Assembly (NCBI RefSeq): GCF_013376095.1
Contig: NZ_JAAMFN010000017.1
Coordinates: 1 to 64,000 of the forward strand
Direction: 5' to 3'
Length of the DNA stretch: 64,000 bases
From: Arthrobacter sp. SDTb3-6
GTDB taxonomy: Bacteria > Actinomycetota > Actinomycetes > Actinomycetales > Micrococcaceae
The translations under genes and the position numbers were made by a program. The notes under the pieces were generated by a model, which searched no databases, was not told the DNA's origin, and worked only from the letters and a program-made list of their open reading frames with translations. Positions 1 to 64,000 of this stretch are shown here, in pieces; the first letter of the stretch is position 1; each line of letters opens with the position of its first letter.

Positions 1-32
1 TTTTCGGCCGAATTTTTGGCCGATTTCTGCAA

Positions 33-638
33 CTACTGCGACCCAGTTGCCCGGGGGCGGCGCTTTTGCGGGTGCGGCGTCTCGCCGGCGGCCAGCATCG
101 CCACAAAGCGGGCAATCTTCGCGGCCCGCGCGGCCGGCGTCTTCACCGTGGCGGTCCGGTAAATCAGCGCGTAGCGGTTCACGGCGGTGAGCACCTCGAA
201 CATGGCCTGTGCCTGCGGATCCGCAGCAATGGCCGCCGCCAGGTCGGCGGGCACCTCGGCCACGGACTGCCCCGCATACGCGGCCTCCCAGCGGCCGTCG
301 GCCCGGGCGGCGTCGACGGCGGCCTGCCCGGCGGGCTCCAGCCGCCCCGCGGCCGCAAGCCGCTCAATGTTGCGCACATTGTTGCCGGACCACTTGCTCG
401 CCCGCGTGCGCGGCGTGAACCGCGTGAGGTAGCTGCCGGCGTCGCGCCTGCCAATGACGCCGTCAATCCAGCCAAAGCACAGGGCTTCGTCCAGTGCCGC
501 CGCATAGTCCAGCGCGGTGACGGTGCCGCCCTTTTTGTGCAGCACCAGCCTGACCCCGGCCGACGACGCATGGTTGTCTGCCAGCCACGCCCGCCACGCC
601 GCGGCGTCCGGGAGCAGGAGTTCGGGCAGCTCGATCAT
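33..638 (-). CDS. YdeI/OmpD-associated-like family protein
   Basis: The 201-residue product has the usual layout of the YdeI family: an N-terminal segment with the pattern LHKKGG, then ALCFGWIDG and a TRFTPR-x-ASKWS stretch, followed by an alanine-rich helical tail ending in a basic cluster. These motifs are seen directly. Family members are linked to bacteriocin protection or general stress, with no established reaction. The ATG at 638 faces the VOC gene at 692, and the 53-bp gap holds an inverted repeat, so the two genes probably share a regulator. Family call is firm; cellular role is unknown. Confidence 0.85.
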   Translation of the reverse strand: MIELPELLLPDAAAWRAWLADNHASSAGVRLVLHKKGGTVTALDYAAALDEALCFGWIDGVIGRRDAGSYLTRFTPRTRASKWSGNNVRNIERLAAAGRLEPAGQAAVDAARADGRWEAAYAGQSVAEVPADLAAAIAADPQAQAMFEVLTAVNRYALIYRTATVKTPAARAAKIARFVAMLAAGETPHPQKRRPRATGSQ

Positions 639-649
639 GGCTACACCCT

Positions 650-684
650 AACGTTGGTAGCCTTTTGAAAACCACCAACGTTGG
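650..684. promoter_or_regulatory. Inverted-repeat operator candidate in divergent promoter
   Basis: AACGTTGGT at 650-658 and ACCAACGTT at 674-682 are perfect 9-bp inverted arms with a 15-bp spacer. The right copy extends to the 10-bp palindrome CCAACGTTGG (675-684). The element sits between two divergent starts (638 and 692) and overlaps the ribosome-binding region of the VOC gene. No regulator gene is adjacent, so the binding protein is unknown. Confidence 0.5.
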
Positions 685-691
685 AGAAAAA

Positions 692-1360
692 ATGCTGCGC
701 GTCCGCCCCGTCCTCTTCACCTCCCGGCTCGACGAATACGCCGCCCTGCTCACGGCCCTGGGCCTGGCCTGCACGGAAAACCACGGCGGCTGGCGGGTCC
801 TTGACTGCGGCGACGGCAAGGTGGGCCTGCACAGGGCCGAACGGGACAGCCCGCAGGACGGCACCACGGCCCCGGGCTTCGAGCTGCGGGACCGGAACAT
901 CTTTGTCCGCCGCACGCTTGCGGACGGCACGCACGCCGAACTGGTCGACTCGGACCACGGCCCGGCCGCACGCGTCACGGCGCCGGACGGGTTCAGCTTC
1001 CTCGCCGACCCCGTCACCGACCTCGCATCCCGACGGCCCGGCGCCCTGGCCGTGGTCCAGCTCTGGCACACGCCGGACGTGGACGCCGCCCGGAAGGTGC
1101 TGGCGGACATCGGCGCCCGCCCGCTCCCGCCCCGCCCGGTGGGCTCCGCCGTGTTCCGGGCCAAAAACGGCGGCCTTGTGGCCCTGCTCCCCGCCGGGGC
1201 GTCCGGCGCCGGGCTGGCCCTGGAGTACGACGGCGGCCTGGCCGCCCTGGGTGCCCGCCTCGCCGCCGCGGGGGTGCCGGCCGCGCAGGGCCGCGGCACG
1301 CTGGACGTGCAAACGCCCTGCGGGGGCACGCTGCAGGTCTTCGCGGCCGCGGCCGGTTGA
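692..1360 (+). CDS. VOC (glyoxalase/bleomycin resistance) family protein
   Basis: The 222-residue product resembles two-module vicinal-oxygen-chelate proteins: it opens with a LRVRPVLFTSRLDEYAALL strand-helix, and a second module starts near residue 120 (LAVVQLWHTPDVDAARKVL). VOC proteins include dioxygenases, glyoxalases and drug-binding proteins; nothing here fixes the substrate. I chose ATG 692 over the TTG at 665 because GGAG at 683-686 gives a 5-nt spacing. It is divergent from the YdeI-like gene and may be co-regulated through the intervening inverted repeat. Confidence 0.8.
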   Translation: MLRVRPVLFTSRLDEYAALLTALGLACTENHGGWRVLDCGDGKVGLHRAERDSPQDGTTAPGFELRDRNIFVRRTLADGTHAELVDSDHGPAARVTAPDGFSFLADPVTDLASRRPGALAVVQLWHTPDVDAARKVLADIGARPLPPRPVGSAVFRAKNGGLVALLPAGASGAGLALEYDGGLAALGARLAAAGVPAAQGRGTLDVQTPCGGTLQVFAAAAG

Positions 1361-1406
1361 ACCCCGACCGGGGCGTGCCGGGGCGTTCATGGGGTAGAAC
1401 TGATAC

Positions 1407-1946
1407 ATGAGCGTGCGCACCCCCGACCCCAATCCCGGCTGGCTGTCCAACGAGGACCTGTACGAGGCCAGGAACCGGCTTCCCATGGTGTACGTGGAGG
1501 TGGTGCCGGTGCGCCTGGACCCCCTCGGCTACGTCAGCGAGGTGGGCCTGCTGCTGCAGGCCGACGAGAACGGCAGCATGGTCCGCACCCTGGTCTCCGG
1601 GCGCGTACTGTACCGCGAGACCATCCGGGCCGCGCTGGTCCGCCACATTGAAAAGGACCTGGGCCCGCTGGCGTTCCCGCAGCTGCCCGTCAGCCCGGTC
1701 CCGTTCACCGTGGCCGAGTACCTGCCCTCGCCGTCGGAGACCGGCTACACGGACGAACGCCAGCACGCCGTCGCCATGGTGTACGTCATCCCCGTCTCGG
1801 GCGAATGCGAGCCCCGCCAGGATGCACTGGAGTTGACCTGGATGACGCCGGAGGAGGCGCTCAGCCCCGGCGTGCAGGCGGAATTCGTGGGCGGACGCGG
1901 CGCCCTGGTCCGCCAGGCGGTTTTCTACGCCGGCCTGGGCCGGTAG
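1407..1946 (+). CDS. NUDIX hydrolase-like family protein (DUF4916-like)
   Basis: The 179-residue product has the beta-rich start PMVYVEVVPVRLDPLGYVSEVGLLL, a loop with GRVLYRETIRAALVRHIEKDLG, and the C-terminal TWMTPEEAL segment seen in actinobacterial Nudix-fold proteins. The canonical Nudix box (GX5EX7REUXEEXGU) is degenerate: the REx2REx2 core is replaced by RETIRAALVRHIEKDLG. Hydrolase activity therefore cannot be assumed. The gene stands alone, 46 bp after the VOC gene stop. Confidence 0.72.
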   Translation: MSVRTPDPNPGWLSNEDLYEARNRLPMVYVEVVPVRLDPLGYVSEVGLLLQADENGSMVRTLVSGRVLYRETIRAALVRHIEKDLGPLAFPQLPVSPVPFTVAEYLPSPSETGYTDERQHAVAMVYVIPVSGECEPRQDALELTWMTPEEALSPGVQAEFVGGRGALVRQAVFYAGLGR

Positions 1947-1988
1947 GGACCCTAGCCGGTTCCGGCGAAGCGGCGTAGATTACGTTTC

Positions 1989-2705
1989 ATGGACACTGCC
2001 CAGCTCTCAGTCCTTGTCAACGCCGACGCAGAACAGGTGTGGCTCATGCTGCGTGAACCGGCCAGGATCGCCCAGTGGCACGGGTGGGAGATGGAGGGCC
2101 TGGACGACGAGATCCGCCAGATCTACTACGACAATGTCACCGAAAGCCCCGACCACCTCCGCCTGGACCTGGGCCGGGGCGACGCCTTCATCCTCACGCC
2201 CCACCAGGACGGCACCCTGGTGACCCTGAACCGCGGGACGGCCACCGGCGAATGGGCCAGGTACGACACCGACATCACCGAGGGCTGGAGCATCTTCCTC
2301 CAGCAGCTCAAGTTCAAGCTGGCCCGGCATCCGCACACGCCCCGGCGCACCGTCTACGTGGATGGCACCAGCGCCGCACACACCCACCTGTGGGACGCCC
2401 TGGGCATTGACACCGGCTGGCTCCCGGACCCCGGCGAGCCCTACGGGATCACGCTGACCACGGGCGACACGCTCAGCGGCAAGGTCTGGTACCGGACGGA
2501 CACGCAGCTGGGCCTGACCGTGGCGGACTACGCCGAACACGGCGACGGGCTGCTCATCCTGGCCCAGCAGGCGCGCGTCCCGGGCCTGCGCGAGCACCCT
2601 GGCGCCCAGGTCATCGCCTCCACATTCGGGCTCGGCGCCGCCGACCTGGAAAAAATCAGCACCCAGTGGGACACGTTCATGGAGACCCACTACCCGGACG
2701 CGTAG
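1989..2705 (+). CDS. SRPBCC/START-like domain protein (Aha1-type)
   Basis: The 238-residue product starts with a strand (TAQLSVLVNADAEQVWLMLREP) and an AQWHGWEMEGLDDE loop that match activator-of-Hsp90-like SRPBCC proteins, which bind small hydrophobic ligands. The second half repeats a START-like pattern (SAAHTHLWDALG ... TLSGKVWYRTDTQLGL), so the protein may carry two diverged copies of the fold. The function is unknown. A strong hairpin follows the stop codon at 2722-2776. Confidence 0.75.
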   Translation: MDTAQLSVLVNADAEQVWLMLREPARIAQWHGWEMEGLDDEIRQIYYDNVTESPDHLRLDLGRGDAFILTPHQDGTLVTLNRGTATGEWARYDTDITEGWSIFLQQLKFKLARHPHTPRRTVYVDGTSAAHTHLWDALGIDTGWLPDPGEPYGITLTTGDTLSGKVWYRTDTQLGLTVADYAEHGDGLLILAQQARVPGLREHPGAQVIASTFGLGAADLEKISTQWDTFMETHYPDA

Positions 2706-2721
2706 TCCCCCGGCCACAACA

Positions 2722-2776
2722 CCAAGGTGGGGTGCGACGGCGGCCCCCGACCGCCGTCGCACCCCACCTTGGTTTT
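2722..2776. terminator. Strong bidirectional terminator between convergent genes
   Basis: Perfect 22-bp arms at 2722-2743 and 2751-2772 enclose a 7-nt loop and are followed by TTTT (2773-2776). The hairpin lies between the SRPBCC gene (+) and the symporter gene (-). Confidence 0.85.
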
Positions 2777-2828
2777 GTCCTGCCTTGTGTTGTCCTGCCT
2801 TGTGTTGTGCCGCCTTGTGCTGTGCCGC
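2775..2828. repeat. 15-bp tandem repeat, about 3.6 copies
   Basis: The unit TTGTCCTGCCTTGTG occurs at 2775-2789 and 2790-2804, then as TTGTGCCGCCTTGTG at 2805-2819 and as a partial copy to 2828. The array sits between the terminator and the stop codon of the symporter. It is a probable slippage array, variable between strains. Confidence 0.8.
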
Positions 2829-2833
2829 GGCGG

Positions 2834-4546
2834 CTAGATCACCGGGCCCGGCGTCTCCACGGACGTGGACGCAAAGGCCGTCACCTCGGGGTCGTCCTCG
2901 TTCGCGCCGAAGTCGGAGGCCCTGGTGATGTCCTTGCCGTCGGGCACCTTCGCCGCCCGCAGGATCAGGGTCAGCACCGCCGCCACCACCGCATTGAGCA
3001 CAAACGCCGTGATGGCGATGTAGACCTTCGTGTCGGTGCCCGGGATGGCGGCAATGGAGCCGCCGAAGTGGGCGTGCGTCACGGGGTTGACCACGCTGTA
3101 CGCAGCCCAGGTGCCGTAAATGATGCCCGCGGCCCAACCGGCCAGCAGCGCCCACTTGTGGAACCACCGCGTGTACAGCCCCGCCACGATCGCCGGGAAC
3201 GTCTGCAGGATCCAGATGCCGCCCAGCAGCTGCATGTTGATCGCGGCGGAGGAATCCAGGCCGATGACAAAGATCAGGGCCCCGAACTTGACCACCAGGG
3301 ACACCAGCTTGGAGACCTTGGCCTCCTGCTTCGGGGTGGCGTCCTTGACGAAGAAGTCCTTGTAGATGTTCCGGGTGAACAGGTTCGCGGCGGCGATGGA
3401 CATGATGGCCGCGGGGACCAGTGCCCCGACGGCAATGGCTGCCAGCGCCACCCCGGCAAACCAGGACGGGAAGTTGTCCAGGAACAGCTGCGGGACCACC
3501 AGCTGCGGGTTGATGGTCTTGCCGTTGAGCTCCACCGGCTTCGTCCCGGCGGCAATGGCAATGTAGCCCAGCAGCGCCAGGAAGCCGAGCACCAGCGAGT
3601 ACAGCGGCAGCACGGCGGCGTTCTTGCGGATGGTGTTGCGGCTCTTGGTGGCCAGCACGCCGGTGATGGAGTGCGGGTACATGAACAGGGCCATGGCCGA
3701 GCCGAGCGCCAGCGTGGCGTAGGCCCCGTAGCTGTTTGCGCCCGGAATGAACGGCCCGGGCACCTTGCCGGTGGCCGGGTTCACGGTGGTCATCTTTTCC
3801 TGGGCCGCCCCGAAGATGTGCTCCCAGCCGCCGAACTTTTGCGGCAGGTAGATGATGGCCACGATGACGGCCAGGTAGATCAGCACATCCTTGACCACGG
3901 CAATCATGGCCGGGGCGCGCAGGCCCGAGGTGTAGGTGTACGCGGCCAGCACCACAAACGCGACGATGAGCGGCAGGTCGTTGAGGAACCAGTTGTCGGC
4001 GCTCCCCACGCCCAGCACCGTCAGCACCGACTTGATGCCCACCAGCTGCAGCGCAATGTAGGGCATGGTGGCGATGATGCCGGTCAGGGCAATGGCCAGC
4101 GACAGCGGCTTGCTGCCGTAGCGCCCGCCCACAAAGTCGGCCGTGGTGACGAAGCCGTGGCGCTTGGACACCGACCACAGCCGGGCCATCAGGACGAACA
4201 CGATCGGGTAGAGCACAATGGTGTACGGGACCGCGAAGAAGCCGCTCACCGAGCCGGCCGCCCACATGGCCGCGGGCACCGCCACGAAGGTGTAGGCCGT
4301 GTACAGGTCGCCGCCGAGCAGGAACCAGGTGATCCAGGAGCCGAACTTCCGCCCGCCCAGGCCCCATTCATCCAGCGAGTGCAGCCCGTCCGTGCCGCCG
4401 CCGCGCCAGCGGGCGGCATAGAATCCCATGACGCCCACCAGGACAAAAAGAATGACGACGACGAGCAGTGCCGTCACGTCGACGCCGCGGGTGGGCGCCG
4501 GGGCGGTGGCCAGGACGCCGGCCAGTGCGGCGGGTGCGGCGCTCAC
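2834..4546 (-). CDS. Sodium:solute symporter, monocarboxylate permease type
   Basis: The 570-residue product has about 13 hydrophobic segments and SSS-family signatures: GGRKFGSWITWFLLGGDLYTAYTF near the N-terminus and the pattern ALVPAAIMSIAAANLFTRNIYKDF. The family couples sodium to uptake of small solutes; partnership with a DUF3311 protein is typical of MctP-like carriers for lactate, pyruvate, acetate or propionate. GTG at 4546 overlaps the DUF3311 stop by a GTGA junction (4543-4546), which argues against the longer ATG-initiated frame from 4711. Substrate is inferred only. Confidence 0.88.
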   Translation of the reverse strand: MSAAPAALAGVLATAPAPTRGVDVTALLVVVILFVLVGVMGFYAARWRGGGTDGLHSLDEWGLGGRKFGSWITWFLLGGDLYTAYTFVAVPAAMWAAGSVSGFFAVPYTIVLYPIVFVLMARLWSVSKRHGFVTTADFVGGRYGSKPLSLAIALTGIIATMPYIALQLVGIKSVLTVLGVGSADNWFLNDLPLIVAFVVLAAYTYTSGLRAPAMIAVVKDVLIYLAVIVAIIYLPQKFGGWEHIFGAAQEKMTTVNPATGKVPGPFIPGANSYGAYATLALGSAMALFMYPHSITGVLATKSRNTIRKNAAVLPLYSLVLGFLALLGYIAIAAGTKPVELNGKTINPQLVVPQLFLDNFPSWFAGVALAAIAVGALVPAAIMSIAAANLFTRNIYKDFFVKDATPKQEAKVSKLVSLVVKFGALIFVIGLDSSAAINMQLLGGIWILQTFPAIVAGLYTRWFHKWALLAGWAAGIIYGTWAAYSVVNPVTHAHFGGSIAAIPGTDTKVYIAITAFVLNAVVAAVLTLILRAAKVPDGKDITRASDFGANEDDPEVTAFASTSVETPGPVI

Positions 4547-4854
4547 AGGGCCCCGCCCCCGGCGTCGTGCCTGCCCCTGTGATCCGGCTGCCTGGCGGCA
4601 ACACGGCGGCGCCGGTCCTCGGCGGTCATCAACCAGTAGGAGATGCCGATAAGGATGGCGCAGATGGGCACCCACATCATCTGGTACCAGTAAAAGTAGG
4701 GGATCCCCCACAGGTGCGGATCGGCCTTCGCGTAGAGGGGTACCAGGAGCGGCACGACGATGGCCGCCGCCAGAAGGATGCCGCTGATGACGTACGGCAG
4801 GGGTTTCGCCGGTCCCCGGGTGGGGGAATCGTGAGTGATGTTCGTTGCGGACAT
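4543..4854 (-). CDS. DUF3311 small membrane protein
   Basis: The 103-residue product has two transmembrane segments (about residues 19-38 and 53-73) around the loop KADPHLWGIPYFYWYQMMW, the hallmark of DUF3311. Such proteins are encoded directly before solute:sodium symporters and probably assist them. ATG 4854 has an AGGAG 8 nt upstream. It is translationally coupled to the symporter by GTGA. Confidence 0.88.
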   Translation of the reverse strand: MSATNITHDSPTRGPAKPLPYVISGILLAAAIVVPLLVPLYAKADPHLWGIPYFYWYQMMWVPICAILIGISYWLMTAEDRRRRVAARQPDHRGRHDAGGGAL

Positions 4855-4921
4855 GAGCGGCTCCTTTGGGCTCTGCAGTCCTCGAATGTTCTTGACTCGT
4901 TCATGGTAAGGACTCCTAATG

Positions 4922-4935
4922 ACCGACCGGTAGGT
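4922..4935. promoter_or_regulatory. Palindromic operator candidate upstream of DUF3311-symporter
   Basis: ACCGACCGGTAGGT at 4922-4935 is a palindrome with six of seven pairs matching. It lies 68 bp upstream of the DUF3311 ATG and resembles TetR-family operators in form. No regulator is adjacent, so it could serve either the symporter pair or tgt. Confidence 0.4.
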
Positions 4936-4948
4936 ATGTGCGAAATAA

Positions 4949-6448
<1,500 letters not shown>

Positions 6449-6451
6449 CGG

Positions 6452-6886
6452 CTAGGCCAGCACGCGCAGCTTGGAAGCGGTGCGGCCAAACAGTGCATGG
6501 TCGGCCGACACCCGGCCGGGACCGACCAGCGCGACTGCCGCCGCCGCTGCAGCCAGCAGCAGCACCAGCTCAAAGCCGCCCTTGTCCACGAACACGCCGG
6601 CCGTGGCATGGACCAGGACGAAGGCGCCGATCATTTCCAGGCACAGCAGTGCGGCAAAGGGCCGGGACAGGATGCCCAGGATCAGGGCAATGCCGCCGAC
6701 GAGTTCCAGCGTGGCAACGACGGGGGCCACCAGGTCCGCGGCCGGGACGCCCATCTGGGCAAAGGAGCCCTGGGTGCCGGCAATGGTGAACTGGGCGTAT
6801 TTCTGCCAGCCGTGGGCGGCAAAAAGGAAGCCGACAACAATGCGCAGGACGGTGCGGGCGGTAGTGGTCAGTGCGGGGTTGTTCAT
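6452..6886 (-). CDS. DoxX family membrane protein
   Basis: The 144-residue product has four transmembrane segments and the DoxX motif RIVVGFLFAAHGWQKY, then PVVATLELVGGIALILG and an LCLEMIGAF helix. DoxX proteins are small inner-membrane proteins linked to quinone, thiol or oxidative stress; the reaction is not fixed here. ATG 6886 is preferred; an upstream in-frame GTG would add a few residues. It converges on tgt with a 3-bp gap. Two palindromes lie 60-110 bp upstream. Confidence 0.88.
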   Translation of the reverse strand: MNNPALTTTARTVLRIVVGFLFAAHGWQKYAQFTIAGTQGSFAQMGVPAADLVAPVVATLELVGGIALILGILSRPFAALLCLEMIGAFVLVHATAGVFVDKGGFELVLLLAAAAAAVALVGPGRVSADHALFGRTASKLRVLA

Positions 6887-6949
6887 GGAATTCTTCACCG
6901 TTTCGGGGTCGTGGGACGGCCTTGGGGAACAGGCAGCAGGCATCAATTG

Positions 6950-6996
6950 ATTGAAGCTTCAATGAAAGCATTTCATAAATTAAGTTGAAGCGTCAA
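6950..6996. promoter_or_regulatory. Repeated TTGAAGC-TTCAA palindromes upstream of doxX
   Basis: ATTGAAGCTTCAAT at 6950-6963 is a perfect 14-bp palindrome. TTGAAGCGTCAA at 6985-6996 is a second, imperfect copy 34 bp away. The pair looks like a MarR- or HxlR-type operator for the doxX gene. The nearest MarR gene in the window is 52 kb away, so the regulator is unknown. Confidence 0.5.
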
Positions 6997-7048
6997 TTAA
7001 TTGTGTCGCCGGCACCCGCAGCGCCTCCGGCGGCTGCCTCCGCCCGGG

Positions 7049-7780
7049 CTAGGCGGCGTACGTCGGTTCGTGCCGCTTGAACCAGCCGATCACCAGCGTG
7101 GTGACCGGGACCAGCAGGTACTGCACGCCCACCTTGTACAGGAACCCCACCACCACGTAGTTGGCGAACATGCCAAAGCCCACGATGCCGATCACCGGCG
7201 CGGCAATGGTGCAGAAGATGAGCGTGTCGATGAATTCGCCCACCCCGCTGGAACCCATGAGCCGCATCCACAGCTTCCGCTCCCCCTGGCGGGCCTTGAG
7301 CCGGACCATGATGAGCGAGTTGATGGTCTGCCCGGCCAGGAACGCGAGCAGGCTGGCCAGCACGATCTGCGGCACCGGGCCCAGCGCCTCCACGAGGGCG
7401 TGCTGCTTTGCGATGCCGTAGTCGTCCGTGAAGCCGGGCAGGGCGATGATCACCCAGTAGCTCAGCGACGCGAAAACTGACAGGGCAAAGGTGGTGAAAA
7501 TGGCCTTGCGCGCCATCTTGAAGCCGTAGATCTCGCTGATCACGTCGCCAAGGATGTAGGCGAACGGGAACAGGAAGAAGCCGCCGTCGGTCACGATCGG
7601 GCCAAACTGCACGCCCTTGGACGCGCCAATGTTGGAGAGGATCACGATGACGGCCATGCTGGCCAGCAGGATGCCGTAGTAGCGGCTTCCGACGTCGGCA
7701 AAGCGCGGCCGGGCGGAAGGTTCGCCCGCAGCACCGGGGCTGGTTTCGGGCGTGGCGGCATTGTTTTGCAGCGGGGGCAT
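7049..7780 (-). CDS. Queuosine precursor transporter, YhhQ/VUT family
   Basis: The 243-residue product has six to seven transmembrane segments. It carries family patterns YYGILLASMAVIVILSNI, FPFAYILGDVISEIYGF, LAGQTINSLIMVRLKAR and SSGVGEFIDTLIFCTIA. YhhQ-type proteins import queuosine precursors such as preQ0 or preQ1. I use ATG 7780; ATG 7795 is an alternative with equally weak ribosome site. No preQ1 riboswitch signature was visible upstream. Nearby tgt is the expected partner. Confidence 0.88.
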   Translation of the reverse strand: MPPLQNNAATPETSPGAAGEPSARPRFADVGSRYYGILLASMAVIVILSNIGASKGVQFGPIVTDGGFFLFPFAYILGDVISEIYGFKMARKAIFTTFALSVFASLSYWVIIALPGFTDDYGIAKQHALVEALGPVPQIVLASLLAFLAGQTINSLIMVRLKARQGERKLWMRLMGSSGVGEFIDTLIFCTIAAPVIGIVGFGMFANYVVVGFLYKVGVQYLLVPVTTLVIGWFKRHEPTYAA

Positions 7781-7980
7781 GGCAGGCAGTCTCATATCCG
7801 TAGGCAAGTGGTTCGCCCAGCCACCACCTGCGGGAGGGGCGGCCGGCTGTATTATCACTGGGCCCGTCAGCACCCGGGCCATCCCCAATTCTGTCATGCC
7901 CCGTCCGGGGCCGCACCGGCCGGGCCGCGCGGGCGGGGAGGCCGGGCCGGGCCCGCCGGGCGCCCGCGCGGCTGGCCGCC

Positions 7981-8883
7981 TCAGGGCTGGTGCGCCAGCA
8001 TGAGCCTTTCGTTCTCGGCAAAGCACGCCGCCGTGTGCTCATTGAAGGCGGCACAGTGGCGGCGCACCAGGGCTTTCACGGCATTCGCGATCCGTTCCGT
8101 CTCGGCCGGCTGGCCGGCGCGGATGGTCCCGCCCGCGTCCACCACCACGTAGCCCCACTCGTACAGGGCGTCACAGCCCAGGGCACAGGTGAGCATGGCA
8201 CTGGCGGCAAAATCCAGGCGTTCCGCTTCGGAAGTGTTCGGCCTCGGCTTGATGTACCCGGCGATGAGCAGCCGCGCAGGCAGTTCCTCGCCGCAGATGG
8301 CGCACGGCGCCTTCAGCCGCCCGCGCAGCAGGTTCTTGCGCAGGTAGCCCTGTTCGAGCCTGATGGTGGTGAGTGTTTGTTCGTCCGGCTCGTCGGCACC
8401 CCAGACGCTGCCGGGCAGCCCGCGCAGGCTCCCCGCGGACGACTGCGGCGCGGTCACGCCGCACTCCTCCAGCAGCGCCTGCCCTTCCTCTTCCGACAGG
8501 GCCGTAATGTACCTCTGGCGGGGTTTGCCGGCAGCGTTCAGCGGCCCCGGGTTGCGGACGGCGACGAGCTCGGCTGCGCGGTCCCGGTGCACCCGAAGGC
8601 CTTCTGCCAGCGGGGTGGTGCGCACCAGCCAGCCGTCGGCGCCTTCGCCCAGCTGTTCCTCATAACCGCCGGGCCGGGGTGCTTCCTGCCATTCTTCAGT
8701 GACGACGCTCACGGCCCGGACGTACGGACCAAAGTAGTTGAACACCACGTCGCCGCGGCGCATTTCCTTCAGGTGGACCCTGTCACCCGGGAGGACGCCG
8801 CCGGGCCCGGGACAATTCCATAACGTCCCCTCCGTGATGGCTTGTTCATAGTTGCGGCCATGGCTGGCCCACCAGTACTGCAT
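7981..8883 (-). CDS. EVE/PUA-like plus degenerate HNH-like fusion protein
   Basis: The 300-residue product opens with MQYWWASHGRNYEQAI and LKEMRRGDVVFNYFGPYVRAVSVV (residues 1-65), which resembles EVE/PUA domains that read modified bases. The C-terminal part (190-260) has CAICGEELPARLLIAGYIKPR and AMLTCALGCDALYEWGYVVVD, the frame of an HNH nuclease with Cys pairs 194/197 and 233/237. The position expected to hold the HNH His (AHIKxR) is Tyr210, so catalysis may be lost or moved. A modification-dependent restriction or sensor role is inference. ATG 8883 has weak upstream support. Confidence 0.62.
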   Translation of the reverse strand: MQYWWASHGRNYEQAITEGTLWNCPGPGGVLPGDRVHLKEMRRGDVVFNYFGPYVRAVSVVTEEWQEAPRPGGYEEQLGEGADGWLVRTTPLAEGLRVHRDRAAELVAVRNPGPLNAAGKPRQRYITALSEEEGQALLEECGVTAPQSSAGSLRGLPGSVWGADEPDEQTLTTIRLEQGYLRKNLLRGRLKAPCAICGEELPARLLIAGYIKPRPNTSEAERLDFAASAMLTCALGCDALYEWGYVVVDAGGTIRAGQPAETERIANAVKALVRRHCAAFNEHTAACFAENERLMLAHQP

Positions 8884-9013
8884 TTGTAGTCTCCTTGCGT
8901 GGACTTCGCTTGCGTGCAAAATCAGCCTAACGTGGCAATCCTGCGCCACGAAAGATGACCTGCGACGCCGGTCCGCACCGTGGGAGCTGCTGCCCGCCCG
9001 GCCCGGCCGGCCG

Positions 9014-9589
9014 TCAGGGCGTGAAGCTGAGGATGTCCGCCACCTTGGCCCAGCCGCCGGCAGCGGCCAGGCGCGCGGCCTGTTCATCGCCGGCCACCAG
9101 GTAGAGCACGTCGGCGCCATGCAGGAAGGCTTCGTCCCCCAGGGAGGCGATCATGACGGCCTCCAGCGCCGCTTCCATGCCTGCGCCTTCGGGGTCCACA
9201 TGCAGCCCGCCCAGGACGGCCAGCCCCTCCGCCACCTTGACGCGCCCGCCGGCCACCGGCCGGTCGAACAAGGCGACCTCAACGGCGTCGTAGTTCTCCA
9301 GCGGCACCTCTGCCAGGTTGGTGTTCGGTGGCATGTGCGGGACCAGGTCAAGGTCGTCGGTCAGCGCCGAGAGCAGGACGGCGGTGCCGGTTTCCCTCAG
9401 GTGCGCCCCGGCGGCGAACCCGCGCGCCGCAGCAACATCCTCGGTCACCAGGTGCACCGTGCCGCCCTGGGGTGCCGCGCCGCCGCCAACGGGCCACGCG
9501 AGGATTTGTTCCGCGGCCGGATCGTCCAGCCCGCGGATGGCCGCCCAGGCGGGGCCCCACACCGTCAATGTTTCCTGCCAATGCGCCAT
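9014..9589 (-). CDS. GNAT-like acetyltransferase-fold protein
   Basis: The 191-residue product ends in a GNAT-like module: VKVAEGLAVLGGLHVDPEGAGMEAALEAVMIASL, then GADVLYLVAGDEQAARLAAAGGWAKVADI. These are the strand-helix and helix-strand parts around the acetyl-CoA site. The Q/RxxGxG/A pyrophosphate loop is not clearly present, so activity is uncertain. The N-terminal half is not recognised. It lies alone upstream of the EVE/HNH gene, same strand. Confidence 0.6.
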   Translation of the reverse strand: MAHWQETLTVWGPAWAAIRGLDDPAAEQILAWPVGGGAAPQGGTVHLVTEDVAAARGFAAGAHLRETGTAVLLSALTDDLDLVPHMPPNTNLAEVPLENYDAVEVALFDRPVAGGRVKVAEGLAVLGGLHVDPEGAGMEAALEAVMIASLGDEAFLHGADVLYLVAGDEQAARLAAAGGWAKVADILSFTP

Positions 9590-9728
9590 GAGTCCTCATC
9601 CTTCGCGTCAATGCATCCGTGGCCATGTGCCGGTGCGGGCGGTCCGGGAAGGGCTGCGGGTCCGGCCACTCCAGCATAGGCACACGGCGCGCCGGCGCCA
9701 GACCAGACAGGCAGTGGGTGCGGCGGCG

Positions 9729-10571
9729 TCAGGTGCCGATCTGGGTCCGGACCGCGTACAGCTCGGGGAAAAACGTCAGGTCCAGGGCCCGCTGCAGGAA
9801 GCCGACGCCGGAGGAGCCGCCCGTCCCGGCCTTCATCCCGATGATCCGCTTGACCGTGGCCACGTGCCGGAAGCGCCACAGCTGGAAGTTGTCCTCCAGG
9901 TCCACCAGTTCCTCGCAGGCCTCGTACAGGTCCCAGTACTCGTCCGGCTGTTCGTAGACCACGCGGACGGCATCCACCACTGCGGGGTTGAACACGTGCG
10001 CCTTGGTCAGGTCCCGCTTCAGCAGTTCCGGGGGGATCGCCAGGCCGCGGCGCAGGAGCAGGGCCAGGAATTCGTCGTAGATGCTGGTTTGCCGCAGGAT
10101 CTCCGCCAGCATGGCCCGCGCCGGCGGGTTCGCCTCAAAGACCTTCAGCATGCCGGCGTTCTTGTTGCCCAGCATGAACTCCACGGCACGGTACTGGTAC
10201 GACTGGAACCCCGATGCCGATCCCAGGTCCCCGCGGAACTGGGCGTATTCGCTGGGCGTCAGGGTGGCCAGGATGCTCCACTGTTCGGTCAGCGACCGCT
10301 GGATGTGCTTGATCCGGGCCACGCCCTTCATGGCCGGGCGCAGGTTGTCCGCGGCAAGCTGGATGCGCACGGCCCGCAGTTCGTGCAGCATCAGCTTCAG
10401 CCAGAGCTCGGAGGTCTGGTGCTGGATGATGAACAGCATTTCGTCGTGGTGGCTGCTGACCGGCTGCTGGGCGCTGAGCAGGGTGTCCAGCGCCAGGTAG
10501 CTGCCGTAGCTCATCTTGTCGCTGAAATCCGTCTCAATGCCGGCTTCAATCTTCCGGGTGTTCTGTGGCAT
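9729..10571 (-). CDS. kynA: Tryptophan 2,3-dioxygenase
   Basis: This cytosolic heme enzyme opens the indole ring of L-tryptophan to N-formylkynurenine. The 280-residue product matches family length. Visible hallmarks are MSYGSYLALDTLLSAQ, FIIQHQTSELWLKL with the distal His, GFQSYQYRAVEFMLGN for substrate binding, and LWRFRHVATVKRIIGMK holding the proximal heme His. It starts 35 bp after an alpha/beta hydrolase on the same strand that could act on its product. No kynureninase is in the window. Confidence 0.95.
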   Translation of the reverse strand: MPQNTRKIEAGIETDFSDKMSYGSYLALDTLLSAQQPVSSHHDEMLFIIQHQTSELWLKLMLHELRAVRIQLAADNLRPAMKGVARIKHIQRSLTEQWSILATLTPSEYAQFRGDLGSASGFQSYQYRAVEFMLGNKNAGMLKVFEANPPARAMLAEILRQTSIYDEFLALLLRRGLAIPPELLKRDLTKAHVFNPAVVDAVRVVYEQPDEYWDLYEACEELVDLEDNFQLWRFRHVATVKRIIGMKAGTGGSSGVGFLQRALDLTFFPELYAVRTQIGT

Positions 10572-10606
10572 GGCCGTTCCCCTTCACAAAGCGGTTGGAA
10601 CACACA

Positions 10607-11356
10607 CTACGCCCGTGCCAGCAGCCCCAGCACCAGTTCCCGGCACACCGCCCAGGCGTTGCCGGCCGGGTCGATCAGGCTGAAGTGGTCGCCCGGCACG
10701 GGGATGAACTCCGCCTTTCCGCCGGCCGCCACCGCGGCGTCAACGTAACTGTGGCTTTGGGAGGCGGGGACGTCGTCGTCGTTCTCCGCGTGGACGGCGT
10801 ACACCGGGACGGGCAGGGGGACGGCAGCCAGGGGGTCGGCACGGGAGACGTCCGGGCCCAGCAGGGCCGTCACCGCGTTGTTGCTCAGCCCCAGTTCCTG
10901 CGCCCGGGCCAGGTTGAGCAGCCCCGACTGGCTCACGACGCCGCACACCGCCACCGCGGGCCCGGCACCCACCGCCGTGGCCGGGAAGGCGGCGCGTCCG
11001 GCCGCCCACACGGCCAGCTGCCCGCCGGCCGAATGGCCCACGATGACCACGCGCGCAAGGTCCAGGCCGTGGTCCGCGGCGGCCGGCACCAAGGCGTCGA
11101 TGCCGGCCGCCACGTCCAGGAACGTTTCGGGCCAGCCGCCGCCGTTGCCCATGCGCCGGTATTCCAGGTTCCAGGCCGCAACCCCGTGCCCGGCCAGGTC
11201 GTGGGCCAGCGGGGCGCCCAGCCCGGCGTCGTAGGCGCTGCGCCAGTAGCCGCCGTGGACCACCACGGCCACGCCGGCCTGGCGCGGCAGCTTGGGCAGA
11301 TACAGCTCGGCCCATTGGTCAGGCCCGGGGCCATAGGCGTACCGCTGCGGTGTCAT
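10607..11356 (-). CDS. Alpha/beta hydrolase, kynurenine formamidase candidate
   Basis: The 249-residue product has the oxyanion motif HGGYWR (34-39), nucleophile elbow GHSAGG (Ser109) and a late acid/His pair (AENDDDVP, GDHFSLID). HGGYW is shared with eukaryotic AFMID-type arylformamidases and esterases. It lies 35 bp before kynA on the same strand, so hydrolysis of N-formylkynurenine is the best guess. Most bacteria use a different, metal-dependent KynB. A generic esterase is the alternative. Confidence 0.78.
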   Translation of the reverse strand: MTPQRYAYGPGPDQWAELYLPKLPRQAGVAVVVHGGYWRSAYDAGLGAPLAHDLAGHGVAAWNLEYRRMGNGGGWPETFLDVAAGIDALVPAAADHGLDLARVVIVGHSAGGQLAVWAAGRAAFPATAVGAGPAVAVCGVVSQSGLLNLARAQELGLSNNAVTALLGPDVSRADPLAAVPLPVPVYAVHAENDDDVPASQSHSYVDAAVAAGGKAEFIPVPGDHFSLIDPAGNAWAVCRELVLGLLARA

Positions 11357-11380
11357 GGTCCACAGCGTACCGTTGTGCGC

Positions 11381-11747
11381 GGCGGGCGGCTTTTATTATG
11401 CGCCGGACCCGCTGCGGGTTTGGCGCCAGTGGACAAGATGCGCCGGACCCGGCCCCGGTCCGGCGCATAAGCGAAGCGGACCCGCCATATGCGCAATACT
11501 GCCGGGCGGATTCGGCGCATAACAGCGGGCATACGCGAACGCCGGCCACGTTCCGGTGCCTGCGGCTTGCCCACCGGGCCCGCCGGTGCGTGGTGCGCAT
11601 AAGCTGGAGGCCCGAAGTTTATGCGCAGTGCCGGCAAGGTGTTTTGCGCATATCGGCGGGCTGCTTTTAGTATGCGCCGGACCCGCTGCGGGTTTGGCGC
11701 CAGTTGACAAGATGCGCTGAACCCGGCCCCGGTCCGGCGCATAAGCG
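11381..11747. repeat. Intergenic repeat cluster, two 93-bp direct copies plus TGCGC motifs
   Basis: The 440-bp gap 11357-11796 has no credible gene. It holds two 93-bp direct copies (11381-11473 and 11655-11747, about 5 mismatches). Each ends in a hairpin, with perfect 12-bp arms in copy one (11438-11449/11457-11468) around a 7-nt GC loop. Between them TATGCGC, GCGCATA and similar cores recur in both orientations. Copy two has two changes in the left arm. Its role is unknown: candidates are a REP/BIME-like element, transcript processing signals or a protein-binding array. Confidence 0.8.
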
Positions 11748-11796
11748 CACCGGGGCCGGCACAAGACAGAACCGGACCCGAAAGTTGGAGAACCAG

Positions 11797-12723
11797 ATGA
11801 AGGCCATGAGCTACGCGCGCTACGGCGGCACCGAAGTCCTCGAACAAACCAACCTGCCCGCCCCGAAGGTGTCCCCCGGATCCGTGCTCATCCGGGTCAA
11901 GGCGGCGGCCGTCAACCCCGTGGACTGGAAGGTCATGGCCGGCTACCTGGACCCCATCATGGACGTGGAGTTCCCGGTGGTTCCGGGCTGGGACGTGGCC
12001 GGGGTGGTGGAGGCCGTCGGCCTGGACACGCCGGAGTTCGCGGTGGGCGACGAGGTGTATTCGTATGGGCGCCGCGACACCGTGCACGGCGGCACCTTCG
12101 CCGAATTCGTGGCCCTGCCCGCCGCGGCTGTCGCCCGGAAACCGGCGTCGCTGGGCTGGGAACAGGCTGCCGGACTGCCCCTGACCGGGCTCACCGCGCT
12201 TCGCACGCTGGACGCGCTCCAGATCGGGGCGGGAGACGTCCTCCTCATCCACAACGGCGCCGGCGGGGTGGGCCGCATGGCCATCCAGCTGGCCGTGCAC
12301 GCCGGGGCCCGGCCCCTAGCCACGGCCTCCGCCAAAAACCATGCGCGGCTGCGTGAACTTGGCGCCGAACCGGTGGAATACGGCGACGGGCTGGCGGACC
12401 GCGTCCGGGCCCTGGCCCCCGACGGCGTGGACGCCGTGGCGGACTTTGCCGGCGCCGCCCTGGAGGCGACACTGGCCGTGCTTAAACCCGGCGGCCGCCA
12501 CGCCTCCATTGCCGACGCCTCCGTTTCCAGCCACGGCGGCCGTTACGTCTGGGTCCGCCCCGACGGCCCCGGACTGGACCGGCTCAGCGCGCTCGCCGAC
12601 GCCGGCACACTGGCCGTTGACGTCGCGGCCAGCTACCCGATGGAACAAGCCGCCGCGGCGTTCGAGGACAGCATGTCCGGCCACGGCGGGGGAAAGATCG
12701 TGCTGACCGCCTTCAGCAAATAG
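11797..12723 (+). CDS. Zinc-independent NADP-dependent MDR oxidoreductase
   Basis: The 308-residue product belongs to the quinone-oxidoreductase branch of medium-chain reductases: N-terminal GroES-like fold (PGSVLIRVKAAAVNPVDWKVMAG), the motif PVVPGWDVAGVVEAVG, and the cofactor loop HNGAGGVGRMAIQLA. The catalytic and structural zinc ligands of alcohol dehydrogenases are absent. Members reduce quinones or enones. ATG 11797 has TTGGAG at 11785-11790. It sits just downstream of the intergenic repeat cluster. Confidence 0.88.
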   Translation: MKAMSYARYGGTEVLEQTNLPAPKVSPGSVLIRVKAAAVNPVDWKVMAGYLDPIMDVEFPVVPGWDVAGVVEAVGLDTPEFAVGDEVYSYGRRDTVHGGTFAEFVALPAAAVARKPASLGWEQAAGLPLTGLTALRTLDALQIGAGDVLLIHNGAGGVGRMAIQLAVHAGARPLATASAKNHARLRELGAEPVEYGDGLADRVRALAPDGVDAVADFAGAALEATLAVLKPGGRHASIADASVSSHGGRYVWVRPDGPGLDRLSALADAGTLAVDVAASYPMEQAAAAFEDSMSGHGGGKIVLTAFSK

Positions 12724-12805
12724 CCCGTACCGGATGCAGAAAACGCCCCGAAAGCTGCAACCACCGCGACCCACCTGCAAACGGCGGGACGGATAGGGTG
12801 GAGGC

Positions 12806-13492
12806 ATGACAGACCACGGCGGCCCGTCCCCGGAGGCGGGAAAAGTGCGGCAGTTCACGGTTGAGGCGCTGTTGTTTGACCTGGACGGGACCCTGATCGA
12901 TTCCACGGGGGCCACCGAACGGGCGTGGCGGCACTGGGGCGAACTGATGGGGCTGGCGGGTTTTTCCTACGGCAGCCATGGCGTGCCGGCGCAGGCGCTC
13001 GTCGAACGGCACCTGGAGGCGGACCGCCAGGCGGAGGGCTTCGAGCTGATCAAGGCCCTGGAAACCGCGGACACGGAAGGGATCGTGTACAAGCCCGGCG
13101 CCGCGGAACTGCTGGCGTCGCTCCCCGCCGGGGCGTGGACCATCGTCACCTCCTGCACCCGCGGCCTGGCCGAGGCGCGCATGGCCGCAGCCGGGCTGGC
13201 CGCCCCGGCCCACCTGGTCACGGCCGACCAGGTCACCAGCGGCAAGCCGCACCCGGAGCCGTTCCTGCTCGGCGCTGCCCGGCTCGGTGCCGACATCCGG
13301 CGCACCCTGGTGGTGGAGGACGCCCCAGCCGGCCTGGCCTCCGGCCGCGCGGCCGGCGCCGTGACGCTGGCGGTGGCCGGCACCTCCGAAGCGGGCGGGC
13401 TTGACGCCCGCTATGTGGTGGGCAGCCTGTCGGAGGTCTCCGCCGAGGTGCTGCCCGACGGCCGGATCGGGCTCACCCTGCAGGAGCCGTGA
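12806..13492 (+). CDS. HAD-superfamily phosphatase
   Basis: The 228-residue product carries the HAD motif I DLDGTLID near residue 25, a small cap (residues 35-85), motif II TS in IVTSCTRGLAEARM, the lysine of SGKPHPEPFLLGA and motif III VVEDAPAG. This arrangement fits sugar-phosphate or glycerol-phosphate phosphatases of the YfbT/GPP1 type. The exact substrate is not visible. It converges on the reductase gene with a 13-bp gap. Confidence 0.88.
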   Translation: MTDHGGPSPEAGKVRQFTVEALLFDLDGTLIDSTGATERAWRHWGELMGLAGFSYGSHGVPAQALVERHLEADRQAEGFELIKALETADTEGIVYKPGAAELLASLPAGAWTIVTSCTRGLAEARMAAAGLAAPAHLVTADQVTSGKPHPEPFLLGAARLGADIRRTLVVEDAPAGLASGRAAGAVTLAVAGTSEAGGLDARYVVGSLSEVSAEVLPDGRIGLTLQEP

Positions 13493-13505
13493 CGCTCCGC
13501 GGACC

Positions 13506-14423
13506 TTACAGTCGTCCGGCCTCGTGCACGCGCAGCTGCATCAGCGCCAGGTCAAGGAGCGGGACCTCCAGGCCCAGGACGTGGGCCCGGCGGGCAAAAT
13601 CGCCCAGGATGTGTTCGGCCTCGTTGGGCAGACCGGCCGTCATGTCCCGGTACAGGGAAGAGGTGAAGGCGGAACCCGGCTGGGCCAGGAACGCGAGTGC
13701 CTCGGCAGTGACGCGGTCGGGCACGGGGAAACCGGCCTCGGTGGAGACGGCAACGGCCTCGGCCAGGGCTGCGTATACAAACTCCGTGCCGCCCGGTACG
13801 GAGACGACGTCGCCGACGGGCCCGCGCATCAGGCACGTCACCACGCCGGCCGTGGCGATGAACACCCATTTGTGCCACATGGCCGCGAGCGCGTCCGGCA
13901 CGGCCCGGGCAGTGTAGCCAGGGACGTCGATCCCGGCCAGGATCCGCCGGACCCGGTCCGTCGGCCCGCCGTGCAACTCACCCACGGACCACTCGGCGAG
14001 GGGCCCCAGCTGGCGGATGCCGCCGTCGTCGTCCAGGGTGGCCAGCACCTTGACCACGCTGCCCAGCACCTTGTCCGCGCCAAAGGCCGCCGTGAGCGCA
14101 TCGAGGTGCGCCATGCCGTTGAGGAACGGGACGATGGCGGTGTCCGGGCCCACCGCCGGGGCCAGGTCGGCGATCGCGGCGGGGAGTCCGGCCGCCTTGA
14201 CGGTGACGACGACGACGTCGAACGGCCCGCCCAGCTGCCCTGCCGCCACGAGCTGCGGTTCGATCCGCTGGTCCTGGCCCAGCCCCGTGATCCGCAGGCC
14301 CCGCTCGCGCAGCACCGCGGCCCGGCCCTCGCGGACCAGGAACGTCACGTCGCGCCCGGCCTGGGCAAGGCGTGCGCCAAAGTAGCCGCCGGTCGCGCCG
14401 GCCCCCACCACCAGAAATCTCAT
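13506..14423 (-). CDS. 2-dehydropantoate 2-reductase family protein
   Basis: The 305-residue product starts with the Rossmann loop VVGAGATGGYFGARLAQAG and has VPFLNGMAHLDAL and the catalytic-region AAMWHKWVFIATAG seen in ApbA/PanE proteins, which reduce ketopantoate with NADPH. Actinobacteria often hold several paralogs with other ketoacid substrates, so I do not assign panE. The start overlaps the DUF2127 stop by ATGA (14420-14423), which indicates coupling. Confidence 0.85.
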   Translation of the reverse strand: MRFLVVGAGATGGYFGARLAQAGRDVTFLVREGRAAVLRERGLRITGLGQDQRIEPQLVAAGQLGGPFDVVVVTVKAAGLPAAIADLAPAVGPDTAIVPFLNGMAHLDALTAAFGADKVLGSVVKVLATLDDDGGIRQLGPLAEWSVGELHGGPTDRVRRILAGIDVPGYTARAVPDALAAMWHKWVFIATAGVVTCLMRGPVGDVVSVPGGTEFVYAALAEAVAVSTEAGFPVPDRVTAEALAFLAQPGSAFTSSLYRDMTAGLPNEAEHILGDFARRAHVLGLEVPLLDLALMQLRVHEAGRL

Positions 14424-14911
14424 GCCATCCCTTTTCTGCGTCTGCGGTGCCTGAGGTACTCATGCCAGGTCAGCACCACGATCAGGATATCGAACACGGT
14501 CAGCGACAGGAGCCCGATCGACGGGGTGCGGGTGAGCTGGTAGAGCTGGTACAGGATGAAGATGGCCAGCACCACGATCATCCACGGGTAGGCCCACAGC
14601 GCGTCCATCAACAGGGCCGTCACCAGGACCACCTTGACGATGCCGTGGGCCAGCAGGTACAGCGCAGTGAAGAGGACGACGTGGCTGGTCAGGCCCTCGG
14701 CGCCATGCAGGATGTGCGTGGCCAGGAAGTCGTTGGGATCCTCCGTCAGCTCCGGCTGGGTGACCAGGACGGCCAGCCGGTTGATCTGGGCCGGGGCCAC
14801 GAAAAGCAGGAGCACCCCGCCCACCAGCTCCAGGACGCCGTCAAGGCCCTTGAGGATGATGCCGATGGCGAAGAACCTGTCCCACCAGTCCGTAAATTTC
14901 AGTAACGCCAC
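14420..14911 (-). CDS. DUF2127 membrane protein
   Basis: The 163-residue product has four hydrophobic segments and the N-terminal pattern DRFFAIGIILKGLDGVLEL, HILHGAEGLTSHVVLFTALYLLAHGIVKV and a basic tail, typical of DUF2127. Function is unknown. GTG 14911 has GGAGG 4-5 nt upstream. It is followed by the reductase gene through an ATGA overlap and lies 40 bp after the LysR stop, so a three-gene transcript is possible. Confidence 0.82.
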   Translation of the reverse strand: MALLKFTDWWDRFFAIGIILKGLDGVLELVGGVLLLFVAPAQINRLAVLVTQPELTEDPNDFLATHILHGAEGLTSHVVLFTALYLLAHGIVKVVLVTALLMDALWAYPWMIVVLAIFILYQLYQLTRTPSIGLLSLTVFDILIVVLTWHEYLRHRRRRKGMA

Positions 14912-14951
14912 GCAACCTCCCAACCACGGCCTTTTGTGGAGCGTAGCACCG

Positions 14952-15962
14952 TCACCCGCGCGGACCTTGGACCGGCCCCGGGTCGGGAGCTTGGCCCGGG
15001 GCCGGTCCGGGTGCCCCACCGGGCGTGGGGCCCGCCGTCCGCCACGGTGTGCCGAGCGTCTCCACGGCGTAATCCAGCAGGGCGCGGGCCCGCGGGTTCA
15101 AGGTGAGGTTGCCGGGCCAGATGCCCGCCATGGTGGTCTGACTCGACGGCGGCATGAGCGGGCGCACCGCCACGGGACGGCCCTCCAGGCTGACGGGTGC
15201 CCAATTGGGGCGGGCCATGAGCAGTCCGTAGCCCAGGCCGCGGCCCACCAGCGCCTGGACCAGGATGATCTGCGGCATGTTCGCCACGATTCTGGGCCGG
15301 AGCCCGCGTTCGGCAAAGGCCCGGTGGGTGTTGGCCGTGCTGGGGCTGGCGTCGTACATGATCAGCGGTTCGTCGGCCAGCTGGGCCAGGTCCACCGTGT
15401 CCTGCCGCGCCAGGGGATGGTCAATGGGCAGCACCGCCTGCAGCTCGGTCTCGTAGATGGTCTGCCGTGCGAACCCCGTGGGCAGTTCCATGTCGTAGAC
15501 GATGGCCAGGTCCAGCCGGCCGTTTTGCAGCGCGGGCAGCAGCTCGTCGTGCGTCCCCACCACCACCTCCACGGAGACCCCGGGATGCTGCCTGGGAAAT
15601 CCGTCCAGGATGGCCGGCAGCACACTCGCGGCGAAGCTGGCAAAGCACCCCAGCTTCACCGGCCCCTTCAGTTCCCCCGACGCGCCGCTCATTTCGGCCA
15701 GCAGGTCCTCGGCACCGCCGAGCAGTTCCCGGGCCCTGACGGCAAAGTACTCTCCCGCAGGGGTCAGGTGCAGGCCCTTGGACTTGCGGCGGATACACAA
15801 CTGTTCACCCACGGAGCCCTCCAGCCGCGTAATGGCCTGGGACAGCGCGGATTCGGAGAAGTGCAGGGACGCGGCCGCCTCGCTGAGGGTCGGAAAGTCC
15901 GTGAGCGCAACAAACAGCTCCAGCTGGCGAAAGGTGAACCTGGCCACCACACCTTCTTTCAT
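14952..15962 (-). CDS. LysR-type transcriptional regulator
   Basis: The 336-residue product has an N-terminal winged helix (FTFRQLELFVALTDFPTLSEAAASLHFSESALSQAITRLE), a linker helix and a periplasmic-binding-like effector domain from about residue 98. The C-terminus carries an unusual proline/glycine-rich tail (about 30 residues). It is divergent from an MFS carrier gene across a 149-bp gap that contains a LysR-box-like element, so that carrier is the likely target. Confidence 0.92.
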   Translation of the reverse strand: MKEGVVARFTFRQLELFVALTDFPTLSEAAASLHFSESALSQAITRLEGSVGEQLCIRRKSKGLHLTPAGEYFAVRARELLGGAEDLLAEMSGASGELKGPVKLGCFASFAASVLPAILDGFPRQHPGVSVEVVVGTHDELLPALQNGRLDLAIVYDMELPTGFARQTIYETELQAVLPIDHPLARQDTVDLAQLADEPLIMYDASPSTANTHRAFAERGLRPRIVANMPQIILVQALVGRGLGYGLLMARPNWAPVSLEGRPVAVRPLMPPSSQTTMAGIWPGNLTLNPRARALLDYAVETLGTPWRTAGPTPGGAPGPAPGQAPDPGPVQGPRG

Positions 15963-15974
15963 TTAACCGAATTA

Positions 15975-15992
15975 TTATGGCTGGTTTCATAA
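15975..15992. promoter_or_regulatory. LysR-box-like inverted repeat between lysR and MFS gene
   Basis: TTATG (15975-15979) and CATAA (15988-15992) are perfect inverted arms with an 8-nt spacer. They sit 13 bp upstream of the LysR start and 120 bp upstream of the MFS start. The position and T-N11-A fit suggest autoregulation and activation of the carrier. Confidence 0.45.
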
Positions 15993-16111
15993 GTTTACTC
16001 ACGGAAGATTTGCTGTGACACTAGTTACATCCCTCAGCACCGCACCGCCGGCCCATGCGCACCTGCGCGCCGGGCAGGCCGGGCGCCCTGACCAGAATCA
16101 AGGACACCACC

Positions 16112-17503
16112 ATGAGCAACACACCAGTAGTCGACACACGGCGCACACAGCGGCGCGTCGCGTTTGCGACCCTCATCGGCACCACCGTCGAGTGGTACGA
16201 CTATTTCATCTATGCCACGGCCGCGGGCCTGGTGTTCGCCCACCTGTTCTTTGAACCCGCCGGCGCCAAGATCGGCCTGCTGCTCGCCTTCGCCTCCGTG
16301 GGCATCAGCTTCCTGTTCCGCCCGCTCGGCGCCTTCCTGGCCGGCCACTTTGGCGACAGGATCGGCCGCCGCGCCATGCTGGTGCTGACGCTTTTGCTGA
16401 TGGGCCTGAGCACCATGCTGATCGGCCTGCTGCCCACCTTTGACTCGGTCGGCGTGCTGGCACCGGTCCTGCTGCTCCTCCTGCGCATCCTCCAGGGTGT
16501 CTCGGCAGGCGGGGAATGGGGCGGCGCCGTCCTGATGGCCGTCGAACACGCGCCCGCCACCAAGCGCGGCCGGGCCGGCTCGTTCCCGCAGCTCGGCGTT
16601 CCGCTGGGCCTGCTGCTGGCCTCCGGTGTCACGGCCCTGATGACCGGCGTCATTGCCCCGGGCGATGCGTTCCTGGCCTGGGGCTGGCGCATTCCGTTCC
16701 TGCTCAGCTTCGTCCTGATCGCCGTGGGCTACTTCGTGCGCCGCGCGGTGGAGGAAAGCCCCGTCTTCCTGGAAATCGCCGAAAAGAAGAAGCAGCCCAA
16801 GGTGCCCGTCGTGGAGCTGTTCCGCAAGCACTGGCTCCTGGTCATCCTCGCGGCCCTGGTCTTCGTTGGCAACAACGCCGCCGGCTACATGGCCACGGGC
16901 GGCTTCATTCCCAGCTACGCCACCAACCCCGACGGCGTCGTTGGCCTGGGCAAGACCCCCGTGCTGATCGCCATGACCTTTGCCGCCGCAATGTGGCTCA
17001 TCTTCACGGTGCTGGCCGGCGGCATGGCGGACAGGATCGGGCGCAAGCGCACCTACGTGGTCGGCTATGTCGCCATGGCCCTGACCGTGTTCCCGCTGTT
17101 CCTGCTGATCAACACCGGCCAGCTTTGGGCCCTGTACCTGGCGCTGCTGCTGCTCACCTTCGGCCTGGGCCTCACCTACGGCCCGCAGGCTGCCTGGTAC
17201 AGCGAAATCTTCCCGGCCTCGGTCCGCTTCTCCGGTGTCTCCATCTCCTACGCCATCGGCGCCATCCTGGGCGGGGCGTTCTCCCCCATGATCGCCCAGT
17301 GGCTGCTGCAGACCACCGGCACCAGCGTCGCCATCTCCAGCTACCTGCTGCTGACCACGCTGATCGGGCTGGCGGCGGTCCTGATGCTCAAGGACCGTTC
17401 CGGGATCGACCTCAGCATCACCAACCAGGCCGGGCAGGAGGTCGGCGCCACCATCTTCGACAAGCGCGTGCCTGTGGCAGGCGTGGCCCCCGTGCAGGCC
17501 TAG
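16112..17503 (+). CDS. MFS metabolite:H+ symporter (MHS family)
   Basis: The 463-residue product has 12 transmembrane segments with MHS signatures: TLIGTTVEWYDYFIYATAAG, HFGDRIGRR between helices 2 and 3, LQGVSAGGEWGGAVLMAVEH and GGMADRIGRKR in the second half. MHS members import small organic acids such as citrate, shikimate, ketoglutarate or aromatic acids. ATG 16112 has AAGGA 8 nt upstream. It is divergent from a LysR gene; a strong terminator follows. Confidence 0.9.
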   Translation: MSNTPVVDTRRTQRRVAFATLIGTTVEWYDYFIYATAAGLVFAHLFFEPAGAKIGLLLAFASVGISFLFRPLGAFLAGHFGDRIGRRAMLVLTLLLMGLSTMLIGLLPTFDSVGVLAPVLLLLLRILQGVSAGGEWGGAVLMAVEHAPATKRGRAGSFPQLGVPLGLLLASGVTALMTGVIAPGDAFLAWGWRIPFLLSFVLIAVGYFVRRAVEESPVFLEIAEKKKQPKVPVVELFRKHWLLVILAALVFVGNNAAGYMATGGFIPSYATNPDGVVGLGKTPVLIAMTFAAAMWLIFTVLAGGMADRIGRKRTYVVGYVAMALTVFPLFLLINTGQLWALYLALLLLTFGLGLTYGPQAAWYSEIFPASVRFSGVSISYAIGAILGGAFSPMIAQWLLQTTGTSVAISSYLLLTTLIGLAAVLMLKDRSGIDLSITNQAGQEVGATIFDKRVPVAGVAPVQA

Positions 17504-17517
17504 GCTTCACACCCCGT

Positions 17518-17556
17518 ACGACGGCGGCACCCACCTTGCGTGGGTGCCGCCGTCGT
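17518..17556. terminator. Bidirectional terminator between MFS and VWA genes
   Basis: Perfect 17-bp arms (17518-17534 and 17540-17556) enclose a 5-nt loop between convergent genes. The T-tract is weak. Confidence 0.75.
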
Positions 17557-17591
17557 TCGTTGTGGCCGGCCGGGGCGACGGACGGGGTTGG

Positions 17592-19595
17592 CTACAGGGA
17601 CAGGCTGATGCCGCCGTCGTCGCCGTGGAGATGCGTGCGCAGGTATTCGCCGAGGACGGCGGCACCAAGGTCGCCGGCGTCGGGCGCCACCACGCGCCCG
17701 CCAATCCGCCGGGCCATACCGGCCACGAACCGCTCCAGGCCGGGGTCGTCGCCGAGGCGGAAGAACGTCACCTGCGTGCCCGCCCGGCCCAGGCGGTCGA
17801 GCTCGGCGACCGTGGCGGCGATGGTCTGCCCGTCCGGGGGCCAGGAAAACCACGGCTCGCCGTCCGGCATCAGGTGCGCGGTGGGTTCGCCGTCGGTCAC
17901 CACAAGCAGGACCGGCTGCAGGGACCGGTGCTGGTGGAAAAAACGCCCGGCCAGCAGCAGCCCGTGGTGCAGGTTGGTCCCTTGTTCCCGGTCCGCCGGC
18001 AGTGCGGTGAGCGCCTCGATGTCCATGGACTGGGCGCGCAGGCCGAAGGTGACCAGCTGCAGCCGGTCGCCGCGGAAGCGGGTGGAGACAAGGTGGTGCA
18101 GGGCCAGGGCGGTGCGTTTCATGGGCACCCACCGCCCCTCGGCGGCCATGGAGAAGGACACGTCGGCCAGCAGCACGACGGCGGCCCGCGTGCGCGCCTC
18201 CGTCTCCGCGACTTCGATGTCGCCCACCGCCAGGTGCAGGCCGTCGGCCGGGTTGCCGCCGTCGGCCGCGGTTCGGGTGATGGCGTTGGTGAGGGTGCGC
18301 GTGACGTCCCACGGCTCGGCGTCGCCGAACTGCCAGGCGCGGCTGGAGCCGGCGGGCTCCCCCGCGGCGCCGGCCGCCCGTGTGTCCCGTGCCCCCGTCC
18401 GGTGGGAGAGCTGGCGGGCGGTGTCGCGCAGCAGCGACTTCCCCAGCCGCCGCATGGCCTGGGGCGAGAGACGCAGGTCGCCGTCTGCCCCGCGCCGCAG
18501 GTAGCCGCCGTCCTGCATGGCCCGCTCGATGTCCGCCAGGGTGCGGGCCGACACTGCTGCGTCCGGGCCGAGCTGGCGGGCCAGCGCGTCCAGGTCAAGG
18601 TCGTCCAGGGTTGAGCCGTGGTAGGACTGGGCGAGCTGTTCGGCCAGCCCGTCAAGCTCGGCCAGGTCCTGGAGCACGCCGGTGCCGTCGCCCAGCCCCA
18701 GCCCTTCCCGGCCCTGGAATTGTTCGGAGCCGGACCAGTCCTCCCCCGGCCGCAGGGCCTGGAGGTTGGCATCAAGGGCATCCAGCTGGGACATGAGTGC
18801 CGGGGAGCCGAAGGCCTGGGCGGAAAGCCTCATGAGCTCCTCGCGCTGTTCGGCGGACATGGACTGCATGAGCCGCTGGGCGGCGGCCGCCCGCCGGGCC
18901 AGCACGTCAATGAGCTCGTCCACGGATTGCGGGTTTTCCGGGAAGAAGCCGCCGTGCCGGGCCATGAACCCCTGAAAGTCCTCCGCAGTGTCCTCCCCGC
19001 GCCGGTGCGCCTCAAGCAGTTCGTTGAGCTCGCGCAGCATCTCCTCCACGGCCTCGCGGTCCTCGGCCGTGGCACCTTCCAGCGCCTGCTTCATCCCGGC
19101 GAACCGCTGGTCCAGGAGCTCGCGGCCCAGCAGGTCCTTGATCCGCTCGTAGGCCTCCTGGGCCTCACCGGACTGCCAGTCGTAGGAGGCGAGCTCGTTG
19201 ACGGCGGCCGCCGTGGACGGGGGCAGGTTTTCCAGCTGCATTTCCCGGAACGCCCGGTCCGTGTCGTCCATGGCGGCGTCGCGGGCCAGCTGCTTGCGTT
19301 CGGCGAGGACGGCGTCGTCGAGCAGCCTGCGCACCTCTTCCAGGGTGCCGTCGAGCCGGTGCCGGTTGAGCAGTTCACGGCGGCGCTGCTGGACGCGGCC
19401 GGCGAGCTGGTCCAGCCCCGGCCTGTTCCGGCTCCCGCGCCGCAGGTACTCTCGCAAGGCACGCCGCGGGGAATAACCCGCCATGACGTCCTCCGCCACG
19501 GCGTCGAGTGCTTCGGCGAGGTCCACCGGTGGCGCCAGCGGATCGGGGCCGCCGGTGTAGCGGCCGTACCGGGAACTGTGTTGGTGGGTGGCCAT
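17592..19595 (-). CDS. VWA-domain protein partnered with AAA+ ATPase
   Basis: The 667-residue product has a long charged alpha-helical N-terminal part (about 1-450, with AEQREELMRLSAQAF and similar helices) and a C-terminal von Willebrand A domain whose MIDAS motif DVSFSM lies near residue 476, with later VTDGEP. VWA proteins of this kind act with MoxR/ChlI-like ATPases to remodel or metallate target proteins. GGAG precedes ATG 19595 and the ATPase stop codon is 9 bp upstream, so the two are coupled. Target unknown. Confidence 0.85.
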   Translation of the reverse strand: MATHQHSSRYGRYTGGPDPLAPPVDLAEALDAVAEDVMAGYSPRRALREYLRRGSRNRPGLDQLAGRVQQRRRELLNRHRLDGTLEEVRRLLDDAVLAERKQLARDAAMDDTDRAFREMQLENLPPSTAAAVNELASYDWQSGEAQEAYERIKDLLGRELLDQRFAGMKQALEGATAEDREAVEEMLRELNELLEAHRRGEDTAEDFQGFMARHGGFFPENPQSVDELIDVLARRAAAAQRLMQSMSAEQREELMRLSAQAFGSPALMSQLDALDANLQALRPGEDWSGSEQFQGREGLGLGDGTGVLQDLAELDGLAEQLAQSYHGSTLDDLDLDALARQLGPDAAVSARTLADIERAMQDGGYLRRGADGDLRLSPQAMRRLGKSLLRDTARQLSHRTGARDTRAAGAAGEPAGSSRAWQFGDAEPWDVTRTLTNAITRTAADGGNPADGLHLAVGDIEVAETEARTRAAVVLLADVSFSMAAEGRWVPMKRTALALHHLVSTRFRGDRLQLVTFGLRAQSMDIEALTALPADREQGTNLHHGLLLAGRFFHQHRSLQPVLLVVTDGEPTAHLMPDGEPWFSWPPDGQTIAATVAELDRLGRAGTQVTFFRLGDDPGLERFVAGMARRIGGRVVAPDAGDLGAAVLGEYLRTHLHGDDGGISLSL

Positions 19596-19604
19596 GGGGC
19601 CTCC

Positions 19605-20993
19605 TTACCCGTAAACCGTCTCCCCGCCGCCGGACTCCTTGGAGATCCGCCGGGCCAGGAAGAGCCCTTCCAGTGCCAGCTCAATGGCGGCGGCCCGCTG
19701 CCCGTCATTGCCGGCCTTGAGGTGGCTGCCGATCGTCTCGTACAGCCCGGAACCCTCCAGGCCGGGCAGGTTGTCCAGGAACTCGCGCGCCGTGACGTCC
19801 TCCCCCGTGGTCACTGTCACCTGCCCGTCGAACGCGGCCACCAGCGGGCCGAAGTCGATGCCGCGGTAGTGCTCACGGACGGCTTCGGCGGTGGCTGTGC
19901 GCAGCAGGTGGTCCAGGATGTCCCGCTCGCGCCCCTCCTCGCCGGATTCAAACTCCAGCTTGCCGGAGAGGACGTCCACCGCGCTTTCCAGGTCGACGAT
20001 GCGGGCCACCGGTATTGCCTCCCCGCGGACTGCGGCCCGGCGCAGCGCCGCCGCGGCGACGGTCTCGGCGCCGGCAATGCCGAACCTCGCCGAAACGCCG
20101 GAACTTTGGTTGATGGCCGGGGACTGCCGCAGCGCCCGGGTGTAGCGGGCCAGGATTTCCAGGAGCACGGGCGGCACGTCTGCCACCAGCTTCCCCTCCT
20201 GCTTGATGACGGCCACCTCGTCATCAAGCTCCAACGGGTAGTGGGTGCGGATCTCGGCGCCGAAGCGGTCCTTCAGCGGTGTGATGATCCGCCCGCGGTT
20301 CGTGTAATCCTCGGGGTTGGCGGAGGCCACCACCAGCACGTCCAGCGGCAGGCGGAGCACGTAGCCGCGGATCTGGATGTCGCGTTCCTCCATCACGTTC
20401 AGCAGCGCCACCTGGATGCGCTCGGCCAGGTCGGGCAGTTCGTTGATGCCCACAATGCCGCGGTTGGCGCGCGGGACCAGTCCGTAGTGGATGGTTTCCG
20501 GGTCCCCCAGCCGCCGGCCCTCCGCCACGCGCATGGGGTCGACGTCGCCGATGAGGTCGGCCACGGACGTGTCCGGAGTGGCGAGCTTCTCCACGTAGCG
20601 TTCGCTGCGATGGCGCCAGGCCACCGGCAGGCTGTCCCCTTCCGCACGTACCCGGGCCCAGGATCCGGCGGTAATCGGCTCATAAGGGTGTTCGTTCAGT
20701 TCCGAGCCCTCAATGATGGGCGACCATTCGTCCAGCAGCCCGGACAGGGTGCGCAGGATCCGGGTCTTGCCCTGCCCGCGCTCGCCCAGGAGCACCACGT
20801 CGTGGCCGGCGAGCAGGGCCCGTTCCAGCTGCGGCAGGACGGTCTCGTCCAGGCCGTGGATGCCCGGCCAGGGATCCCGGCCCGCCGCGAGGGCGGCGAG
20901 CAGGTTTTCGCGCAGCTCCTGGCGCAGCTCCTTGAGCACGTGCCCGGCGGCCCGCAGTTCACCAACGGTGGAGATGTCTGGACGATCACTCAC
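19605..20993 (-). CDS. MoxR/ChlI-like AAA+ ATPase
   Basis: The 462-residue product has Walker A GERGQGKT (70-77), a Walker B region GIVGINELPDL (179-189) with Asn-Glu in place of the usual Asp-Glu, sensor segment VVASANPEDYTNRGRI and an arginine-rich LKDRFGAEIRTHYP. This is the Mg-chelatase/MoxR class that pairs with VWA proteins. GTG 20993 is the only start before the conserved region, but GGAGG lies just 1 nt upstream, so initiation is not certain. The VWA partner follows at 9 bp. Confidence 0.85.
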   Translation of the reverse strand: MSDRPDISTVGELRAAGHVLKELRQELRENLLAALAAGRDPWPGIHGLDETVLPQLERALLAGHDVVLLGERGQGKTRILRTLSGLLDEWSPIIEGSELNEHPYEPITAGSWARVRAEGDSLPVAWRHRSERYVEKLATPDTSVADLIGDVDPMRVAEGRRLGDPETIHYGLVPRANRGIVGINELPDLAERIQVALLNVMEERDIQIRGYVLRLPLDVLVVASANPEDYTNRGRIITPLKDRFGAEIRTHYPLELDDEVAVIKQEGKLVADVPPVLLEILARYTRALRQSPAINQSSGVSARFGIAGAETVAAAALRRAAVRGEAIPVARIVDLESAVDVLSGKLEFESGEEGRERDILDHLLRTATAEAVREHYRGIDFGPLVAAFDGQVTVTTGEDVTAREFLDNLPGLEGSGLYETIGSHLKAGNDGQRAAAIELALEGLFLARRISKESGGGETVYG

Positions 20994-21159
20994 ACCTCCA
21001 CCGTAGACCCCCTCCCACCACCGAATCGAGACTCCGGCGGGGTTCGTCGGGCGGAAAGTGGCGCTGGCCCCGACGCCCGGGCCCGCGCCGCCATCACTCC
21101 GCGGCTCCCCACATCCCTCGCAGGCTCCGGCGGGACCCCTGCCGCTACGCTTAGTCCTG

Positions 21160-21810
21160 ATGAGTGCCTTGACAGCCCCGGCACCGGCAGGCACCCTGCT
21201 CCTGCTGGTGCGCCACGGCGAAACGCCGACCACGGGCAAGGTGCTGCCCGGCCGCGCACCCGGCCTGCACCTCTCCGGCAACGGCCATGTCCAGGCCGAA
21301 CGCCTGGCGGAGCGGCTTGCCGGACTGACGCTCGACGCCGTCCTTTCCTCACCCTTGGAGCGTGCCCGCGAGACGGCGGCGCCCACCGCCGGCCGCCGGG
21401 GGCTGGAGGTGGTGGTGGACGCCGGGCTGACCGAATGCGACTTTGGAACCTGGACCGGTGCCGAGTTGGCCCAACTGGCCCGGCTGCCGGAATGGCAGGC
21501 CGTCCAGCACACGCCGTCGGCCTTCCGCTTTCCGGAGGGGGAAAGCTTCAGGGAGATGCAGGGGCGAATGGTGGGCACACTGGAACGCCTGTGCCGCGCC
21601 CACCCGGGCGGCGCCGTCGTCTGTGTCTCCCACGCGGACCCGATCAAGGCCGCCGTGGCCCACTTCCTGGGCACGCCGCTGGACCTTTTCCAGCGAATCG
21701 GCATCGACCCCGGATCGGTCTCGGCCGTCGCCCTCGCGGAGGGGCGTGCCCCGGCCGTGCTCACGGTCAATTCGACGCTGGAGCCGCTTGGCGCGCTGGG
21801 ACCGCCATGA
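21160..21810 (+). CDS. Histidine phosphatase, MSMEG_4193-like phosphomutase family
   Basis: The 216-residue product has the phosphohistidine motif LLLVRHGET (His19), SSPLERARETA, the ECDFGTWTG loop and the second catalytic His in VCVSHADPIKAAVAHFLG. The closest class is the MSMEG_4193-type phosphomutase-like family, conserved in actinobacteria next to SCO1664-type genes. ATG 21160 was chosen over upstream in-frame codons because the family begins there. It overlaps the next gene by ATGA. Confidence 0.87.
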   Translation: MSALTAPAPAGTLLLLVRHGETPTTGKVLPGRAPGLHLSGNGHVQAERLAERLAGLTLDAVLSSPLERARETAAPTAGRRGLEVVVDAGLTECDFGTWTGAELAQLARLPEWQAVQHTPSAFRFPEGESFREMQGRMVGTLERLCRAHPGGAVVCVSHADPIKAAVAHFLGTPLDLFQRIGIDPGSVSAVALAEGRAPAVLTVNSTLEPLGALGPP

Positions 21811-22544
21811 CGGACGGGAACACCGTGTCCGGGCGGGAACTGGCGCTGCTGGAAGGCGGGGACGTTGACCTGGTGGGGCGGGTGGTGAACAGCAGCAATG
21901 CCACGTTCCTGGTGCAGCTCTCCCGCGACGGGGATTCGGCCCTGGCGATCTACAAGCCGGAAGCCGGGGAGCGCCCCCTGGCCGATTTTGAACCGGGGCT
22001 GTACCGGCGCGAGCGCGCGGCCTACCTGCTCAGCGACTACCTGGGGTGGGGGATCGTGCCGCCAACGGTGGTGCGCGGGGACCCTCCGCTGGGGATCGGT
22101 TCCCTGCAGTGGTTCATTGAGGCCGACGCCGGCCAGCATTACTTCTCGCTGTTCGCGGACGCGCCCGAGACCCATGCGGACCTGGCACGGATTGCCGTGT
22201 TTGACTGCCTCGCCAACAACACCGACCGCAAGGGCGGGCATGTGCTGCGCGGCCCGGACGGGCACATCTGGGGCATCGACAACGGGCTGTGCTTCGCCGC
22301 GGGGAACAAGCTGCGCACCGTGATCTGGGACTTCGCCGGTGATCCCATCCCGGCGGCGCTGCTGGCGGACATCGAGGCGCTGCTCGCGGACATCGAGGAA
22401 CCCGCCGGGGGGCTCGCCGGGCTGGCCGGCCTGCTTGCCGACGGCGAACTTGCCGCCCTCGGCCGCCGCGCGCGGCGGCTGCTGCGCGCAGGCGTGCTGC
22501 CGGACGACGCCACCGGCATGCGCTACCCCTGGCCGCTCGTGTGA
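21807..22544 (+). CDS. SCO1664-family PI3/4-kinase-like protein
   Basis: The 245-residue product has SNATFLVQL, ALAIYKPEAGERPLADFEPGLYRRERAAYLLSDYLGW, FDCLANNTDRKGGHVL and HIWGIDNGLCF. These are the lysine, catalytic-loop and metal-binding parts of a kinase-like fold conserved in the SCO1664 family. Substrate unknown. It is coupled by ATGA to the phosphatase. In many actinobacteria a DUF3090 gene lies between or beside these two; none is present here. Its 3' end overlaps the convergent membrane-protein gene by 22 bp. Confidence 0.85.
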   Translation: MTDGNTVSGRELALLEGGDVDLVGRVVNSSNATFLVQLSRDGDSALAIYKPEAGERPLADFEPGLYRRERAAYLLSDYLGWGIVPPTVVRGDPPLGIGSLQWFIEADAGQHYFSLFADAPETHADLARIAVFDCLANNTDRKGGHVLRGPDGHIWGIDNGLCFAAGNKLRTVIWDFAGDPIPAALLADIEALLADIEEPAGGLAGLAGLLADGELAALGRRARRLLRAGVLPDDATGMRYPWPLV

Positions 22545-23044
22545 GCCGGGCATCCCCGCGAGCGCCGCATGATCCAGGCTGCCGCCATGGCCACGGCCAG
22601 CTCGAGGGCGATGATCCCCAGCATCGACGCCGACTGGGGCACCGAGCCGGACATGGGACCGCCGGCGCCCATCGACGCCGTGGGGCCCGTCGCCATGGGG
22701 CCCATCGCCATGGAGCCCATCGCCATGCCGCCGTGGCCGGCCAGGGAACCGGGCGCCAGGAGCAGGACCGCGTGCACGGCAACCATGAGCAGGGACATGC
22801 CGAACAGCAGCCGTACGCCGCGGTCGTGGCCGCGCCGCCACACGGAGACGGCGCACGGCAGGCAGGCGGCAGCCATCAGGACCATGAGCGCGCTTTCCCA
22901 CGGCATGGCGCGGTGCTCCCACCCCATCCACAGGTGCGCGCCCACGGAGGCCAGGGCGACGGCGGCGCACAGGCGGGCAGGAAACCCGGCCCACCGGTGC
23001 GCCGCGACGGCACGCCGCGCCGTCTTAGCAGTGGCAGTGGTCAT
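22523..23044 (-). CDS. Met/Gly/His-rich membrane protein, copper-handling candidate
   Basis: The 173-residue product has four transmembrane segments (about 21-40, 48-66, 75-97, 138-160). Between the third and fourth is a segment rich in Met, Gly and one His: [20 protein letters not shown] and [10 protein letters not shown]. Met-rich loops commonly bind Cu(I). It overlaps the 3' end of the copper amine oxidase by 20 bp on the same strand, which suggests coupled synthesis and a role in copper supply; this is inference. A plain uncharacterised actinobacterial membrane protein is the alternative. Confidence 0.65.
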
Positions 23045-24956
23045 CGCCGCCGGCCCCGGCGTGGTGCCCGCCCGGCGTGCTCGCGGGCACGTCCAGCACG
23101 GGGCTGCGGTCGAAAAAGCCCTCGGGGCGCAGCTTGAAGCCCACCGAGTCGACGGGCATGATCGGCCAGTCCTCCACGCGCGGGAAGTGGGTCAGGCCGA
23201 AGGTGTGCCAGAGGACAATGTCCTGCCCGTCCAGCTCGCGGTCCGCGGCAACATAAGCGGGCAGCCCGGCGCCGCCGCCGTGCTGGTTCACGAAGTCGCC
23301 GGTCGGGTAGCGCTCGCCTTCCGCGTACTGCGTGACCCACAGGTCCTTCGTGGCAAAGGCGGCGCGCCGGGCCACGGAGGATTCCGGGTCGGCCAGCAGC
23401 ATGGGCTGGCCCTGCGGGTGCAGCTTGTAGCCCACGGGCTCGCCGAGCCGGTTCAGGGACGTCGGGTTGGTCACCACCCACGTCCGGCCCGCCCGCATGT
23501 CGGCCTCGCGGACGGCGTCGGACTCCCTGGCCAGGACGGTGCGCCTGCGGGTGAACGCGTTGCCGCGCTCGTTGCCCTCTCCCATGGGCACGCGCACCAC
23601 GTCCTCCTCCTCGACGCGGTTGGCCAGCCCGTCGAGGGCCATGTCCAGCCGGGCCCCGAAAAGGTGCTGGTGGTACGGCGCGCCCAGGCCGGGGGCCAGT
23701 TCGGAGGCGTAAGGGTAGCCCTTGCCCGGGTAGGCGCTGGTGAAGACGACGCCGGTGGCCTTGGCCTCGAACTCGATGGTGCCGTCCAGGTAGAGGTACC
23801 AGTAGAAGCCGTAGTCGTAGTTGCCGATGGTGGTGAAGAAGGAGACCACCAGGCGGCGGTTGCGGCGCGTGTAGTCGATCCCGGTCCACAGGTCCGAGTG
23901 CTTGGAGAGAATGGACCAGTCCTCCTCGTGCATGCAGATGCCGTTGCGGATTTCCCGGGGATTGCCGAAGGCGTCGGAGAGGACCGGGCTCAGGTACGTG
24001 ATCTCGCCCAGGCAGTCGCAGCCCAGTTCCAGGGAGTTGGCGTACTGGCCCACGAGGTATTCGCCGGTGTCAAAGTAGTTCTGCCAGGACCGCACGGGGG
24101 ACGGGTCGCCGTAGGGCACCACCATCTCGGCGATCGAGGCGCGTTTGATGATGGAGCGGCGCCGGCCGCCGTCGTCGAAGGCCAGGTTGTGCAGGACCAC
24201 GCCTTCGCGGGCGTCGAAGCCCACTTCCAGGCTCCACTTCTCCCATTCGATGTGGTTGCCGCCGGTGACCGTGAAGCTGGGGCCCTCGGGCTGGGTGATG
24301 CTGATGGGCTTTTGCGTTTCACGCAGCGGGCCGGTCAGCCCCGGGTCGGTGTAGTTGCCGTGCTCGGCAGGCACCGGGACCACGCCAAAGTCCAGCACGG
24401 CGTCGACGCTCTTGTTGGTGACGTCGACGTAGGCCACCAGGCCGTCCACGGGGTGGGCCCACGGGCTGTCCTCGGCAAAGTCCTGGACAAACGCCAGGCC
24501 GCGCAGGATGCGGCGCCCCTTTTCCTCCGGGTACTCAAAAACGCCGGCGGAGAGCGGTGCAACGCGCACCGTGGCGATGTCGAGGTTCCGGGCCGCCAGG
24601 GCCGCCAGCCAGTCGGGGTCCCCGGCCAGGATGGACTCCACCACCTCGAACTCCTCCTCAAGCACGGGCAGCTCGCCGGTGGCGGCCGTGTCAAGTTCGA
24701 CGGCGGATTCCACCGTTCCGCGGGTCACGGAGACCACCGCGTCCCTGGGCGCTGCGCCGGAGAGGTCGTGCAGGAACACCCGGAAGCGGCGGTTGGTTTC
24801 GGTGGCGCCGCGCGGCGGGTCCAGCAGGCCGAGGTAGGCGATGCGCGCGGACTCCCCCAGCAGCCCGGCGGCCCGGAGAATGTCCCGGACGGCGGTGATT
24901 TCGGCGGCGGTGGCCAGTGCGAGGGGGGCAGTCCCGACGTCGGTGGCGGCTGTCAT
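23025..24956 (-). CDS. tynA: Primary-amine oxidase, copper/TPQ type
   Basis: This homodimeric enzyme oxidises primary amines to aldehydes with release of ammonia and H2O2. The 643-residue product carries the topaquinone precursor Tyr380 in TIGNYDYG, base Asp296 in YFDTGEY, and copper ligands His429, His431 (YHQHLF) and His590 (FGLTHFPR), equivalent within two positions to Arthrobacter phenylethylamine oxidase. The C-terminus adds a tail [15 protein letters not shown] that could bind metal. No signal peptide, so it is cytosolic. A TetR gene is divergent. Phenylethylamine or tyramine are likely substrates; the symbol is by analogy. Confidence 0.95.
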
Positions 24957-25090
24957 GGCTTCTCTTTCCGTGGAAGGGCGGGCGGCGGGCCCGTTTTATT
25001 CTATGGTTGTAGATAATACGCACACGTAAGATGCATCACAAGGGGCCAGCCCCGTTTTGTTTGCCGCAACCGCCCGCCAGGAGAACTTCA
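24957..25090. promoter_or_regulatory. Divergent promoter region, amine oxidase / TetR
   Basis: The 134-bp gap separates the amine oxidase ATG (24956) from the tetR GTG (25091). An AT-rich core TATGGTTGTAGATAATACG lies at about 25002-25020, unlike the flanking GC-rich DNA, and includes TAGATAAT as a possible -10. I found no perfect palindrome, so the operator position is not set. Confidence 0.35.
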
Positions 25091-25681
25091 GTGCCCAAGA
25101 TCGTCGACCACGACCAACGCCGGCTTGAGCTGGTCGACGCCACCTGGCGGATCATTGCCCGGCACGGCATCGAGGGCGCCACCATGCGGGAAGTGGCGCT
25201 GGAGGCCGGCTTTGCCAACGGGGCGCTCAAGCCCTACTTCCCGACCAAGGACGCGCTGCTCACCTTCGCCTTTGGCCACGTCTTCAACCGCACCAATGAA
25301 CGCATTGCCGGCACCTCGGCCGGCAAGGTGGGGCTTGAGGCGCTGCGCGCCTTCTGCCAGGAAGTGCTGCCCCTGGACGAGGACCGCATCAACGAGGCCC
25401 GCATCGTCATCCCGTTCTGGCAAAAGGCCCTCACCGACCCCGCCAAGGCACAGCTGCACGAAACCTCCATGAACCAGTGGCGCGCCACCATGGAAAAACA
25501 CCTGCACCAGGCGCGGGGCCGCGGCGAGGTCACCGCCGCGGCCGGCGACGAGGACATCGTCAACCAGCTCATGAGCATGCTGCTGGGGGCGCAGATCGTC
25601 GCAGCCATGTCCCCCGGGGAGCACCTGCCGGCCCAATTGAGCGAGGCCCTGGACGCCTACCTGCTGCTCCTGCGCGCGTGA
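25091..25681 (+). CDS. TetR-family transcriptional regulator
   Basis: The 196-residue product has the TetR DNA-binding part (RIIARHGIEGATMREVALEAGFANGALKPYFPTKDALL, residues 18-55) and a helical effector domain. GTG 25091 has AGGAG 7 nt upstream. It is divergent from the copper amine oxidase, which it probably represses, with an amine or aldehyde as a plausible inducer. The stop overlaps the next gene's start by GTGA. Confidence 0.9.
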   Translation: MPKIVDHDQRRLELVDATWRIIARHGIEGATMREVALEAGFANGALKPYFPTKDALLTFAFGHVFNRTNERIAGTSAGKVGLEALRAFCQEVLPLDEDRINEARIVIPFWQKALTDPAKAQLHETSMNQWRATMEKHLHQARGRGEVTAAAGDEDIVNQLMSMLLGAQIVAAMSPGEHLPAQLSEALDAYLLLLRA

Positions 25682-26106
25682 GCGGCAGCTGGGACGAGCA
25701 CGGGATGGGCGTGCTGCGGCTTCCCTCGGGCCGGCTTGTCCGGGGCCGGTCCCTGTTGCGGCCCCTCCCGGATGGCCTCCAACCGGATTTTGCGCTCTAC
25801 CTCTTGGGACACCGGCCCCCGCAGGTCGCCTGGGAGAGCCGGTGGCTGCGCTGGCATGACCTTTGGCTGCCCACGGACCGCGCCGGGACCGTCGATGCCC
25901 TGCATGAGGCGTGGGACCGCGCAGCATCGGAGCGGGTGGAGGTTGCCTGCCTGGGAGGGCAGGGACGCACCGGGACGGCGCTGGCCTGCCTGGCCGTGCT
26001 GGACGGCCTGCCCGCAGCCGATGCCGTCGCCTATGTCCGGGCCCACTACAACCGGCGGGCGGTGGAGACCCCCTGGCAGCGCCGCTTCGTGGTGCAGTTC
26101 ACCTGA
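25678..26106 (+). CDS. Protein-tyrosine-phosphatase-like protein
   Basis: The 142-residue product has the phosphatase P-loop C91-LGGQG-R97 followed by TGTALACLAVLDGLPAADAVAYVR, and an upstream WHDLWLPTDRAG loop that could supply the general acid. This fits dual-specificity/tyrosine phosphatases. GTG 25678 overlaps the tetR stop by GTGA, so the two are translated together, although a link between the functions is not evident. There is no close kinase in this block. Confidence 0.75.
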   Translation: MSGSWDEHGMGVLRLPSGRLVRGRSLLRPLPDGLQPDFALYLLGHRPPQVAWESRWLRWHDLWLPTDRAGTVDALHEAWDRAASERVEVACLGGQGRTGTALACLAVLDGLPAADAVAYVRAHYNRRAVETPWQRRFVVQFT

Positions 26107-26149
26107 GCGCCGACGCGGGTCCGCCGAATGCGATCAGGCAGCATTCGAC

Positions 26150-26197
26150 CCGTCACTTACGGCGGTTGCGAAGGGTCAAAGCCGCCATAAGTGACGG
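26150..26197. terminator. Hairpin downstream of the tetR-phosphatase pair
   Basis: CCGTCACTTACGGCGG (26150-26165) pairs with CCGCCATAAGTGACGG (26182-26197) in 15 of 16 positions around a 16-nt loop. No T-tract follows; it could be a terminator or a protein site. The rest of the 260-bp gap 26107-26366 holds only the araC upstream region. Confidence 0.5.
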
Positions 26198-26366
26198 CTC
26201 GCACACGGACCCCGCCACCGGCGCCGTCCAAGAAATGCCGATACCCGACGCGACTGGTTGACCGGCCGGCCGGCGAAAGGTTTTTCGCCCGATGTCGAAA
26301 ATAAGTGACAGGGGCCACATGGACCCGTACCATGATGACAAGCACTACCTGCCACGAAGGACTCCC

Positions 26367-27335
26367 ATGAATTCCGCCCTCGACACCGCCGACGCCGTCC
26401 AAACCGCCGTCGCCGATTCCTTCGCCGCCTGGCACGACCTCGTCTCGGAATCGTTTGTTCCGCTGCATGTCCGTTCCGGGGACCCCGGCCACTTCCGCGG
26501 ACAGCTGCGCTCGAGGCTGCTGGATGAGCTGGCCATCGTCGAGGTCACGGCCTCCGGGCACAGCGTCCACCGCACGCCGTCGCTCATCGCCAGCACGGAC
26601 AGGCTGTACTACAAGCTCAACCTGCAGCTTTCCGGCACGGGGATCCTCGTCCAGGACCGGCGCGAGGCGGTGCTGCGCCCCGGCGACCTGGCCGTCTACG
26701 ACACCCACCGCCCCTACACGCTCGCTTTCGAATCCGACTTCCGCACCCTGGTGCTCATGTTCCCGCACGACGTCCTCGACCTGCCGTCCGGTGCCGTCGG
26801 CACGCTCACGGCCGTTCGCATGGCCGGCGACGAGGGGCTCGGGCGGATGATCAGCCCCTTCATGACGGAGCTCGCGGACAACCTGGACATCCTCTCCGGC
26901 CCCAGCGGCCACCGGCTGGCCCACAACACCATTGACCTGCTGGGCACCCTGCTCGCCGCGGAGCTGGACCGCCGCCCCGGGGGCGCCGGCAACCCGCACG
27001 AGGAACTGCTGGGACGGATCCGCCGGTTCATCGAGGCCAACCTCGGCGACCCCCTCCTGTCCCCCGCCGGCATTGCGGCCGCGCACTTCATCTCCACCCG
27101 CCACCTGCACAATGTATTCCAGGAAGCGGGCACCACGGTGGCGCAGTGGATCCGCACGCGCCGGCTGGAAAACTGCCGGCGCGAACTGCGCGACCCCCTC
27201 CAGGGGCACCGTTCGGTCAGCGCCATCGCGGCCCGCTGGGGTTTCGTGGACGCGGCGCACTTCAGCCGCATTTTCCGTGCCGCCTTTGGAGAGCCGCCCA
27301 GCAGCTACCGGCGCGCAGCCCCCGTCGCGGCGTAG
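26367..27335 (+). CDS. AraC-family regulator, FeaR-like
   Basis: The 322-residue product has an AraC-binding-like cupin domain (about 40-190; SGTGILVQDRREAVLRPGDLAVYDTHRPY) and a C-terminal two-helix-turn-helix domain (PLLSPAGIAAAHFISTRHLHNVFQEAG; VSAIAARWGFVDAAHFSRIFRAAFGEPPSSYRR). FeaR of E. coli, which activates amine oxidase and phenylacetaldehyde dehydrogenase, has the same layout. AAGGA precedes ATG 26367. It lies just before an aldehyde dehydrogenase and 2 kb from an amine oxidase, so a FeaR-like role is inferred. Confidence 0.85.
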   Translation: MNSALDTADAVQTAVADSFAAWHDLVSESFVPLHVRSGDPGHFRGQLRSRLLDELAIVEVTASGHSVHRTPSLIASTDRLYYKLNLQLSGTGILVQDRREAVLRPGDLAVYDTHRPYTLAFESDFRTLVLMFPHDVLDLPSGAVGTLTAVRMAGDEGLGRMISPFMTELADNLDILSGPSGHRLAHNTIDLLGTLLAAELDRRPGGAGNPHEELLGRIRRFIEANLGDPLLSPAGIAAAHFISTRHLHNVFQEAGTTVAQWIRTRRLENCRRELRDPLQGHRSVSAIAARWGFVDAAHFSRIFRAAFGEPPSSYRRAAPVAA

Positions 27336-27503
27336 GCACCCCCGGGGCCTGCCGGCCGGGACGGGCCGCCACGGCCGGCTTGTTCGCCCACGGTCAACCG
27401 GCGTTCACGCATAGACAAGACTTCCCCGGCGGCCCGGGCGAGACTGGGGATGACACGGCACGGCCCCGCCGCCCCTGGGCCCCAGACTCGAAGTGGAGCA
27501 TTC

Positions 27504-28913
27504 ATGGAAACGCAAACCGACATCCTGACCGCCATTGCACCGGCCGGCGGCGAGACCCGCACCATCCTGGACCCGGCCACGGGCGAGGCCGTGGGCCAGG
27601 CCCCGGTCCACACCGTGGCGGACCTGGACCGGGCCGTTGCGGCGGCCGCGGCCGCGCAGCCGGCCTGGGCGGCCCTGGGCCACGAGGCGCGCAGCGCCGC
27701 GCTGCTCAAGGCGGCCGACGCCGTCGAACGCCACGCCGAGGAACTCGCCCGGCTGCTCTCCCGTGAGCAGGGCAAGCCCCTCAACGGCCCCAACGCCCGC
27801 TTCGAGGTCGGCGCCTGCGCCGCGTGGCTGCGCGCCACCGCCGCCACCGCGCTGGAGGCCGAGACCGTCGTGGACGACGGCGAAACACACGCACAGATCC
27901 ACTACCGCCCCATCGGCGTCGTCGGCGCGATCGGGCCGTGGAACTGGCCCATGATGATCACCGTCTGGCAAATCGCCCCGGCCCTGCGCATGGGCAACAC
28001 CGTGGTGGTCAAGCCCTCCGAATACACGCCCCTGAGCGTGCTCGCCCTGGCCCGGGTGATCAACGCCGAACTGCCCACAGACGTCCTGCACGTCATCTCC
28101 GGCGGCCGCGACGTCGGCGCCCGGCTGGCCGAACACCCCGCCGTCGGCAAGGTCATGTTCACCGGCTCCACCGCCACGGGCAAGGCCATCATCCGCTCCT
28201 CCGCCGACACCATCAAGCGCCTCACCCTGGAACTGGGCGGCAACGACGCCGGGATCGTGCTCCCCGACGCGGACCCCAAGGCCATCGCCGAGGACCTGTT
28301 CTGGGGCGCGTTCATCAACACCGGCCAGACCTGCGCCGCGCTCAAGCGCCTCTACGTCCACACCGACATCTACGACGACCTCTGCCAGGCCCTGACCGAC
28401 GTCGCCGCGGCCATGCCCATGGGCGTGGGCCTGGACGAGGCCAACGTGCTCGGGCCCCTGCAGAACAAGGCCCAGTTCGACATCGTCAGCGCCCTGGTCC
28501 AGGCCGCCAAGGACTCCGGCGCCCGTGTGCTGCTCGGGGGCAACCCCGACCCCGACCAGCCCGGCTACTTCTACCCGACCACGCTCGTGGCCGACATCGA
28601 CAACGACAACCCGCTCGTGGCCCAGGAACAGTTCGGCCCCGCACTGCCGATCATCCGCTACGACACCATCGACGACGCCGTGTCCATGGCCAACAGCCTG
28701 GACGTGGGCCTGGGCGCCTCCGTCTGGTCCGCGGACCTGGACGCGGCCCGCGAGGTCGCCGCACGCATCCAGTCCGGCACCGTGTGGATCAACAAGCACG
28801 GCGCCGTGGACCCCCGCATCCCCTTCGGCGGCGCCAAGCAGTCCGGCTACGGCCTCGAATTCGGCGTTGAAGGCCTCAAGGCCCTCGGCGTCCCCCAGGT
28901 CATCAACGGCTAG
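27504..28913 (+). CDS. Aldehyde dehydrogenase, phenylacetaldehyde-type candidate
   Basis: The 469-residue NAD(P)-dependent enzyme has the substrate channel motif IGPWNWPMMI, the general base in TLELGGNDAG, the nucleophile Cys in NTGQTCAALKRLY, and EQFGPALPII near the C-terminus. GTGGAG at 27493-27498 supports ATG 27504. Between an AraC regulator and an APC permease, and near a copper amine oxidase, it probably oxidises the aldehyde made from an aromatic amine. The substrate is inferred from context only. Confidence 0.88.
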   Translation: METQTDILTAIAPAGGETRTILDPATGEAVGQAPVHTVADLDRAVAAAAAAQPAWAALGHEARSAALLKAADAVERHAEELARLLSREQGKPLNGPNARFEVGACAAWLRATAATALEAETVVDDGETHAQIHYRPIGVVGAIGPWNWPMMITVWQIAPALRMGNTVVVKPSEYTPLSVLALARVINAELPTDVLHVISGGRDVGARLAEHPAVGKVMFTGSTATGKAIIRSSADTIKRLTLELGGNDAGIVLPDADPKAIAEDLFWGAFINTGQTCAALKRLYVHTDIYDDLCQALTDVAAAMPMGVGLDEANVLGPLQNKAQFDIVSALVQAAKDSGARVLLGGNPDPDQPGYFYPTTLVADIDNDNPLVAQEQFGPALPIIRYDTIDDAVSMANSLDVGLGASVWSADLDAAREVAARIQSGTVWINKHGAVDPRIPFGGAKQSGYGLEFGVEGLKALGVPQVING

Positions 28914-28940
28914 GCACAAGCTCCGGACCGCCCCAGCGAC

Positions 28941-28971
28941 GGGACCGCAGCCACACTGTGGCTGCGGTCCC
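28941..28971. terminator. Hairpin between aldehyde dehydrogenase and APC permease
   Basis: Perfect 15-bp arms (28941-28955 and 28957-28971) form a hairpin 28 bp after the aldehyde dehydrogenase stop. The permease 158 bp further on thus probably has its own promoter. Confidence 0.7.
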
Positions 28972-29129
28972 TTGGCCTGCCCCGGGCCATTGCAGCCGGC
29001 ATTCCCCGGCGGGGCGTGCGTGCCGAACAACCCTGCACGGGAAGTCAAGCGCAATGCCGTGAACAACAAACGGGTGCCTGTGACAACTGACACACTCGAG
29101 ATATCTTTATTCTCCCACTGGAGGTTTTA

Positions 29130-30632
29130 ATGTCACACGAACGAACACTTCCCCCCACCGGCAACGTCGCCGACAAGGGGCCCGGCACGGGGCTGAGCAA
29201 GCGCACGCTCGGTGTGCCCGCACTCGTCTTCATGATCATCGCCGCCTCGGCCCCGCTGACGGTGATTGGGGGCGGGGTGCCGAGCAACTTTGCGGTCAGT
29301 GCCAACCTCGGCGTCCCGCTGTCCTTCGTTTTGCTGGGCGTCTGCCTGGCACTGTTCGCCGTCGGCTATGCAGCCATGAGTTCGCACATCCGCAACGCCG
29401 GGGCGTTTTACGCCTACATTTCCCAAGGGCTGGGCCGTGCCACGGGCGTTGGCGCGTCATGGGTGGCACTGGTCTCCTACAACGCCATGCAGGTGGGCAT
29501 CTATGGCCTGTTCGGCTTCGCCCTTGCGTCCTTCATCAACGGCAAGCTCGGCACCAACCTTCCCTGGTGGGCGGCCGCGCTTGTCGGCTTCGTGATCGTC
29601 GGCTGGCTCGGCGTGAACAAGGTGGACCTCTCAGCCAAGGTGATCGGCGTGCTGGTGGCCGGCGAATTCCTGGCGGTCATCGTCTTTGACGTGATCTCCT
29701 TCGCCGTCAGCCCCGAAGGTGTCAGCGGCGCCGGCCTGGCGCCGTCGGACCTGTTCACGGCCAGCATCGGCGCCGCCCTGTCGTTCAGCATGGCCGCCTT
29801 CATGGGCTTCGAGTCGGCTGCCATCTACAGCGAGGAGGCAAAGGACCCGAAACGCTCGATCGCACGGGCCACCTACATCGCCGTCGGCGTCATCTCGGTG
29901 TTCTACGCCGTGTCCTCGTGGGCCATGGTGATCGGCACCGGGCCAAGCCACATCATCGGCGAATCCCAGAAGCAGGGCCCGGACCTGCTCTTCAACTTCC
30001 TCACGGCCCATGGCGCGGTCATCGTCTCGGACATTGCCCAGGTCCTGTTCGTGACCAGCCTGCTGGCCGCCCTCATCGCCTTCCACAACGCCGTGGCCCG
30101 CTACACGTTCTCGCTCGGGCGTGAGCGCGTGATCCCGCGCGCACTCGCCCGGGTCAACTCCCGCCACGCCCCCGTGGCCGGCTCCCTGACCCAGTCCGCA
30201 CTGGCGCTGGTCCTGCTGGCCATCTTTGCGATCGCCGGCACCGGTTCCGACCTTGGTCCGCTCTACCCCGTGCTGACGTTCTTCACGTGGCTGACGAACA
30301 CCGGCGCGTTCGGCCTGGTGCTGCTGCTCGTGATGATCTCGGTGTCCGTCATCGGATACTTCCGCAAGCACAGGGGCGAATACTCCACATGGACCCGGCT
30401 CGTCGCACCTGCCCTGTCGGCCCTCACGCTGGGCACCGTGTTTGTGCTGATCGTGGTCAATTTCAACGTGCTGATCGGCTCCACCAAGTTCTCCCCGCTT
30501 TCCGTCATCCTCCCGGCGATCGTGGTGGTGCCCGGCGTCGCAGGACTGCTCTGGGGCCTGCGGCTGAAGAAGTCGCGTCCCGACGTCTACCTCGGCATCG
30601 GCTACGGCGGTGCCCCGGATCTGGAAGACTGA
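29130..30632 (+). CDS. APC-superfamily amino acid/amine permease
   Basis: The 500-residue product has about 12 transmembrane segments and the APC start VFMIIAASAPLTVIGGGVPSNFA, then NAGAFYAYISQGLGRATGVGASW and FMGFESAAIYSEEAKDPKRSIARATY. GGAGG lies 5 nt before ATG 29130. Members take up amino acids or amines by proton exchange; here aromatic amines are the likely cargo because of the amine oxidase and aldehyde dehydrogenase nearby. Cargo is inference. Confidence 0.9.
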   Translation: MSHERTLPPTGNVADKGPGTGLSKRTLGVPALVFMIIAASAPLTVIGGGVPSNFAVSANLGVPLSFVLLGVCLALFAVGYAAMSSHIRNAGAFYAYISQGLGRATGVGASWVALVSYNAMQVGIYGLFGFALASFINGKLGTNLPWWAAALVGFVIVGWLGVNKVDLSAKVIGVLVAGEFLAVIVFDVISFAVSPEGVSGAGLAPSDLFTASIGAALSFSMAAFMGFESAAIYSEEAKDPKRSIARATYIAVGVISVFYAVSSWAMVIGTGPSHIIGESQKQGPDLLFNFLTAHGAVIVSDIAQVLFVTSLLAALIAFHNAVARYTFSLGRERVIPRALARVNSRHAPVAGSLTQSALALVLLAIFAIAGTGSDLGPLYPVLTFFTWLTNTGAFGLVLLLVMISVSVIGYFRKHRGEYSTWTRLVAPALSALTLGTVFVLIVVNFNVLIGSTKFSPLSVILPAIVVVPGVAGLLWGLRLKKSRPDVYLGIGYGGAPDLED

Positions 30633-30648
30633 GCGGCACAACTGCCCC

Positions 30649-30676
30649 GGGCGGCACGGCCTGCGCCGTGCCGCCC
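30649..30676. terminator. Bidirectional terminator between APC permease and sulfatase
   Basis: Perfect 12-bp arms (30649-30660 and 30665-30676) enclose a 4-nt loop between convergent genes, followed by TTGCGCATTTT. Confidence 0.8.
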
Positions 30677-30726
30677 TTGCGCATTTTCGGCTCCGCCACG
30701 CTGAGGACCACACCTGGTTTGCGCGC

Positions 30727-32334
30727 TCAGGCCGACGCCGTCGGCCTGGTCCCCATGACGCCCAGGGCCATCGTTTCCTCCAGCATCAGCTCCGTCAGCT
30801 GGCCCAAAAGCTGGGCGTGGCCGGTGTCGTCGGCCAGGTTGTCCAGCTCGTCCGGGTCGGACAGGAGGTCGTAGAGCTCGGTGGCGGCGGCCGTCCCGAA
30901 GTACCGGGTCAGGCGCGCGCGCCGCGTCAGGACCGAGCGGATGCGCACCGGCGCCGGAAGCCCCGGCAGCCCGAATGGCTGGTCCTCCTCAATGATCAAT
31001 GCCTCACGGACGGCGTCCACGCTGCCCTCCAGCAGCGGCACCAAGGACTGTCCCTGAAGTCCGCGGAACGCCGCCGTCCCGGTCAGCTCCAGCAGGGTCG
31101 GCGCCAGGTCGGCGGTGCTGACAAGTGCGGCGGTGGAGCGCGGTGCCGTGCCGGGAACCCGGATGGTCAGGGGGACGTTGGTCACTGCCCGGTAGTGGGT
31201 GAAGTGTTTGAGCATCAGCCCGTGATCTCCCAGAAGGTCACCGTGGTCGCTCGTGAACAGGACGACCGTGTCGTCGTCGAGCCCCTGTGCGCTAAGGGCG
31301 CCCAGCACCCGGCCGATCTGCTCGTCCATGAGCGTGATCAAGCCATACTGGGCCGCGGCCGCATGCCGGTACTGGTCCTCGGTCACGGACCACGTCATGG
31401 TTGAATCGCTGCCCGGAGTTCCCCGGTGGTCGATAAGTGCCCTGATGTGTTCGGGCGACTTGCTGTGGTCCTGGTGGAAGCCCGCGGGCAGCGGGATGTC
31501 CTCCGGACTGTAGAGGTCCGCATACCCTGCCGGCGGTGAGAAGGGGTGGTGCGGGTCGGGAAACGACACAAACAGGAAGAAGGGCTCGTCCTCCCCGGCC
31601 AGGGCCTCGATGCGTTCGATGGCCTTGTCCGCCACATAGCTGCTCGGGTGCGCTTCGACGGGGACGGCCGTTTCATACACCTGTTCCCAGCCCGGGTACA
31701 CCGTCACGGCGTTTCCCGCGCCGCCCAGCCGGCGCGGGTCCCAACCACGCCCGGCGGCCCAGTGGCGGTAGTGCCCGCCGGGATTGTCGCCGTGGCCCAC
31801 CACCAGGTCCACGTGCTGGTAGCCGTAGTAATCCTTGGGCAGCCGCAGGAAGCCGGCCTCATGGTCGGACCGGTTTTCCCACCTGTCCCAGCCCGGTTCC
31901 CGGTCAAACTCGGCGGCATCGCGATGGTTCAGGCTCAGCAGCAGCGGGTCGGTCGCCTCGATCTCCGCCCGTTGGTCGTCCTCGAACGGCCACCCCATGT
32001 TTTGGTGGTGCAGCTTGCCGACGGCGGCCGTGTTGTAGCCATCCAGGGCCATGTTCCGCACCATGGTGCTGGCATTCGGATCCATCGTGATGCCGTTGCA
32101 GCGTGTGCCGTGTGCCGAAGGCCAACGGCCGGTCAACAGGCTGGCCCTGTTGGGCATGCAGGTGGGGTTGGCCACGGTGGCCTCGGTGAAGACCACGCTC
32201 GCCGCAGCAAGGCGGTCAAGGTGGGGGGTCTTGACCACCGGATTGCCGGCAAAGCCGAGGTGGTCGGCCCGGAGCTGGTCGGCAATGAAGACGACGACGT
32301 TGGGTCGGCGCCCTGCGCCTGAAGCCTGGCTCAT
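30727..32334 (-). CDS. Type I Cys-type sulfatase
   Basis: The 535-residue enzyme hydrolyses sulfate esters after its Cys59 is converted to formylglycine; Cys59 lies in TCMPNRASLLTGRWP (CxPxR). Metal and substrate residues are visible in FIADQLRADHLG, AVGKLHHQN and TSDHGDLLGDHG. There is no signal peptide, so it should act on imported esters. ATG 32334 overlaps the ABC ATPase stop by ATGA, tying it to the importer. The maturing enzyme is encoded 6 kb away (38568-39554). Substrate unknown. Confidence 0.92.
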   Translation of the reverse strand: MSQASGAGRRPNVVVFIADQLRADHLGFAGNPVVKTPHLDRLAAASVVFTEATVANPTCMPNRASLLTGRWPSAHGTRCNGITMDPNASTMVRNMALDGYNTAAVGKLHHQNMGWPFEDDQRAEIEATDPLLLSLNHRDAAEFDREPGWDRWENRSDHEAGFLRLPKDYYGYQHVDLVVGHGDNPGGHYRHWAAGRGWDPRRLGGAGNAVTVYPGWEQVYETAVPVEAHPSSYVADKAIERIEALAGEDEPFFLFVSFPDPHHPFSPPAGYADLYSPEDIPLPAGFHQDHSKSPEHIRALIDHRGTPGSDSTMTWSVTEDQYRHAAAAQYGLITLMDEQIGRVLGALSAQGLDDDTVVLFTSDHGDLLGDHGLMLKHFTHYRAVTNVPLTIRVPGTAPRSTAALVSTADLAPTLLELTGTAAFRGLQGQSLVPLLEGSVDAVREALIIEEDQPFGLPGLPAPVRIRSVLTRRARLTRYFGTAAATELYDLLSDPDELDNLADDTGHAQLLGQLTELMLEETMALGVMGTRPTASA

Positions 32335-33140
32335 GCCGGCCTCTTGATCAGGGACAGCACCTCGGTGCGCTGCTGGGCAAACCCGGGCAGGGAGCGGGTG
32401 GTGATCTGGTCCCGGGGCCTGGGCAGGTCCAGGTCGATGGTTTTGAGCACGCGCGCGGGCTTGGAACCAAGGACCACCACCCTGTCGGAGAGGTAAACCG
32501 CCTCGTCGATGTCGTGTGTCACCACGAGGATTGTCATGTTGAAGTCGTCGCGGATTTTCAGGCACAGGTCTTCAAGGTCAAAGCGGGTCTGTGCGTCCAC
32601 GGAGGCGAAGGGTTCGTCCATGACCAGGATCTCGGGGCGGTAGGCCAGGGCACGGGCGATGGCCACACGCTGCTGCATGCCGCCGGAAAGCTGCCACGGA
32701 TACTGGTGCTCAGCATGTGTAAGGCCCACAGCTTCCAGGGCGCTGTCGCAGCGTTCCCGCAGCTCGGCGGCCGGCAGCTTCAGATGCCGCAGCGGCAGCA
32801 GCAGGTTCTTGCGCACCGTCAGCCATGGCATGAGGGAACGGTTGTAGTCCTGGAAGACCAGCGCCATTTCCCGCGGCGGCCCGTCAATGACCCTGCCGTC
32901 AATGGCCGCGCTGCCGCTGGTGGCGGTCTGCAGGCCGGCCAGGCATTTGAGCAGGGTGGTCTTGCCGACGCCGGAAGGGCCGACGATGCAGACAACCTCG
33001 CCGGTTTCCACGGTAAAGGTCAGGTCCTCGATGATGACCTTGGCCTTGCTGCCGGTGCCGTAGGACTTGGCCAGGGACTTCACGTCCAGGCGCGGCAAGG
33101 CCGCCGGCCGTTTCGCTGTCGTGGCTGCTTCGTGGGACAT
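32331..33140 (-). CDS. ABC transporter ATP-binding protein, SsuB/TauB-like
   Basis: The 269-residue ATPase has Walker A GPSGVGKTT, Q-loop LVFQDYNRSLMPW, signature LSGGMQQR, Walker B ILVMDEPF and the H-loop VVTHDIDEA, in the order of nitrate/sulfonate/taurine importers. AAGGA precedes ATG 33140. It powers the two permeases upstream and is coupled to the sulfatase. Confidence 0.92.
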   Translation of the reverse strand: MSHEAATTAKRPAALPRLDVKSLAKSYGTGSKAKVIIEDLTFTVETGEVVCIVGPSGVGKTTLLKCLAGLQTATSGSAAIDGRVIDGPPREMALVFQDYNRSLMPWLTVRKNLLLPLRHLKLPAAELRERCDSALEAVGLTHAEHQYPWQLSGGMQQRVAIARALAYRPEILVMDEPFASVDAQTRFDLEDLCLKIRDDFNMTILVVTHDIDEAVYLSDRVVVLGSKPARVLKTIDLDLPRPRDQITTRSLPGFAQQRTEVLSLIKRPA

Positions 33141-33211
33141 GGCTTTTCCTTGGTCGGGGGCACACGTCTGTGCCGGGCTGGTGCGGACGGAAGAGGGTAA
33201 GGCTGAAAGCA

Positions 33212-33991
33212 TCATGAGGCCTTTGCGAGTTGTCGTGAACCGATATACCAAGCCAGCAGGCGGCGCCGGCCCAATTCGAAGATCATGTTGGCGGCAAATC
33301 CGATGACGCCCAGCAGCAGGATCCCGGACCACATGTCCGCAATCATGAAGCTTTGCTGGGCCAGGAGTGTCATGGCGCCGATGCCCTGGGCGGGCCCGAG
33401 CATTTCGCTGGCGATCATGACGACGAAGGCGGTCTGCAGGCTGACCTGCATGCCGGAGGCAATGTGCGGACCGGCCGCGGGCAGGTAGACGCCCAGGACC
33501 TTTTCCCGCGTGCTGAGGCGGTAGACGGCGCTGACATCCTTGAGCGTTGAATCCACGCCGCGCAAGCCGTCCACCGTCGCGATCAGGGTCGGAAAAACGG
33601 CAGCCATGGCAATGCTGGTGACTCGCATCTCCACGCCGAAGCCGATCAGTGCGACGAAAATCGGCACAAGCGCCACCGGGGGAATGCTGCGGAAGAAGTG
33701 GATGACCGGGTCAAGATATTCCCCGACCTTCGGCAGCATGGCCAGCACGAATCCCAGTCCGACCCCGATGACGCTCGCCAGGGCGAAGCCGATGACGAGG
33801 TTCAGCAGGCTGACCAGGATGTCCGACTGAAAATGGGCGAACAACCACAGGGCCTGAAACCGTTCCAGGATGTAGCTCAGCGGCGGGAAGAAGGTATCCG
33901 TGGAACCGGCGGATACGGCGAACCAGGCCAGGATGAGGATCACCGGAGTGCCGATGCCAAGCACCAGGTACAAGGTCTTGCGCATGGTCAC
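33212..33991 (-). CDS. ABC transporter permease, SsuC/TauC-like (second)
   Basis: The 259-residue product has about six transmembrane helices and the coupling-helix region FPTLIATVDGLRGVDSTLKDVSAVYRLSTREK before LPAAGPHIASG, the EAA-type motif of nitrate/sulfonate importers. GTG 33991 overlaps the stop of the first permease by GTGA. The system therefore uses two different permeases as a likely heterodimer. Confidence 0.9.
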   Translation of the reverse strand: MTMRKTLYLVLGIGTPVILILAWFAVSAGSTDTFFPPLSYILERFQALWLFAHFQSDILVSLLNLVIGFALASVIGVGLGFVLAMLPKVGEYLDPVIHFFRSIPPVALVPIFVALIGFGVEMRVTSIAMAAVFPTLIATVDGLRGVDSTLKDVSAVYRLSTREKVLGVYLPAAGPHIASGMQVSLQTAFVVMIASEMLGPAQGIGAMTLLAQQSFMIADMWSGILLLGVIGFAANMIFELGRRRLLAWYIGSRQLAKAS

Positions 33992-34755
33992 ACCATCTCT
34001 TCACGGTAGGAGGGGTGCCAGTGCAGCAGGCGGCGTTCGCCGAGGCGGGACAGCCCGATGAAGAGCAGGCCCAAGATGCCCAAAACCAGCACGTAGGCGT
34101 ACAGGGACGCATAGTCGCCGGCGGACTGCGCCACGTAGAGGTTCTTGCCCAGCCCCGGTCCACCTCCCAGCAGTCCGGCGACGACGGCAACAATCAGGGC
34201 CACCGGTGCGGCCACCCGCAGGGCGGTGCCGATGAACGGCATCGCACTGGGCAGCACGACGCGCCACAGGATCTCGACGCGGCCCAGCCCGTAGGAACGG
34301 GCCGTGTCGCGCGCCACCGGGTCGGTGTCGTGGACGCCGGCCATGGTCTGCGTGATGATCGGGATGAGGCAGCCAAAGAACGTGAGCAGCCAGGCCATCT
34401 TTGCCGTGGGGCCCAGAATGAGCACCACCAACGGAAGGATGACGATCGGCGGCACCGGCTTGAGAAATTCCAGCAGCGCCAATGTGGAGTAGCGGGCCGC
34501 GGGAAAACTGCCGACCAGGACGCCGAGCACGATGCCGGCGAGGGCGGAGGCGATCAGGCCGAGCAGGGCCACGCCAACCGTCTGTCCGACGGCGGACCAG
34601 AACGCGCCGCCGGAGACGTCGGCACCTAGTGCTGCGAACGTGGCGAGCGGCGACGGGAGCGCGGCCCCGGCCAAGTGCGTGCCGGCGATCAGCTGCCAGA
34701 GCACGATCGAACCAAGGAGCCCAAGTGCTCCCCGTCCCAACTGGTGTGGCTTCAT
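33988..34755 (-). CDS. ABC transporter permease, SsuC/TauC-like (first)
   Basis: The 255-residue product has about six transmembrane helices and EAA-type segment TQTMAGVHDTDPVARDTARSYGLGRVEILWRVVLPSAMPFIG. It lies 33 bp after the lipoprotein gene and overlaps the second permease by GTGA. It probably pairs with that permease to form the membrane channel. Confidence 0.9.
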   Translation of the reverse strand: MKPHQLGRGALGLLGSIVLWQLIAGTHLAGAALPSPLATFAALGADVSGGAFWSAVGQTVGVALLGLIASALAGIVLGVLVGSFPAARYSTLALLEFLKPVPPIVILPLVVLILGPTAKMAWLLTFFGCLIPIITQTMAGVHDTDPVARDTARSYGLGRVEILWRVVLPSAMPFIGTALRVAAPVALIVAVVAGLLGGGPGLGKNLYVAQSAGDYASLYAYVLVLGILGLLFIGLSRLGERRLLHWHPSYREEMV

Positions 34756-34787
34756 GGTGTTGTCCTTAGCAAGGGAAGCGGTGCTGA

Positions 34788-35771
34788 CTATTTGAACAGG
34801 ACGCCGTCGAGGTTTACCGGGGCACCCAGGTACCCAAGCTGGGCAAGTTGCGTATTGACCCGCTGGATGTCCGTGATGCTGACGGAGGTCGGCCAGAAGG
34901 TGTGGGCGCCGCTTTGGATGTCCGACAGCGGAACCTTCGTCAGATTTGCGCCGACCTGCTGGCACTCGGCCAGGTGGGCGTTGCAGTAGGCGTTGGCCTT
35001 GTTGATGCCGCGCGCAAAGGCTTGCAAGGCTGCGGTTTCCTTTGTCGTTGTGCTTGCACCCGAGACATAAAGGCCCACGGCACCCTCCTTGAAGAAGGCG
35101 ACGCCGGGCGATGACAGCCTCACGTCCCCGGCCGACTGGGCCTTTCCGGTGAACGGCGAGACGAGGCCGGCCGCATCCACGCGGCCCGAGTTCAGGGACT
35201 GCAGCGCCGAGGAGAAGTCCAGCACGGTCCACTTCACGGTGGACGGGTCGCCGCCGGCGTCCTTGATGACTTTGGAGATGGTGACCTCCAGCTGTGCCTT
35301 GCGCGCGGGGACGGCGATCGTCTTGCCGACCAGGTCCTTGGGACTGGTAATGGGGCTGCCCTTGGCCACAAACAGGCCGGTGTCATCGACCTCGGCCAGG
35401 TTGGGCGGCTGCTGGTCGGCCGGAGCGTACCCGTCGGCGGCGGCGACGACCTTCAAGGGGACATGCTGGCTGAGGGCGTTCAGCAGCGGGATCGACGGCG
35501 AATACGCCAGGTCCAGCTGCCCGCTCTGGGCGGCCGCGATGCCAGCCGGCGGGTTGGCTATCGTGGAATCCTCGATGGTGAGCTTTTCGGCCTTGAAAAA
35601 GCCCTTTTCGATGCCGATCTTCAGGGCTGCGTCGGAGCTCAGTCCGATGGTGCCGACCTTCAACGTGGTCATGCCGTTGCTGTCCGGACCGGAGGCGTTT
35701 GACGGTGAGCCGCACCCGGCCAGGGCCAGGGCAAGCAGCCCGGCGAGTGCAAAGGGGAATCGTAGTTTCAT
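34788..35771 (-). CDS. ABC substrate-binding lipoprotein, SsuA/TauA/NMT1-like
   Basis: The 327-residue product starts with a lipoprotein signal ending in LALAGC, so Cys20 is lipidated and the protein faces outside. The body has TTLKVGTIGLSSDAALKIGIEKGFF and GLFVAKGSPITSPKDLVGKTIAVP, typical of the periplasmic-binding class for sulfonates, taurine, thiamine precursors or nitrate. With the sulfatase in the same operon, a sulfate ester is the most likely ligand. Confidence 0.9.
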   Translation of the reverse strand: MKLRFPFALAGLLALALAGCGSPSNASGPDSNGMTTLKVGTIGLSSDAALKIGIEKGFFKAEKLTIEDSTIANPPAGIAAAQSGQLDLAYSPSIPLLNALSQHVPLKVVAAADGYAPADQQPPNLAEVDDTGLFVAKGSPITSPKDLVGKTIAVPARKAQLEVTISKVIKDAGGDPSTVKWTVLDFSSALQSLNSGRVDAAGLVSPFTGKAQSAGDVRLSSPGVAFFKEGAVGLYVSGASTTTKETAALQAFARGINKANAYCNAHLAECQQVGANLTKVPLSDIQSGAHTFWPTSVSITDIQRVNTQLAQLGYLGAPVNLDGVLFK

Positions 35772-35831
35772 GGTGCTCCTTGAAGTGGTGGGAATGCCAG
35801 TGGTGGTGCTGCAAAGTGATGTTGGGAAGGC

Positions 35832-37568
35832 CTATGCCGGCCAGCCGGACAGGTCATGGACGATTTGTCCGCCGACGGCGGTGAGCACCACTTGGCGCTC
35901 CATGAGTTCCTCGATCCTGTTCTCGTCGGGCCAGGGCCCGTCGAGGACGCAAAGGTCTGCCACCATGCCGGGGCGGAGTGTGCCCTTGTACGTTTCGGCA
36001 TGGTCCTGCCAGGCTGGAAGCGACGTCATGGCTGCCAGTGCCTCGAGGGAAGTGATGCGTTCAGGGTCATTGGCCGCGCCCGCCCGGCTTGGGGTGGCCC
36101 TCCGGACGGCGGCGATGATTGTCCGGCGCCAGTCCGTGGACGTGACGGGGGAATCGGAGGCAAGGTTCACGGCGGCTCCGGCGGAGAGGGCCGAGCGCAG
36201 CGGCTGATGCCGGGCAAAACGCTCTTCCCCCATGACGCCGCGCATCAGGTCCCCCGCCGTGGCACGGATCAAGGGGTTGGTGCTGTAGCCGATGCCCCGT
36301 CTTGCCATGGTGTGCAAGGTTTCGTTTCCGCTGAAGGCTCCGTGGATGATGTAGTGCCGGCGTTCCGGGCCCCGGCCCGGCGCGAGGCCTGACAGGAGTT
36401 CAACCGCGGTTTCGGTCGCGGCGTCGCCGGTGGCATGGATGCCGGCCTGGAGCCCGGCGTCGTCAATCAGCGCCAAAATCCTGCCCAGCTCGGCGACCCG
36501 CTCCTCGTCAGTGTCCCCGGCGACGACGAGGTGGCCGTGTGTGCATTTGGCGCCGTACGGTTCATGCATCCAGGCGGTGTTGCTGCGCGGGATGCCGTCG
36601 GAGAAAACCTTGACGCCGGCGACCGCGAGTCGCCGCGGGTCGATTCCCCGGCTCAGATAGGTGCCGGCAAGCCCCGAGGAAAGGCCTCGCCTTACGGCGG
36701 CCGCGCTCACCCCGCCCGTCCCCGCGAAGAGCATCAGGACGGCAACCCGGAGACTTAGCTCATCGGCAGCGGCCATGTCGCCAAGCAGCTCGAGGGCTCC
36801 GGTGGTGCCCGAACCGTCGAACAGTCCAGGGCTTCCGGGCCCCAAGCCGGGCTCTGTCAGCGACGTGATGCCCCGGGCGTGAAGGAGGGCCTGCGTTTTC
36901 AGCAGTGCCGAGTGCAGGACAGTGCGTGGCACATCCGGCAGTACGGAGTTCATCAGGACGGCCGCCCCGTCCTGCAGCAAGCCGGTGGGCGAACCGTCGG
37001 CATGGCGTTCAATCACTCCGCCGTCAGGATCGTGGGTGGCGTCCGTGATGCCAGCCCGGCGCAGGGCGGCCGCGTTGGCGAGCAGCTGGTGTCCCGTCTG
37101 GTCAAAGGCGACCACTGGAACGTCCTGGCGGCATTGCGCCAGGGCCTGCGCCCCACCAGGCCCGAGGGTCGCTGAATCCCATCCGTGGGCACGGATCCAC
37201 CCGTCAGGTGGAACCGGGCTGTTGCCCAGGATGCCGACAACTTGGTCCCAGTTGGCCGCGGCTGCTGCACCGATCTTGACATGGCCAAAGAGCGTCATGG
37301 CAGTGCCCACCAAATGAAGGTGTGCATCGTTGATGCCTGGAAGCACTGTGCCGCCGCGCAGGTCCACCAGGCGTGTGGCCGGCCCGGCGAGGTGACGGAG
37401 TCCGTCCCCGCCCACGGCCGTGACCACTCCCCCGGTTATGGCCAGGGCAGAGGCACCGTGGACCTGCGCAGCACGATCCGGGCCGGCCGGCAGTTCCCCG
37501 GTCAGGACGGTACCGCCAAACAGGACCAGGTCAGGGGTCTGGCTTGGGGCTTCCCATGGTGTCGACAC
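35832..37568 (-). CDS. Amidohydrolase, YtcJ-like
   Basis: The 578-residue product has the first metal site NDAHLHL after LPGINDAHLH, the YtcJ-like QTGHQLLANAAAL, HATGDAATETAVELL with a metal His and a late VNLASDSPVTSTDWR with the Asp. YtcJ-type enzymes hydrolyse C-N bonds such as N-formyl amides or cyclic amides. It is 60 bp upstream of the ABC lipoprotein gene on the same strand and divergent from a TetR gene, so it likely heads the sulfatase-importer operon. Confidence 0.88.
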   Translation of the reverse strand: MSTPWEAPSQTPDLVLFGGTVLTGELPAGPDRAAQVHGASALAITGGVVTAVGGDGLRHLAGPATRLVDLRGGTVLPGINDAHLHLVGTAMTLFGHVKIGAAAAANWDQVVGILGNSPVPPDGWIRAHGWDSATLGPGGAQALAQCRQDVPVVAFDQTGHQLLANAAALRRAGITDATHDPDGGVIERHADGSPTGLLQDGAAVLMNSVLPDVPRTVLHSALLKTQALLHARGITSLTEPGLGPGSPGLFDGSGTTGALELLGDMAAADELSLRVAVLMLFAGTGGVSAAAVRRGLSSGLAGTYLSRGIDPRRLAVAGVKVFSDGIPRSNTAWMHEPYGAKCTHGHLVVAGDTDEERVAELGRILALIDDAGLQAGIHATGDAATETAVELLSGLAPGRGPERRHYIIHGAFSGNETLHTMARRGIGYSTNPLIRATAGDLMRGVMGEERFARHQPLRSALSAGAAVNLASDSPVTSTDWRRTIIAAVRRATPSRAGAANDPERITSLEALAAMTSLPAWQDHAETYKGTLRPGMVADLCVLDGPWPDENRIEELMERQVVLTAVGGQIVHDLSGWPA

Positions 37569-37784
37569 GCAATCACCTCTCTGTGATCCAGCTAACTTTC
37601 TAAGAGTATGTCAGATGACTTGATCAATTGACTAGATCTGGGCGTATTATTTTTTGTATAGCCTGAGGGCAGAGATTTGGAGAGACCTGCAACACTGTCC
37701 GGGCACTGTCCCGGCTACGCTGCAGGGATCTGGCCGCGCAGCGGAATCGCCGTTGCCGGACCGGCCGGCTGGGAAGGGGAAAGC
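37569..37784. promoter_or_regulatory. Divergent promoter region, amidohydrolase operon / TetR
   Basis: The 216-bp gap holds an AT-rich core near 37607-37665. GACTTGATCAATTGACTAG at about 37617-37635 includes the palindrome TTGATCAA (37620-37627) and could be the TetR operator. TATTATTTTTTGTATAG at 37647-37663 may hold a -10 for the rightward gene. Confidence 0.4.
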
Positions 37785-38393
37785 ATGGCGCGCATTTCAG
37801 CCGACGACCGGCGCAGCGAGTTTGTCCGCTCGGCCGCGCGGGTGATAGCCAACCATGGTGTTGCGGCGGCCACGACGCGCCGCATTGCGGCGGAGGCCAA
37901 TGCTCCGCTTGCATCGCTGCACTACTGCTTTCGCAACAAGGACGAGTTGCTGCAGGAGGTCTACAACTACCTCAGCCGTGACTACGCGATGGCACTTCCG
38001 CCCGTGCCAGCCTCCACGGCCGGGCTGGCGCACGTCATGGAAGCGCATGCCCTGCGTGTTTGGGACCGCATGGTCCAGAACCCTCACGAGCAGGTCACCA
38101 CTTTTGAGCTGTTGCTGCGCCGCTTCCGGGTCGACGACGGCGGCCAGCCGCAGGCCCTGGCCATGAACCAGTCGATGTACAACGGCTGGATCAGCTCCAC
38201 CATGGCGCTGTTCACCGATGCCGCCGTGGCCGCCGTCGAGCCGATTCCGTCCAACCTGGAACAGGTCACCCGGCTCTTCATCTCGGGAATCGACGGCATC
38301 AGCATGCAGCACCTGGCCGACCCCGATGAAGCCAGGTCGAAGGAACTGGTCAAGTTACTGGCCCTCAGCCTGTCCAGGGCACTGGCCTACTGA
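37785..38393 (+). CDS. TetR-family transcriptional regulator
   Basis: The 202-residue product has the TetR helix-turn-helix (ARVIANHGVAAATTRRIAAEANAPLASLHYCFRNKDELL, residues 18-57) and a helical effector domain with FISGIDGISMQHL. ATG 37785 has AAGGGGA just upstream. It is divergent from the amidohydrolase-ABC-sulfatase operon and probably represses it. Confidence 0.9.
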   Translation: MARISADDRRSEFVRSAARVIANHGVAAATTRRIAAEANAPLASLHYCFRNKDELLQEVYNYLSRDYAMALPPVPASTAGLAHVMEAHALRVWDRMVQNPHEQVTTFELLLRRFRVDDGGQPQALAMNQSMYNGWISSTMALFTDAAVAAVEPIPSNLEQVTRLFISGIDGISMQHLADPDEARSKELVKLLALSLSRALAY

Positions 38394-38567
38394 GAACGCC
38401 CAGGGATTTCACGGTACGCTACACGTGGCCCGGCCGGTTTTCGGCCCTGCGGCCCTCACCGCCGAGCCGCCGGATGGCCCGCCGATTTTACGGTTTTTAC
38501 GAACAAATCGGTCCAGGTACGTCCCATCGCATGAAGACATAGGAACAAGGGAAGCGCGAGGTCCCAG

Positions 38568-39554
38568 ATGGAAATGCCAAGCTGCTGCAGTCCGGGCCGC
38601 GGGCAGGCCGTGCCGGAAACGCATGGCGTCCTGCCGGCACCCGTTCCCGCCGCGCGGGCCGCCGGCCCGGAATCGGTCCACGACGACGTCCTGGTCCCGG
38701 CGGGGACGTTCGCCATGGGCGACCCCTTCGACGAGGGCTACCCGGCCGACGGCGAGACGCCCGTCCACCAGGTCAGCATCTCCGCCTTCCGCATCGACGC
38801 CACCACCGTCACCAACGCCCGGTTCGCCGCCTTCATCAACGCCACCGGCTACCGCACCGACTCCGAAGCCTACGGCACCTCCGCCGTGTTCCACCTCGCC
38901 GTCCAGGCAGACCAACGCGACATCCTGGGCACGGCCGCCGGCACACCATGGTGGCTCAACATCCGCGGCGCCGACTGGGCCCACCCCGCCGGGCCGAAAT
39001 CCACCTGGCACGACATCCCGGACCACCCCGTGGTGCAGGTCTCCCACACCGACGCACTGGCCTACTGCGCGTGGGCCGGGCGGTCCCTGCCCACCGAGGC
39101 CCAGTGGGAATACGCGGCCCGCGGCGGCCTGCCCCAGGCCCGCTACCCCTGGGGCAACGAACTCCACGGACTGGCCGCGGACGGCACCAGAGTCCATCAT
39201 TGCAACATTTGGCAGGGCGCCTTCCCCACCGAAAACACCGGCGACGACGGTTTCCTTACCACCGCCCCCGTGCGCAGCTTCGCACCCAACGGGTACGGGC
39301 TCTTCCAAACGAGCGGCAACGTCTGGGAATGGTGCGCCGACTGGTTCCTGCCCAAGTACTACAAAACCTGCCACGGCCAGGGCACCCTGACCGACCCGCC
39401 CGGGCCCACCATCGGCCGCGGCCGCGTCATGCGCGGCGGCTCCTACCTCTGCCACGACTCCTACTGCAACCGCTACCGCCTCGCCGCCCGCAGCCACAAC
39501 TCCCCCGAATCAGCCAGCGCCAACTGCGGCTTCAGAACCACAACAACCGCCTAA
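38568..39554 (+). CDS. Formylglycine-generating enzyme (sulfatase-modifying)
   Basis: The enzyme oxidises the Cys of CxPxR in sulfatases to formylglycine using copper and oxygen. The 328-residue product has the family core GTFAMGDPFDEGYPADGETP, NIWQGAFPTENTGDDGF, NVWEWCADWF and the active-site pair Cys295/Cys300 in GSYLCHDSYCNRYR, closely similar to actinobacterial FGEs. The N-terminus MEMPSCCSPGRG carries its own CxPxR-like motif (Cys7 to Arg11). ATG 38568 has GAGG 6 nt upstream. It would mature the sulfatase at 30727-32334. Confidence 0.95.
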   Translation: MEMPSCCSPGRGQAVPETHGVLPAPVPAARAAGPESVHDDVLVPAGTFAMGDPFDEGYPADGETPVHQVSISAFRIDATTVTNARFAAFINATGYRTDSEAYGTSAVFHLAVQADQRDILGTAAGTPWWLNIRGADWAHPAGPKSTWHDIPDHPVVQVSHTDALAYCAWAGRSLPTEAQWEYAARGGLPQARYPWGNELHGLAADGTRVHHCNIWQGAFPTENTGDDGFLTTAPVRSFAPNGYGLFQTSGNVWEWCADWFLPKYYKTCHGQGTLTDPPGPTIGRGRVMRGGSYLCHDSYCNRYRLAARSHNSPESASANCGFRTTTTA

Positions 39555-39605
39555 CCAATGCTGCTTGGCGCAGGGGCAGCACCCCCGGCCACGGGCCACT
39601 TCTTG

Positions 39606-39633
39606 TTCGTTATCTGAATCAGAAGTTCCAATA
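39606..39633. promoter_or_regulatory. Candidate IclR operator, copy A (upstream of iclR)
   Basis: The site reads TTCG-n-TAT-n-TGAA-n5-AGTTC-n-AATA. The same 20 fixed positions recur at 52244-52271, upstream of the FAD monooxygenase. The pattern is a pseudo-palindrome (TATYTGAAY, five bases, RGTTCYAATA) of IclR-operator size. A possible -10 (TATAGG, about 39632-39637) overlaps its right end, which suggests autorepression. Confidence 0.6.
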
Positions 39634-39707
39634 TAGGATGAATGTGAAATGTGGCAGCAACCACAAGCGCCGGCAGCCCGCCGCCGGCCACTGATTAGGA
39701 CGGCATA

Positions 39708-40436
39708 GTGAGCTCAGCTTCAGCAGACGGCACCCCGGCCAAAACCCCGGCGCATTCACAAACCTTGTCGCGCGGCATCCGCGCGCTGGAAATCCTGGCC
39801 GAAGCCCAGTCTCCCATGACCATTGCCGAGCTGTCCGCCGCACTGGGCGTGCACCGCTCCATCGCCTACCGGATCCTGCGCACCCTGGAGGACCACTCGC
39901 TGCTGATGCGGGACGACGCCGGGCGCGTCCAGGCCGGACCGGGGCTGGCGGCACTGGCCCGCGGCGTCAATCGCAACCTGCAGACGGCGGCCCTGCCGGA
40001 ACTGACGGAACTGGCCAATGAACTGGACATGACCACCTTCATCGCGGTCTGGGACCACCGCGCGTCGGTCACCCTCCTGACCGTGGAGCCGCGCCATTCG
40101 GGGGCCACCCTGGCCCAGCGTCCGGGCACGCGCCACTCCTTTAGTTCCGGCGCGCCCGGCATCGCCATCCAGTCCGCCATCAGCGAGGACACTTGGGAGC
40201 GGCTGGCACCGGGCCTGCCCTACCGCCCGGAAGCCCGCGCCGCCAGGGCCGCCGGATTCGCCACGAGCCACGACGAGGTCCTGCCCGGAGTCGCCGCCAT
40301 CGCCGCCCCCATCCACATTCCCGGCGGCATGCCGGCCGCCATCTGCGCCATCTCCCTCGGCCCCAGCACCGACCCCGCATCCATCGGCGCCCGGCTCGCC
40401 GCCAGCGCCCACGTCATCGAGGCTCAGCTCCAGTAG
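39708..40436 (+). CDS. IclR-family transcriptional regulator
   Basis: The 242-residue product has an N-terminal winged helix (LSRGIRALEILAEAQSPMTIAELSAALGVHRSIAYRILRTLED, residues 19-62) and an IclR effector domain ending with GGMPAAICAISLGPS. GTG 39708 has TTAGGA 7 nt upstream. It precedes the homoprotocatechuate genes. A shared 28-bp site before iclR and before the monooxygenase suggests that it controls both. Confidence 0.9.
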   Translation: MSSASADGTPAKTPAHSQTLSRGIRALEILAEAQSPMTIAELSAALGVHRSIAYRILRTLEDHSLLMRDDAGRVQAGPGLAALARGVNRNLQTAALPELTELANELDMTTFIAVWDHRASVTLLTVEPRHSGATLAQRPGTRHSFSSGAPGIAIQSAISEDTWERLAPGLPYRPEARAARAAGFATSHDEVLPGVAAIAAPIHIPGGMPAAICAISLGPSTDPASIGARLAASAHVIEAQLQ

Positions 40437-40506
40437 GTGCCAGCCCGCGGCCGGAAATTCACCCCGCCCAAGGGCTTGACGTGACCGTCGCAACACGGAT
40501 ATGGTG

Positions 40507-40523
40507 ATCGTATACGATATCGT
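40507..40523. promoter_or_regulatory. GntR-type operator, overlapping palindromes
   Basis: ATCGTATACGAT (40507-40518) is a perfect 12-bp palindrome and matches the TNGTNNNACNA core of FCD-type GntR operators. It overlaps a second perfect palindrome, ACGATATCGT (40514-40523). They lie 65-80 bp before the FAH-RraA start, and a GntR gene is the second gene of the operon. Confidence 0.7.
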
Positions 40524-40588
40524 ACTTGATATTGGCGGCCGGTCCACCGGCCGCGGCAAGCCGTCAACTTCCATCCCAGGAGTGTTCC

Positions 40589-42058
40589 GTGGAACAAGTC
40601 ACAGCAGACACGCTCAAGCAGGCCGGCAAGGTCATCGCCGTCCATCTGGCGTACCAGTCCCGGGCGGACCAGCGCGGGCGCACCCCGGCAAACCCCTCGT
40701 ACTTCCTCAAGGCGTCGTCGTCCCTGAGCCTGAGCGGCTCCGACATTGAGCGCCCCGCCGGCTGCGAGCTGATGGCCTATGAGGGTGAGATCGCCCTGGT
40801 CATCGGCACGGCCGCCCGCCGCGTCAGCCCCGAGGAGGCCTGGTCCCACGTCGGGTACGTCACCGCCAGCAACGACCTGGGCATCTACGACATCAAGTAC
40901 GCGGACAAGGGCTCCAACGTCCGCTCCAAGTCCGGCGACGGCTTCACGCCCTTCGGCCCGGCCCTCATCCCGGCCGCCGACGTCGACCCGGCCGGCCTGC
41001 GCGTGCGCACCTGGCTCAACGGCGAACCCGTCCAGGACGACACCACGGCCGGCCTGATCTTCCCGTTCAGCCAAATCGTCGCGGACCTTTCCCAGCTCAT
41101 GACGCTGGAACCGGGCGACGTCATCCTCACCGGCACCCCCGCCGGTTCCTCGGTCGCCGTCCCCGGCGACGTCATCGAAGTTGAGGTTGACGCCCCCGCA
41201 GCCGGCTTGTCCACCGGGCGCCTGCGCACCACCGTCACACAGGGCACCGCGGAATTCGCCGCTTTCGGCAACCAGCCCAAGGTCTCCGACGCCGATCGCG
41301 AAGACGCCTGGGGCTCGGCCGAGGCTGCCGGCCTGACGCCGAAGGGCCTCAGCGCCGACCTCAAGCGCAAGCTGACCAGCGTGGGCACCGCCACGCTCAG
41401 CGCCCAGCTGCGCAAGCGCGGGCTGAACAACGTCAGCATCGACGGACTGAAGTCCACCCGCCCCGAACTGCGGATCGCCGGCACGGCCCGCACCCTTCGC
41501 TACGTGCCCAACCGCGAAGACCTGTTCAAGACGCACGGCGGCGGCTACAACGCCCAGAAGCGCATCATCAACACGCTCAACGACGGCGAAGTCCTGGTCA
41601 TGGAGGCCCGCGGCGAGCCCGGCACCGGCACCGTCGGGGACATCCTGGCCCTGCGTGCACAGATCAATGGCGCCGCCGCCATCGTGACCGACGGCGGGGT
41701 CCGCGACGTTGCCGCCGTCGCCGCCCTGGACATGCCCACCTTCTTCACCGGAGCGCACCCCGCCGTCCTGGGCCGCAAGCACATCCCGTGGGACACCGAC
41801 CTGACCATCTCCTGCGGCGGCGCCACCGTGCAGCCCGGCGACATCATCGTCGGCGACTCGGACGGCGTCCTGGTGATTCCGCCGTCGTTGGCGGAGGAAG
41901 TGGCCGACGACGCCATCGTCCAGGAGCACCAGGAAACCTTCATCGCCGAAATGGTCTCCGAAGGCAACAGCGTGGAGGGCCTGTACCCGATGAACGCGGC
42001 GTGGAAGGCGAAGTTCAACGACTGGGCCGCCACGCATCCGAATCCCGCGGCGCAGTAA
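40589..42058 (+). CDS. Fumarylacetoacetate hydrolase-RraA fusion, HpaG-like
   Basis: The 489-residue product fuses two enzymes. Residues 1-225 are an FAH-type domain with metal ligands Glu65, Glu67 (AYEGEIAL) and Asp96, DKGSNVRSKSGDGFTPFGPAL and LTGTPAGSSV. Residues about 255-465 are RraA/aldolase-like (AGTARTLRYVPNREDLF, GDILALRAQINGAAAIVTDGGVRD). In this context it should decarboxylate and isomerise 5-oxopent-3-ene-1,2,5-tricarboxylate. E. coli HpaG is instead two FAH repeats. GTG 40589 has AGGAG 6 nt upstream. The stop overlaps gntR (TAATG). Confidence 0.85.
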   Translation: MEQVTADTLKQAGKVIAVHLAYQSRADQRGRTPANPSYFLKASSSLSLSGSDIERPAGCELMAYEGEIALVIGTAARRVSPEEAWSHVGYVTASNDLGIYDIKYADKGSNVRSKSGDGFTPFGPALIPAADVDPAGLRVRTWLNGEPVQDDTTAGLIFPFSQIVADLSQLMTLEPGDVILTGTPAGSSVAVPGDVIEVEVDAPAAGLSTGRLRTTVTQGTAEFAAFGNQPKVSDADREDAWGSAEAAGLTPKGLSADLKRKLTSVGTATLSAQLRKRGLNNVSIDGLKSTRPELRIAGTARTLRYVPNREDLFKTHGGGYNAQKRIINTLNDGEVLVMEARGEPGTGTVGDILALRAQINGAAAIVTDGGVRDVAAVAALDMPTFFTGAHPAVLGRKHIPWDTDLTISCGGATVQPGDIIVGDSDGVLVIPPSLAEEVADDAIVQEHQETFIAEMVSEGNSVEGLYPMNAAWKAKFNDWAATHPNPAAQ

Positions 42059-42747
42059 TGAGCCCCGAGACAGCCAGCAAGTCGGAGCGGGCGTACGCCG
42101 CCATCAAGGAGAAGATCCTTGGCGGCGGGTACACGCCCGGCTACCGGCTGGTGCTGGCCAAGCTGGCCGAGGACCTCGGGTTCTCCGTGGTGCCGGTCCG
42201 CGAGGCCGTCCGCCGGCTCGAGGCTGAAGGCTTTATCACCTTCGAGCGCAACGTGGGGGCCACGGTGGCCGGGATCGATCCCACCGAGTACCTGTACACG
42301 ATGCAGACGCTCAGCATTGTGGAAGGCGCCGCCACGGCACTCTCGGCACCGCTGATCGGCCCGGAGGACATCGCCCGGGCCCGGGGCGTCAACGCGGCCA
42401 TGCGCGAGTGCCTGGAACATTTTGACCCGGTCCGCTTCACGGCGTTGAACCTGGAATTCCACAGCGTCCTGTTTGAAAACTGCCCCAACCCGCACATCCT
42501 GGACATGGTCCACCGCGGCTGGAACCGGCTGCAGGCGCTGCGGTCCTCCACGTTCAACTACGTTCCCGGCCGGGCCAAGGAATCCGTTGCCGAACACGAG
42601 GCCCTGCTGAAACTGCTGGAAAACGGGGCCGATGCCGACACGGTGGAACGCGCCGCCCGCGCCCACCGCGCGGCCACCCTGGACGCCTACCTGGCCCGCG
42701 GCACACCAGAACAGCAGGCCCGCATGCCGCTGTCCCCCACTTACTAA
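42058..42747 (+). CDS. GntR-family (FCD) transcriptional regulator
   Basis: The 229-residue product has a GntR winged helix (AYAAIKEKILGGGYTPGYRLVLAKLAEDLGFSVVPVREAVRRLEAEG) and an FCD effector domain with the metal-type HSVLFENCPNPHI and EHEALL segments. ATG 42058 overlaps the preceding stop as TAATG. Its operator is probably the palindrome pair at 40507-40523, so it would autoregulate the homoprotocatechuate operon. Confidence 0.92.
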   Translation: MSPETASKSERAYAAIKEKILGGGYTPGYRLVLAKLAEDLGFSVVPVREAVRRLEAEGFITFERNVGATVAGIDPTEYLYTMQTLSIVEGAATALSAPLIGPEDIARARGVNAAMRECLEHFDPVRFTALNLEFHSVLFENCPNPHILDMVHRGWNRLQALRSSTFNYVPGRAKESVAEHEALLKLLENGADADTVERAARAHRAATLDAYLARGTPEQQARMPLSPTY

Positions 42748-42783
42748 AATCCCACAGAACACCTGAAGAAAAGGAATTTTCCC

Positions 42784-44313
42784 ATGGCTGAGCACTACAT
42801 CCCGGACAACCTGCCCACACACCTGCAGCACTACATTGGCGGCAAGCTCGTCGACTCGATCGACGGCGACACCTTCGACGTGCTGGATCCGGTCACGAAC
42901 AAGCCCTACATCAAGGCCGCCTCCGGCAAGGTCGCCGACGTCGCCGCCGCGGTTGCCGCCGCCAAGGACGCCTTCGAGAACGGCCCCTGGCCGGGCATGC
43001 TGCCCCGCGACCGCTCCCGCGTGCTGCACAAGATCGCGGACATCGTCGAGACCCGCGGCCGGGAACTGGCCGAGTTCGAATGCTTCGATACCGGCCTGCC
43101 CATCACGCAGGCACTCGGGCAGGCCCGCCGCGCAGCGGAGAACTTCCGCTTCTTTGCCGACCTGATCGTGGCCCAGCACGACGACGCCTTCAAGGTTCCG
43201 GGCCGGCAGGCCAACTACGTCAACCGCAAGCCGATTGGCGTCGCCGGCCTCATCACGCCGTGGAACACCCCCTTCATGCTGGAGTCCTGGAAGCTGGGCC
43301 CGGCGCTGGCCACCGGCAACACCGTGGTACTCAAGCCGGCCGAGTTCACCCCGCTTTCCGCGTCCCTGTGGCCCGGCATCTTCGAGGAGGCCGGCCTGCC
43401 GGCAGGCGTGTTCAACATCGTGCACGGCTTCGGTGAGGAAGGCTACGCCGGCGACTCACTGGTCAAGCACCCGGATGTCCCGCTCATCTCCTTCACCGGC
43501 GAGTCCCGCACCGGCCAGATCATCTTCGGCAACGCCGCACCCTACCTGAAGGGCCTGTCGATGGAGCTGGGCGGCAAGTCCCCCGCCGTCGTCTTCGCCG
43601 ACGCCGACCTGGAAGCCGCCATCGACGCGACGATCTTCGGCGTCTTCTCCCTCAACGGCGAACGCTGCACCGCCGGCTCGCGCATCCTGGTCGAACGCAG
43701 CATCTACGACGAATTCGTGGAGCGCTACTCCGCCCAGGCCAAGCGCGTGAAGGTTGGCCTGCCCCACGACGACGCCACCGAGGTCGGCGCGCTGGTCCAC
43801 CCCGAGCACTTCGAGAAGGTCATGTCCTACGTGGAGATCGGCAAGACCGAAGCCCGCCTGACCGCCGGCGGCGGCCGCCCCGCGGAGTTCCCGGAAGGCA
43901 ACTTCATCCAGCCCACCGTCTTTGCCGACGTCGCCCCGGATGCCCGGATCTTCCAGGAGGAGATCTTCGGCCCGGTCGTCGCCATCACCCCGTTCGACAC
44001 GGACGAGGAGGCCCTTGAGCTGGCCAACAACACCAAGTACGGACTGGCCGCCTACATCTGGACGAACGACCTCAAGCGGGCACACAACTTCGCCCAGGAC
44101 GTTGAAGCGGGCATGGTGTGGCTGAACTCCAACAACGTCCGCGACCTGCGCACCCCGTTCGGCGGCGTGAAGGCCTCCGGCCTGGGCCACGAGGGCGGCT
44201 ACCGCTCCATCGATTTCTACACGGACCAGCAGGCCGTCCACATCAATCTCGGCGCCGTCCACAACCCCGTCTTCGGCAAGGCCGAGGACGCCGCCGAAGT
44301 GATCGACGCCTAA
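42784..44313 (+). CDS. hpaE: 5-carboxymethyl-2-hydroxymuconate-semialdehyde dehydrogenase
   Basis: This NAD-dependent enzyme oxidises the ring-cleavage product of homoprotocatechuate. The 509-residue product has ITPWNTPFMLESWK, the base in SMELGGKSPAVVF, the nucleophile Cys in LNGERCTAGSRI, and EIFGPVVAITPF. Length and its place directly before hpaD match HpaE. An AAGGAA ribosome site precedes ATG 42784. Confidence 0.93.
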   Translation: MAEHYIPDNLPTHLQHYIGGKLVDSIDGDTFDVLDPVTNKPYIKAASGKVADVAAAVAAAKDAFENGPWPGMLPRDRSRVLHKIADIVETRGRELAEFECFDTGLPITQALGQARRAAENFRFFADLIVAQHDDAFKVPGRQANYVNRKPIGVAGLITPWNTPFMLESWKLGPALATGNTVVLKPAEFTPLSASLWPGIFEEAGLPAGVFNIVHGFGEEGYAGDSLVKHPDVPLISFTGESRTGQIIFGNAAPYLKGLSMELGGKSPAVVFADADLEAAIDATIFGVFSLNGERCTAGSRILVERSIYDEFVERYSAQAKRVKVGLPHDDATEVGALVHPEHFEKVMSYVEIGKTEARLTAGGGRPAEFPEGNFIQPTVFADVAPDARIFQEEIFGPVVAITPFDTDEEALELANNTKYGLAAYIWTNDLKRAHNFAQDVEAGMVWLNSNNVRDLRTPFGGVKASGLGHEGGYRSIDFYTDQQAVHINLGAVHNPVFGKAEDAAEVIDA

Positions 44314-44346
44314 CCCCCACCCCAACCGCTCGAAGGAGAGAACACC

Positions 44347-45444
44347 ATGACCGACTTCATCCCCACCCCGTCCATCCCGGCCCCGGACATTGTCCGCTGC
44401 GCCTACATGGAAATGGTGGTCACCGACCTGGCCAAGTCCCGCGAGTTCTACGTCGACGTGCTGGGCCTGCACGTGACCGAGGAAGACGGGAACACCATCT
44501 ACCTGCGCTCCCTGGAGGAGTTCATCCACCACAACCTGGTGCTGCGCCAGGGCCCGGTGGCCGCCATTGCCGCCGCCGCCTTCCGGGTCAAGTCCCCGGC
44601 CGAGGTGGATGCCGCCGAGGCCTACTACAAGGAGCTGGGCTGCCGCACCGAGCGCCGCAAGGACGGCTTCGTCAAGGGCATCGGCGACGCCGTCCGCGTG
44701 GAGGACCCGCTGGGCTTCCCCTACGAATTCTTCTACGAAACCACCCACGTGGAACGCCTCACCCGCCGCTACGACCTCTACTCCGCCGGCGAACTGGTCC
44801 GCCTGGACCACTTCAACCAGGTCACCCCGGACGTCCCCCGCGGCCGCAAGTACCTCGAGGACCTGGGCTTCCGCGTCTCCGAGGACATCAAGGACTCCGA
44901 CGGCGTCACCTACGCCGCCTGGATGCACCGCAAGCAGACCGTCCACGACACCGCCCTGACCGGCGGCGACGGCCCCCGCATGCACCACATTGCCTTCGCC
45001 ACGCACGAAAAGGCGAACATCATCGCCATCTGCGACAAGATGGGCGCCCTGCGCATCTCCGACCGGATCGAGCGCGGCCCCGGCCGCCACGGCGTCTCCA
45101 ACGCCTTCTACCTGTACATCCTGGACCCGGACGACCACCGCATCGAGATCTACACGCAGGACTACTACACCGGCGACCCGGACAACCCCACCGTCACCTG
45201 GGACGTGCACGACAACCAGCGCCGCGACTGGTGGGGCAACCCCGTCGTCCCTAGCTGGTACACGGAGGCCTCCCTGGTGCTGGACCTGGACGGCAAGCCG
45301 CAGCCCGTCATCAAGCGCACCGACGCGTCCGAAATGGCGGTCACGGTCGGCGCTGACGGCTTCTCCTACACCCGCGGCCCGGGCGACGCGATGAACGGCG
45401 ACCCGGCCGAGGAGATCGGCTTCAAGATGGGCACCCAGCTCTAG
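44347..45444 (+). CDS. hpaD: Homoprotocatechuate 2,3-dioxygenase, MndD-type
   Basis: This extradiol dioxygenase opens 3,4-dihydroxyphenylacetate next to the diol. The 365-residue VOC-fold product has metal ligands His155 (RLDHFNQV), His214 (MHHIAF) and Glu267 (HRIEIYTQ), at the same numbers as the Arthrobacter Mn(II) enzyme MndD. That enzyme is closely similar in sequence, so Mn(II) is the likely metal here. AAGGAGAG precedes ATG 44347. It sits between hpaE and hpaH. Confidence 0.96.
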   Translation: MTDFIPTPSIPAPDIVRCAYMEMVVTDLAKSREFYVDVLGLHVTEEDGNTIYLRSLEEFIHHNLVLRQGPVAAIAAAAFRVKSPAEVDAAEAYYKELGCRTERRKDGFVKGIGDAVRVEDPLGFPYEFFYETTHVERLTRRYDLYSAGELVRLDHFNQVTPDVPRGRKYLEDLGFRVSEDIKDSDGVTYAAWMHRKQTVHDTALTGGDGPRMHHIAFATHEKANIIAICDKMGALRISDRIERGPGRHGVSNAFYLYILDPDDHRIEIYTQDYYTGDPDNPTVTWDVHDNQRRDWWGNPVVPSWYTEASLVLDLDGKPQPVIKRTDASEMAVTVGADGFSYTRGPGDAMNGDPAEEIGFKMGTQL

Positions 45445-45531
45445 CCCATGCGTGCCGTCGCCGGCGGGGCATTTGCCCCGCCGGCTCCCGGCACGCACCG
45501 CTCGGCCTTTAAAACGTTAGAGGAGACATAC

Positions 45532-46317
45532 ATGCTTGACGATGACACCATTGCCGCCATTGCCGATGAACTGGTCGATGCCGGAAAGAGCCGCGTGCCC
45601 GTTCCCCGGCTGACGGCGCGGTACCCGGAGATGACGGTGGAGGATTCCTACCGGGTGCAAAAGCTGTGGAGGGAGCGCTGCGAAGCGCAGGGGCGGGTGC
45701 TGGGCGGCCACAAGATCGGCCTGACGTCCAAGGCCATGCAGTACGCCACGGGCATCACGGAGCCGGACTACGGGATCATCTTCAAGGACATGATCCTGGA
45801 AAACGGCTGCACGGTTGAGTGGAAGCAGTATTCACACCCGCGCATCGAGGTGGAGCTGGCGTTCCTGCTCAAGGAGGACATCAGCGGCCCCGACGCCACG
45901 CTCTTTGACGTGCTGCGCGCCACCGAATACGTGGTGCCGGCGCTGGAAATCCTCGACTCAAGGATCGAAATGGAGGGCCGGACCATTGTGGACACCATCA
46001 GCGACAACGCCGCCATGGGCGCCATGGTGGTGGGCGGCACCCCGGTGAAGCCGGACGCCCTGGACCTGCGCTGGGTCTCGGCCATCCTGTTCAAGAACCA
46101 GGCCATCGAGGAGACCGGGGTGGCGGCCGGCGTGCTGAACCATCCGGCGACGGGCGTGTCCTGGCTGGCCAACAAGATCGCCCCGCACGGCGACTCGCTC
46201 AAGGGCGGCGAGCTCATCCTCGCCGGCTCCTTCACCCGCCCCATGTGGGTCAACGAGGGCGACACCGTCTTTGCCGACTATGGAAAGCTGGGGACCATCA
46301 CATGCCAGTTCGTGTAA
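45532..46317 (+). CDS. hpaH: 2-oxo-hept-4-ene-1,7-dioate hydratase
   Basis: The 261-residue product belongs to the MhpD/HpaH hydratase family: GGHKIGLTSKAMQYATGI, the metal-site segment HPRIEVELAFLL and ATEYVVPALEILDSRI. It adds water to 2-oxohept-4-enedioate before aldol cleavage. AGAGGAG at 45519-45525 supports ATG 45532. Its 3' end overlaps hpaI by 16 bp. Confidence 0.93.
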   Translation: MLDDDTIAAIADELVDAGKSRVPVPRLTARYPEMTVEDSYRVQKLWRERCEAQGRVLGGHKIGLTSKAMQYATGITEPDYGIIFKDMILENGCTVEWKQYSHPRIEVELAFLLKEDISGPDATLFDVLRATEYVVPALEILDSRIEMEGRTIVDTISDNAAMGAMVVGGTPVKPDALDLRWVSAILFKNQAIEETGVAAGVLNHPATGVSWLANKIAPHGDSLKGGELILAGSFTRPMWVNEGDTVFADYGKLGTITCQFV

Positions 46318-47111
46318 CGCCGGACCCGTCGTTCAAGGACGCCCTGGCCGGGGCCGGGCGGCCGCTGGCCGGCATGTGGGTGTGCTCCGGCAGCCCGCTG
46401 GTGGCCGAGATCTGTGCCGGCGCCGGGCTGGACTGGCTGCTCATCGACGCCGAACACAGCCCCAACGGGCTCGAAGGCATCCTCGCGCAGCTGCAGGCGG
46501 TCAACGGCTACCCCGTCACCGCCGTCGTGCGCCCGCCCGTCAACGACACCGTGTTGATCAAGCAGTACCTTGACCTGGGCGTGCAGTCGCTGCTGATCCC
46601 CATGGTCCACACGGCCGACGACGCTGCTGCCGCCGTCTCCGCCGCCCACTACCCGCCGCGCGGCGTCCGGGGCGTCGGCTCGGCGCTGGCCCGCTCGGCC
46701 CGGTGGAACCGCATCCCGGACTATCTGGCCCGGGCCTCGGAGACCATCACCGTGATCGTCCAGATCGAGTCCCGCGAGGCCGTGGACAACGTGTCGGAGA
46801 TTCTCGCCGTGGACGGGATCGACGCCGTCTTCATCGGCCCCTCCGATCTCGCCGCCTCCATGGGCGTATTGGGAGCGCAGGAACACCCTGACGTCGTGGC
46901 CGCCGTCGAGCATTGCATCAAGGCGGCCAAGGCGGCCGGCAAGCCGGTGGGCGTGAACGCCTTTGCCGAGGCCACCGCGCGCCGCTACCTGGCCGCCGGC
47001 GTGGACTTCATCCTGGTGGGCGCCGACGTGGCCATGCTGGCGCGCGGCAGCGAAGCCCTCGCCGCCGGCTATGTCCCGGCGGCCGGCACCGGACCCACCG
47101 CCAGCTACTGA
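46302..47111 (+). CDS. hpaI: 4-hydroxy-2-oxo-heptane-1,7-dioate aldolase
   Basis: This class II aldolase splits 4-hydroxy-2-oxoheptanedioate to pyruvate and succinate semialdehyde. The 269-residue product shows the HpaI active-site residues in IDAEHSPNG, VVRPPVND, VQIESREAVDN and FIGPSDLAASMG. It overlaps hpaH by 16 bp. The next gene oxidises its succinate-semialdehyde product. Confidence 0.93.
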   Translation: MPVRVTPDPSFKDALAGAGRPLAGMWVCSGSPLVAEICAGAGLDWLLIDAEHSPNGLEGILAQLQAVNGYPVTAVVRPPVNDTVLIKQYLDLGVQSLLIPMVHTADDAAAAVSAAHYPPRGVRGVGSALARSARWNRIPDYLARASETITVIVQIESREAVDNVSEILAVDGIDAVFIGPSDLAASMGVLGAQEHPDVVAAVEHCIKAAKAAGKPVGVNAFAEATARRYLAAGVDFILVGADVAMLARGSEALAAGYVPAAGTGPTASY

Positions 47112-47213
47112 CCAGCGCTGGTTGAGCCCGTCGAAACCCCGCTTGTCGAAACCCCCGCTTGTGGAAACCCCCGCTTGTGGAAACCAAGGTCTCGACAAGC
47201 TCGACCAGCGTCA
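47112..47213. repeat. 16-bp near-tandem repeats flanked by inverted arms
   Basis: The gap between hpaI and the dehydrogenase holds four near-copies of GCTTGTSGAAACCCCC from about 47131 to 47184. The outer sequence CGCTGGTTGAGCCCGTCGAA on the left and TCTCGACAAGCTCGACCAGC on the right are near inverted copies. Similar GGTCTCGACAAGCTCGACC elements are, to my knowledge, widespread in Micrococcaceae. It lies inside the operon and could lower expression of later genes. Confidence 0.7.
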
Positions 47214-47252
47214 ACTCCCGCCCCACACACACAATCTTCAAGGAGCTCACGC

Positions 47253-48731
<1,479 letters not shown>

Positions 48732-48749
48732 ACAACGGGCTGCCGCCAC

Positions 48750-48783
48750 AACAGCGCCGTCCCCGGCCGGGGGCAGCGCTGTT
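48750..48783. terminator. Hairpin after succinate-semialdehyde dehydrogenase
   Basis: AACAGCGC (48750-48757) pairs with GCGCTGTT (48776-48783), with an inner CCCCGGCCGGGG stem. It ends the main hpa operon; no strong T-tract follows. Confidence 0.6.
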
Positions 48784-48850
48784 CCCGAGTGCGCTGCGGT
48801 AGCGTGGAAGGACACTCGGCCCGGGCATTCCGGGCCCGGAAGGAGCAGAA

Positions 48851-49141
48851 GTGTCCATTGTTGTCATCAACGCCTTGAAGGTCCCGGTCGAGGCCGGATC
48901 CGAACTCGAGTCGCGCTTCGCCGCGCGCAAGCACTCGGTGGACGGCGCCCCCGGGTTCGAGGGGTTCCAGCTCCTGCGCCCCGTCGCCGGGGAGGACCGC
49001 TACTTCGTCTACACGCAATGGGCCACCCGTGAAGACTTTGAGAACTGGCGCGCCCAGCGCTCCGGCCACGACCACTCCGCCCAGGCCCCGGTGGCCAGCG
49101 GCATGGACCTGCTCGAGTTCGACGTCGTGGACCTCGGGTAG
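48851..49141 (+). CDS. MhuD-like heme-degrading monooxygenase (ABM fold)
   Basis: The 96-residue product closely resembles mycobacterial MhuD, with APGFEGFQLLRPVAGEDRYFVYTQW and the heme-site residues Asn7, Trp66 and His75 at the same numbers. MhuD-type enzymes break down heme and release iron without free CO. GTG 48851 has GGAG upstream. It is separated from the hpa operon by a hairpin and followed by another, so it appears to be a single-gene unit. Activity is inferred from residues. Confidence 0.82.
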   Translation: MSIVVINALKVPVEAGSELESRFAARKHSVDGAPGFEGFQLLRPVAGEDRYFVYTQWATREDFENWRAQRSGHDHSAQAPVASGMDLLEFDVVDLG

Positions 49142-49170
49142 CCCCGGGGCGGCGCACCGCGCGCTGCCGG

Positions 49171-49199
49171 CCCTGCGCCACTTCCCACGTGGCGCAGGG
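49171..49199. terminator. Hairpin after MhuD-like gene
   Basis: Perfect 11-bp arms (49171-49181 and 49189-49199) enclose a 7-nt loop 30 bp after the stop codon. Confidence 0.65.
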
Positions 49200-49273
49200 T
49201 CCACGTGACGGCATTGCGCAGCTTTAAGGGCCGCTGCCGGAATATTGCCCGTCCGGCGCCGGTTGCCCCGAAT

Positions 49274-50167
49274 ATGAGCCAAAACACACAGGCCGCCGTG
49301 GCGGCCACCATCGACATCAAGGACCTCGGGACTGTCCAGCGGCTGGGCTACGGTGCCATGCGGATCACCGGCGACGGCATCTGGGGCGAGCCCGCCGACC
49401 ATGCGGCGGCAGTCGCCACGCTCCGCAGGGCCGTGGAGCTGGGCGTCGACTTCATCGACACCGCCGACTCCTACGGCCCGGACGTCTCCGAGCGCATCAT
49501 CGCCGAGGCACTCCACCCCTATCCGGCGGGGCTGCACATTGCCACCAAGGCCGGCCAGGCCCGACCTGCGCCGCACAAGTGGGTTCCGCTGGGCCGTGCC
49601 GAGTACCTCCGCCAGCAGGTGGAGCTGAGCCTGCGCAAGCTCAAGGTGGACACCCTGGACCTGTTCCAGCTGCACCGCATCGACCCCAAGGTGCCGGTGG
49701 AGGAGCAGTTCGGGACCCTGCGCGCCCTCCAGGACGAAGGCAAGGTCAGGGCCCTGGGCCTCTCCCAGGTGTCCGTCGCGGAGCTGGAAACCGCGGCCGG
49801 GTACTTCACCGTGGCCAGCGTGCAAAACCGCTACAACCTCACCGACAGGTCCTCCGAGGATGTGCTGGACTACGCGGAGGCACACGGCATTGCCTTCATC
49901 CCGTGGGCCCCGATCTCGGCAGGAATGCTGGCCGGGGCCGGCGGTGCTGTCGAGGAGGCGGCGCAGCGGCTGGGTGCCACGCCATCCCAGGTGGCCCTGG
50001 CCTGGCTGCTCCAGCGCTCCCCCGCCATGCTTCCGATCCCCGGTACGTCATCCCCGGCGCACTTGGAAGAAAACCTTGGCGCGGCCGCCCTGCGGCTGGA
50101 CGGGGAAACGTTCGCCGCCCTGGACGCCGCCGGCCGTGCCGAACATGAGCGGGCGGGCACCAAATAA
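49274..50167 (+). CDS. Aldo/keto reductase
   Basis: The 297-residue NADPH-dependent reductase has the catalytic set Asp-Tyr-Lys-His in [17 protein letters not shown] and LFQLHRID, and the cofactor segment [16 protein letters not shown]. The family reduces aldehydes and ketones; substrate unknown. ATG 49274 was chosen because homologous sequence starts about there. A strong terminator follows, separating it from the convergent monooxygenase. Confidence 0.88.
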
Positions 50168-50240
50168 GGCAATGCGTGCCCGCCCGCCTTGTCGGGGCGC
50201 CGCCCGGAACCGCCCGTAACCAGCCGGGGGCGCAGGCGGC

Positions 50241-50284
50241 AAAGGTACGGCCCCGCAGTGGCATCACTGCGGGGCCGTACCTTT
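50241..50284. terminator. Strong bidirectional terminator
   Basis: Perfect 20-bp arms (50241-50260 and 50265-50284) with a 4-nt loop lie between convergent genes. AAA and TTT at the outer ends provide U-tracts in both directions. Confidence 0.9.
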
Positions 50285-50298
50285 GCTGCGAAACGCTG

Positions 50299-52191
50299 TT
50301 ACACGCGGGCGCCCGAGTGGATCTGTGCGAAGAACTCGCCCAGCTCCGCAGTGGCGGTCAGCGGCAGGATGTCCGCCACGTACTGGTCCGGGCGGACGAC
50401 GACGACAACGCCGTCGCGGGACAGCCCGCGCACATCAAAGATGTCATCGCCTTCCACAATGCCGAACACCTTTTCAAGGTTGGTGAGCCGGAACGGCCCC
50501 ACCACGGGCTTGAACACGTCGGGCACGGCGTTGATGTCGATGTCCTCGTGCTTCTGCTGGTAGATGACCTTCGCATCAAACCAGGCGTCGGCGTCGAGCC
50601 CTTCGGGAGTGGCCGCCAGCGGCGATTCCGGGGCGTTTGCGAGCCACTGCGCCAGGTCCGTGGTGGGCGAGGCGGCCCCGGGCTGGGCCTGGTCGGCGAA
50701 GACGTAGATGCGCCAGCGGCCGTCGGCCGTGGCCAGGTGGCCCAGGTGCAGGGGGTTGGTGTCGCAGACGCGGGAGACGCGTGCGGACTTGAAACGCTTG
50801 CCGAGCGGGAACCCGGTGGCCAGCTCCTGGCGGGCGTGTGAGGCCGTGAGCATCGAGCTCGTGTACTGCGTCATGAACCCTGCCGGGAACTCGGCGGTGG
50901 CCACGTAGAAGTCCTCCAGCTCCGACGGGTCGGCGAACTCCTCGGGCTTCTTGGCCATCATGGTGGACCATTCCTTGTCAAAGTCGATGAGGTTCTTCGC
51001 CACCACCTGGCGCTCGGTGGAGTAGGTGTCCAGCAGCGCGGCGGGGCTGCGTCCTTCAAGGACGTGGCCGAGCTTCCAGCCGAGGTTGAAGCCGTCCTGC
51101 ATGGAGACGTTCATGCCCTGGCCGGCCTTGGCGCTGTGCGTGTGGCAGGCGTCGCCGGTGATGAAGACGCGGGGGCTGCGCGTGCCGCGGTCCTGCGCCA
51201 GGACGTCGTCGAACCGGTCGGTGAGGCGGTGGCCCACTTCGTAGACGCTGTGCCAGGCAACGCTGCGCACATCCACGGTGTACGGGCGCATGATCTCGTT
51301 GGCCTTCGCGATGATCTGCTCGATGCTGGTCTTGCGCACGGCGCCGCGGTCGCCCTCGGGCACCTCGCCCAGGTCCACGTACATGCGGAAGAGGTAGCCG
51401 CCCTCGCGGGGGATCAACAGGATGGATCCGCCGTCGTGCGACTGGATGGCGCACTTGGTGCGGATGTCCGGGAAGTCGGTCTGGGCCAGCACGTCCATGA
51501 CGCCCCAGGCATGGTTGGCCTGGTCGCCGCCCATGGTGCAGCCGATCGCCGAGCGGACCTTGCTGCGGGCCCCGTCGCAGCCAACGACGTACTTGGCGTG
51601 GACGATGCGCTCGGTGCCCTCGTCCTCGCCGGCGCTGCGCACCAGCGTGACCTTGACGGGGTAGTCGCCCTCGCCGGTGACCTCCAGGCCCTGGAATTCC
51701 CAGCCGAAGTCGGGGACCAGGCGGGTGGGCGAGTTTTTGGCGACCTCGGCAAAGTAGTCGAGCACGCGGGCCTGGTTGACGATCAGGTGCGGGAATTCGC
51801 TGATGCCGGTCGTGTCGTCGACGGCGCGGCCGCCGCGCACAATCCGGGTCGGTTCCTTTTCGTCCGGGCGCCAGAAGTTCATTTCCGTGAGCCAGTAGGC
51901 CTCTGCGGTGATGTGCTCGGCAAAGCCGAACGCCTGGAAGGTCTCGACGCTGCGGGCCTGGATGCCGTCGGCCTGGCCGAGCTCCAGCCGGCCACCGCGA
52001 CGCTCCACGAGGCGCGTGGTGATGTCCGGGAACTGGGAGAGCTGGGCTGCGGTGAGCATGCCGGCCGGCCCCGAGCCCACGATCAGCACGTCCACCTCAT
52101 CCGGAAGCTCCTCGGGGCGGTCAATGCCGACACCGGCGGCCGGCTTGACCCTCGGGTCACCGGATACGTATCCATGGTGGTGGAACTGCAC
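50299..52191 (-). CDS. FAD-dependent aromatic hydroxylase, MobA/phenol hydroxylase-like
   Basis: The 630-residue product is a single-component flavin hydroxylase: N-terminal VDVLIVGSGPAGMLTAAQL, the middle motif YVVGCDGARSKVRSAIG, FITGDACHTHSAKAGQGMNVSMQD, and a C-terminal thioredoxin-like domain (RWRIYVFAD ... VVVVRPDQYVAD). It is strongly similar to 3-hydroxybenzoate 4-hydroxylase. In this island it likely makes 3,4-dihydroxyphenylacetate from 3- or 4-hydroxyphenylacetate, since no HpaBC is present. GTG 52191 has GAGGAG upstream. It shares an operator with iclR. Confidence 0.88.
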   Translation of the reverse strand: MQFHHHGYVSGDPRVKPAAGVGIDRPEELPDEVDVLIVGSGPAGMLTAAQLSQFPDITTRLVERRGGRLELGQADGIQARSVETFQAFGFAEHITAEAYWLTEMNFWRPDEKEPTRIVRGGRAVDDTTGISEFPHLIVNQARVLDYFAEVAKNSPTRLVPDFGWEFQGLEVTGEGDYPVKVTLVRSAGEDEGTERIVHAKYVVGCDGARSKVRSAIGCTMGGDQANHAWGVMDVLAQTDFPDIRTKCAIQSHDGGSILLIPREGGYLFRMYVDLGEVPEGDRGAVRKTSIEQIIAKANEIMRPYTVDVRSVAWHSVYEVGHRLTDRFDDVLAQDRGTRSPRVFITGDACHTHSAKAGQGMNVSMQDGFNLGWKLGHVLEGRSPAALLDTYSTERQVVAKNLIDFDKEWSTMMAKKPEEFADPSELEDFYVATAEFPAGFMTQYTSSMLTASHARQELATGFPLGKRFKSARVSRVCDTNPLHLGHLATADGRWRIYVFADQAQPGAASPTTDLAQWLANAPESPLAATPEGLDADAWFDAKVIYQQKHEDIDINAVPDVFKPVVGPFRLTNLEKVFGIVEGDDIFDVRGLSRDGVVVVVRPDQYVADILPLTATAELGEFFAQIHSGARV

Positions 52192-52243
52192 AAGAATCTC
52201 CTCGCTGCAAGGTGGCGGCGGCTGCGCCACCAAAAATCGTTAA

Positions 52244-52271
52244 TTCGCTATTTGAACATGCAGTTCTAATA
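52244..52271. promoter_or_regulatory. Candidate IclR operator, copy B (upstream of monooxygenase)
   Basis: The site matches copy A (39606-39633) at all 20 fixed positions of TTCG-n-TAT-n-TGAA-n5-AGTTC-n-AATA. Here the core is a near-perfect palindrome: TATTTGAAC and GTTCTAATA with a 5-nt centre. It lies 53-80 bp upstream of the monooxygenase GTG. A second inverted repeat, GCACAC-n11-GTGTGC (52274-52296), follows and could serve the divergent LysR. Confidence 0.65.
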
Positions 52272-52409
52272 GTGCACACTAAGCATAATTGTGTGCGTCA
52301 ACTCACGCAAGCCTGTGAGCTGAACGTCGCCAGGGCGGACGGGTGTTTCGGCGGTTCCAGGGGACGTTGGCGCCGTGTACGGGCCCTGCGGTGCGGATAG
52401 GATTCGACC

Positions 52410-53318
52410 ATGTTCCGTTACACCCTCCGGCAGGTGCTCCATTTTGTCGCCATCGCCGACCACGGCTCGATCCGGGCGGCCGCAGAGGCAACCCACGTCT
52501 CCCAGGCCGGGCTGTCGCTGGCCTTGACGGAGCTGGAAAAGGCCCTCGGCGTCCAGCTGGCGGTCCGGCAGAAGGCGAAGGGCATCACGCTGACCAGCGC
52601 GGGGCGCAGGTTCCTTTCCGAGGCCCGGATGCTGCTGCGCCAGGCCGACGAGCTCCAGGCCACCACGGCCGAGTCCCCCGACATGCTGGCCGGGCCGCTG
52701 GACATCGGCTGCTACAGCACGCTGGCGGCCTTTTGGGTGCCGCCCATTACGGCCGGTTTCGCCGCAGCCAACCCGCACCTGGTCCTGTCCATTACTGAAG
52801 GCCCGCCGCGACGTCTCCAGCTGGACATGCTCGAGGGCAGGCTCGACGCCGTCCTGACCCACACGCGGCACGTCATCGACGGGGCCCAGTACAAGGTTGT
52901 CAGGGGCGGCCGGCCCTATGTACTGGTGGGTGCCACACACCGCCTGGCAGGGCGTTCCGCCGTCCGGCTGGCGGAGCTGGCCGATGACGACATGGTCCTG
53001 CTGGACATCCCCACAGTGCGTGAAAACCAGCTGCCGAACCTGCGTGCGTCCGGCCTGGACCCGAAAATTGCCTGGCGGTCCACCAGCTATGAGGCCGTCC
53101 GCGGCATGGTGGCCCGTGGCCTGGGCTACACGGTGTTGGTCCAGCGCCCGCCGCACAACGCCAGCTATGAGGGCCTGCCGGTCATCCCCCTGCCCATCGA
53201 GGGTCCCATCGGCCACAGCGACATCTGCTTTGCCTTCCCTGCCAAGCAACAGCCCGGCCGGAAGCTCCAGGCACTCATCGACTACTGCGCCGCCTACACC
53301 CCGCCGGTCAGCCCGTAA
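52410..53318 (+). CDS. LysR-type transcriptional regulator
   Basis: The 302-residue product has the LysR winged helix (MFRYTLRQVLHFVAIADHGSIRAAAEATHVSQAGLSLALTELEKALG) and a substrate-binding effector domain from about residue 90. It is divergent from the FAD hydroxylase and 263 bp from the next operon. An inverted repeat GCACAC-n11-GTGTGC at 52274-52296 could be its site. Target genes are not proven. Confidence 0.92.
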   Translation: MFRYTLRQVLHFVAIADHGSIRAAAEATHVSQAGLSLALTELEKALGVQLAVRQKAKGITLTSAGRRFLSEARMLLRQADELQATTAESPDMLAGPLDIGCYSTLAAFWVPPITAGFAAANPHLVLSITEGPPRRLQLDMLEGRLDAVLTHTRHVIDGAQYKVVRGGRPYVLVGATHRLAGRSAVRLAELADDDMVLLDIPTVRENQLPNLRASGLDPKIAWRSTSYEAVRGMVARGLGYTVLVQRPPHNASYEGLPVIPLPIEGPIGHSDICFAFPAKQQPGRKLQALIDYCAAYTPPVSP

Positions 53319-53403
53319 AGACCCGGCACACCCCGCCGGCCGGGCAGCGAGCCCTGCGAGCGCGTCGAGACCCGGGGCCGCGCCCGGCCCTGCACCACCA
53401 ACC

Positions 53404-53476
53404 GAGCGTCCGCAAAAACACCCCCGGTTGCGCGGGAGCGTCCGCAAAAACACCCCCGGTTGCAACCGAGCGTCCG
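53404..53476. repeat. Direct repeat with 32-bp period
   Basis: A 28-bp unit beginning GAGCGTCCGCAAAAACACCC occurs identically at 53404-53431 and 53436-53463. A 9-bp start of a third copy (GAGCGTCCG) is at 53468-53476, exactly one period later. It lies between the LysR gene and the terminator at 53505. No spacer diversity, so it is not a CRISPR. Confidence 0.8.
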
Positions 53477-53504
53477 TGGGGAGGGCGGACGTCGCGGGGC
53501 ACGG

Positions 53505-53553
53505 ACGACGGCGGCGGGCGGCCTTCCGCTGGAAGGCCACCCGCCGCCGTCGT
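53505..53553. terminator. Bidirectional terminator between LysR and MFS genes
   Basis: Arms of 23 bp (53505-53527 and 53531-53553) match at 22 positions around a 3-nt loop. Confidence 0.8.
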
Positions 53554-53581
53554 CAGGGGAGATCGCACCCGGGTGAATGGG

Positions 53582-54925
53582 TCAGCGCATGTCGCCGCTG
53601 AGGTCCGCGGTGCGGCCTTCCTTGGTGGCCATGACGCACACGGCCGCCACCACGAAGGCCAGGGCCCAGGCCACGCCCACCAGCCACAGCGAGCCGCCGG
53701 CCAGCAGGACCAGGCTGCTGGCGATCAGGGGCGTGAAGCCGGCGCCCAGCGTGGAGGAGGACTGGTAGGTCAGCGAGGCGCCGGTGTAGCGGATGCGGGT
53801 GGGGAACAGCTCCGCCACGTACGCGCCGAACGGGCCGAAGATGACGCCCTGGATGATGCCGTTGGCCAGGAACAGGCCGATCGCGAAGCCCAGCAGGGTG
53901 TGTGTCTGCAGGAGCCAGAGGATCGGGAAGGCCAGCACGGCGCCGGCAATCATGCCGGCGAGCATGACGGGTCGGCGGCCGAACCTGTCGCTGAGCCGGG
54001 CGGCGAACCAGATGCCCACGATCGTGAGCATGGCGCCGACGGCCTTGACGTTCAGCACGCCGGTCTGGCTGACACCGTGGTCCACCGCGTAGGCAATGGC
54101 CCAGACCGTCATCAGGCCCTGCACGGTGTAGGAGCTCATGCCCGCCAGTGTGCCCAGGATCAGGTTCTTGGGGTACTTGGTGAAGACCTCCAGCAGCGGC
54201 ACGCGCTTCTTTTCCGCCGTTTTCTCCAGTTCCAGGAACAGCGGCGTCTCGGCCACCTTCAACCGGATCACCAGGCCCACGGCCACGAGCGCCAGGCTGA
54301 CCAGGAACGGCACGCGCCAGCCCCATGCCAGGAACTGTGCCCGGGGCATGACCGAGAAGGCCGAGACCATCAGCGTGGCCATGACGGCGCCGGCGGGCCC
54401 GCCCATGTTGGCGAAGCTGGCGGCAAAGCCGCGGCGCTTGGACGGGGCGTGTTCCAGGGCAACCAGCATGGCGCCACCCCATTCCCCGCCGACGGCGATG
54501 CCCTGGATCAGGCGCAGCACCACCAGCAGGATGGGCGCAGCGAGTCCGATCTGCGCCGTCGTGGGCAGCAGCCCGATGGATGCGGTGCCCAGGCCCATCA
54601 TCACCATGGAGACAATCAGGCAGCCCTTCCGGCCGAGCCTGTCGCCGAAGTGGCCGAAGATGGCCCCGCCCAGCGGGCGGGCGGCGTACCCCACGGCCAG
54701 GGTGCCGAAGGAGGCGAACAACCCCACGGCGGGCGGGATGTTGGCGAAGAAGACCTTGTTGAACACCAGGCTGGCCGCCATCGCATAGAGCACGAAGTCG
54801 TAAAACTCAATGGCGCTGCCGATAAAGCTTGATGCCAGGATCCGCCGCATGGCGGAGGTGTTCAGGCTGTCTTCCCGCACGGCATGTCCCTGGCGGGGGT
54901 TGGTCTTGTTGCTTGTCATAGTCAT
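53582..54925 (-). CDS. MFS metabolite:H+ symporter (MHS family)
   Basis: The 447-residue product has 12 transmembrane segments with MHS signatures ASSFIGSAIEFYDFVLYAMAASLVF, HFGDRLGRKG, LRLIQGIAVGGEWGGAMLVALEHAP and ARLSDRFGRRP. Members import organic acids including aromatic acids. The start overlaps the metallo-hydrolase stop by ATGA. By position at the end of the hpa island it may import hydroxyphenylacetate or a related acid; this is inference. Confidence 0.9.
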   Translation of the reverse strand: MTMTSNKTNPRQGHAVREDSLNTSAMRRILASSFIGSAIEFYDFVLYAMAASLVFNKVFFANIPPAVGLFASFGTLAVGYAARPLGGAIFGHFGDRLGRKGCLIVSMVMMGLGTASIGLLPTTAQIGLAAPILLVVLRLIQGIAVGGEWGGAMLVALEHAPSKRRGFAASFANMGGPAGAVMATLMVSAFSVMPRAQFLAWGWRVPFLVSLALVAVGLVIRLKVAETPLFLELEKTAEKKRVPLLEVFTKYPKNLILGTLAGMSSYTVQGLMTVWAIAYAVDHGVSQTGVLNVKAVGAMLTIVGIWFAARLSDRFGRRPVMLAGMIAGAVLAFPILWLLQTHTLLGFAIGLFLANGIIQGVIFGPFGAYVAELFPTRIRYTGASLTYQSSSTLGAGFTPLIASSLVLLAGGSLWLVGVAWALAFVVAAVCVMATKEGRTADLSGDMR

Positions 54926-55992
54926 CTCGCGGAAACCATTTCTTCCATTGTGCGCGTGGCGGGGGCGCTGTGGCCAAAGGGGATGGAGTCAAGGTCGTCG
55001 GGGACGTAATAGTCCCCGGCGAAATCGGCCCCTGCCTGCTGCCAGACGGACAGCGGTGTGGTCCCGGGAACCAGGTGGTGCAGGGCCAAGGCCCCGGCCC
55101 CTGCCCGGGTTGCCAGCTCCACGGCCTCCGCGGCGCTGGTGTGGGACTTGCGGTGGTGGTCCCCGGATGCCCGGCCTGTCCCGTCGGAGGAACCGCCGTA
55201 GGTCTTGTTGACCCAGTCAAAGTCGATGGCCTCGTGCAGCAGCAGGTCGGTGCCGCGCGCCAGCCGGACCAGGTTTTCGCACGGCGCGGTGTCCCCGGAG
55301 ATCGTCACGGAGCCGGCCGCGGTGTCGAAGCGGAAGGCGAAGGCCGGGGCGATCGGCGGGTGCTCCACGAGCGTTGCCGTGACCGTGACCAGCTCGTCCG
55401 AATAAATTTCAAACGGTTCCATCCCCTGCGGCGTGGGGTTGCCGTTGGGCGAATAGCCGGCCTCCGCCGGGATGGCGATGTCCTGCGGCACAAAGTAGTC
55501 AAAGGGCGACGGGCGCAGGCTGTCCAGGATCCTGTCGTTGAGGTCGGTGGCGTAGGCGGCCATCAGGTGGTTGAACATGCCGGTGATGCCCGGCGTCGGG
55601 TTGTCCGGGAACACGGGCGACGGCGGCACCGTGGCCCGGGCGGAGACCGGGGGCAGTGCGCCGCGGTCGCCGGGTCCCACCAGGTGGATCTTGTGCTGTC
55701 CGGCCCCGAAGGTGAACAGGCCGAAGATGGCCAGGGAGCCCAGGTCGATGGTGTGGTCCGAGTGCAGGTGTGTGACGAAGATGCCGCGCAGGGAACTGAC
55801 GGGAAGGTTGGCCAGCATCATCTGCCGGCCCACCCCGTGCCCCGCATCCACGAGGTAGGTGGCCTCCCCGACCACGACGGCGGTCGCGATCCCCGAGCGC
55901 TTCCCGGCGTTTTCGCCCGTCCACCAGCGGGGGCCGCCGGCGGTGCCGAGCGTGACCACCCGGGGCGTAAGGTCTGGGACTTGCCGGCTCAT
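54922..55992 (-). CDS. MBL-fold metallo-hydrolase, RNase Z-like
   Basis: The 356-residue product has the metal-binding motif THLHSDH, downstream ISGDTAPCENLVRLA and LLHEAIDFDW, and ALHHLVPG, the pattern of RNase Z-like MBL proteins. The sequence WWTGENAGKRSGIATAVVV near the start is shared by a subgroup beside transporters. The flexible arm expected of tRNase Z is not seen, so the substrate is probably a small ester or lactone. It is coupled to the MFS gene by ATGA. Confidence 0.85.
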   Translation of the reverse strand: MSRQVPDLTPRVVTLGTAGGPRWWTGENAGKRSGIATAVVVGEATYLVDAGHGVGRQMMLANLPVSSLRGIFVTHLHSDHTIDLGSLAIFGLFTFGAGQHKIHLVGPGDRGALPPVSARATVPPSPVFPDNPTPGITGMFNHLMAAYATDLNDRILDSLRPSPFDYFVPQDIAIPAEAGYSPNGNPTPQGMEPFEIYSDELVTVTATLVEHPPIAPAFAFRFDTAAGSVTISGDTAPCENLVRLARGTDLLLHEAIDFDWVNKTYGGSSDGTGRASGDHHRKSHTSAAEAVELATRAGAGALALHHLVPGTTPLSVWQQAGADFAGDYYVPDDLDSIPFGHSAPATRTMEEMVSAR

Positions 55993-56082
55993 TGCCTGCC
56001 TCCTGTATCTGCAGCCCGACCGGCTGCGACGATGGTGTGGATCGCTTTTCTTCCACTATCGTGCGCCAGCTCACAGTGTTTG

Positions 56083-56118
56083 AAAAACGGTTTTATGCGT
56101 GCACTAAAACTGGTTTTA
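56083..56118. promoter_or_regulatory. Repeated AT-rich palindromes upstream of DUF347 gene
   Basis: TAAAACTGGTTTTA (56105-56118) has perfect TAAAAC/GTTTTA arms. AAAAACGGTTTTA (56083-56095) is a close copy about two helical turns away. They lie in the 185-bp gap before the DUF347 gene and also upstream of the divergent metallo-hydrolase. Operator candidate, regulator unknown. Confidence 0.5.
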
Positions 56119-56177
56119 CTTATGTTCCGGCAGCCCTTCCCGGCAACCTCCCAGCCGACGGTTGGAGAATGCATGGC

Positions 56178-56984
56178 ATGCCTGAGGATTTTTCACCGAA
56201 TACAACCCTGCCCGCCGCGACGGACCGGGGGGTCCGCAGCCTGGTCTCCAAGGTCCCTGAAGTGACGGCGTTGTTTTGGGTCATCAAGGTGCTGACCACC
56301 GGCATGGGTGAGACCACCAGCGACTACCTCGCCCACACGATCGATCCCGTCATCGCCGTGGGGATCGGCGCCGTGTGCTTCGCGGCCGCCCTGGCACTGC
56401 AGTTCTCCGTCAAGCGGTACATCCCGTGGGTGTACTGGCTGGCCGTGGCCATGGTCAGCGTTTTCGGCACCATGGCCGCCGACGTGTTGCACGTGGGCCT
56501 GGGCATCCCCTACGTGGCCTCGACAATCTTCTACGCCGTGGTTCTGGCGGCGGTGTTTTTCCTGTGGCACCGCACGGAAAAAACGCTGTCCATCCACAGC
56601 ATCCACTCGCCCCGGCGCGAAATGTTCTACTGGGCTGCCGTGCTGGCCACCTTCGCCCTGGGCACGGCTGCCGGCGACCTCACCGCCGTCACCCTGCAGC
56701 TGGGCTACCTGGGCTCCGGCGTGCTTTTTGCCGTGGCCATTGCCGTTCCGGCGCTTGCGTACTGGAAGTTCGGGCTGAAGGCCATCCCCGCCTTTTGGGC
56801 TGCCTACATTGTCACCCGGCCACTCGGGGCGTCGTTCGCCGACTGGATGGGCGTCTCCCATGCCCGGGGCGGACTGGATTGGGGCACCGCACCGGTCAGC
56901 CTCGGCTGGGCCGCGGCCATCGTTGTGCTGGTGGCGGTGCTGGCCGCCCTGCAGCGGCGCACCAAGGCGCAGACGGGCGCATAG
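56178..56984 (+). CDS. DUF347 repeat membrane protein (COG4705)
   Basis: The 268-residue product has about eight transmembrane segments made of four repeats, each with aromatic, Gly and Asp positions: ALFWVIKVLTTGMGETTSDYL, IPWVYWLAVAMVSVFGTMAADVL, MFYWAAVLATFALGTAAGDL, FWAAYIVTRPLGASFADWMG. This is the DUF347 pattern; function unknown. ATG 56178 gives 10 nt to GGAG (56164-56167); ATG 56169 in frame is too close to it. Confidence 0.85.
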   Translation: MPEDFSPNTTLPAATDRGVRSLVSKVPEVTALFWVIKVLTTGMGETTSDYLAHTIDPVIAVGIGAVCFAAALALQFSVKRYIPWVYWLAVAMVSVFGTMAADVLHVGLGIPYVASTIFYAVVLAAVFFLWHRTEKTLSIHSIHSPRREMFYWAAVLATFALGTAAGDLTAVTLQLGYLGSGVLFAVAIAVPALAYWKFGLKAIPAFWAAYIVTRPLGASFADWMGVSHARGGLDWGTAPVSLGWAAAIVVLVAVLAALQRRTKAQTGA

Positions 56985-57069
56985 GGCCGGACGCCGCCGC
57001 GGGAAGTCGCCGCCGCGGGGCGCCTGCCGCGTGACGACGGCATGGGCCCGACCCCGGCATCAGCCCGGT

Positions 57070-58845
57070 TCAGGCCCCGGCCCGCGCCAGGAGCCGCAGG
57101 ACGGCTTCCTGGCTGAGCCAGCCTTTCAGGACCCCGCCATCAACGACGGGCAGCCCGCCGCCTGCCGGGGAGTCCAGCACCAGATCAACCACGGAGTCCA
57201 GGGTGGCCGCAGGGGCCGCCGTGGCAACGTGCTCGGCGAGCGCGGACAGCGCCGGCCCCTGTCGGTCCTCGCTTCCCGCCAGCGCTTCGGACAGCAATTG
57301 GAGGGTGACGACGCCGGCCAGCCGGCCGGCGTCGTCCGTGACGGGCAGGCTGTGCCTGCCGGAGGCCAGGAGCAGGTGCGAGCCCTGGGCCGCGCTGAGG
57401 TTGCCGTCCAGGGACCGGCGGCCGGCATCCATCACGGAGTCCACGCGGGTGGCCTGCATGAGTTCGGTCCCGGGGTGCCGGGTGAGGTCCACGCCGCGGC
57501 GGCTGAGTTTGAGGGTGTAGATGGTGTCCGGGGACAGGAGCTTGGACACCCCGGCGGAGACCACAATGGCGAACATGATCGGCAGGATGATCGAATACTC
57601 GCCGGTCATCTCAACCATGATGATGACGGCGGTGATCGGGGCGCGCGCGGCCCCGGCGAAGACCGCGCCCATGCCCACGAGCGCGAACGTCCCCACCTGG
57701 CCGTGGAGCGCCGGATCGATGATCCCCACAACTTCCCCGAATGCGGCACCCAGCATGGCGCCGATGAACAGGGACGGGGCAAACACGCCGCCCGAGCCGC
57801 CGATCCCTATGGTCAGGCTCGTGGCCACGATCTTGCCCACCAACAGCAGCAGCAAAAAGCCCACCGCATAGCGGCCGTCCACGCCGGCCTGCAACACGGG
57901 GTACCCCACCCCGTACATCTGCGGCAGGGCCAGCAGGAGCAGCCCCAGCAACAGCCCGCCAACGGCGGGCCGGAGCCAGTTGGGGATGCGGCGTGCCGCG
58001 AAGTCGCACGCGTCCTCGATCCCGTACAGCACCCGGGTGAACCCCACCCCGGCCAGGGCCGCCAGCAGCCCCAGCAGCAGAAACAGCGGGTACTCCCAGC
58101 CGCCGCCCAGATGGAAGGGCGGAAGCTGCAGGAAGGCCTTGTCGCCCAGGAACGTCCGCCCCACCACGGAGGCGGCCACGGAGGCCAGCACCACCGCGCC
58201 GAAGGAGCCGGCCTCGAAGTCCGCCAGCAGCAGCTCCAGGGCAAAAAAGACCCCCGCAATGGGGGCGTTGAAGGTCGCCGCAATGCCTCCCGCTGCGCCA
58301 CAGGCCACCAGGGTGCGCACCCTGGCATCCGGCATCCGGAACACCCGGGCCAGCCAGGATCCCAGGGCCGAGCCGATCTGCACGATCGGCCCTTCACGGC
58401 CAACGGACCCCCCGGACCCGATGCAGATGGCCGAGGCCAGGGCCTTGACCACGGCCACCTGGCCCTTGATCCGCCCGCCGTGCCGGCTGACGGCATACAT
58501 GACCTCGGGGACGCCGTGGCCGCGGGCCTCCGGCGCGAAGCGCTGGACCAGCGGCCCGTAGACCAGCCCGCCCGCGGCGGGGGCGAGGACGACAAAAAAC
58601 GGGCCCAGCCAAGGCAGCCACGGATGTGCCGGGTGGCCCTGGACCGCCGAATAGTCAAGGTGCCCGGAAAAAAACAGGGTGGCCGCGGAGATCATCCAGC
58701 GAAACGCGACGGCGGCGAACCCGGCCCCTGCACCCACCACCAGTGCCACGCTGATCAACTGGTAGCCGCCTTCCGAAGCGGGCCGCCAAATGGTCCGCCA
58801 GGCAGCTGAAAGGGTGCGTCGGGGTGTGCCGATGCCGTTGGACAT
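57070..58845 (-). CDS. ClC-type chloride channel/antiporter with CBS pair
   Basis: The 591-residue product has the ClC signatures GSGGSVGREGPIVQ (with the gating Glu typical of H+/Cl- exchangers) and GIGGSGGVFAPSLFIGAMLG, about 16-18 membrane helices, and a C-terminal tail with two CBS-like segments (about 460-590). ATG 58845 has TGAGGA 8 nt upstream; GTG 58872 is an alternative. The gene is divergent from a MarR gene. Chloride or fluoride efflux, or acid resistance, are possible roles. Confidence 0.9.
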   Translation of the reverse strand: MSNGIGTPRRTLSAAWRTIWRPASEGGYQLISVALVVGAGAGFAAVAFRWMISAATLFFSGHLDYSAVQGHPAHPWLPWLGPFFVVLAPAAGGLVYGPLVQRFAPEARGHGVPEVMYAVSRHGGRIKGQVAVVKALASAICIGSGGSVGREGPIVQIGSALGSWLARVFRMPDARVRTLVACGAAGGIAATFNAPIAGVFFALELLLADFEAGSFGAVVLASVAASVVGRTFLGDKAFLQLPPFHLGGGWEYPLFLLLGLLAALAGVGFTRVLYGIEDACDFAARRIPNWLRPAVGGLLLGLLLLALPQMYGVGYPVLQAGVDGRYAVGFLLLLLVGKIVATSLTIGIGGSGGVFAPSLFIGAMLGAAFGEVVGIIDPALHGQVGTFALVGMGAVFAGAARAPITAVIIMVEMTGEYSIILPIMFAIVVSAGVSKLLSPDTIYTLKLSRRGVDLTRHPGTELMQATRVDSVMDAGRRSLDGNLSAAQGSHLLLASGRHSLPVTDDAGRLAGVVTLQLLSEALAGSEDRQGPALSALAEHVATAAPAATLDSVVDLVLDSPAGGGLPVVDGGVLKGWLSQEAVLRLLARAGA

Positions 58846-58875
58846 GCAGGGAATCCTCACTTCATGGCTCACGCC

Positions 58876-58903
58876 TAAATTTCATGCGATTAAATTTCAT
58901 GCG
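58876..58903. promoter_or_regulatory. 13-bp direct repeat in divergent clc/marR promoter
   Basis: TAAATTTCATGCG occurs at 58876-58888 and 58891-58903, a 15-bp period. The gap 58846-58931 is AT-rich and holds TACAAT (58908-58913) as a possible -10 for marR. The copies may be a regulator site, probably for the adjacent MarR. Confidence 0.5.
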
Positions 58904-58931
58904 GTCGTACAATATATGTCATACTGCAATT

Positions 58932-59411
58932 ATGCATGCTAGCACCCCTCCTTCCGCCCCCGGAGACGCGATCGCTGAAACGTTGACGGCCTCACGGGCG
59001 CTGTTGGGCGTGATTGCCCGGTCCCTGGCCACCGTCATGGACACCGTGACGCTGCCCCAGTTCAGGGTGCTGGTGGTGCTTTCCGACTTTGGCCCGCTCC
59101 GCATGGGGGACCTGGCCGGCAGGCTCGGCGCCAACCAATCAAGCTTCAGCCGCTTCGCCGACAGGATGGTGACGGCCGGATTGATCACCCGGCAGGTGGG
59201 GACGGCCAGCCGCCGGGAGGTCATCATGTCACTCACCGAACACGGCAGGAACGTCCACAGCACCGTGACGGAAGCCCGCCGCACGGAGATCGCCACGCTC
59301 CTGGGCACGCTTTCCCCCACGGAACGCGAGGCGGTCAAGACCGGCTTTGAAGTCTTCGCCCGGGCTGCCGGGGAACCCTCCGCGGCCGAGCTGATGATAG
59401 CGGGGCTTTGA
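58932..59411 (+). CDS. MarR-family transcriptional regulator
   Basis: The 159-residue product has the MarR winged helix (FRVLVVLSDFGPLRMGDLAGRLGANQSSFSRFADRMVTAGLITRQVGTASRREVIMSLTEHG). It is divergent from the ClC gene and its stop is 2 bp from the CtaG-like start, so it leads a four-gene operon of redox and copper assembly genes. No ribosome site is clear at ATG 58932. Confidence 0.9.
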   Translation: MHASTPPSAPGDAIAETLTASRALLGVIARSLATVMDTVTLPQFRVLVVLSDFGPLRMGDLAGRLGANQSSFSRFADRMVTAGLITRQVGTASRREVIMSLTEHGRNVHSTVTEARRTEIATLLGTLSPTEREAVKTGFEVFARAAGEPSAAELMIAGL

Positions 59412-59413
59412 GC

Positions 59414-60451
59414 GTGCAGCTGCTGTCCGGCATGCCGCCCATGCCCGGCATGGGAAACCCCCACGCAGTCATGGCCGGGCCCATGTGGATGCCCACCGCC
59501 CCACCCACCGTGGCGAACGTGCTGGCCTGGCATCCGCAGCCGATCCCCGTGCTGCCCGTCCTGGCCGTGGTCCTGCTGCTCGGCTACGGCGCCGGACTGC
59601 TGGTGCTGCGCCGCCGCGGGGTGGCATGGCCGGTGGGGCGCACCCTGATGTGGCTTGTCGGCGTGGCGAGCATCCTGTTTGTCACGGGCACCGGCATTGA
59701 CGGCTACGGCATGGAGCTCTTCAGCATCCACATGGTCCAGCACATGGCGTTGAACATGCTCTGCCCGGTCTTTTTGGTGCTCGGCGCCCCCATCACCCTG
59801 CTGCTGCGGGTGCTGCCGGCCGGCCACGGCCGCCGCGGCACGGTGCGCCGCGGCCTGCTGCGCGTCCTCCATTCGGTGCCGGCCTCCATCCTCACCCATC
59901 CCGTGGTGACGTTCGCGCTGTTCGTCATGAGCCTGTACGGGCTCTATTTCACCCCCGCCTTCGACTACCTGATGGGCACCTGGTGGGGGCACAACATCAT
60001 GTTGATCCACTTCCTGATGATCGGCTTCCTGTACTTTTGGGGAATTCTGGGTGTGGACCCCTCCCCGCGCCAGACCGGCCGGGGGCTGCGCGGCATCTCC
60101 GGGGAGGTCGTCCCGGTGCTGGAACTGGCCGCCACCACCCCGTTCCACGCGTTCTTCGGCGTGGTGGTCATGATGTCCACCACGCTGCTGGTGCACTTTT
60201 ATGCCACGCCCATGCCGGGCTGGAACATCATGCCGCTGGCGGACCAGGGCACGGGCGGCGGGATCGCCTGGGGCTTTACCGAATTCCCCACGCTGCTGGT
60301 GCTCGGCGTCCTGGTCTCCAAGTGGCAGCGCTCCGATGCGCGCAAGACGGCGGCCGCCGAGCGCCGGGCCGCCCGCGTGGGGGACGTGGACCTGGAGGAC
60401 TACAACAGCTACCTGCAGGGCCTGGCCTCCCGGGACAAGGGGCCGCAGTGA
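59414..60451 (+). CDS. Cytochrome c oxidase assembly protein, CtaG/Caa3 type
   Basis: The 345-residue product has seven to eight transmembrane helices and CtaG-like motifs HMVQHMALNMLCPVFLVLGAP, HPVVTFALFVMSLYGLYFTP, HNIMLIHFLMIGFLYFW and TPFHAFFGVVVMMS, rich in His and Met. The N-terminus is Met-rich (GMPPMPGMGNPHAVMAGPMW), compatible with copper binding. CtaG inserts copper in terminal oxidases. GTG 59414 is chosen; TTG 59408 overlaps the marR stop. Confidence 0.87.
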   Translation: MQLLSGMPPMPGMGNPHAVMAGPMWMPTAPPTVANVLAWHPQPIPVLPVLAVVLLLGYGAGLLVLRRRGVAWPVGRTLMWLVGVASILFVTGTGIDGYGMELFSIHMVQHMALNMLCPVFLVLGAPITLLLRVLPAGHGRRGTVRRGLLRVLHSVPASILTHPVVTFALFVMSLYGLYFTPAFDYLMGTWWGHNIMLIHFLMIGFLYFWGILGVDPSPRQTGRGLRGISGEVVPVLELAATTPFHAFFGVVVMMSTTLLVHFYATPMPGWNIMPLADQGTGGGIAWGFTEFPTLLVLGVLVSKWQRSDARKTAAAERRAARVGDVDLEDYNSYLQGLASRDKGPQ

Positions 60452-61344
60452 GCCCGCTGGCGGTCGCGGCCGCCACCAGCTACGCCTTCACCCTGGGCCT
60501 GGTGGCCGCCGTCAACCCGTGCGGGTTCCCGCTGCTTCCGGCCTACCTGGCCCTGTTCACCGGCAGGCCCGACGGCGGCGGCACCGGCCGCGCGGCCCGG
60601 GCCGCCCGCGGCCTGGTCTCCGGCGCCGGGGTCACGTGCGGCTTCACGGCTGTCTTTGGCACGCTCGGGCTGGTCCTGGTCTCCGGTGCCGCACTGGCCT
60701 CGGGATGGCTGCCGTGGTTCATGGTGGCGGCGGGCGCACTGATGGCGGCCCTGGGCATTTCAACGCTTTGCGGGCGCCCCCTTTACCTCCGGCTGCCCGC
60801 GCCCCGGCTGGCACCGGGCGGACGGACGTTCGCTGCGACGTTCATGTTCGGCATCGCCTACGCCATCGGTTCCCTCAGCTGCGCCCTCCCCCTGTTCCTG
60901 GCCGCCGTGGGCGGCTCGTTCACCCGGCTGGGTTTTTGGGCCGGCCTGGGCTGCTACCTTGCCTATGCCTTGGGCATGGGATTGTTTGTCACCGGTGCCG
61001 CCGTGGCGACGGCGGTCGCGGGGGCCGGGCTGATGCGCCGTTTCCGGCAGGCCGGGCGCTTCCTGCCCGTCGTCTCCGGGACGGTGCTCGCCGTGTCAGG
61101 GCTCTACCTCGCCTACTACTGGACGGCCGAGCTGCTCCACTTTTCCCTGGCCGCCGGCCCCTTCGGCACCGTCTCCGCCGTGCAGGGGGACGTGACCTCA
61201 TTCATCGCGGGCCACATGGCCCTCATGGCCCTGCTCCTGCTCGCGGCAGTCCTCGCCGCCGTCGCCGCCGTCGCCCGCAAAAACTGGACCAGCCCCCGGG
61301 AAGCCCGCGGGGCGGAACCTTCGGAAGGAAACCCCCATGCCTGA
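60448..61344 (+). CDS. CcdA/DsbD-like cytochrome c biogenesis protein
   Basis: The 298-residue membrane protein has about seven to eight helices and the paired redox cysteines Cys25 (NPCGF) and Cys145 (SLSCALPLF), the hallmarks of CcdA, which carries electrons from cytosolic thioredoxin across the membrane. GTG 60448 overlaps the CtaG stop (GTGA). Its stop is overlapped 8 bp by the redoxin gene, its likely client. Confidence 0.88.
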   Translation: MSPLAVAAATSYAFTLGLVAAVNPCGFPLLPAYLALFTGRPDGGGTGRAARAARGLVSGAGVTCGFTAVFGTLGLVLVSGAALASGWLPWFMVAAGALMAALGISTLCGRPLYLRLPAPRLAPGGRTFAATFMFGIAYAIGSLSCALPLFLAAVGGSFTRLGFWAGLGCYLAYALGMGLFVTGAAVATAVAGAGLMRRFRQAGRFLPVVSGTVLAVSGLYLAYYWTAELLHFSLAAGPFGTVSAVQGDVTSFIAGHMALMALLLLAAVLAAVAAVARKNWTSPREARGAEPSEGNPHA

Positions 61345-62560
61345 AACACCAACACCGGCCGCCGCGCCACGCACCCGCGGCAGGGCGGTCCTGTGGGGCG
61401 TGGGCGGCCTGATGCTCCTGATGGCCGTGGTGGTGGTCCTGCTGCTCGCGGGCCTGGTGCCAAACACCCCGCCCGCCGCCCCGGCAGCCCAGGGGGCGGC
61501 CGCCGTCGAGCCCGGCATCAATGCGGCCGCCTCCACCCTGCTCCAGCTGGACCCGCAGGCCCGGCCGCTGCCCACGGCCCCGGCCCTCTCGCTGACCGAC
61601 CAGGACGGCAGGCACGTCACGCTGTCCCACTACCGCGGCAAGTCAGTGGTGCTGTCCTTCAACGACGACCGGTGCCAGGACCTGTGCACCCTGCTCGCCC
61701 AGGACGTGGTGGCCGCCAACAAGGACCTGGGCCCACATGCCAAGGACGTGGTGTTCCTATCCGTCAATGCCAACCCCTACTACCCGTCGACGGCGGCCGT
61801 GAAGGAATGGACGGACGGCCATGGCCTGGCCGGCGCGTCCAACTGGGTTTTTGCCACCGGCAGCCCGGACCAGCTGGCCAAAACGGCCGCGAACTACGGC
61901 GTGCCGATTGAGCTCAACCCCAAGACACGGGACGTGGTCCACGGCACGGAACTCTTCTTCATCGACCCGTCCGGGAAGGAGGCCGCCCTGGGGCAGTTTG
62001 GCACCTCATCCGCCAACACCGATCTCTACGGCCACGCGATGGCCCAGGCCGCGGTGGACCTGCTGTCCCATGCCGCCGCGATCCACGTTGGCGGTCCCTC
62101 CCCTGCGGCCCAGGCCGGCCGGACGGCAGCCTCCCTCAACGCCGCCGCGCCGGGCTTCACGCTGCCGCAACTGTCCCACCCGCACAGCAGCACGTCGCTG
62201 GGCGCGCTCAAGGGCAAGGTGACGGTGCTCAATTTCTGGGCCAGCACCTGCACGGCGTGCACCACGGAAATGCCCGCCATGGAACAGTCCTTCAAGGACC
62301 TGGGCAAAAACGTGAACTTTGTCGGCATCGACGTCGCCGACAACCCCGCCAGGGCCGCCGCCTTCGCCGCCCAATACGGCATCAGCTACCCCCTGCTCAG
62401 CGACACCGCCGGCACTGCCTCTGGCGCGTACCAGGTGCCCGGGCTGCCGTTCACCGCGGTGATTGGGGCCGACGGGACACTGCTGGTCCGCCACCCCGGC
62501 GCCATGACGGCCCAACAGCTCGAATACGTGCTCCAAAGCCTGGCCCAGGGCGGCAGCTGA
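61337..62560 (+). CDS. Sco1-like and TlpA-like fusion redoxin
   Basis: The 407-residue product has one N-terminal membrane anchor (19-41) and two extracytoplasmic thioredoxin-fold domains. The first (about 80-245) is Sco1/SenC-like: Cys113/Cys117 in DRCQDLC and His202 in DVVHGTELFFID, a copper site. The second (270-405) is TlpA/ResA-like with WASTCTACTTEMP (Cys305/Cys308). The fusion joins a copper carrier with its reductant. It overlaps the CcdA gene by 8 bp; CcdA would keep it reduced. Confidence 0.9.
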   Translation: MPETPTPAAAPRTRGRAVLWGVGGLMLLMAVVVVLLLAGLVPNTPPAAPAAQGAAAVEPGINAAASTLLQLDPQARPLPTAPALSLTDQDGRHVTLSHYRGKSVVLSFNDDRCQDLCTLLAQDVVAANKDLGPHAKDVVFLSVNANPYYPSTAAVKEWTDGHGLAGASNWVFATGSPDQLAKTAANYGVPIELNPKTRDVVHGTELFFIDPSGKEAALGQFGTSSANTDLYGHAMAQAAVDLLSHAAAIHVGGPSPAAQAGRTAASLNAAAPGFTLPQLSHPHSSTSLGALKGKVTVLNFWASTCTACTTEMPAMEQSFKDLGKNVNFVGIDVADNPARAAAFAAQYGISYPLLSDTAGTASGAYQVPGLPFTAVIGADGTLLVRHPGAMTAQQLEYVLQSLAQGGS

Positions 62561-62564
62561 CGCC

Positions 62565-63647
62565 CTACGGCAGCCGCTGCGCGAACCCGGCGGCTGCCTC
62601 CAAAAGGCGCGGCACGCCCTCCTCCAGCACGGCACCCAGGGAGGGCCCGCCGTCGTCCCTCCCGCCCTGCTGCCAACGGGCGTAGATCGCCTCACAGAAG
62701 ATCGCGGCCTTCCACAGCGCCAGCGCCTGATACCAGGGCAACGCGGACAGGTCCAGCCCGAAATGCTGGTTGTACCGTTCCACCAGCTCCTCCCGCGTGA
62801 GGTACCCGGGCTGCGCCGTCACCGAGGTCAGTTCCATCAGCGTCCCGGGTGATCCGGCCTGCGCGTATGTGGCGGTCAGGTAGCCCAGGTCGGCCAGGGG
62901 GTCGCCGAGCGTCGCCATCTCCCAGTCCAGCACGGCCTGCACGCGCACGGGCCCGGAGCGGCGGAACATCAGGTTCCCCACCCGGTAGTCGCCATGGACC
63001 AGGGCGGTGCGCTGCGTGGCGGGCCGGTTCGCCTCCAGCCACTGCGCCAGCTCCGCAACCTGCGGCAGGTCCCGGACGGCCCCGGCGTCCCACAGCCCGG
63101 CAAAGCGCGCCACCTGCCGCCGCAGGTATCCCTCCGGCCGCCCGATCCCGGCAAGCGCGCCCTTGCCGCCATCCACCGAATGCAGCCGCACCAGCATGTC
63201 CGCGACGGCCTCGCTGGTGGCGCGCCGCTGCCCGCGACCGTCCAGGTGCGCCGGAACCGTGTCCGTGACCACGTCGCCGTCCAGAAACTTCATGAGGTAA
63301 AACGGCCCGCCCAGGACGTGCGTGTCCGCGCAGACGGCGAGGATTTTCGGCACCGGAATGCCCCACGGCGCCAGCAGCTGCTGGAGGTGCGCCTCCCGGA
63401 CCATGTCGTGGGTGGACGGCGGCAGCGGCGGCCGGGGCCCGCGCCGGAGGACGACGTCGGCACCCCGCCTTTTGATGCGGAACGTCACGTTGGACTGTCC
63501 GTCGCCAATGCGGTGCCAGTGCAGGGGCCCGGTGCCGATCCCGGAGGCGTCCAGGTATTCCTCCAGCCGGTCCACCACCAGCAGCGGCGGCACTTCCATC
63601 CGCTCCGCCTCGGCCGCCGTCCGGGCCACGTCCCCGCCGCCGGTCAC
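62565..63647 (-). CDS. Phosphotransferase, APH/ACAD10-11-like
   Basis: The 360-residue product has an APH-type kinase core: HRIGDGQSNVTFRIKRRGADVVLRR, EAHLQQLLAPWGIPVPKIL, the catalytic HGDYRVGNLMF and the metal-binding VLDWEMATLGDPLADLGYL. This subgroup lies beside acyl-CoA dehydrogenases and resembles the kinase part of ACAD10/11, which phosphorylates 4-hydroxyacyl-CoA. GTG 63647 overlaps the dehydrogenase stop by GTGA. Substrate inferred. Confidence 0.88.
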   Translation of the reverse strand: MTGGGDVARTAAEAERMEVPPLLVVDRLEEYLDASGIGTGPLHWHRIGDGQSNVTFRIKRRGADVVLRRGPRPPLPPSTHDMVREAHLQQLLAPWGIPVPKILAVCADTHVLGGPFYLMKFLDGDVVTDTVPAHLDGRGQRRATSEAVADMLVRLHSVDGGKGALAGIGRPEGYLRRQVARFAGLWDAGAVRDLPQVAELAQWLEANRPATQRTALVHGDYRVGNLMFRRSGPVRVQAVLDWEMATLGDPLADLGYLTATYAQAGSPGTLMELTSVTAQPGYLTREELVERYNQHFGLDLSALPWYQALALWKAAIFCEAIYARWQQGGRDDGGPSLGAVLEEGVPRLLEAAAGFAQRLP

Positions 63648-64000
63648 GGGAAGTCCCCGGCGTCAATGCGGGCCGCGCCCTGGAACGGTTCGCCGCCCTC
63701 CACCTCGCGGCGCCTGGCCGCGGAGGCCCGGCGCGCGATGGCCCATTTGTGCGTCTCGGTGGCGCCGTCGTAAATCCTGAAGGGGCGGACCTCGTTCAGG
63801 TACTGGGCCAGGGGGAGCCCGTCGGAGACCCCGTCTCCCCCACACAGCTGCACGGCCCGGTCGATGACCCGGTAGACGGCCTCGGAACAGTGCACCTTGG
63901 CCACGGAGGACAGTGCGGCCCCGGCCTGCGGATCGGTGCCGAGCAGCACGGCGCACCGGCCGATGATGGCGTCGGAGGTTTCAAGGTCGATCACGGAGGA
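63644..64000 (-). CDS. Acyl-CoA dehydrogenase, C-terminal part
   Basis: The gene runs off the window; only its last 118 codons are present. They show the C-terminal helices AKVHCSEAVYRVIDRAVQLCGGDGVSDGLPLAQYLNEVRPFRIYDGATETHKWAIARR, including the QLCGG and ATETHK segments of ACAD10/11-like dehydrogenases. Its stop overlaps the phosphotransferase start by GTGA, so the two probably act together on 4-hydroxy fatty acids. Confidence 0.9.
   Translation of the reverse strand, partial: SSVIDLETSDAIIGRCAVLLGTDPQAGAALSSVAKVHCSEAVYRVIDRAVQLCGGDGVSDGLPLAQYLNEVRPFRIYDGATETHKWAIARRASAARRREVEGGEPFQGAARIDAGDFP

What the first reader, a model, noticed from the sequence alone, without database searches (positions are those of the whole stretch)
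39606..52271. Shared 28-bp operator links iclR and a hydroxylase 12.6 kb away
TTCG-n-TAT-n-TGAA-n5-AGTTC-n-AATA is found upstream of iclR (39606-39633) and upstream of the FAD hydroxylase (52244-52271) with all 20 fixed positions identical; the second copy is a near-perfect palindrome (TATTNGAAC-n5-GTTCNAATA). I noticed no other copy in the window. This suggests that the IclR protein autoregulates and controls the first step of the pathway, while GntR controls the ring-cleavage operon.
Basis: partly seen in the sequence, partly recalled or inferred. Interest (0 to 1): 0.7.

Follow-up and report, generated by a model that had tools for sequence, protein, structure and literature searches.

The report
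IclR operator pair controlling hydroxyphenylacetate breakdown
Two matching DNA stretches in a soil bacterium look like conserved switches for one regulator protein (IclR), one in front of the regulator's own gene and one in front of an aromatic-ring hydroxylase; the set of genes it controls seems not to have been described, but the switch is of a well-known kind.

Summary
The two sites are the only matches in the 4.3-Mb genome at up to 3 mismatches. All 36 hydroxylase promoters scanned carry it, and a matrix trained only on them finds it upstream of 77 of 94 iclR orthologues. At up to 3 mismatches it is found in 0 of 48 family genomes lacking the iclR orthologue (37 of them with the hydroxylase) and in 99 of 149 with it. 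A lysR like the window's adjoins the hydroxylase in 3 of 36 loci. A promoter-like pair ends 4 nt before the window's hydroxylase operator, which suggests repression. In 25 of 94 iclR loci hpaB lies divergently, 24 behind a flavin reductase gene, so the regulon is probably hydroxyphenylacetate entry into the homoprotocatechuate pathway. A different conserved element, ATCGTATACGAT, precedes the ring-cleavage operon. New regulon, known kind; no binding was measured.

The parts
39605..39639 (+). IclR operator 1: GTTCGTTATCTGAAT-cagaa-GTTCCAATATAGGAT, tandem dyads, upstream of iclR
39708..40436 (+). iclR, regulator proposed to bind both operators (HTH_IclR 48.2 bits, cut-off 22; IclR_C 25.0 bits, cut-off 24)
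40476..40505 (+). promoter-like TTGACG-18-TATGGT of the ring-cleavage operon
40507..40518 (+). ATCGTATACGAT, conserved palindrome, possible GntR (FCD) operator
40589..42058 (+). FAH/RraA fusion (start GTG at 40589)
42058..42747 (+). gntR (FCD type), start overlaps the FAH/RraA stop
42784..44313 (+). hpaE, 5-carboxymethyl-2-hydroxymuconate semialdehyde dehydrogenase (636.9 bits, just under the equivalog cut-off 638.35)
44347..45444 (+). hpaD, homoprotocatechuate 2,3-dioxygenase (over equivalog cut-off)
45448..46317 (+). hpaH hydratase (over equivalog cut-off; ORF start, the true start may be later)
46245..47111 (+). hpaI aldolase (best family, 322.4 bits, below the equivalog cut-off 368.8; ORF start)
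47175..48731 (+). succinate-semialdehyde dehydrogenase-like (below cut-off)
50299..52191 (-). FAD hydroxylase of the MobA / phenol 2-monooxygenase type (start GTG at 52191 after GAGGAG)
52243..52277 (-). IclR operator 2: GTGCACTATTAGAAC-tgcat-GTTCAAATAGCGAAT in hydroxylase sense
52282..52287 (-). proposed -10 hexamer TATGCT of the hydroxylase promoter
52305..52310 (-). proposed -35 hexamer TTGCGT of the hydroxylase promoter
52410..53318 (+). lysR, divergent neighbour; rival binder, not supported

Best explanation
The two sites are operators of the IclR-family protein encoded at 39708-40436. Each is a tandem pair of 15-bp dyads (GTTC-N7-GAAC) with centres 20 bp apart, fit for a dimer of dimers. 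At the hydroxylase the operator starts 4 nt after the proposed -10 hexamer and covers the predicted transcription start and the first transcribed bases, so bound IclR most likely blocks transcription until a hydroxyphenylacetate-type inducer releases it; at iclR it mediates autoregulation. The regulon is the entry into the homoprotocatechuate pathway: the MobA-like hydroxylase here, and in relatives also a flavin reductase-hpaB unit and a metabolite/H+ symporter. The ring-cleavage operon has its own promoter-like sequence with a different conserved element, probably for GntR. Shown by sequence: the sites, their conservation, their dependence on iclR presence, the position of the promoter-like pair. 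Inferred: binding, sign of control, inducer, hydroxylase substrate, GntR assignment.
For: (1) The two sites only, in 4.3 Mb, at up to 3 mismatches. (2) Genus: 15 of 23 genomes (own included) have a match, reversed control 0 of 23; of 21 distinct sites 15 are directly upstream of the hydroxylase (one in each of the 15 genomes), 4 upstream of iclR, 2 at neither. (3) Matrix from hydroxylase promoters only (36 of 36): 77 of 94 iclR upstreams above the 99th percentile of 940 shuffles, 72 of 94 above every shuffle. (4) 197 genomes: operator in 99 of 149 with iclR and 0 of 48 without, p=1.2e-18; among 178 with the hydroxylase 93 of 141 and 0 of 37, p=6.9e-15; within-genus z=5.4. (5) Matrix check on hand-picked promoters: 20 of 20 with iclR that the pattern missed have it; of 20 without iclR 19 do not, 1 has a weak relic. 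(6) 30 of 30 loci fetched from the family list are flanked by iclR, hydroxylase or an MFS gene. (7) Layout as in PMC8222616. (8) TTG-16..19-TAnnnT upstream of the operator in 35 of 36 hydroxylase loci, 3.3% of shuffles. (9) hpaB divergent from iclR in 25 of 94 loci, operator in 25 of 25.
Against: 17 of 94 iclR upstreams have no operator by the 99th-percentile rule and 22 of 94 by the stricter one: two are iclR genes directly behind the hydroxylase, several have another conserved element (one of these, L162, is even counted in the 77), and six from one group score far below any site although four genomes of that group have the site at an MFS gene. 50 of 149 iclR-bearing genomes have no match at up to 3 mismatches; the 20 of these checked all had diverged sites, but they were the ones with the closer hydroxylases, so the more distant genera are untested. 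One iclR-less genome keeps a weak site (L209). Site 1 is the weaker copy (two of four arms degenerate; 28.1 against 46.1). The proposed hydroxylase hexamers match only 7 of 12 and a stricter promoter scan of the region found none; the looser rule was set after seeing the alignment. Genomes are related, so p-values overstate independence. No binding, footprint or expression data.
Confidence: 0.88

Rival explanations
1. IclR binds both sites but activates the hydroxylase (as PcaU or PobR do, recalled) instead of repressing it.
For: IclR-family regulators of aromatic catabolism include dual ones (GenR 'activates and represses', a title in the reference list of PMC8222616). The proposed promoter is weak (7 of 12), and weak promoters are common at activated genes (recalled).
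Against: The promoter-like pair lies upstream of the operator in 35 of 36 hydroxylase loci, with the operator 4 nt (18 loci) or 14-18 nt (17 loci) after the -10; an activator site would be expected upstream of the promoter.
Confidence: 0.22
2. The divergent LysR (52410-53318) binds site 2 as a LysR divergent-promoter site, and the likeness to site 1 is secondary.
For: Site 2 lies between the hydroxylase and lysR, the usual LysR arrangement (recalled).
Against: A lysR of 88% identity or more lies within 1.5 kb upstream of the hydroxylase in 3 of 36 loci (L002, L007, L062; a fourth, L064, has a 32% one), yet 36 of 36 have the operator; operator presence follows iclR.
Confidence: 0.02
3. GntR (42058-42747) binds both sites.
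For: GntR is in the same cluster.
Against: A different element, ATCGTATACGAT, is conserved at the operon that contains gntR, 13 of 13; the operator under study is not found in genomes without iclR. Presence and absence of gntR was not tested.
Confidence: 0.01
4. Chance likeness or a dispersed repeat.
For: The pattern was fitted to the two copies after the fact.
Against: Only two copies in the genome, conserved at the same two promoters in other genera.
Confidence: 0.01

Closest known systems
IclR-family tandem operators, group 1 subgroup TGTYCRYW3RYGRACA (Suvorova and Gelfand 2021, PMC8222616)
   Same: 15-bp GTYC-N7-GRAC core; tandem sites 18-22 nt centre to centre in 94 of 181 orthologous groups; aromatic metabolism over-represented in this subgroup
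   Different: The main text does not contain the word Arthrobacter; its supplement was not readable here, so a listing there is not excluded
GenR of Corynebacterium glutamicum (ATTCC-N7(5)-GGAAT in Table 1 of PMC8222616)
   Same: IclR-type, actinobacterial, aromatic catabolism, inverted-repeat motif written with 7- (5-) base spacing
   Different: Half-site ATTCC, not GTTC; 3-hydroxybenzoate and gentisate genes, not homoprotocatechuate entry
MobA 3-hydroxybenzoate hydroxylase (PDB 2DKH)
   Same: Best solved relative of the hydroxylase, E 4.6e-189 over residues 15-636
   Different: Here the gene is associated with HpaD (p=2e-9) more strongly than with protocatechuate dioxygenase alpha (p=0.04), which has no match in the own genome at E 1e-30
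HpaB 4-hydroxyphenylacetate 3-monooxygenase (TIGR02309)
   Same: Same presumed product, and behind the same operator in 25 iclR loci
   Different: Unrelated enzyme with a separate flavin reductase; not next to iclR in this window

Membership tests
IclR-family regulator | N-terminal HTH_IclR domain over the Pfam cut-off | tested here: met
   48.2 bits vs 22
IclR-family regulator | C-terminal IclR_C effector domain | tested here: met
   25.0 bits vs 24, marginal; no single stretch passes on its own
IclR-family tandem operator (group 1) | GTYC-N7-GRAC palindrome | tested here: met
   Consensus GTtCGnTaaTaGAAC / GTTCaAATAtcGAAC at hydroxylase (34 distinct sites), GTTCTATAnTTGAAC / gTtCnnATAtAGaAC at iclR (55 distinct sites); the seven inner bases fit the published RYW3RY only in part
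IclR-family tandem operator (group 1) | centres 18-22 nt apart | tested here: met
   20 nt: 15-bp dyads with a 5-bp spacer
IclR-family tandem operator (group 1) | protein binds the DNA | not testable with these tools
   needs gel shift or footprint
MobA / PRK08294 FAD hydroxylase | NCBIfam subfamily cut-off; FAD_binding_3 and Phe_hydrox_dim domains | tested here: met
   1042.8 bits vs 560; both Pfam domains
MobA / PRK08294 FAD hydroxylase | 3-hydroxybenzoate as substrate | not testable with these tools
   co-occurrence argues for a hydroxyphenylacetate instead
GntR (FCD) regulation of the ring-cleavage operon | conserved palindrome at the operon promoter | tested here: met
   13 of 13 aligned promoters within 1 mismatch; with its flank the only match in the own genome at up to 3 mismatches
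GntR (FCD) regulation of the ring-cleavage operon | element depends on this GntR | not tested
   no presence/absence test was run

The most novel reading that the evidence does not exclude
The IclR is an undescribed hydroxyphenylacetate sensor that coordinates two unrelated ring hydroxylases, HpaB and a MobA-like single-component flavoenzyme that is really a (3- or 4-) hydroxyphenylacetate hydroxylase making homoprotocatechuate. Lineages without iclR also lack the operator, and there the hydroxylase has come under ring-cleavage control: it lies behind hpaI in the same direction in 10 of 20 iclR-less loci read against 0 of 20 iclR-bearing ones, and is divergent from FAH/RraA in 3 of 20 (also in 2 of the 20 iclR-bearing ones).
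Probability: 0.5. Interest if true: 0.5.

Novelty: new member of a known kind. Interest (0 to 1): 0.38.

Why it matters
It gives an unnamed actinobacterial IclR a precise operator, a small regulon and a testable inducer class, and it suggests a function for a MobA-like enzyme that annotation would call phenol or 3-hydroxybenzoate hydroxylase. The joint absence of iclR and its operator in several genera is a natural test of which regulator owns which operator, and of regulatory rewiring.

Tried and rejected
LysR as binder: rejected, a close relative of the window's lysR adjoins the hydroxylase in 3 of 36 loci. GntR as binder: rejected, a different element is conserved at its operon. Hydroxylase as feeder of protocatechuate: disfavoured, no PcaG match in the own genome at E 1e-30 and weak co-occurrence. 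One central GAAC-N5-GTTC palindrome: rejected, the outer arms are about as conserved as the inner ones. Two sites in two similar genomes (L013, L025) are next to none of the window's genes; in L013 the site falls inside a long open frame (L025 not read); taken as chance. On the + strand the simple scan named no promoter for iclR. HpaB as the usual hydroxylase: 60 of 197 genomes have an HpaB-family gene at E 1e-15 against 178 with the FAD hydroxylase at E 1e-250; the own genome has three HpaB-family genes on other contigs. My first reading that hpaB itself is the next gene was wrong: a flavin reductase gene (Flavin_Reduct, 117.3 bits, tested in L101) lies between operator and hpaB in 24 of 25 loci. 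Papers: searches in an open-licence library listed no report that I recognised as this regulon; apart from PMC8222616 and PMC3534580 I saw listings only.
Full report
Observation. The pattern is present at 39606-39633 and 52244-52271 with all fixed positions matched, and 100 shuffles give none. In the own genome (4.3 Mb, 144 contigs) these are the only two matches at up to 3 mismatches, with none for the reversed control. The copies agree at 21 of 28 bases. Site 1 ends 68 bases before the iclR start at 39708. Site 2 lies between the hydroxylase (-) and a lysR (+).

Extent and anatomy. In relatives the conserved unit is 35 bp: two 15-bp dyads GTTC-N7-GAAC separated by 5 bp, centres 20 bp apart. 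The outer arms carry about as much information as the inner ones. PMC8222616 (outline and abstract, found passages, results part 1 and discussion read) reports the IclR motif TGTYCRYW3RYGRACA, whose core is GTYC-N7-GRAC, with aromatic metabolism over-represented in its regulons, and tandem sites 18-22 nt apart in 94 of 181 orthologous groups, explained by tetramer binding. The operator is of the kind expected for an IclR protein.

Conservation. In the genus 15 of 23 genomes, the own one included, have a match and the reversed control none. Of 21 distinct sites 15 are directly upstream of the hydroxylase, 4 upstream of iclR and 2 at neither. A matrix trained on hydroxylase promoters only (36 of 36 deduplicated loci) was run on 94 deduplicated iclR upstream regions: 77 exceed the 99th percentile of 940 block shuffles and 72 exceed every shuffle. 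Many of the 94 are closely related. Across 197 family genomes 99 have the operator at up to 3 mismatches; the reversed control has one hit in all. The 30 loci fetched from that list are all flanked by iclR, the hydroxylase or an MFS gene.

Which protein binds. iclR orthologues are absent (best E above 1e-40) from 48 of 197 genomes, and none of the 48 has the operator at up to 3 mismatches; 99 of 149 with iclR do (p=1.2e-18). Among 178 genomes with the hydroxylase (E at or below 1e-250) the counts are 93 of 141 against 0 of 37 (p=6.9e-15). Nine genera hold both states, seven of them with any operator, and the stratified z is 5.4 (lists copied by hand). The genomes are related, so the p-values overstate the number of independent events. 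Twenty hydroxylase promoters from iclR-bearing genomes that the pattern missed all carry a diverged operator (scores 18 to 42); of twenty from iclR-less genomes nineteen do not (below -26) and one, L209, has a weak relic (9.4). Both sets were hand-picked from the closer hydroxylases. The hydroxylase directly precedes iclR in L057 and L134 and, by coordinates, in G052, G077, G098, G133, G146, G173 and G186. A lysR of 88% identity or more adjoins the hydroxylase in 3 of 36 loci. IclR is thus the best-supported binder.

How it works. A promoter-like pair TTG-16..19-TAnnnT lies just upstream of the operator in 35 of 36 hydroxylase loci, against 3.3% of shuffles; the rule was set after seeing the alignment. 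In 18 loci the operator starts 4 nt after the -10, in 17 it starts 14-18 nt after it. In the window the -35 is 52310-52305 and the -10 52287-52282; they match the consensus at 7 of 12, and a scan asking for 9 of 12 found nothing there. If this is the promoter, the operator covers the start of transcription, and repression is the likeliest mode (inferred). With the start at GTG 52191 the operator centre is 69 bases upstream of the start codon.

What it controls. HpaD (E at or below 1e-90) occurs in 180 and the hydroxylase in 178 of 197 genomes; both 172, hydroxylase only 6, HpaD only 8, neither 11 (p=2e-9). Association with protocatechuate dioxygenase alpha (128 of 197) is weaker (p=0.04), and the own genome has no match. 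In 25 of 94 iclR loci hpaB is divergent from iclR (TIGR02309 over cut-off, tested in L101), all 25 with the operator; in 24 of the 25 a flavin reductase gene in the direction of hpaB lies between operator and hpaB. In 47 loci the divergent neighbour is a gene like the symporter of L104 (TIGR00883 family, below its cut-off), 35 of them with the operator by the stricter rule. PMC3534580 (passages only) reports that Arthrobacter sp. Rue61a grows on 4-hydroxyphenylacetate and homoprotocatechuate but not on 3-hydroxybenzoate; whether that strain has this hydroxylase was not checked. The regulon is thus probably hydroxyphenylacetate entry. The hydroxylase's best solved relative is MobA, which by analogy suggests 3-hydroxyphenylacetate to homoprotocatechuate; this is inference.

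The ring-cleavage operon. Between iclR and FAH/RraA there is a promoter-like TTGACG-18-TATGGT followed by ATCGTATACGAT at 40507-40518, within 1 mismatch in 13 of 13 aligned FAH/RraA promoters, including loci where iclR is not the adjacent gene. The gntR gene overlaps the end of FAH/RraA. GntR control is likely but was not tested by presence and absence. Read-through from the iclR promoter is not excluded.

Limits. No binding, footprint or expression data exist here. The supplement of PMC8222616 could not be read, so a listing of this orthologous group there is possible. Literature searches cover open-licence papers only.

Noticed in passing
L151, L158, L162, L163, L166, L170, upstream of iclR: These iclR orthologues share another conserved element around ACCGACAGAACGGTCAGTT instead of the operator, possibly another regulator's site or a promoter.
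   Followed up: no
L124, L127, L130, just upstream of the iclR operator: A further GTTCTATATTTGAA-type dyad precedes the operator, suggesting longer arrays of IclR sites.
   Followed up: no
G076:C1:127242-127931 and G132:C25:33276-33959: These genomes have a second iclR homologue of 63% identity with its own operator upstream.
   Followed up: partly
window 52272-52300: A GCACAC...GTGTGC inverted repeat overlaps the proposed hydroxylase promoter; it is largely present also in genomes without the lysR.
   Followed up: partly
window 38568-39554: Formylglycine-generating-enzyme-like gene directly upstream of the iclR operator; it is not the nearest upstream gene in the other 93 iclR loci.
   Followed up: no
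L179, L180, L181, L183 (G134, G118, G078, G053): In one genus the operator is at a symporter-like MFS gene 46-77 kb from iclR, and iclR itself lacks it.
   Followed up: partly
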